A stretch of 22,509 nucleotides of DNA from a virus, in IMG/VR virus record IMGVR_UViG_3300022074_000409, positions 1-22,509 of that record; one strand, 5' to 3'. Each line of letters opens with the position of its first letter. The first letter of the stretch is position 1. The notes beneath the pieces are model-generated. The model was not told the origin of the DNA. It worked only from the letters and a program-made list of their open reading frames with translations, and did no database searches. Made by a program: the position numbers and the translations under genes. This document shows, piece after piece, positions 1 to 22,509 of the stretch.

Positions 1-6
1 AGGCAC

Positions 7-273
7 ATGGTCATGCAAGTATTAGCATGGATGTGGTGCATAGTATTCTCTATGTACTTTGGTAGTATGTGGGTGTTTGGTATAACTGCAGTTGCTCACG
101 TGTTTCTAATAGGTGCTATTGTTTTAACTGTAGCTACGTTTGAAACTGCAAAGAGAAAGCCTACATTCTTCTTGAAGAAAGGCTATCACACACCAAGCAG
201 AAGTAGATATATGTATCACAATGGCAAGAGAATTAAGTATGATGATAATGACAAAGGTGGAGAGCATGAATAA
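7..273 (+). CDS. Small membrane protein, unknown function (start uncertain)
   Basis: I do not recognise this family. The 88-residue product has a strongly hydrophobic, Trp/Met-rich first half (about residues 4-45) that could form two membrane segments, followed by a basic, polar tail from about residue 48 rich in Lys, Arg and Tyr, probably cytoplasmic. The reading frame is open to the left edge of the window and only six bases lie upstream, so no ribosome binding site can be seen. The true start could be position 7, position 13 (a second ATG) or lie outside the window. Its stop overlaps the start of the next gene by one base (TAATG), which suggests translational coupling. That it is a gene rests on tight packing and the sensible membrane-protein composition. 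Confidence 0.6.
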   Translation: MVMQVLAWMWCIVFSMYFGSMWVFGITAVAHVFLIGAIVLTVATFETAKRKPTFFLKKGYHTPSRSRYMYHNGKRIKYDDNDKGGEHE

Positions 274-476
274 TGTATAAATACTCATTAGGAACTGAAG
301 TTCAAGGAGCAGAGTATATTCAAGGAGACCTCGTTTCAATAATGGAAGGAAAAATAATTAAAAGAAAAAAATGGAGTGGAGAAAATTGGTACACCATTGG
401 TAATTATAAATGGAATGGGGAGTATTACACTCAAGTTTATTTAGAAGATGAAGTAAAGGAGATTACACATGAATAG
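273..476 (+). CDS. Small hypothetical protein, possibly an SH3-like beta barrel
   Basis: The 67-residue product is not recognised. It is rich in alternating hydrophobic and aromatic residues (a VxGAEYIQGD stretch, then WYTIGNYKW, then YYTQVYLEDEV), which is typical of a small all-beta domain. An SH3-like barrel is a guess from pattern alone. The start overlaps the previous stop by one base and the end overlaps the next gene by eight bases, so it lies inside a translationally coupled string. No membrane segment or catalytic motif is visible. Confidence 0.6.
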   Translation: MYKYSLGTEVQGAEYIQGDLVSIMEGKIIKRKKWSGENWYTIGNYKWNGEYYTQVYLEDEVKEITHE

Positions 477-999
477 ATTTATTATAGAGAAGACACCATT
501 TGAGATATCTAAATCTCTGTGTGACCAACACGTAGTCAAGATGCCACTAGAAGAAGCACAGATGTTATGTACTGCACTATGGCATCATGCACCTGATTAT
601 GCAAAGGAACATGACTTGTACAAACCTGTACACCAAAAACATCCATGCACTCTATGGGCGATGGAGAATAGGTTAAATTATCAATGGGCATTTACTTTGT
701 ATGATGCAATGCTAGGTGAATATGGAAAGCGATATCATAAAATTCATGGTGCAAGTAAACACTATACTGCATTGTTCAATGGCATTAAGTTTGTACCTGA
801 TTGGAAAAACTTTTTAACACCACACCCACAATGTTTTAGTGGGCATGACCAACTAAAAACAAATGAGGTATTTCCTATACTAGCCTATAGAAGATTTTAT
901 ATTGTTGACAAGTCTAGATTTGCGAGATACAAGTATACAGAAAAACCAAAATGGATGGAAACAGAATTACCAACTTGGATGAAAGGAGAAGTAGCATGA
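469..999 (+). CDS. Conserved phage protein with CDxHVVKM-type N terminus, function unknown
   Basis: The 176-residue product opens with a motif I recognise as recurrent in marine phage proteins: after a short beta-like start comes C18-D-Q-H21-V-V-K24-M, then an acidic helix and a second cysteine at C34, then HPC around residues 58-60. The invariant-looking Cys, His and Lys residues suggest an enzyme or metal-binding protein, but I know no established activity and assign none. A strong ribosome binding site (AAAGGAG) lies about seven bases before the ATG. It overlaps the upstream gene by eight bases and the next start through ATGA. Confidence 0.8.
   Translation: MNRFIIEKTPFEISKSLCDQHVVKMPLEEAQMLCTALWHHAPDYAKEHDLYKPVHQKHPCTLWAMENRLNYQWAFTLYDAMLGEYGKRYHKIHGASKHYTALFNGIKFVPDWKNFLTPHPQCFSGHDQLKTNEVFPILAYRRFYIVDKSRFARYKYTEKPKWMETELPTWMKGEVA
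905..933 (+). promoter_or_regulatory. Possible weak sigma70 promoter inside the upstream gene
   Basis: An exact TTGACA at 905-910 is followed after 17 bases by TACAAG at 928-933, one base different from the TATAAG of the stronger site at 2213-2241. Transcription would start near 940 and cover the 996-1244 gene, a small membrane protein and the integrase. The -10 box matches consensus at only four of six positions, so this is a weak candidate, listed because spacing and -35 are identical to the two better sites. Confidence 0.3.
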
Positions 1000-1244
1000 C
1001 AACGATTAAACTTACAGAAGTACAAGAAGAAAGATTACTAAAACAAATTAATAATTTGAAAGATATAGTTAATAATATTAATGAGGGTATGCCTTTGGAC
1101 TACCACACAGTAGTTGAATTACCTAGCTTAGAATTTATACTAGCAGACATATTTAACTTAGAACTACCTAAGTGTGAGCATAGTTATGCAGACAGATGGA
1201 GATATTATAAATTTGTAAAAAGAGGAAAGAAAAATGTGGCATAG
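996..1244 (+). CDS. Small hypothetical protein
   Basis: The 82-residue product is unknown. The reading frame extends upstream to an ATG at 951, but I choose 996 because a strong AAAGGAG site lies about eight bases before it and it forms a four-base ATGA overlap with the stop of the preceding gene, the junction type used repeatedly here. The protein starts with a Lys/Glu-rich helical segment (residues 1-30), has a hydrophobic middle around residue 50, and ends in a basic aromatic tail. A CxH pair lies near residue 60. It overlaps the next small gene by 11 bases. A promoter may lie just upstream at 905-933. Confidence 0.7.
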   Translation: MTTIKLTEVQEERLLKQINNLKDIVNNINEGMPLDYHTVVELPSLEFILADIFNLELPKCEHSYADRWRYYKFVKRGKKNVA

Positions 1245-1353
1245 AATAATAGATTTTTTTAATGTAAATTATGGAGAAGGTACAAAGTTCGACCTCGACT
1301 ATGGTAAGCTATTAATCATAGCATTGTGTATTTACATAGCATGGAAGGTGTAA
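1234..1353 (+). CDS. Tiny single-pass membrane protein (39 aa)
   Basis: This short gene fills the only gap between the 996-1244 gene and the integrase. Its ATG at 1234 is preceded by an AGAGGAAAG ribosome binding site, and the frame closes at TAA 1351-1353, one base before the integrase ATG. The product has a polar N-terminal half and a C-terminal hydrophobic stretch (LLIIALCIYIAWKV) that could span the membrane once. No function can be assigned. Support comes from the binding site, exact fit into the gap and membrane-like composition; no homology is known to me. Confidence 0.6.
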   Translation: MWHRIIDFFNVNYGEGTKFDLDYGKLLIIALCIYIAWKV

Positions 1354-1354
1354 T

Positions 1355-2278
1355 ATGAAAATAAATAAGTTGATTGATGAGTATTATTTATCTAGTGATT
1401 TCAATATGTTATCAGATAAATCTAAAGTAGATTATAAGTATTTCTTAGGTGTCATGTCTACTACTATCATAGACACCAAAAAACTTGGCTCTGTCAATCT
1501 AACTAAATTAACAGGTGGTATGTGTAGACGTGCCTATGAAATATGGCTAAAAAGAGGTATTCCTATGGCAAACTATACTTGCTCTGTTTCACGAAGACTT
1601 TTTGGATTCGCAATGGAAATGGAGTACGCAGAGACTAACCCTTTCTCTACTTTCAAACGTAAACCAACACAACCTCGCAAAGTAGTATGGTCAAAAGACC
1701 AAGTTTGTCAATTTCTTGACTATGCTTATGCCGATTTTAAGTACAGAAGTATAGGTTTGATAGTGCAAATGGCATACGAATGGTGTCAACGAGTAGGAGA
1801 CATGCGAAATTTGAAGTTTACTTCCATAGATTTTGATAATCGTGTGTTAAATTTGCAACAATCTAAGCGAAGAGCAGTTGTACACCTACCAATTAGTGAT
1901 GAATTACTTGAAATGTTAAGTCAACAAAAGAATGACTATGGATTCCAAGAATATGTTGCACCCTGTCCAAAGGCGATTAGAGGCTCATACAAGCCTTATA
2001 CTCTTTATAGGCTGTCCAAGATAGCAAGAAGGGTTATGAGGCTCTGTGGCTTACCTAACGAGCTTAGAATAGCTGATTTACGTAGGACAGGAACTACAGA
2101 AATGGTTGAGGCAGGAGTTTCTATGGGTCAGATTATGTCTGTTACAGGTCATGCTAATCCTAATAGCGTAAAGCCTTACATGAAAAATACGTATGCTAGT
2201 GCAGAAAATGCATTGACAACTAGAAAAAATTATGGTATAAGCATTATAAATGCCGACAGGGAAAATGATATATTATGA
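1355..2278 (+). CDS. int: Tyrosine recombinase / phage integrase
   Basis: This 307-residue protein fits the tyrosine recombinase family, which cuts and rejoins DNA at att sites through a 3'-phosphotyrosine intermediate. Residues 1-105 form the core-binding SAM-like region. The catalytic part shows Arg146 in a QRVGD context matching the box I arginine, Lys171 in the beta hairpin, D241-LRR with Arg243, G265-H266, and nucleophile Tyr275 nine residues after His266. The usual His of the HxxR motif is Ala240. This is the only clear lysogeny marker in the window; no repressor, excisionase or tRNA-derived att site is visible. Its 3' end contains a promoter for the replication genes and overlaps the primase start by four bases. 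It may make the phage temperate, or may be a remnant or serve another recombination role. Confidence 0.9.
   Translation: MKINKLIDEYYLSSDFNMLSDKSKVDYKYFLGVMSTTIIDTKKLGSVNLTKLTGGMCRRAYEIWLKRGIPMANYTCSVSRRLFGFAMEMEYAETNPFSTFKRKPTQPRKVVWSKDQVCQFLDYAYADFKYRSIGLIVQMAYEWCQRVGDMRNLKFTSIDFDNRVLNLQQSKRRAVVHLPISDELLEMLSQQKNDYGFQEYVAPCPKAIRGSYKPYTLYRLSKIARRVMRLCGLPNELRIADLRRTGTTEMVEAGVSMGQIMSVTGHANPNSVKPYMKNTYASAENALTTRKNYGISIINADRENDIL
2213..2241 (+). promoter_or_regulatory. Strong sigma70-type promoter for the replication module
   Basis: TTGACA at 2213-2218, a 17-base spacer and TATAAG at 2236-2241 match the bacterial housekeeping promoter at 11 of 12 positions with optimal spacing. It lies within the last codons of the integrase gene, 34 bases upstream of the primase ATG, so a transcript would begin near 2248 and carry primase, helicase and polymerase. 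This would allow replication genes to be expressed without the integrase. The site is read directly; its activity is inferred. Confidence 0.7.
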
Positions 2279-3048
2279 ATATATATAATTATATAAATGA
2301 TTTACAGTTAGGTATAGGAGAGACTAAAAGATTATCTTGTCCTAGTTGTAATGGATACAAAACTTTTACAGTAACGAATAACATGGGTAGAATCTTGTGG
2401 AATTGCTACAAGTCTAGCTGTAAGTTATCAGGTTCAACACGTATCCACCTGTCTGTAGAAGATATAAGGGATGCCATAGACCCAAGTGTACTTGATGATG
2501 ATGTAAATGATTTTACATTGCCTGAGTACGTATTACCACATGGGGATAGACCTAGTGTCACTTCTTGGTGTGCGTCTTGGAGTATAGATATGTCCAAGAT
2601 AGAACTGTTTTATGATGTGAAAGATGACAGAGTTGTCTTTCCTATTCTCCACGATAATAAAATGGTTGATGCCACAGGAAGGGCACTAGGGTCTCGTTTA
2701 CCCAAATGGAAAAGGTATGGGAGAAATAACTTGCCTTTTACTCATGGATGTGGTAGGGTGGCAGTAGTTGTTGAGGACTGTGTGAGTGCAGTAGCAGTGG
2801 GTAATGAGGTATATGTTGGGGTAGCAGTGTTGGGTACATCATTAGCTGAGGCACATAAGAAATATCTCTCACAGTTCTCGACTGCTATAATAGCTTTAGA
2901 CCCTGATGCCTTGCCAAAGACATTAGCTTTTGCGAAAGAATTACGAGGTCATGTGAATGACGTTAAGGTACTACGAGTACAAGACGATTTAAAATACAGG
3001 AAAGAAGAAGATTATAAACAATTAGAATTATTAACCCCAAAGGAGTAA
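2275..3048 (+). CDS. DNA primase (zinc ribbon plus TOPRIM)
   Basis: The 257-residue product resembles the primase half of T7 gp4, which makes RNA primers for lagging-strand synthesis. A zinc ribbon is formed by C22-x2-C25 and C44-x4-C49. A TOPRIM core follows: a hydrophobic strand ending in VVVED with acidic E167/D168, and the second acidic motif ALDPD with D209 and D211, the usual metal-binding pair. Unlike T7, there is no fused helicase; the helicase is the separate next gene. It overlaps the integrase by an ATGA junction and ends five bases before the helicase ATG. The promoter at 2213-2241 is ideally placed to express it. Confidence 0.88.
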   Translation: MNIYNYINDLQLGIGETKRLSCPSCNGYKTFTVTNNMGRILWNCYKSSCKLSGSTRIHLSVEDIRDAIDPSVLDDDVNDFTLPEYVLPHGDRPSVTSWCASWSIDMSKIELFYDVKDDRVVFPILHDNKMVDATGRALGSRLPKWKRYGRNNLPFTHGCGRVAVVVEDCVSAVAVGNEVYVGVAVLGTSLAEAHKKYLSQFSTAIIALDPDALPKTLAFAKELRGHVNDVKVLRVQDDLKYRKEEDYKQLELLTPKE

Positions 3049-3053
3049 CCAAC

Positions 3054-4277
3054 ATGGAATTATCATTAATACGAAGTTTGATGGACAAGCCATTCTATGA
3101 CGCACATAGAGGTGCAAAGTGTCCTGACAGATTGTTTAGTAAAGATGTGCGTAAGATTAAACAGGCACTTGACCAAGCAATCAATAGATATGAGAGAACA
3201 GTTACCCCTGATGAGATAGAGGCTTTGTTTCTAGCAAATAATGCATCTATGACTACTGCACAAAAGCAGGCTTACTCATCACTGTTCAACACAATAAAGA
3301 AGGAAGTACCACTTGGAGAAGACATTGCCCAAGAGGTGCTATCCAAACTATTCCAACAAGTTGTTGGCGAGGATATTGCTAATCTTGGTTTTGATTATGT
3401 CAATGGTGTTAAGTCCTCGCTTGAGCCACTAAGAAATATTCTTGAGTTGTATGCAGATGACTTTACACCCAATCTTAATATTGAGTGGGATGACATTACT
3501 ATTGATACTCTACTTGAGAAGAATGACTTAGAGGCTAGATGGTCATTCAATATTCCAAGTCTCACACGTAAAGTTGATGGTATCAATGCAGGTCATCTTG
3601 TTGAGATAGGTGCTCGACCTAATACAGGTAAGACATCTTTCCATGCGAGTTTGATTGCTAGTCCTAATGGCTTTGCTCATCAAGGTGCAAAGTGTATCAT
3701 ACTCTGTAACGAAGAAAGTTATCACAGAGTTGGTGTACGTTACTTGACTGCATCTACAGGTATGAAGATTAGTGATATTACAAAGAATAAAGAGACAGCA
3801 CTACAAAAGTACAAGCCTGTATTTGAGAACATCAGGATTAGAGATGCATCAAACAGAGACATGGCTTGGGTTGAGAGTGTGTGCAAAGCAGAAAAGCCTG
3901 ACATACTTGTGCTTGACATGGGAGATAAGTTTGCTACTACTGCAGGATTTGCAAGGCATGATGAGGCACTCAAAGCTAATGCCATACACGCAAGGCAGAT
4001 AGCTAAGACATACAACTGTGCTGTATTGTATATGTCGCAGTTGTCAGCAGAGGCAGAAGGCAAGGTTATTCTTAACCAAGCTATGATGGAAGGCAGTCGT
4101 ACAGGTAAAGCTGCCGAGGCTGATTTGATGATATTGATAGCTAAGAATCCACAAGTAGAGGGTCAAGACGAAGAAGATGCACAGAGACATTTAAACGTAG
4201 TCAAGAATAAGTTGACAGGTTGGCATGGTACAGTTCATTGCGAACTTGATTATATAACAGCGAGGTACGAGGCATGA
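3054..4277 (+). CDS. Replicative DNA helicase, DnaB-like
   Basis: This 407-residue protein is a hexameric replicative helicase candidate of the DnaB/gp4 RecA-fold family. The N-terminal 150 residues are helical and unrecognised, replacing the usual DnaB N domain. The motor shows the DnaB-style Walker A ARPNTGKT (residues 187-194), a CNEES segment near 218-222 corresponding to the catalytic-glutamate strand, Walker B DILVLD (283-288) and a sensor YMSQLS with Gln329. A KNKLTG loop near 384-389 resembles the DnaB DNA-binding/arginine-finger end. A clear AAAGGAG site precedes the ATG. It overlaps the polymerase gene by four bases (ATGA), so primase, helicase and polymerase form one coupled unit. 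Confidence 0.9.
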   Translation: MELSLIRSLMDKPFYDAHRGAKCPDRLFSKDVRKIKQALDQAINRYERTVTPDEIEALFLANNASMTTAQKQAYSSLFNTIKKEVPLGEDIAQEVLSKLFQQVVGEDIANLGFDYVNGVKSSLEPLRNILELYADDFTPNLNIEWDDITIDTLLEKNDLEARWSFNIPSLTRKVDGINAGHLVEIGARPNTGKTSFHASLIASPNGFAHQGAKCIILCNEESYHRVGVRYLTASTGMKISDITKNKETALQKYKPVFENIRIRDASNRDMAWVESVCKAEKPDILVLDMGDKFATTAGFARHDEALKANAIHARQIAKTYNCAVLYMSQLSAEAEGKVILNQAMMEGSRTGKAAEADLMILIAKNPQVEGQDEEDAQRHLNVVKNKLTGWHGTVHCELDYITARYEA

Positions 4278-6286
4278 AGTTAACTCTTGATGTAGAGAAT
4301 ACAGTTACGCATAGAGATGGTAAGTTACATCTCGACCCATTCGAGGCTAGTAATAAGTTAGTGATGGTTGGATGTCTGACAGATAAAGGCGAAGAGTATT
4401 TGTTTAGAGATGACTTTAGTGGAGTGCAAAAGTTACTAGATGATGCTACAATCCTGATAGGACATAATATTGTACACGACTTACTGTGGTTGTGGGAGTG
4501 TGGCTTTACATACAATGGTTCTGTTTTTGATACAATGCTTGGAGAGTATGTATTGCAGAGAGGTAACAAGCAACCTCTATCGCTTGAGGCATGTGCTATT
4601 CGATATGACCTCGATACTAAAAAGCAGGATACCATGAAGGAATACTTTGCTAACAAAGTTCCTATTGATGAGATACCACCACAAGAGTTAGCAGACTATC
4701 TGTCTGCAGACTTACGTGCTACCCAAGAGTTATCTGATGTTATATATAGAAAACTCAATACTGTAGAGTATGCAAGTTTGATGAGTACAGTATTGCTTAC
4801 AAACAAAGTTGCAGTTACTCTAGCTAGAATATATCAGAATGGATTTCATGTAGATAAGGATAAGTTAGATGAAGTTCGTAGTGAGTTTGAAAAAGAGAAG
4901 TCAGATATAGAGATACGTTTAAATAGACAAGTCAAAGAGTTGATGGGAGATACACCTATCAATCTCAATAGTCCTGAGCAGATGTCTTGGGTTATCTACA
5001 GTAGAAAGCCACACGACAAGACTATGTGGGCAAACAGCTTTACTCCATACATGGATAAGTCTGACTACAGACATACCATAGAGCAAAACTCTGACATTGT
5101 GTACAAGACAAGAGCAGAGCAGTGTTCAAGTTGTGTAGGCACAGGCTACTATAGAAAGACTAGAAAAGATGGTACACCCTTTGCTAAACCTACTAAGTGT
5201 AGTGACTGTGATGCAGTTGGATATTTATTTGTACCTATTAAGGCTATTGCAGGATTAAAGTTCAATGCTCCTACTGCAAAGTGGGTTAGTGCTAATGGAT
5301 TTAGTGTAAACAAAACTAACCTAGCTATGTTACATGGTATAGCTAAACAAAAGAATATGACAGACGCAATGAACTTTCTTACGGACTTACAGAGACTATC
5401 AGCACTTGATACATACCTTTCATCTTTTGTTGAGGGTATCAACACACATATCAAGCCTGATGGTAAGCTACATGTTAGGTTGTTACAGCACCGAACTTCT
5501 ACAGGAAGATTTAGTGGTGCTGACCCTAACATGCAGAATATGCCTAGAGGTGGTACATTCCCTGTGAAGAAGGTGTTTATATCACGTTGGAAGGGTGGAC
5601 AGATACTTGAGGCAGACTTTGCTCAATTAGAGTTTAGAGTATCAGCATACCTATCACAAGACAAGATTGCTATGAAGGAGATAGAAGATGGATTTGATGT
5701 GCATAGTTATACTGCTCGTATTATTAGTGATGCAGGTGAAAAAACATCTAGGCAAGAGGCGAAGGCACACACGTTTGCTCCCTTGTATGGAGCAACAGGA
5801 TTTGGCAGGACACCTTCTCAGGCTACATATTACAAACACTTCACGGAAAAGTACAAAGGAATCGCACTATGGCATTCCAAATTGGCTAAAGAGGTTATGA
5901 ATACAGGTAAGGTTAGAATACCATCAGGCAGAGAGTTTAGTTTCCCTGATGTGGTAAGACGTAGAGATGGTTCTGTCTCTCACTTCACACAGATAAAGAA
6001 CTATCCTGTGCAGTCATTCGCTACTGCCGATATTGTACCTCTCATACTTACACATATAGCGAAGAAGTTAGAAGTATTACAATCTAAAGTTGTAAATAGT
6101 GTACACGATTCTATCGTTATCGATGTGCATCCTGATGAGATAGATACTATTATCTCTCTTGTTAAGAATATAAATGATACAATGAAAGCTCTTATAGAGC
6201 AACAGTTTGAGATATCTTTGAATGTTCCATTATTATTAGAGGCAAAAATAGGTAATAATTGGCTTGACACCAAAGACGTTTTATGA
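4274..6286 (+). CDS. polA: Family A DNA polymerase with 3'-5' exonuclease and DnaJ-like zinc insert
   Basis: The 670-residue replicative polymerase has a DnaQ-type proofreading domain at the N terminus: D6-x-E8, H64-N65 with D69, and Y142-x3-D146. Between it and the polymerase lies an insert with C284-SSC287-VGTG and C309-SDC312-DAVG, spaced like half of a DnaJ central zinc-finger domain. The polymerase part shows the GRFSGADPNMQNMPR segment (411-425), motif A D448-FAQLEFR, motif B R493-x3-K497-x3-F501-x3-Y505-G506 and motif C V610-H611-D612. Phe501 corresponds to E. coli Pol I Phe762. The acidic residue normally after the motif C aspartate is Ser613. The zinc insert is the trait I remember from phage HMO-2011. 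Its last bases contain the promoter for the next gene. Confidence 0.96.
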   Translation: MKLTLDVENTVTHRDGKLHLDPFEASNKLVMVGCLTDKGEEYLFRDDFSGVQKLLDDATILIGHNIVHDLLWLWECGFTYNGSVFDTMLGEYVLQRGNKQPLSLEACAIRYDLDTKKQDTMKEYFANKVPIDEIPPQELADYLSADLRATQELSDVIYRKLNTVEYASLMSTVLLTNKVAVTLARIYQNGFHVDKDKLDEVRSEFEKEKSDIEIRLNRQVKELMGDTPINLNSPEQMSWVIYSRKPHDKTMWANSFTPYMDKSDYRHTIEQNSDIVYKTRAEQCSSCVGTGYYRKTRKDGTPFAKPTKCSDCDAVGYLFVPIKAIAGLKFNAPTAKWVSANGFSVNKTNLAMLHGIAKQKNMTDAMNFLTDLQRLSALDTYLSSFVEGINTHIKPDGKLHVRLLQHRTSTGRFSGADPNMQNMPRGGTFPVKKVFISRWKGGQILEADFAQLEFRVSAYLSQDKIAMKEIEDGFDVHSYTARIISDAGEKTSRQEAKAHTFAPLYGATGFGRTPSQATYYKHFTEKYKGIALWHSKLAKEVMNTGKVRIPSGREFSFPDVVRRRDGSVSHFTQIKNYPVQSFATADIVPLILTHIAKKLEVLQSKVVNSVHDSIVIDVHPDEIDTIISLVKNINDTMKALIEQQFEISLNVPLLLEAKIGNNWLDTKDVL

Positions 6287-6292
6287 TATAAC
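6264..6292 (+). promoter_or_regulatory. Strong sigma70-type promoter ahead of the possible SSB gene
   Basis: TTGACA at 6264-6269, exactly 17 bases of spacer and TATAAC at 6287-6292 give an 11 of 12 consensus match. The -35 and spacer lie in the last codons and stop of the polymerase gene and the -10 is in the 35-base gap before the next gene. Transcription would begin near 6299, giving a leader of about 23 bases that carries the AAAGGAG site of the 6322 gene. This suggests that the downstream protein is needed in larger amounts than the polymerase. Confidence 0.72.
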
Positions 6293-6321
6293 AATAAAAC
6301 TTTTAGAAAGGAGAATTACAT

Positions 6322-7227
6322 ATGAGTAATTTAGTTACAATAGATACTAACAATTATAATGCTATGGCTAAGGCAATGGGTATTGCTAATGAAGGCACTA
6401 GCAGTGATGGGAAGACAAACAATCTTCCTAGACTAAAGATTAATCATTCACCTATTATGGGAGAGGCAGAGGTCAATGGTAAGAATGTTAATGTAGAAGT
6501 AGTAGAAGGTGGAACGTATAAGTTAGATGTTCCTGATGAGAATATCTTTTACTCTAAGTCAGCTAAGATAAGACCCTTTGTACAAAGATTTATGTATAAA
6601 AGATTTGTGAAGAATATGTCTGCAAAGGCAGGAGACCCTATGGGTATTTATCATAAGACTATTATGGCTGATAATCTTAATATTGATTTGAAAGATAATC
6701 AAGGTGGTTTCAACTGTGGTAAACCTTCAGGTTGGATAAAAGACTTTCAGGCTTTACCTGTAGCCACACAGGATTTGATAAAGCAAATCAAACGTGTTCG
6801 TGTTATCTTTGGTACTATCGAGTTAGATAAACCTACAGATGAAAAGGGTAACTCTTTAGATACAAGTGCTCATCCTTTTATATGGGAGATAGATAATAGA
6901 GATGCCTTCAAGACTTTGGGTATTCCTTTTGCTAAGTTAGCACAGATGAAGAAGTTACCTGTTCAGCATACGATAGCTTTGAATACTGAAGAAAGAAAGC
7001 TACCAAATGGTAATTGTTTTTATCTACCTACAGCTAGTCTCGATTTGATTAATGCTGTTACTCTCGATGACAAAGACCAAGAGATGTTTTCTAATTTTAT
7101 TTCTTGGATTGAGAACTACAATTCATACATAATCAATGAGTGGGATATGAAAGCAAAGGATGATATCAGTAAAGATGATATGCAGACTGTAGATGAGTTT
7201 ATTGATATTGATGATGAGGTAGCTTAA
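6322..7227 (+). CDS. Possible single-stranded DNA-binding protein (acidic tail)
   Basis: I do not recognise the 301-residue sequence with certainty. It is soluble, has Lys/Arg and aromatic residues in its centre (about 85-130) and ends in a markedly acidic tail (D-E-F-I-D-I-D-D-E-V-A), as in single-strand-binding proteins of the T7 gp2.5 and bacterial SSB types, which use the tail to contact replication partners. Position supports this: directly after the polymerase, behind its own strong promoter and an AAAGGAG site, and one base into the recombination nuclease gene. A general replication accessory or recombination mediator is the main alternative. No catalytic motif is visible. Confidence 0.72.
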   Translation: MSNLVTIDTNNYNAMAKAMGIANEGTSSDGKTNNLPRLKINHSPIMGEAEVNGKNVNVEVVEGGTYKLDVPDENIFYSKSAKIRPFVQRFMYKRFVKNMSAKAGDPMGIYHKTIMADNLNIDLKDNQGGFNCGKPSGWIKDFQALPVATQDLIKQIKRVRVIFGTIELDKPTDEKGNSLDTSAHPFIWEIDNRDAFKTLGIPFAKLAQMKKLPVQHTIALNTEERKLPNGNCFYLPTASLDLINAVTLDDKDQEMFSNFISWIENYNSYIINEWDMKAKDDISKDDMQTVDEFIDIDDEVA

Positions 7228-8081
7228 TGAACCATCCTGCTGAAATGATGATTCATCAATACTTACAAAATGCAAGTAAGGGTAAGACTGCTATGAGTTC
7301 TGAGACTATTGAGCAGGTAGCATCTGATATAAAGGATGCACTGAATCGTCAGTTCAACTCTAAAAGGGATACGGATTTTAAGTTTCGCATGTCTAATATT
7401 GGTAGACCTTCTTGTCAACTATGGTACGAGAAGAATAAACCTGAGACAGCAATACCTAGACCTACTACGTTCGTTATGAATATGATGATAGGAGATATAG
7501 TTGAGGCTGTGTTTAAAGCTATTCTTAGGTCAGCTAAAGTAGATTTTGAAGATAGTGATACTGTATCTCTTGACATCGATAAAAATAATACTATATCAGG
7601 TACGTATGATTTAGTTATGAATGATGCAGTTGATGATATCAAGTCGGCATCTGATTGGTCATACAAGTATAAGTTTGATTCTTACGAGACTTTACATTCA
7701 GGCGATAGCTTTGGTTACGTAGGACAACTCGCAGGTTACGCAAAAGCCTCTAATAAAAAGGCAGGTGGTTGGTGGGTTGTCAACAAAGCGAATGGTCAAT
7801 TTAAGTATGTTCCTGCTCACATAGAGATGGACAAAGAGATTGATAAAATCAAAAAGAATATAAAGTCTGCAGAGTCAGATAAGTTAGTACGATGCTTTGA
7901 ACCTGAGCCTGAAACTTTTAGAGGTAAACCTACAGGCAACATGGTTCTAAGTAAAAACTGTACATTTTGTTCATACAGACAAGACTGTTGGGAAACTCTC
8001 GAAGAGTTACCTTCACAGGTGTCTCAAGCTAAAGAACCTAGAATGGTTCAGTATGTAAAATTAGAAAGGAGAAAAGCATGA
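7227..8081 (+). CDS. Cas4/RecB-like PD-(D/E)XK nuclease with probable Fe-S cluster
   Basis: The 284-residue protein carries the nuclease signature GTYD128, D137-I-K139 and Q167-x3-Y171 of the RecB/Cas4 branch of PD-(D/E)XK exonucleases. One cysteine near the N terminus (C63) and three at the C terminus (C245, C248, C254 in a CTFCSYRQDC arrangement) match the four ligands that hold the 4Fe-4S cluster in Cas4 and AddB-like nucleases. Phage members probably trim DNA ends for recombination, repair or host DNA breakdown. The start overlaps the upstream stop by one base, with GAGG ahead of it; the end overlaps the next gene by ATGA. With the resolvase at 8297 it forms a recombination pair. No CRISPR array or other cas gene is nearby. 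Confidence 0.87.
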   Translation: MNHPAEMMIHQYLQNASKGKTAMSSETIEQVASDIKDALNRQFNSKRDTDFKFRMSNIGRPSCQLWYEKNKPETAIPRPTTFVMNMMIGDIVEAVFKAILRSAKVDFEDSDTVSLDIDKNNTISGTYDLVMNDAVDDIKSASDWSYKYKFDSYETLHSGDSFGYVGQLAGYAKASNKKAGGWWVVNKANGQFKYVPAHIEMDKEIDKIKKNIKSAESDKLVRCFEPEPETFRGKPTGNMVLSKNCTFCSYRQDCWETLEELPSQVSQAKEPRMVQYVKLERRKA

Positions 8082-8296
8082 GTAAGTCAATAGATGAACT
8101 AAAAGAAGAGATACAGGAAATGGAAAAGCAATTAGCAGAGGCTAAAAAGCAGTATCGTGAAATACGTACTGAAGGTTTGCGTAATGCTATAGAGGCTAGA
8201 AAAGTAGCTGAGGATGCTGTAAAAGAAGAACTAAAGAACTTAGGATACAGCACTTCCTATAGTCCATTTACAGGTATAACTTGGCGAAACTTCTAA
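8078..8296 (+). CDS. Small coiled-coil protein, in frame with the following resolvase
   Basis: The 72-residue product is almost wholly a charged alpha helix for its first 55 residues (Lys/Glu/Ala-rich with heptad-like spacing of Leu, Ile, Met and Val), then a short aromatic tail ending ITWRNF. Unknown function. It starts by an ATGA overlap with the nuclease gene, with an AAAGGAG site upstream. Its TAA is immediately followed by the GTG of the resolvase in the same frame, so stop-codon readthrough would produce a single coiled-coil/resolvase fusion. It may act as an accessory subunit of one of its two nuclease neighbours; that is inference from position only. Confidence 0.72.
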   Translation: MSKSIDELKEEIQEMEKQLAEAKKQYREIRTEGLRNAIEARKVAEDAVKEELKNLGYSTSYSPFTGITWRNF

Positions 8297-8785
8297 GTGT
8301 CTCCTCATAAAGTAAGAAGAGAGGCTATAAAATATGGATATAGGAGTGGCTTAGAACATGCTATATCCATATACCTCACTGAACTTAAATGCGAATATGG
8401 TTATGAAAGTCTAAAGATAGAGTGGGAAGACTTAACTTACAGAACGTACACTCCTGATTTTATATTAAACAATGGAATAATAATAGAAACTAAGGGTAGA
8501 TTTTTAGCATCAGATAGAAAGAAACATATAGCTATAAAAAAACAACACCCTGATTTAGATATACGATTTGTATTTACAAACAGTAGAACTAAGTTACAAA
8601 AGGGTGCTAAATCTTCTTATGGTCAATGGTGTGATAAACATGGTTTTAGATATTACGATAGAATAATACCTGAAGATTGGCTAAAAGAAAAAGGAAAGAA
8701 TGTACATCCTAAATTTATAAAGTTTAAAGGTACTAAAATCGTAAGAAGATATAAGACTAAACCTAAGAGGAAAGTAAAAAAATGA
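8297..8785 (+). CDS. Holliday junction resolvase, T7 endonuclease I-like
   Basis: The 162-residue protein aligns well with T7 gp3 endonuclease I, which resolves four-way junctions and branched DNA before packaging and helps degrade host DNA. The catalytic set is visible: S18-G-L-E20, Y51-T-P-D54, E64-T-K66, followed by DRKKH (73-77), a DIRFVF strand, the TKLQKG segment and SYGQWCDKHG. Start: the codon before 8297 is an in-frame TAA, so GTG 8297 is the first possible start, and the N-terminal spacing to E20 equals that of T7. The ribosome binding site is poor, so translation probably depends on coupling to, or readthrough from, the upstream gene. The C terminus is very basic. Confidence 0.93.
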   Translation: MSPHKVRREAIKYGYRSGLEHAISIYLTELKCEYGYESLKIEWEDLTYRTYTPDFILNNGIIIETKGRFLASDRKKHIAIKKQHPDLDIRFVFTNSRTKLQKGAKSSYGQWCDKHGFRYYDRIIPEDWLKEKGKNVHPKFIKFKGTKIVRRYKTKPKRKVKK

Positions 8786-9123
8786 AAGAATTTAGAAGAA
8801 GTATGAGACCTGAAGATTTTCTAATTAGTGTCAGACCACAGTTAGACCCTAGAAGATTGTGGACAGGTCAAGTTGATGTAACTATTATGTCATCCCATGA
8901 GAACCCATTAAATGATGAGGACTTTTATTCTCTGATGTCTTTTTGCAGAACTATATGTTCTTCTATACCTGTCATGGAAGAAGATGATTATGTAAGAGAT
9001 AAGTTAGAGGCAAAGGCTGATGAGTATGAGAATAGAAACTCAAATGAAAAAGCTAAAGTAGTAGATAAAGATGACAATGTTGTTTACCTGTCATTTAATA
9101 CAGATACTGAGGGTAACGCATAA
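8782..9123 (+). CDS. Hypothetical protein
   Basis: The 113-residue product is not recognised. Residues 1-45 are basic and mixed, with an RPEDFLISVRP segment. The middle is hydrophobic with two cysteines (FCRTICSSIP). The last third is highly charged (Asp, Glu, Lys, Asn). It overlaps the resolvase by four bases (ATGA) with an AGAGG site inside the resolvase end, and its own stop overlaps the next small gene by one base. Its place between the resolvase and ribonucleotide reductase suggests a DNA-metabolism accessory, without direct evidence. Confidence 0.7.
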   Translation: MKEFRRSMRPEDFLISVRPQLDPRRLWTGQVDVTIMSSHENPLNDEDFYSLMSFCRTICSSIPVMEEDDYVRDKLEAKADEYENRNSNEKAKVVDKDDNVVYLSFNTDTEGNA

Positions 9124-9284
9124 TGATTAGAGTAAAGATAATGATTACCCTAAATGTAGACCCTGAAGAATATCCTGTTCCTTCTGATGGAGATGTGACA
9201 GAAGATTTTGAAGATTATATAAAAGAATTATACCATGACTTAGAGGGTGTAAAGATAAAGAATATGAAAGTAACAATGGAGTAG
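9123..9284 (+). CDS. Small acidic hypothetical protein (53 aa)
   Basis: A 53-residue reading frame from ATG 9123 to TAG 9282-9284 exactly fills the space between its neighbours. It overlaps the previous stop by one base (TAATG) and ends three bases before the reductase ATG. The product begins with a beta-strand-like VKIMITLNVDPEEYPVP segment, then an acidic helix, then a final strand, which would fit a small alpha/beta fold. The GGAG at its end serves as ribosome binding site for the reductase. Function unknown. Confidence 0.65.
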   Translation: MIRVKIMITLNVDPEEYPVPSDGDVTEDFEDYIKELYHDLEGVKIKNMKVTME

Positions 9285-9287
9285 AGA

Positions 9288-11201
9288 ATGATAAATAATT
9301 ACTTACCGACAGATTATCAAAACTTCATAGCACTCTCTCGCTATGCAAGGTGGAAAGATGATGAGCAGAGAAGAGAAAATTGGGGAGAAACTGTAGATAG
9401 ATACTTTGATTATATGGATAATCATTTACAGAAAAACTATTCATATAATATAACTAAAGCCTTGAAGGAAAAACTTACAGAGCAGATAACTAGTTTAGGT
9501 GTCATGCCTAGTATGAGAGCATTGATGACAGCAGGACCTGCTTTAGATAGATGTCATGTAGGTGGCTATAACTGTAGCTACATACCTGTAGATAGTCCAC
9601 GTAGTTTTGATGAGTGTATGTATATACTTATGTGTGGTACAGGTGTAGGATTCTCTGTCGAAAGAGAAAATGTAGATAAGCTACCTGTAGTCAATGAGCA
9701 TTTTGAAAAGTCATCTACAGTTATAAAAGTAGGAGACAGCAGACCCGGATGGGCAAGAGCATTACGTGAGTTAATATCATTATTATATGCAGGACAGATA
9801 CCTACATGGGATGTATCAGAAGTAAGACCTGCAGGTGCAAGACTCAAGACATTTGGTGGTAGAGCATCAGGACCTGCACCATTAGAAGAATTATTTAGAT
9901 TTTGCATACAGAAGTTTGAGGGTGCAAAAGGTAGAAGATTATTTCCTATAGAGTGCCATGACTTAATGTGCAAAATAGGTGAAGTTGTAGTTGTTGGTGG
10001 TGTAAGACGTTCTGCTCTTATATCTTTGTCTAATTTAGGTGATGACCAAATGCGTCATGCTAAGTCAGGACAATGGTGGGAGAATGAGGGTCAAAGAGCA
10101 TTAGCTAATAACTCTGTAGCTTTCAAGGGCAAGCCTGAGATGGGTACATTCATGAGAGAGTGGACATCATTATATGAGTCCAAGTCAGGTGAACGTGGTA
10201 TCTTTAATCGTAAGGCAGCCAAAGTAAAGGCTTCTGAAAATGGTAGAAGAGAAATAGAACATGAGTTTGGTTGTAATCCTTGTTCAGAGATTATTCTTAG
10301 ACCTTATCAGTTTTGTAATCTTACAGAGGTAGTATGCAGAGCAACAGATGACTTAGCAACTTTAACTGAAAAAGTTCGTATGGCTACCATACTAGGTACA
10401 TTTCAATCTACTCTTACAGATTTTAAGTATCTACGTAAAGTATGGAAAGCAAATACAGAAGAAGAAAGATTATTAGGAGTTTCCCTAACAGGTATTCTTG
10501 ATTGCCCTATATGGACAGAGGAAATTCTAATAATATTAAAGGAAGTAGCAGTAGAAACTAATAAAAGGTTTGCTAAAGATTTAGGCATACCACAGTCAAC
10601 TGCTATAACTTGTGTCAAACCTAGTGGTACAGTCAGTCAATTAGTTGACAGTGCATCAGGTATCCACGCTAGACATAACGACTATTACGTTAGAACTGTG
10701 CGTGGTGACAATAAAGACCCACTTACACAGTTTATGAAAGATAGTGGCATACCAAGTGAGCCATGTGTTATGAAACCTGACAGTACAACTGTTTTTAGTT
10801 TTCCTATGAAGTCACCATCAGGTGCTATTACTAGAACAGAGATGTCAGCTATTGAGCAGTTAGAGTATTGGCTTATGTTTCAAAGACATTGGTGTGAACA
10901 CAAACCTTCAGTAACTGTGTCCGTAAAAGAAGATGAGTGGATGGATGTAGGAGCATGGGTATACAAAAACTTTGATGAAGTATCAGGTATATCCTTCCTA
11001 CCTTTCAGCGACCATACGTATGCTCAAGCACCATATCAAGATATAACTGAAGCAATGTATTATGCATTATCACATGAAATGCCTGAGTTTATTGATTGGT
11101 CAAAGTTAGCAGACTATGAGAAAGAAGATACAACTAGTGGTGGTAGAGAACTAGCTTGCACAGCAGATGCTTGCGAGATGGTTGACATACAGGCTAGTTA
11201 A
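9288..11201 (+). CDS. nrdJ: B12-dependent ribonucleoside-triphosphate reductase, monomeric class II
   Basis: This 637-residue enzyme converts ribonucleotides to deoxyribonucleotides with an adenosylcobalamin-generated thiyl radical. N330-P-C332-S-E334 holds the radical cysteine and the catalytic glutamate, and C343 is the second redox cysteine; the +2 and +11 spacings equal C408/E410/C419 of the Lactobacillus leichmannii enzyme. C96 is the likely partner of C343. KPSGTVS (444-450) and the following GIHARH match the phosphate-binding region. C624 and C629, five apart near the C terminus, fit the reducing pair. It is shorter than the 739-residue Lactobacillus enzyme. No separate small subunit is present, as expected for class II. 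A GGAG site precedes the ATG. The host must supply cobalamin. Confidence 0.93.
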   Translation: MINNYLPTDYQNFIALSRYARWKDDEQRRENWGETVDRYFDYMDNHLQKNYSYNITKALKEKLTEQITSLGVMPSMRALMTAGPALDRCHVGGYNCSYIPVDSPRSFDECMYILMCGTGVGFSVERENVDKLPVVNEHFEKSSTVIKVGDSRPGWARALRELISLLYAGQIPTWDVSEVRPAGARLKTFGGRASGPAPLEELFRFCIQKFEGAKGRRLFPIECHDLMCKIGEVVVVGGVRRSALISLSNLGDDQMRHAKSGQWWENEGQRALANNSVAFKGKPEMGTFMREWTSLYESKSGERGIFNRKAAKVKASENGRREIEHEFGCNPCSEIILRPYQFCNLTEVVCRATDDLATLTEKVRMATILGTFQSTLTDFKYLRKVWKANTEEERLLGVSLTGILDCPIWTEEILIILKEVAVETNKRFAKDLGIPQSTAITCVKPSGTVSQLVDSASGIHARHNDYYVRTVRGDNKDPLTQFMKDSGIPSEPCVMKPDSTTVFSFPMKSPSGAITRTEMSAIEQLEYWLMFQRHWCEHKPSVTVSVKEDEWMDVGAWVYKNFDEVSGISFLPFSDHTYAQAPYQDITEAMYYALSHEMPEFIDWSKLADYEKEDTTSGGRELACTADACEMVDIQAS

Positions 11202-11210
11202 TGTTAGAAG
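11182..11210 (+). promoter_or_regulatory. Possible sigma70 promoter at the end of the reductase gene
   Basis: An exact TTGACA at 11182-11187 with a 17-base spacer leads to TAGAAG at 11205-11210, one base from the TATAAG box at 2236. The -10 overlaps the first codons of the small membrane protein at 11201, so a transcript starting near 11217 would miss that start and serve the gene at 11358 and those beyond. Only four of six -10 positions match consensus, so confidence is low. Confidence 0.3.
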
Positions 11211-11380
11211 ATACAGTACAACTAATATGGTGGCAATGGTGGTTACTTATCGCCATTACCATCAACACTATGATAAACTTAATTGTTTTCTTCAAGGGTA
11301 GAAAGCTACATATAAGAGAACTATTACACATTAAACCTAAACGCAAAGGACAAGTAAATGGAAAATCTATCACCAAGTAA
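11201..11380 (+). CDS. Small Trp-rich single-pass membrane protein (59 aa)
   Basis: The frame runs from ATG 11201 (one-base TAATG overlap with the reductase) to TAA 11378-11380. The product has a tryptophan-dense start (IWWQWWLL, residues 9-16) continuing into a hydrophobic segment to about residue 31, then a strongly basic tail with many Lys and Arg, giving a predicted N-out/C-in topology. It overlaps the next gene by 23 bases. Unknown function; holin-like or host-membrane-acting roles are possible, but the lysis genes are not in this window and nothing specific supports them. Confidence 0.6.
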   Translation: MLEDTVQLIWWQWWLLIAITINTMINLIVFFKGRKLHIRELLHIKPKRKGQVNGKSITK

Positions 11381-11777
11381 AGAAAACAGAAAAAAGTTTG
11401 ACATCGACCTAGAGTATGGTAAAGTTAGAGAACAGTTTGTAGCAGATATGTTACAAGATAAAAAGATAGAAGTAAAAAGTGAAAGAGATATGTGGCAGAG
11501 AACAGGTAACATAGCTATTGAATATGAATCATATGGTAAGCCTAGTGGTATAAATGCAACAGAAGCAGACTATTGGTTTCATAATCTATGCATAGGTAAA
11601 GATGTATTCTGTACATTAGTATTTAGTGTAGATAATCTCAAGAAACTAATTGGTAAATTAGATTACAAGAGAAGTGTAGCAGGTGGAGACCACAATGCAT
11701 CAAGAATGTATTTACTAAAACTTGATAAGTTATTTTCATCTGATGTAATAAAAACATTTAAGGGAGACAAACAATGA
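11358..11777 (+). CDS. PD-(D/E)XK-like nuclease family protein
   Basis: The 139-residue protein contains E25 in an early helix (GKVREQF), then I37-E38-V39-K40-S-E, a typical E-x-K catalytic strand, then W46-x-x-T-G-N with a following IAIEYE strand (E55) and a PSGI-x3-EADYW segment (62-72). I recall this arrangement in small phage nuclease-fold proteins of the Holliday-resolvase/restriction-endonuclease superfamily. Substrate unknown; DNA repair, recombination or host DNA degradation are plausible. An AAAGGA site lies eight bases before the ATG. It overlaps the upstream membrane protein gene by 23 bases and the next gene by ATGA. Confidence 0.75.
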   Translation: MENLSPSKENRKKFDIDLEYGKVREQFVADMLQDKKIEVKSERDMWQRTGNIAIEYESYGKPSGINATEADYWFHNLCIGKDVFCTLVFSVDNLKKLIGKLDYKRSVAGGDHNASRMYLLKLDKLFSSDVIKTFKGDKQ

Positions 11778-12031
11778 GAGAAATGTTATTATCAGCTTTG
11801 AAGTCTTACTATGTAGGACATATAAATAAGCACATAGCTAACGTAGAAATATATTTAAGTAGGTCTACAGGTATTGGAGAACACTCTGATATTATTGAAG
11901 CTATGGATAAAGAGGTAGGAGAGATTGGTAAGTACGATGATAGACTATCAATGATAATGAAATATTTAGAAAGGAGACAGGGAAATGCAGAGACAGCAGA
12001 AGAGCCGAAAAAGGAATCCAAATCTAAGTAA
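11774..12031 (+). CDS. Conserved small helical phage protein
   Basis: The 85-residue product matches a small protein type I recall from marine phages: an N-terminal helix containing YYVGHINKHIANVEIYL, a GIGEHSDIIEAM segment, and a final helix with YDDRLSMIMKYL before a Lys/Glu/Ser tail. It is predicted to be all alpha and soluble. Function unknown. It starts by an ATGA overlap and its last 47 bases overlap the following gene in another frame, an unusually long overlap for this genome. The low-complexity charged tail lies in that overlap. Confidence 0.75.
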   Translation: MREMLLSALKSYYVGHINKHIANVEIYLSRSTGIGEHSDIIEAMDKEVGEIGKYDDRLSMIMKYLERRQGNAETAEEPKKESKSK

Positions 12032-12233
12032 GTATGATGCACCTTTGAAGATACAATTTATGAAAGGTGTTTCGGATTTTAAGAGAGGTAGGTTAAATAA
12101 TCCCTACAATCTTAACACCATGCAAGCAAGAGAGTGGGAGAGAGGTTTTAATCTTTCCTACTTTCAAAAGTTAGAAAGAGTTAAAAAGGATGAAGCTAGA
12201 AGAAGAGGCGAAAAAATTCATGCAGTTACATAA
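11985..12233 (+). CDS. Ribosome modulation factor-like protein
   Basis: Residues 24-60 of this 82-residue basic protein fit the ribosome modulation factor pattern: G28-x6-G35-R36, then P40-Y41, then R49-x-W51-x2-G54-F55. In E. coli RMF the corresponding order is G, GR, PY, R-x-W, GGW. RMF dimerises 70S ribosomes into inactive 100S particles; what a phage version does is not known to me. It could reprogram translation or bind RNA or DNA. The flanks are Lys/Arg-rich. An AAAGGAG site inside the upstream gene precedes the ATG. It overlaps the upstream gene by 47 bases and the MazG-like gene by 44. The fold is judged from pattern only. Confidence 0.6.
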   Translation: MQRQQKSRKRNPNLSKYDAPLKIQFMKGVSDFKRGRLNNPYNLNTMQAREWERGFNLSYFQKLERVKKDEARRRGEKIHAVT

Positions 12234-12549
12234 TAAGAGTTTGATAAGTGCTAACGAGTATCAAGAGAAGTGTAAGGCTACAGCAATATATCCTAAGAAG
12301 GATGCAATAGCTTACTTATCTCTTGGACTTGTTAGCGAGGCAGGCGAGGTAGCAGGGAAAGTAAAGAAAAACATACGTGATGGTACAGAGTCAAACGTAG
12401 CATCAGAGATAGGTGATGTGCTTTGGTACTGTGCTATGTTAGCAAATGAATTAGATGCAAATTTAGGTAAGATAATGGAAGATAATCTACATAAACTAAG
12501 TAGTAGAAAAGAGAGAGGAACACTCGCAGGTTCAGGTGATAATCGTTAG
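12190..12549 (+). CDS. MazG-like nucleotide pyrophosphohydrolase
   Basis: The 119-residue all-alpha protein has the MazG-type metal-binding signature E50-x2-E53 (LVSEAGEVAGKVKK) and E73-x2-D76 (SEIGDVLWY), as in enzymes that hydrolyse nucleoside triphosphates to monophosphates. Phage MazG has been proposed to clean the nucleotide pool or affect ppGpp signalling, which remains debated. Start is uncertain: ATG 12190 has poor ribosome-site spacing, whereas ATG 12220 (residue 11) has AGAGG at a better distance and would shorten the overlap to 14 bases. It is the last plus-strand gene; its TAG overlaps the stop of the converging minus-strand gene. Confidence 0.87.
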   Translation: MKLEEEAKKFMQLHNKSLISANEYQEKCKATAIYPKKDAIAYLSLGLVSEAGEVAGKVKKNIRDGTESNVASEIGDVLWYCAMLANELDANLGKIMEDNLHKLSSRKERGTLAGSGDNR

Positions 12550-14216
12550 GCTCTTGCCATTAGACCACCACGATTAAATGTTTTAATTTTATCATATACG
12601 TTGTGTGAATTTCCTCTTACAGAGATTGTACCAATAGGTTGACCCAATTCTATTTTACCAACAACAGTTGGTCTTAGTTTTGGTTCATCCTTTTGGTTTG
12701 GATATTTTTTTAGATTTACACCTTTTGTAAAATCTGTTTCTAGCGTATAAAAATGTTTACCCTTGTGTGTAACAGACACTAATGTTCCTATATCTTCCAT
12801 ACCCATCGGAGCTTGTGTCCATTTCCATCCTGCACTTGTCTTGAATAAGTTTGCTTTTATCTGTGAATTACCTTTACCTATAGTTCCAACATTATCTACA
12901 TTATCATCAGAAGCCTTAAAGGATGCTTTTCCATCAGGATTAATTTTTATGTTAGCAGAAGTAACGTTTCTGTCTGTGATAACTTCTCCTGTTGCAGGAT
13001 TTATATAATCACCACCTTTCGGTGCTTCACCTTTTGGGTAAAGTTTTTCAGGTTTAGGAAACACAGAAATAGTATTAGTTTCTCTAGGTATATATCTCTC
13101 TCCACTTGTGGTTGCTTGTTTAACTGCACCACTACCTTCATCAATCTTTCCTATATGTTCAGGAAACACCATAATCTGTTTTGACCTGTCCTTAAAATTA
13201 TCAAACAAAACAGAGTCATAACCTTCATCCTTTATCTTTTGAAAGTTTTCTTTTAGGTAAATTCTATCTTTAGTAGTCTTAACTACGTAAGGGTTTTCAA
13301 GTTTAGATAAATCGAATTTAGCTACTTGTTGTCCTACAGGTATTGGATTACCGTCTATGTCAACACCTTTAAGTAAAGTGCTAGTTGTCACTTTCTGACC
13401 TGTTGGTCTGTAAGAATATAATCCTTGACCACCCTGCTTACCTACTATATCTAACTGATTAATTGCTCTCATATTAGCATACTCAGAAGCAACTTTAGGG
13501 TCGAGGGTAAAATAAAAACCTTCGCCTAAAAATTCGTCTTGCCTTCTTCCAAACTTTATATCAAAGAATGGCTTATCCATGTCTCTACTCTTGGATGTTC
13601 CATGATATCCTGCTATACTAAATTCATCAATTTGTTTAGGTAAGAGTGCTCTTTCAGATTCAGGCAACTCATCAAATAAAGTACGTAGCTTAGACTTTTT
13701 TCGTTGTATTGCAAGAGATGGTTCACGTTTCTTAGTTTGAGCTAATATCACTTCCTTAAAATTATCTTTTTTAAATGCATCACTTTCAGCTAATATAACT
13801 TTAGCTGCCTCATCTTTCTTTCCCTCTTTTATTAGCTGACTTATACCCTTTTGTACTCGCATAGGTCCTGATGTAGCACCACCAACTCCTGCAGTAAGAA
13901 AAAAATTAACTATGTCTCTTCTTAATCTATCATCATCTTGACCTGTAATATAATTTTTAGCTTCATTTATAACTGCTGCTCCACCCTTTATACCTGATTC
14001 AATGGTACGTAATCCTAAATCTAAAGAATCAACTGCACCACCAACAACAGTTTTATTTATACCACCAAATACAGGGTCATCAAATACACCCGGCAAAGCC
14101 TCAAACATAGACTTAGATAAATTGTCAGACTGAAATGGTTCAGTGAAAGCATCAATCAACTCACTACTAGCATTTGACTTGTCTATATCATCTAATATTT
14201 TATCTTCATCTTCCAT
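12546..14216 (-). CDS. Putative ejected virion protein with ADP-ribosyltransferase-like domain
   Basis: The 556-residue protein has three parts. Residues 1-200 are helical and polar, with Gly-rich patches (55-85, 105-118). Residues about 201-357 look like the ADP-ribosyltransferase domain found in phage polyvalent proteins: Y204-H205-G206-T207, G231-x-G233-F-Y235-F-T, A242-x3-Y246-A, and a closing pair of strands YDSVLF...QIMVFPEHI. The expected catalytic Glu position appears to hold Gln347, so activity is uncertain. Residues 370-556 are probably beta-rich and unknown, ending in RGGLM. It is last in the minus-strand operon, one base into the gene for the 1320-residue protein, so I infer that it is packaged and ejected with the DNA. 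Confidence 0.78.
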   Translation of the reverse strand: MEDEDKILDDIDKSNASSELIDAFTEPFQSDNLSKSMFEALPGVFDDPVFGGINKTVVGGAVDSLDLGLRTIESGIKGGAAVINEAKNYITGQDDDRLRRDIVNFFLTAGVGGATSGPMRVQKGISQLIKEGKKDEAAKVILAESDAFKKDNFKEVILAQTKKREPSLAIQRKKSKLRTLFDELPESERALLPKQIDEFSIAGYHGTSKSRDMDKPFFDIKFGRRQDEFLGEGFYFTLDPKVASEYANMRAINQLDIVGKQGGQGLYSYRPTGQKVTTSTLLKGVDIDGNPIPVGQQVAKFDLSKLENPYVVKTTKDRIYLKENFQKIKDEGYDSVLFDNFKDRSKQIMVFPEHIGKIDEGSGAVKQATTSGERYIPRETNTISVFPKPEKLYPKGEAPKGGDYINPATGEVITDRNVTSANIKINPDGKASFKASDDNVDNVGTIGKGNSQIKANLFKTSAGWKWTQAPMGMEDIGTLVSVTHKGKHFYTLETDFTKGVNLKKYPNQKDEPKLRPTVVGKIELGQPIGTISVRGNSHNVYDKIKTFNRGGLMARA

Positions 14217-17200
14217 TATTTTAACCTATCTTTTTTACCTAGACCTTTAGCATAGTCTGTGTATTTAACAAATACATTTTCTCTATTTGCCCAAGATTTA
14301 TCAGTTAAAGGTCCTTTAACTATGAAATAATTTCTATCCATGTATATATTTTTTGGTTCAATCAAGTTTTTATTTTTATCATAAACAAAATCATTTGTCT
14401 GTCTGTAATGCTCATTTGCTGCTACAGTTTTCTGACCTGATAGACTTCTCCAATCTTTTACTACCTTACTTGTGTAAGGAAAACCTGCTTCAACTTCTAT
14501 TGTCTCAAGTTTAGATGCAGCATAAGCTCTAGCCTCTTGTACATATAATCTAGCTATTTTCATAATAGCAGTAGTTCTTTGTGCAGGAGCAACTTGAACA
14601 GGAGCAGTCTGACCAAAAAAAGATTCAGCTACTAGTTTTTCACCACGTTTTTCAGCAACTTCTTTTGCGTCTTTTATAATAGTTTGATAAGGTTTACCTC
14701 TTATATATGTAGCCATTCTTTTAGCTAAATTAAATTCACTACCATCTTTACCTAAAAGGTCACGTGCAGAAACTTCTATCTGTGGATTTTTGTAATCTCT
14801 TTTATAAAATTCTCTATCAGGAATATTTAAAATTGTAAGTTCATTATCAAATATAGTCTTAGCTTCTCCTAATGTAAAACCTGAAAGTTTGTAGATGGGA
14901 GATACAGTTCTTCTAGGTCCTTGTCTTGGGTCAACAGCTTGTTTATCTACAGTTGGAATATTAGTAAATAATTTATCTGCCCTTAATTTACCTTCACCAA
15001 AAAACTCAAACTCTTGGACTGCTCCTTTAACATCTACTGATTTAAAATCAGGTGCACCTCTAAGAGCACTTGCTAAAATAGTATCTAGTATGTTTGTTTG
15101 TCCTGTTTTACTTTCAGGAACTTTCCTCATATCTTTATCAGATATACCATAAAAGTTTTTCACAATTTGTGTGGGTATCATAAATGCCTGACCAACATTA
15201 CCAATAAATTCATCTATCATTGGTCTATCCATCTTTTCTTTATTTTCACTAAAAGTACTAACAAAGTCTTCTAAAAACAATAAACCCATACCTCGTCTAA
15301 CTGTAACACCTATGAGTGCTTGTGATGCATCTTTTGAGTATTGTTCATACCCTAACCCTGTATCTGATGGTAATGTATCTGTTTGATATCTATACATTAT
15401 ATCAGCAGCTAATATCCAAGGTGCTAATGCACCATATATAGGTCTACCATCTATAGGTTTTCCTGTTTCACTTTTAATTTCCCACCAATGATTAGTGTTC
15501 CCTTGTCTATATCGCCACTCTAAAGCAGCTAAAAACAAACCTGTTCCCATAGTTCCTCTAGCTAAGTCTTTAGAAAAAGTTGCTTTGTCTGTTTTAAATA
15601 ATTTTCCTACAGTTGTATAACCTTCTTTAGTTAATTTTCTACTACCTATGTTTTCTATCTTTACCATATTTATAAGAGGAACATGATTATAGATAGTTTT
15701 TAGGTGGTTCGCTGTATATCTAGGAAATGGTAAAAATGTTGATATAACAAAAGGTAAATTTTTGTGACCTGATTGTAACATCTTATTGAATCTGTTTAAG
15801 TATCCATCGCTTTTAAAGGTTGCTTGATACACAAATTCATAAGTATCTTGAATAGCTGTTTTCAATACCTCATCAGGTATTTCAGATAATTTACCTGTCT
15901 GAGTAAGTGTAAAAAAGTCATGTACTCTTTCACCCTTAACAAGATTACCAATCTTATTATCTTTTAATGCTTGTTCAAAACCTGCAGGAGATAAAGTAGA
16001 TATAAACTCTCTTGTTGCTTCCATGTTTGGAAAATCTTTTTGTATCTTCTGTGCTAACAATGTTTCTAAATCTAACGTTGTCATTTTTACAGCATTTTCA
16101 GGGTCTAAATTATTTATACCTCTACGCAAAAAAGTCGTTAAGGCTGCCTGCTTAAAATAGTTATCAGACAATGTATTGAAATAATTCATCTTCGTTCCAA
16201 GCCAAGCCATCTTACTTGTTGTAAATTTAGTTACTGCTCCATCATCTGCCATTCTATTATTTAGGTCTGCTGCCTCTCTAAATAAGTTAGACATTTCTTC
16301 AGGGAAATCTTCTTTAAGTATATCTCTAAATATTCTAGCTTCTGCAGGTCTAACCATATATTTAGCCATTGCTAGTGTATCCTTACTAAAAGGATTTTTT
16401 AATTGTAATGCCTGATTTAGTGCATATACACCTGTATCTACACCCACCCTAAATAAACCGTTTATATTATTTCTTATAGTTGTTTGTGGCTGAGATGTCA
16501 TCATACCTAACTTGGCACGGTCAGCATTTTTAAAGAAATTTCTAAGTAATGATATTCCTTTATTATTTTCTTTTGCGACATTATCAGCAACATCTTTAGT
16601 TATACCACCTGTTAAATTAGCTTCATTCAAGGCATCTACTTTATTTAACAGTTCATCAAATTGTATTTTCTCTTTTGATTTTTTTCCAAACTTTTTTATT
16701 AATTTTTTAGGTTGTTTAAAATCTGTTAATGCTTTACTTAGTTGTCCTTTAGATTGTAATATTCTAGCAGCATCGGATACATCACTTAAAAACACCATAC
16801 CAAATTGGTCTGTTGTTAAGTTGTGGTCTCTCAATATTTTTTTAATCTCTGCTGTTTCTAATAATTTACGTGTACCATCTTTTTGTAATACACCCTCTGT
16901 GATAGCTCTATGAAGACCTGCTGTTACTCTTTCTGTAGGACCTAGCTTAATTAACTTTTCCATTCTTAGCGTAGCTGCCACTAAATTATTATGAAACTCT
17001 ACAGGAAGTCCTGCTATAAAATTTTTAGGGTCTGCAGTTAAATCCTTACGTAACTCTCTACCCTTAGCTGTTAACTCTGGATTTAATCTTTCTAACTTTT
17101 TTGATATTCTCTGTATATCTTCTAAACCAACTGTCTTTAGAAACTCATCTGTTTTTAGTTTAGCAGATTTTTTGACTTCTTCCTTAGAAAGTTTAAATGC

Positions 17201-18178
17201 CTCTTTTAATTCTATTGCTTTAGCTGTAGACCTTGTTTCTAATAAAGAACTAAATCCACCAAATAAAGAGCCACCTGCACCTTGAATACCTGTTTCTAAA
17301 CCTACAACTCCGGGTCTATACTCCTCTTTCATAGTCATACTTCTTAGCTTTTCTTTACCTGAACTTTGTAAATATCCAACACCAAATTCAACAGGAGCTA
17401 CCTTAGCTGCACCTTTTAAAAATTCTTTAATATATGTTTTAATACCTTGCTTACTAGACTGAGACATTACACCTGTGCCTAGTTTACCTTTAGTAGCTAA
17501 CATTGCTGAGAATATGTTAGAAGGAGATGTGAAAGTAGCACCCATATAATCTTTTACTTTTCTAAAAGATAAATCTTCTCCTTTATATTTTTCCCATACA
17601 TCTAAAAGTCTACCATATCTATTAACTCTTGCGTTTTTAACATCATTGTCATCTGAGTCATATAAATAATCAAAGTCTCTAGCTAGTGTAAACTCATTAC
17701 CTGTATCATAATATCTCTGTCTTTCAGTCCACGCTTCCCATATCTTATCTGGTGTATCTAACTCATCATCATCAATATTATGACGTGCCTTTAATAAGGT
17801 ACGAGCATCAGCTAGAAAAGAAGCATCTTTCAGTAAAGATTCTTTAGTGATATTCTTTCTGTCTAATTTATTATACGATTTAAGAGTCAAACCTTCAGGT
17901 GTTGTGTAAGGTCTGTTTTCAATATCTTTTATAGTTTTTACAAAGGGAGTTCCGGGGGATGTAACATCTACTTCTGTAAAAATGTTACTTATGGTAGGTT
18001 TCTTTTGTTTTACTTCAGTTGGTTCAACTTTAAAAAGTTCTTGAGTTTGTTTACTTAAATCACTGTCAGTATTAAATATAGTATTAAACTCATTCAATAA
18101 TAGGTTGTCATCTAAAGAAGTTTCTTCAGAAGTTGTATCAGCATCTTCTTTTAAAAGGGAATCTAAATATCCTGACAT
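14216..18178 (-). CDS. Very large putative internal virion / DNA ejection protein
   Basis: I prefer ATG 18178 (1320 residues) to the in-frame GTG at 18190: it lies one base after the upstream stop and has GGTGG eight bases ahead. The sequence is mostly charged alpha helix. The N-terminal 100 residues look disordered and acidic. Hydrophobic stretches cluster around residues 808-840, 872-890, 913-930 and 953-972. Size, helical content, internal membrane-active segments and place among virion genes fit the large core proteins of podoviruses (T7 gp16 role) that form a channel for DNA entry. I see no lysozyme, transglycosylase or RNA polymerase motif. The stop overlaps the ADP-ribosyltransferase-like gene by one base. 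Confidence 0.82.
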   Translation of the reverse strand: MSGYLDSLLKEDADTTSEETSLDDNLLLNEFNTIFNTDSDLSKQTQELFKVEPTEVKQKKPTISNIFTEVDVTSPGTPFVKTIKDIENRPYTTPEGLTLKSYNKLDRKNITKESLLKDASFLADARTLLKARHNIDDDELDTPDKIWEAWTERQRYYDTGNEFTLARDFDYLYDSDDNDVKNARVNRYGRLLDVWEKYKGEDLSFRKVKDYMGATFTSPSNIFSAMLATKGKLGTGVMSQSSKQGIKTYIKEFLKGAAKVAPVEFGVGYLQSSGKEKLRSMTMKEEYRPGVVGLETGIQGAGGSLFGGFSSLLETRSTAKAIELKEAFKLSKEEVKKSAKLKTDEFLKTVGLEDIQRISKKLERLNPELTAKGRELRKDLTADPKNFIAGLPVEFHNNLVAATLRMEKLIKLGPTERVTAGLHRAITEGVLQKDGTRKLLETAEIKKILRDHNLTTDQFGMVFLSDVSDAARILQSKGQLSKALTDFKQPKKLIKKFGKKSKEKIQFDELLNKVDALNEANLTGGITKDVADNVAKENNKGISLLRNFFKNADRAKLGMMTSQPQTTIRNNINGLFRVGVDTGVYALNQALQLKNPFSKDTLAMAKYMVRPAEARIFRDILKEDFPEEMSNLFREAADLNNRMADDGAVTKFTTSKMAWLGTKMNYFNTLSDNYFKQAALTTFLRRGINNLDPENAVKMTTLDLETLLAQKIQKDFPNMEATREFISTLSPAGFEQALKDNKIGNLVKGERVHDFFTLTQTGKLSEIPDEVLKTAIQDTYEFVYQATFKSDGYLNRFNKMLQSGHKNLPFVISTFLPFPRYTANHLKTIYNHVPLINMVKIENIGSRKLTKEGYTTVGKLFKTDKATFSKDLARGTMGTGLFLAALEWRYRQGNTNHWWEIKSETGKPIDGRPIYGALAPWILAADIMYRYQTDTLPSDTGLGYEQYSKDASQALIGVTVRRGMGLLFLEDFVSTFSENKEKMDRPMIDEFIGNVGQAFMIPTQIVKNFYGISDKDMRKVPESKTGQTNILDTILASALRGAPDFKSVDVKGAVQEFEFFGEGKLRADKLFTNIPTVDKQAVDPRQGPRRTVSPIYKLSGFTLGEAKTIFDNELTILNIPDREFYKRDYKNPQIEVSARDLLGKDGSEFNLAKRMATYIRGKPYQTIIKDAKEVAEKRGEKLVAESFFGQTAPVQVAPAQRTTAIMKIARLYVQEARAYAASKLETIEVEAGFPYTSKVVKDWRSLSGQKTVAANEHYRQTNDFVYDKNKNLIEPKNIYMDRNYFIVKGPLTDKSWANRENVFVKYTDYAKGLGKKDRLK

Positions 18179-18179
18179 A

Positions 18180-19385
18180 TTAATTGCCACCAGTTATATA
18201 TGGTTTTATCCTAATTCCAAACACCTTAAGAATATTTCTTATTTCTTTTTCAGAATAATTTAAAGCTGTCAGTCTTTCTCTTAATTCACCTTCTACCTCA
18301 TTGTGAAAGTCTGTTCCTATATTTTCATTTTTAGAAAATTTATTTGAATATCTATTTTCATTATACGTAAGTAAACTCATTAAGGAAACTTTATCTGAAG
18401 CGTTACCTTTTAGTAAAGACATATAACTATTTTGAGCTAACGCATCAGGATTTTGAAGTGCAGCATTATTTAAAATAGATTTAATTTTATTTTGATTGCC
18501 TGCAATATCTTCCATCTTGTATCTTGAATTAATATTATTTGCTGCGATAGACCTAGCTCTATTTTGTGCCTCAATCAAACTTAATCCTTCATCTATTTGA
18601 AGTTTTCTTACTATTTCATTATATTGAGGAATCAATAAGTTAACATAAGTTGTAGCTAATGTTAAATCTGCTTCTTTACCTGACTCAGGTCTATATATAC
18701 CCCTAACATCCTCAACACCTTTACCACCAAGACGAGCAAAAATATCTTTAGTAAAAGCTCTTCTAAAGTTATCTACATCTTTTGCATCCTCAGCAAATAC
18801 TTTTATCTTACCTTTTCTACTCAAACCTTGTTGAAAAGATGATAAATCACGTCTAGTAACATCAGGTCTTGTAGCACCTGTTCCAAGTTTAACCCTACTT
18901 GCTAATTCATCTTTAGGGTCAAAACCAAATAGCACATCCACAGCAGTTCGTGGAACTAAACCCGAATAATCCATTTCTGCTTCTTTATATGCAGGCACTA
19001 GAGAGTTTATTAATTCAGCTTCGGTTAAATCAGTCTTACCTTCAAATTCTTTTATAGCACTAAAAAATTTAGCTCTATTATCTTTACCATCTATAGTAGC
19101 TAACTTACCTACTATTTCTTTTCTCTGTGGTTCAGGCAATGCCATGAGAGCAGCCACATTAGGTAAATTATACTGTGACAACAAAGGTCTTATTTCCTTT
19201 GTCATATTTTCTATATCAGTATCATATTTTTTTCTAGCGGCTAATCGAGCTCTAATAGCAGCAGAGGACGCAGCCTTAATAGCCTCTTGTTGTCTATCTA
19301 GCTGTCTATCAATTTCTTTAGATGCACCTTCAGCAACACCACCTAAGAAAGTTAAAGCATCACCACTTAATCCTAAGAAAGCCAT
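18180..19385 (-). CDS. Putative internal virion protein (401 aa)
   Basis: I do not recognise this family. The 401-residue product starts with a Gly/Leu-rich hydrophobic patch (FLGLSGDALTFLGGVAEGA) that could touch a membrane or pack in a core, followed by a long Arg/Ala/Gln-rich helix (residues 22-60) likely to form a coiled coil, then a mostly helical mixed body. The position between small structural-type genes and the 1320-residue protein suggests a second internal core or ejection protein. AGGAG about six bases upstream, inside the preceding gene's last codons, supports the ATG at 19385. Confidence 0.75.
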   Translation of the reverse strand: MAFLGLSGDALTFLGGVAEGASKEIDRQLDRQQEAIKAASSAAIRARLAARKKYDTDIENMTKEIRPLLSQYNLPNVAALMALPEPQRKEIVGKLATIDGKDNRAKFFSAIKEFEGKTDLTEAELINSLVPAYKEAEMDYSGLVPRTAVDVLFGFDPKDELASRVKLGTGATRPDVTRRDLSSFQQGLSRKGKIKVFAEDAKDVDNFRRAFTKDIFARLGGKGVEDVRGIYRPESGKEADLTLATTYVNLLIPQYNEIVRKLQIDEGLSLIEAQNRARSIAANNINSRYKMEDIAGNQNKIKSILNNAALQNPDALAQNSYMSLLKGNASDKVSLMSLLTYNENRYSNKFSKNENIGTDFHNEVEGELRERLTALNYSEKEIRNILKVFGIRIKPYITGGN

Positions 19386-19386
19386 T

Positions 19387-19890
19387 TTATCTCCTGCCCA
19401 TTAATCCTCTTGGCATTTCTGCCAACTCTTCTTCTGTTTCAATTATTTGTTCGTCAGTTTCTTCTCTATCTTCAGATAATTCTTCTCTAGCCTTACTAAT
19501 TCCAGCAAGTATTCTTGAATCTTTTACTTCAGCTTCTATATCTCTTTCCATACCTGTTTGATACTTTATACCTTCAGCATCAGCAATAAGCATTATCATT
19601 TCCATGATAACAGGTAGTATCAAAACACCTACATCAATACTATGTCTACCTTCCATAACACCTGCTAACTGTATTGTATTAGCTAATGTTGTTACAGGAA
19701 CATCAGACTGTAATATATTTACTATCTGTTCTGTTAAAGACTCATCCTGCATACGTTCTATATAATGTGCAATAGCCTCTTGTACACTCGCTTGCTGTGG
19801 TGGATTTTGCCACGGTCTAGCTCCTACTTCGTGTGTTAGAGCCATACCTGCTATAGGTGCTTCTAATGGAAGTTCTTCACGTATCGGCAT
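19387..19890 (-). CDS. Conserved phage structural-region protein with acidic C terminus
   Basis: The 167-residue product resembles a protein type I recall near the virion genes of marine phages: a Pro-rich N terminus (EAPIAGMALTHEVGARPWQNPPQQ), a helical part, and a hydrophobic core HSIDVGVLILPVIMEMIMLIADAE (about residues 83-106) that may be membrane-associated or buried, then a very acidic Glu-rich helix (about 117-160) and a basic end. Its function is unknown; a scaffold or ejection accessory role is possible. GGAGAAG lies before the ATG. The start overlaps the upstream gene by 14 bases. Confidence 0.75.
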   Translation of the reverse strand: MPIREELPLEAPIAGMALTHEVGARPWQNPPQQASVQEAIAHYIERMQDESLTEQIVNILQSDVPVTTLANTIQLAGVMEGRHSIDVGVLILPVIMEMIMLIADAEGIKYQTGMERDIEAEVKDSRILAGISKAREELSEDREETDEQIIETEEELAEMPRGLMGRR

Positions 19891-20119
19891 TTATCTTCTC
19901 CATCATACCTTCTTTTTCTTTTCTCAAGGTTATAACTGCATCAACTACAAAGTCTATAGGCTCTATGTAATTATCACCTGTAGGACTTTTTTTCATGCTA
20001 CTAGACCTAGATAGAATACCACTACCTTTATCTTTTTGTATATTTTTTTCTGATATAATTTTACCTTGCTTTATTCTTTTATCTATAGCTTGGTATATAC
20101 TTGCTGCTGGATTATACAT
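19877..20119 (-). CDS. Small hypothetical protein
   Basis: The product is unknown. I place the start at ATG 20119 (80 residues) rather than the TTG one codon upstream, because AAGGAG lies five bases ahead of this ATG. The protein is basic in its first two thirds (IDKRIKQGKI, Ser/Lys-rich middle), then has a short hydrophobic strand (IDFVVDAVITL) and an end rich in Lys and Glu. It lies ten bases after the repeat-protein gene and overlaps the next gene by 14 bases. Confidence 0.65.
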   Translation of the reverse strand: MYNPAASIYQAIDKRIKQGKIISEKNIQKDKGSGILSRSSSMKKSPTGDNYIEPIDFVVDAVITLRKEKEGMMEKINADT

Positions 20120-20128
20120 CAATACTCC

Positions 20129-22090
20129 TTAGAAAGGTTTTAGTTTACCTATATATGCAGAACCTAATTGTCCTATAATATTTCCTATAGCACTAGTGCT
20201 ACTAGACCTTTGTTTAGCTTCAGCTAATCTTTCAGATGCCTCAGCATTAATATTTGCTACTGCAACTTCTACTAGTCTATCCTGCTCACTCTCAGCACTC
20301 TTCCATGCCCACTCCATAGTGTCGGCATAATACTGCCACAGATTAGCATATTGTGTGTTAGATACATCTAATGCTGCTTTAGCATTTAATTCATTAGCTC
20401 TATTTAAAGCTGCTGTATCTGCTGTAGCTATTTCTCTTCGCCACACTGCATTATTCTGTGCTATAGCTAATTGATTCTGTGCATTGAATTGGTCACGTTG
20501 ATTAGCTACTTCTGCGTTAAATCTTGATAATGTATTTAACTCTCCTGCATTAAACTGATTCTGTGCATTTGATTGTGTTGAATTAAATTGAGATATTTGA
20601 TTAGAGAGATTAGCCATAAACTGGTCAACTTGATTCTGTGATGTAGCATTAAATTGTCTTGATGCATTTTCAGCAGCTTGGTCAGTTAGTAATGATTGAT
20701 TTATAGCTTGAGCATTAAATATGGCAGTCTGTTGTTCATTACTTAAATTAGCCATGTCTAACTGTAAAAAGTTACTTGCGTTTTGCACAGCAGTTTGTTG
20801 TCTAGCATTTAAGTTTGCAGTATCTAACTGTGATAATGCTGATGCTTCAGCCATAACTACAGCTTGTCTATTTGATAAATTATTAAGATTGACTGTATTT
20901 GCTGTTCTACTATTCTCTAACGCTATCTGCTGTTCTGCAGTAAAGTTTCTGTTTGCTATATCAGCTATACGTGCAGAGTTTTGAACCCTTGCTTGAAACC
21001 CTTGGTCAAACTCTTGTCCAATGAACTGTGCTCTTTGTTGAGCAGCTAACATAGCTCTTTGTTGTCTGTTGGATAAATTCTGCTGTTCAAATGTAGCAAC
21101 AGTTCTAGCATCTGCCTGTGCAATAGGTAAAGCTGATTCCATTGCCGCCTGTACAAGTGCCTGTCCTGCAATACTAGATGCACCTAAACCTCTTTGTTGC
21201 ATTACTGCTTGTACACCTCTGATTGCTCCTGCTGCCCATGCAGGTGGATTAGTGGCATCAAAGTTAGCAGTTAGTCCTGCTAGTTGTCCTGCTACAGTAG
21301 CTTGGTCAGTAGGTGTTGCTGTGGCAGCCTCTACTTGTTCTGTAAATGCTTTTGCTTTTTCTGCATCAGCAGTAGTATCTATTAACTCACCTGCCTGTAT
21401 CTGTCTTTGTACTGGATTATCTAATTTAATAGAATTACCTTGTGCCGCAGTAACATTTGCAACACTTGTAGCTGTTTGTTGTGCTGCTACAACTTTAGCT
21501 CTTGGGTCAGCTAAATCAGTTTGAGCTGCTTGGTTAGCCTCTATAGCATTTTGAACTTCAGGACTTGCTTGAGCTGCCTCCATAGATGTTGAGGTAACAG
21601 CCACAGGAGCACCTGCTTGCATTGTTTCTGCACCATATGTGGGTGCTATAGGGTCTGCTCCTAACACTCCTGTAGTTGGAGTAATAAGTTGTTCCTGCAT
21701 TACAGGTGTGAGTTGAGGCTGTGTAACTGCACCCACAGGTAATGCACCTGTCTGTGCTAATGTTGTGCTTGCCTCTGCTATAGTTTTACCTTCATCAGCA
21801 GTACCAAAAGCAGGAACTTGTCCTTCACCTTCTCCTAATGTGGGTACATATGCTTGTCCTGCAGGAGTAAATGATGGTGTAGACTGTGTAGGAGCACCAC
21901 CTGTTTGCAGTTTAACTACAGACCCACCTTTAGCCATATCTTGTGCTCTTTGACGATACACAATCATCTCACGTTCTTTATCAGGGTTTTGTTTTAGGTA
22001 ATTATCAAAGTTTTCCATACTACCTGCATAACCCATACGATTGGCTATCTTTTGTAATCCTTGTGGCTTAAAGCCTCTGAACATTGCCAT
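20129..22090 (-). CDS. Repeat-rich putative virion protein with hendecad coiled-coil region
   Basis: The 653-residue protein has four zones. Residues 1-65 form a charged N domain that contains MGYAGSMENFDNYLKQNP and a MAKGGSVVKLQTGG linker, a type I associate with virion-region proteins of marine phages. Residues 66-330 are a low-complexity Ala/Pro/Thr/Gln stretch. Residues about 335-545 are Asn/Gln/Ala-rich 11-residue repeats, most regular at 403-468 and 479-544. Residues 546-653 are a helical C domain with a Trp-rich YANLWQYYADTMEWAWKSAE segment and a Gly/Ile-rich end. A long helical rod is likely, as in core, tail-interior or fibre-type proteins. I favour an internal virion component by position. 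The start overlaps the upstream stop by one base. Confidence 0.8.
   Translation of the reverse strand: MAMFRGFKPQGLQKIANRMGYAGSMENFDNYLKQNPDKEREMIVYRQRAQDMAKGGSVVKLQTGGAPTQSTPSFTPAGQAYVPTLGEGEGQVPAFGTADEGKTIAEASTTLAQTGALPVGAVTQPQLTPVMQEQLITPTTGVLGADPIAPTYGAETMQAGAPVAVTSTSMEAAQASPEVQNAIEANQAAQTDLADPRAKVVAAQQTATSVANVTAAQGNSIKLDNPVQRQIQAGELIDTTADAEKAKAFTEQVEAATATPTDQATVAGQLAGLTANFDATNPPAWAAGAIRGVQAVMQQRGLGASSIAGQALVQAAMESALPIAQADARTVATFEQQNLSNRQQRAMLAAQQRAQFIGQEFDQGFQARVQNSARIADIANRNFTAEQQIALENSRTANTVNLNNLSNRQAVVMAEASALSQLDTANLNARQQTAVQNASNFLQLDMANLSNEQQTAIFNAQAINQSLLTDQAAENASRQFNATSQNQVDQFMANLSNQISQFNSTQSNAQNQFNAGELNTLSRFNAEVANQRDQFNAQNQLAIAQNNAVWRREIATADTAALNRANELNAKAALDVSNTQYANLWQYYADTMEWAWKSAESEQDRLVEVAVANINAEASERLAEAKQRSSSTSAIGNIIGQLGSAYIGKLKPF
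20459..20656 (-). repeat. Six tandem 11-codon repeats (QFN units)
   Basis: Residues 479-544 of the encoded protein divide exactly into six 11-residue units, five opening with Q-F and one with R-F, most followed by N-[AS]: QFNATSQNQVD, QFMANLSNQIS, QFNSTQSNAQN, QFNAGELNTLS, RFNAEVANQRD and QFNAQNQLAIA. The 33-base period is clear in protein and partly worn in DNA. Eleven-residue periodicity is typical of nearly straight or right-handed coiled coils. Confidence 0.85.
20687..20884 (-). repeat. Three tandem 22-codon repeats (two hendecads each)
   Basis: Residues 403-468 form three 22-residue units starting NNLSNRQ, ANLNARQQ and ANLSNEQQ, with a shared later Leu/Asn/Gln-rich half. The 22-residue length is twice the 11-residue unit found just downstream, so both blocks probably come from one ancestral hendecad. 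A related start (QNLSNRQQ) occurs at residues 337-344. Confidence 0.8.
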
Positions 22091-22326
22091 TATTTAGTTC
22101 CCATTAATATCTTGTCTAACTTATCTTCTAATCTTCTCATCGCATCCATTATCTCGTGGACATCATCCTTAACGTCATCCTTACGTGCATACTCTTCTCG
22201 TGTCTTGTTAAGGAGTATCTGTATTCGTTTTACCTCTTGGAACATCTTGTTAAATGCCCAACCGAATGGTACAACGACCATAGTCAGTATTATGTTCCAA
22301 AATAACATTGGGTCAATGCTTTCCAT
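22090..22326 (-). CDS. Small membrane-anchored coiled-coil protein
   Basis: From ATG 22326 the product has 78 residues; an in-frame ATG at 22338 would add four. I prefer 22326 because it follows the upstream stop by one base, while the only GAGG near 22338 touches that codon. One membrane segment (about residues 6-24, PMLFWNIILTMVVVPFGWAF) is followed by a charged heptad-like helix (EVKRIQILLNKTREEYARKDDVKDDVHEIMDAMRRL, split between two turns). This layout recurs upstream of virion genes in marine phages. It could be a lysis or membrane accessory protein, but that is unproven. Its stop overlaps the repeat-protein start by one base. Confidence 0.72.
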   Translation of the reverse strand: MESIDPMLFWNIILTMVVVPFGWAFNKMFQEVKRIQILLNKTREEYARKDDVKDDVHEIMDAMRRLEDKLDKILMGTK

Positions 22327-22327
22327 G

Positions 22328-22509
22328 CTAGTCAGCATCCTCTATCTTGTTGCCTTCCTTGACCCATTCTTGGATTGCTTGATAGTGTCTGTTGTCATTA
22401 CTCAAAGGTACTAATAAATACGGAACATTATTTGGCATGGAGTTTAAAACAAGTTTAATACAACTGTTTTGACCATTCTCATCTTGTACATATTGTGTTG
22501 ATTGAATAT
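22328..22509 (-). CDS. Partial small phage protein, C-terminal part only
   Basis: A reading frame without its start enters from the right edge and ends at TAG 22330-22328. The visible 59 residues contain beta-like segments (CIKLVLN, VPYLLVPL) followed by NDNRHYQAIQEWVKEGNKIEDAD. This last part I recognise as a recurrent ending of small phage proteins of unknown function, usually with NRHYQAIQEWV. It ends one base before the membrane-protein gene and is the first visible gene of the minus-strand operon. Confidence 0.72.
   Translation of the reverse strand, partial: IQSTQYVQDENGQNSCIKLVLNSMPNNVPYLLVPLSNDNRHYQAIQEWVKEGNKIEDAD

What the first reader, a model, noticed from the sequence alone, without database searches (positions are those of the whole stretch)
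12546..14216. ADP-ribosyltransferase-like domain in a probable ejected virion protein
Residues 201-357 show HGT, GxGFYF, AxxxYA and a final pair of strands like the ART domain of polyvalent proteins (Iyer and Aravind's class, injected with phage or plasmid DNA). The gene is coupled to a 1320-residue probable ejection protein. If packaged, the protein could modify host targets in the first minutes of infection. The expected catalytic Glu seems to be Gln347, which either marks an altered or dead enzyme or means that my alignment is shifted. The C-terminal 190 residues may be a further undescribed domain.
Basis: partly seen in the sequence, partly recalled or inferred. Interest (0 to 1): 0.78.

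Follow-up and report, generated by a model that had tools for sequence, protein, structure and literature searches.

The report
Swappable NAD-enzyme payload in phage gene
A marine phage carries, at the end of its structural gene block, a protein with an NAD-using (ADP-ribosyltransferase-type) domain with an unusual glutamine at the active site, and in related phages the same gene position carries other domains instead, which suggests an exchangeable cargo that may be delivered into the host with the phage DNA.

Summary
The gene 12546-14216(-), 556 aa, has an ART-fold domain at residues ~201-358. PF18760 ART-PolyVal matches at E 3.7e-6 in the whole protein (below the curated cut-off) and at 33.2 bits (cut-off 31.2) for the domain alone; 20 of 20 relatives match. 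A profile search of the PDB and a Foldseek search both return H-Y-E ARTs of the diphtheria/exotoxin-A group first, each with weak single scores. H205, Y235, Y246 and Q347 are invariant in the relatives. Q347 does sit in the catalytic acid column and is conserved, so it is a fixed trait of this branch, not decay.

First, the gene is modular: in related phages the same slot, after the 1324-aa gene, keeps the N-terminal ~169 residues but carries ART plus C-domain, C-domain alone, or a different payload. The ART also sits between portal and capsid genes in about 25 other contigs. Second, three different protein families of these phages share a C-terminal tail, GGL(M/A)xR.

The C-terminal domain is undescribed. 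Virion packaging and injection remain inferred. This is a new variant of the polyvalent-protein kind; target and activity are unknown.

The parts
12546..14216 (-). 556-aa modular protein gene, last gene of the late block
   Evidence: present at 99% identity in IMG/VR contig L001
13710..14216 (-). N-terminal carrier region, residues 1-169, kept in related phages whatever payload follows
   Evidence: 54-71% identity in L108, L112, L109 and 36% in L042; helical, low-confidence model
13143..13616 (-). ART-fold domain, residues 201-358
   Evidence: PF18760; PDB profile and Foldseek hits to exotoxin-A/diphtheria-type ARTs
13602..13604 (-). H205, predicted NAD-binding His of strand 1
   Evidence: 32 of 32 rows
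13512..13514 (-). Y235, predicted NAD-binding Tyr of strand 2
   Evidence: 32 of 32 rows
13479..13481 (-). Y246, second aromatic residue of the predicted nicotinamide pocket
   Evidence: 32 of 32 rows
13176..13178 (-). Q347, third active-site position, Gln instead of Asp/Glu
   Evidence: 29 of 29 rows; Glu in RPP1, Gln in Pseudoalteromonas phage Y3
12576..13070 (-). undescribed all-beta C-terminal domain, residues ~383-547
   Evidence: found in 20 other IMG/VR loci, A2, model pLDDT 76-93 at 451-550 except about 61-62 in two blocks, distant copy in CRP-13 gp55
12549..12572 (-). C-terminal tail RGGLMARA shared with other payload-slot proteins
14216..18190 (-). 1324-aa late gene upstream and coupled; possible ejection protein by position only
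   Evidence: 24% identity to CRP-2 gp44, last late gene there; no family or PDB match
19387..19890 (-). 167-aa late protein ending RGLMGRR, same type of tail
   Evidence: CRP-2 gp46 and CRP-13 gp37 end RGLMARG
12190..12549 (+). 119-aa convergent gene marking the far edge of the slot
   Evidence: kept beyond the payload gene in L037, L040, L042, L054, L108, L109, L112

Best explanation
The gene encodes a late, probably virion-packaged cargo protein in three parts: an N-terminal helical carrier region (1-169), an exchangeable NAD-binding ART-fold enzyme of the H-Y-[EDQ] clade with a fixed Gln at the third active-site position (201-358), and an undescribed beta domain ending in a GGLMAR tail. Most likely it is made with the structural proteins, packaged with or beside the 1324-aa coupled protein, and enters the host with the DNA, where the ART domain binds NAD+ and either ADP-ribosylates a host macromolecule (about 60%) or hydrolyses NAD(P)+ (about 40%). 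Shown: the ART-like domain, conservation of the active-site residues, modular exchange at the slot, late-block position. Inferred: packaging, ejection, catalysis, target.
For: ART fold: PF18760 in 20 of 20 relatives; the A1 profile against the PDB returns only exotoxin A catalytic domains among all 11 hits with E<=1, aligned over YHGT...GFY..DP..A..YA; Foldseek of the ART model gives 13 H-Y-E ARTs as its first 13 PDB hits; the viral library lists an iridovirus PARP-like protein and an annotated PolyVal ART, both weak. Function kept: H, Y, Y, Q invariant, dN/dS about 0.08 to L002/L003 (dS saturated) and 0.15 for the C-domain to L039. Virion context: relatives of the ART lie in proteins between a portal (phrog_332, E 1e-79) and scaffold/major head protein (phrog_267) in nearly all contigs that cover the region; the window gene is on the late strand, overlapping the previous late gene. 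Cargo logic: same slot, same N-terminus, different payloads. Literature: polyvalent ARTs predicted to be packaged and injected (PMC5512222); about 44% of phage ARTs lie in head-packaging contexts (PMC9503650).
Against: No direct virion evidence. Individual Foldseek and PDB-profile scores are weak (best E 0.07 and 0.045, TM about 0.3); the model could not be inspected for pocket geometry. The whole protein misses Pfam's cut-off by 3 bits. Gln conservation is partly ascertained, because some searches used patterns containing DRSKQIM. The neighbouring 'ejection' protein has no known homologue. Several relatives in the same slot lack the ART, so it is dispensable for the basic role of the gene.
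Confidence: 0.58

Rival explanations
1. NAD(P)+ glycohydrolase payload: the Gln at the third position makes it an NAD-depleting enzyme rather than a transferase, acting early against host metabolism or as a superinfection weapon.
For: TNT (Gln822), Tse6 (Gln413) and Tne2 (Gln387) have Gln at the place of the ART glutamate and are NAD(P)+ hydrolases (PMC6398120). Q347 is invariant.
Against: No Pfam hit to the TNT family; the branch keeps HGT and GxGFYF of the transferase-type H-Y clade and matches exotoxin-A-type ARTs. NAD depletion would also harm phage replication.
Confidence: 0.27
2. Pseudoenzyme: an ART-fold domain that lost catalysis and serves as a binding or structural module of the virion.
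For: The catalytic acid is missing; crAss-like cr130_1 has Val in that column, so the position is loose in the wider family.
Against: His, both Tyr and Gln are all invariant in the rows that cover them under strong purifying selection; pseudoenzymes usually lose pocket residues together.
Confidence: 0.15
3. Non-injected late effector: made late in the infected cell and used there (for example to stop superinfection or tune lysis) without entering the virion.
For: Only gene order supports packaging; the slot is the end of the late block, where non-structural late genes can also lie.
Against: The same domain is fused into large proteins between portal and scaffold genes in most relatives, and the payload-slot proteins share a C-terminal tail.
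Confidence: 0.2
4. The conserved 3' end and N-terminus are only recombination anchors in a mosaic region, without a carrier or packaging role.
For: Different cassettes have different ages: C-domain dS 0.34 to L039 while ART dS is about 1.5-1.8 to its nearest kin.
Against: The tail is conserved as protein in three families at different loci, including cultured CRP-2 and CRP-13, where no shared DNA flank is expected.
Confidence: 0.25

Closest known systems
ART-PolyVal, PF18760 (ART domains of polyvalent proteins, Tox-ART-HYD2 clade; prototype Roseovarius Plymouth podovirus 1 vRNAP CBX87992.1)
   Same: Sequence profile match; H in strand 1, Y in strand 2; fused to other domains in phage late proteins
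   Different: Gln, not Asp/Glu, at the third position; no match in 50,697 isolate phage genomes at tblastn
Phage T4 Alt
   Same: Model for a head-packaged, injected ART
   Different: R-S-E active site; unrelated branch
Diphtheria/exotoxin-A group ART domains
   Same: H-Y layout YHGT...GFY..DP..A..YA, first Foldseek hits
   Different: They have Glu at the third position and act on eukaryotic eEF2
TNT/Tse6/Tne2 NAD(P)+ glycohydrolases
   Same: Gln at the place of the ART glutamate (PMC6398120)
   Different: No sequence match; other pocket motifs
CRP-13 gp55 (Roseobacter phage, hypothetical protein between portal and coat genes)
   Same: Distant copy of the C-terminal beta domain
   Different: No ART domain; different locus

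Membership tests
ART-PolyVal (PF18760) | Profile score at or above the curated cut-off of 31.2 bits | tested here: met
   Domain alone 33.2 bits; whole protein 28.2, below the cut-off; near-identical G001 over the cut-off, 33.5 with its neighbours in the frame
ART-PolyVal (PF18760) | His in strand 1 and Tyr in strand 2 | tested here: met
   H205 and Y235 invariant; strands 202-207 and 234-237 in the model
ART-PolyVal / HYD2 as defined in PMC5512222 | Asp in strand 5 | tested here: not met
   Gln347 in all rows that reach it. The prototype itself aligns Glu here and phage Y3 Gln. I therefore call this a Gln-type variant, not a canonical H-Y-D member
H-Y-[EDQ] ART clade | His, Tyr and Glu/Asp/Gln at the three positions (PMC9503650) | tested here: met
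   H205, Y235, Q347
H-Y-[EDQ] ART clade | ART split beta-sheet with NAD pocket | tested here: inconclusive
   Predicted strands in the expected order, pLDDT 78.6; Foldseek E 0.07 and TM about 0.3; coordinates could not be inspected
Polyvalent proteins | Two or more domains of disparate activity in one polypeptide, mobile-element encoded | tested here: inconclusive
   Three parts, but only the ART has a predicted activity. The L003 relative adds LPD23, a HEIQH zincin-like motif and an L5 gp82-like domain
Polyvalent proteins | Packaged and injected with the DNA | not testable with these tools
   Needs virion proteomics
T4 Alt / R-S-E ARTs | Arg-Ser-Glu active site | tested here: not met
   H-Y-Q pattern; no Alt/VIP2 Pfam hit
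MuF-ART fusions | MuF domain in the same protein | tested here: not met
   No MuF hit in the window protein or in the portal-slot relatives scanned
TNT NADases (PF14021) | Profile match | tested here: not met
   No hit up to E 1
NAD+ hydrolase or transferase | Enzyme activity | not testable with these tools
   Needs a biochemical assay

The most novel reading that the evidence does not exclude
Marine phages of this group run a cargo-loading scheme: a constant N-terminal carrier and/or a short C-terminal GGL(M/A)xR tag loads exchangeable payloads (H-Y-Q ART, zincin-like peptidase, L5 gp82-like domain, the new beta domain) into the virion at two loci, so that the delivered effector can be swapped by recombination while the loading signal stays the same.
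Probability: 0.3. Interest if true: 0.78.

Novelty: new variant of a known kind. Interest (0 to 1): 0.55.

Why it matters
Virion-delivered enzymes act before any phage gene is expressed, and few are known outside T4, N4 and P1. This locus shows the same gene position with different cargoes in closely related phages, which gives natural constant and variable parts to test what loads a protein into a virion. It also offers a branch of ART-PolyVal with a fixed Gln, useful for asking which H-Y ARTs are transferases and which are NADases. The shared C-terminal tail is a short, directly testable packaging-signal candidate.

Tried and rejected
No relatives of P0001 in isolate phage genomes, and none of the ART domain of L032. 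Genome-contig scans with the ART and C-domain alignments found none, so there is no host or prophage assignment. The one plasmid-collection hit (Acetoanaerobium, E 0.03) lies in a frame without ART motifs and is a chance match. PF18760 could not be surveyed across bacterial genomes, because no genome centre was available; only five further ART-PolyVal sequences were compared (one of them, L105, without a readable third motif). Rejected: that Q347 is an alignment shift (prototype alignment); that the gene is decaying; that the N-terminus is related to the N-termini of the portal-slot proteins (hhalign P 0.44). The 1324-aa protein could not be tied to any known ejection protein. MAFFT alignment A3 misplaced L042 and was not used. 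Promoter and terminator scans were at chance level.

Full report
What is there. The reported ORF is real: 12546-14216 on the minus strand, 556 aa, with its ATG overlapping the stop of the 1324-aa gene by one base. It is the last gene of a late block that runs against an early block with helicase, DNA polymerase and ribonucleotide reductase genes. The gene order is that of HMO-2011-type marine podoviruses: the 1324-aa protein matches Roseobacter phage CRP-2 gp44 at 24% identity, the last late gene there, followed in CRP-2 by early-strand genes including the ribonucleotide reductase. CRP-2 and CRP-13 have no gene in the position of the reported ORF. A 99% identical copy is in IMG/VR contig L001.

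ART domain. Pfam PF18760 (ART-PolyVal) matches residues 204-358 at E 3.7e-6 (28.2 bits, cut-off 31.2); the excised domain reaches 33.2 bits and all 20 aligned relatives match the model. The relatives' own profile, run against all PDB sequences, gives 11 hits with E<=1, and all are exotoxin A chains, aligned over YHGT...GFY..DP..A..YA (best E 0.045). AlphaFold2 gives pLDDT 78.6 for the domain, and the first 13 Foldseek hits in the PDB are exotoxin A, diphtheria and cholix ART domains (E 0.07 to 0.74, TM about 0.3). Each score is weak alone; two different methods giving the same family without guidance is the argument. In the viral library the full model lists an iridovirus PARP-like protein (E 0.19) and an annotated PolyVal ART (E 1.9), also weak.

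The glutamine. The prototype polyvalent ART (PMC5512222; fetched) reads GYDG...DGEIMVV where the window reads GYDS...SKQIMVF. Two other N4-like phages have Glu, Pseudoalteromonas phage Y3 has Gln, and a crAss-like phage has Val there. Within the branch H205, Y235 and Y246 are invariant in all 32 rows that cover them, and Q347 in all 29. Part of that is ascertainment, because search patterns included DRSKQIM, but five of the rows differ at residue 346 and so were not found through that pattern. PMC9503650 names the clade H-Y-[EDQ]; PMC5512222 describes polyvalent ARTs as H-Y-D. TNT, Tse6 and Tne2 have Gln at the matching place and hydrolyse NAD(P)+ (PMC6398120). Gln therefore points to a fixed, possibly altered activity rather than to decay. 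dN/dS against L002 and L003 is about 0.08, with saturated dS.

Modular gene. Six related contigs with the same flanks (1324-aa homologue before, 119-aa convergent gene after) were compared, plus one with the downstream flank only. L108 and L112 keep the N-terminal 169 residues at 70-71% identity, but then carry a ~400-aa payload ending in an L5 gp82-like domain (PF25735, just below cut-off), with no ART and no C-domain. L109 (54%) and L042 (36%) keep the N-terminus and go straight to the C-domain. L040 and L054 have other N-termini with the C-domain, L054 with a HEVQH zincin-like motif before it. L037 is cut at its 5' end and has an ART end followed by the L5 gp82-like domain. The ART profile finds nothing significant in the ART-less proteins. 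The window gene is thus a mosaic: its C-domain is 91% identical (dS 0.34) to that of L039, while its ART is closest, at 79-81%, to L002/L003 with dS about 1.7.

Second locus. In nearly all other contigs that cover the region the ART sits in a large protein between the portal and scaffold/capsid genes; portal and major head protein were confirmed by PHROGs. In L003 that protein also has LPD23, a HEIQH motif and an L5 gp82-like domain, the make-up of a polyvalent protein. L041 has the same protein with the ART region replaced by the C-domain.

C-terminal domain. Residues ~383-547 form a conserved domain (A2, 14 rows, mean column identity 71%), predicted all-beta with pLDDT up to 93. No Pfam, PHROG or NCBIfam family matches, and PDB profile hits are at noise. 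A distant copy is in CRP-13 gp55, between portal and coat genes (HMM E 2e-8; genome search E 3.7e-7). The top viral Foldseek hit (E 4.5e-10) has the same length, 1208 aa, and is probably that protein.

Tail. Payload-slot proteins at both loci and the 167-aa late protein family end in a GL(M/A)xR-type tail: 27 of 392 ORF C-termini against 0.29 expected from internal 12-mers. All eight proteins at the post-1324 slot have it, behind two unrelated domains. The pattern was chosen after seeing it and the ORFs are related, so the number is not a p-value; the sharing among three different families is the point.

Mechanism. Most likely a virion cargo protein whose ART domain acts on NAD+ in the newly infected cell. 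The ART call I hold at about 0.93, catalysis at about 0.7, packaging at about 0.65, transferase over NADase about 60:40. Nothing here measures packaging or activity.

Novelty. Injected ART-bearing polyvalent proteins are a published prediction (PMC5512222, PMC9503650). New here are the Gln-type branch with no relative detected in isolate genomes, the swap of payloads at a fixed slot, the beta domain and the shared tail.

Noticed in passing
12549-12572 (-), 19387-19890 (-), and L003, L005, L014-L016, L025, L108, L112, L007, L008: Shared C-terminal tail GGL(M/A)xR or RGLM(A/G)R in three different protein families; candidate packaging or processing signal.
   Followed up: partly
L108 8408-10186 and L112 224-1987: Alternative payload of about 400 aa at the same slot; only its end matches PF25735 / phrog_586, the rest has no family.
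   Followed up: partly
L054 6432-8534; L002, L003, L041 and L048 portal-slot proteins: HEVQH / HEIQH zincin-like motifs in the payload proteins, without a Pfam match.
   Followed up: no
L012 7764-13145 and L052 6816-11297: Portal-slot proteins with lysozyme (PF00959 in L012; PF18013 plus LysM in L052), so this slot also carries cell-wall enzymes.
   Followed up: no
L032-L034, 286-aa ORFs; L011, 227 aa: Short proteins made almost only of the ART domain with a small N-terminal part, without any other payload domain.
   Followed up: no
20129-22090 (-): 653-aa Ala/Gln/Asn-rich late protein, 70-87% identical in related phages, no family match.
   Followed up: no
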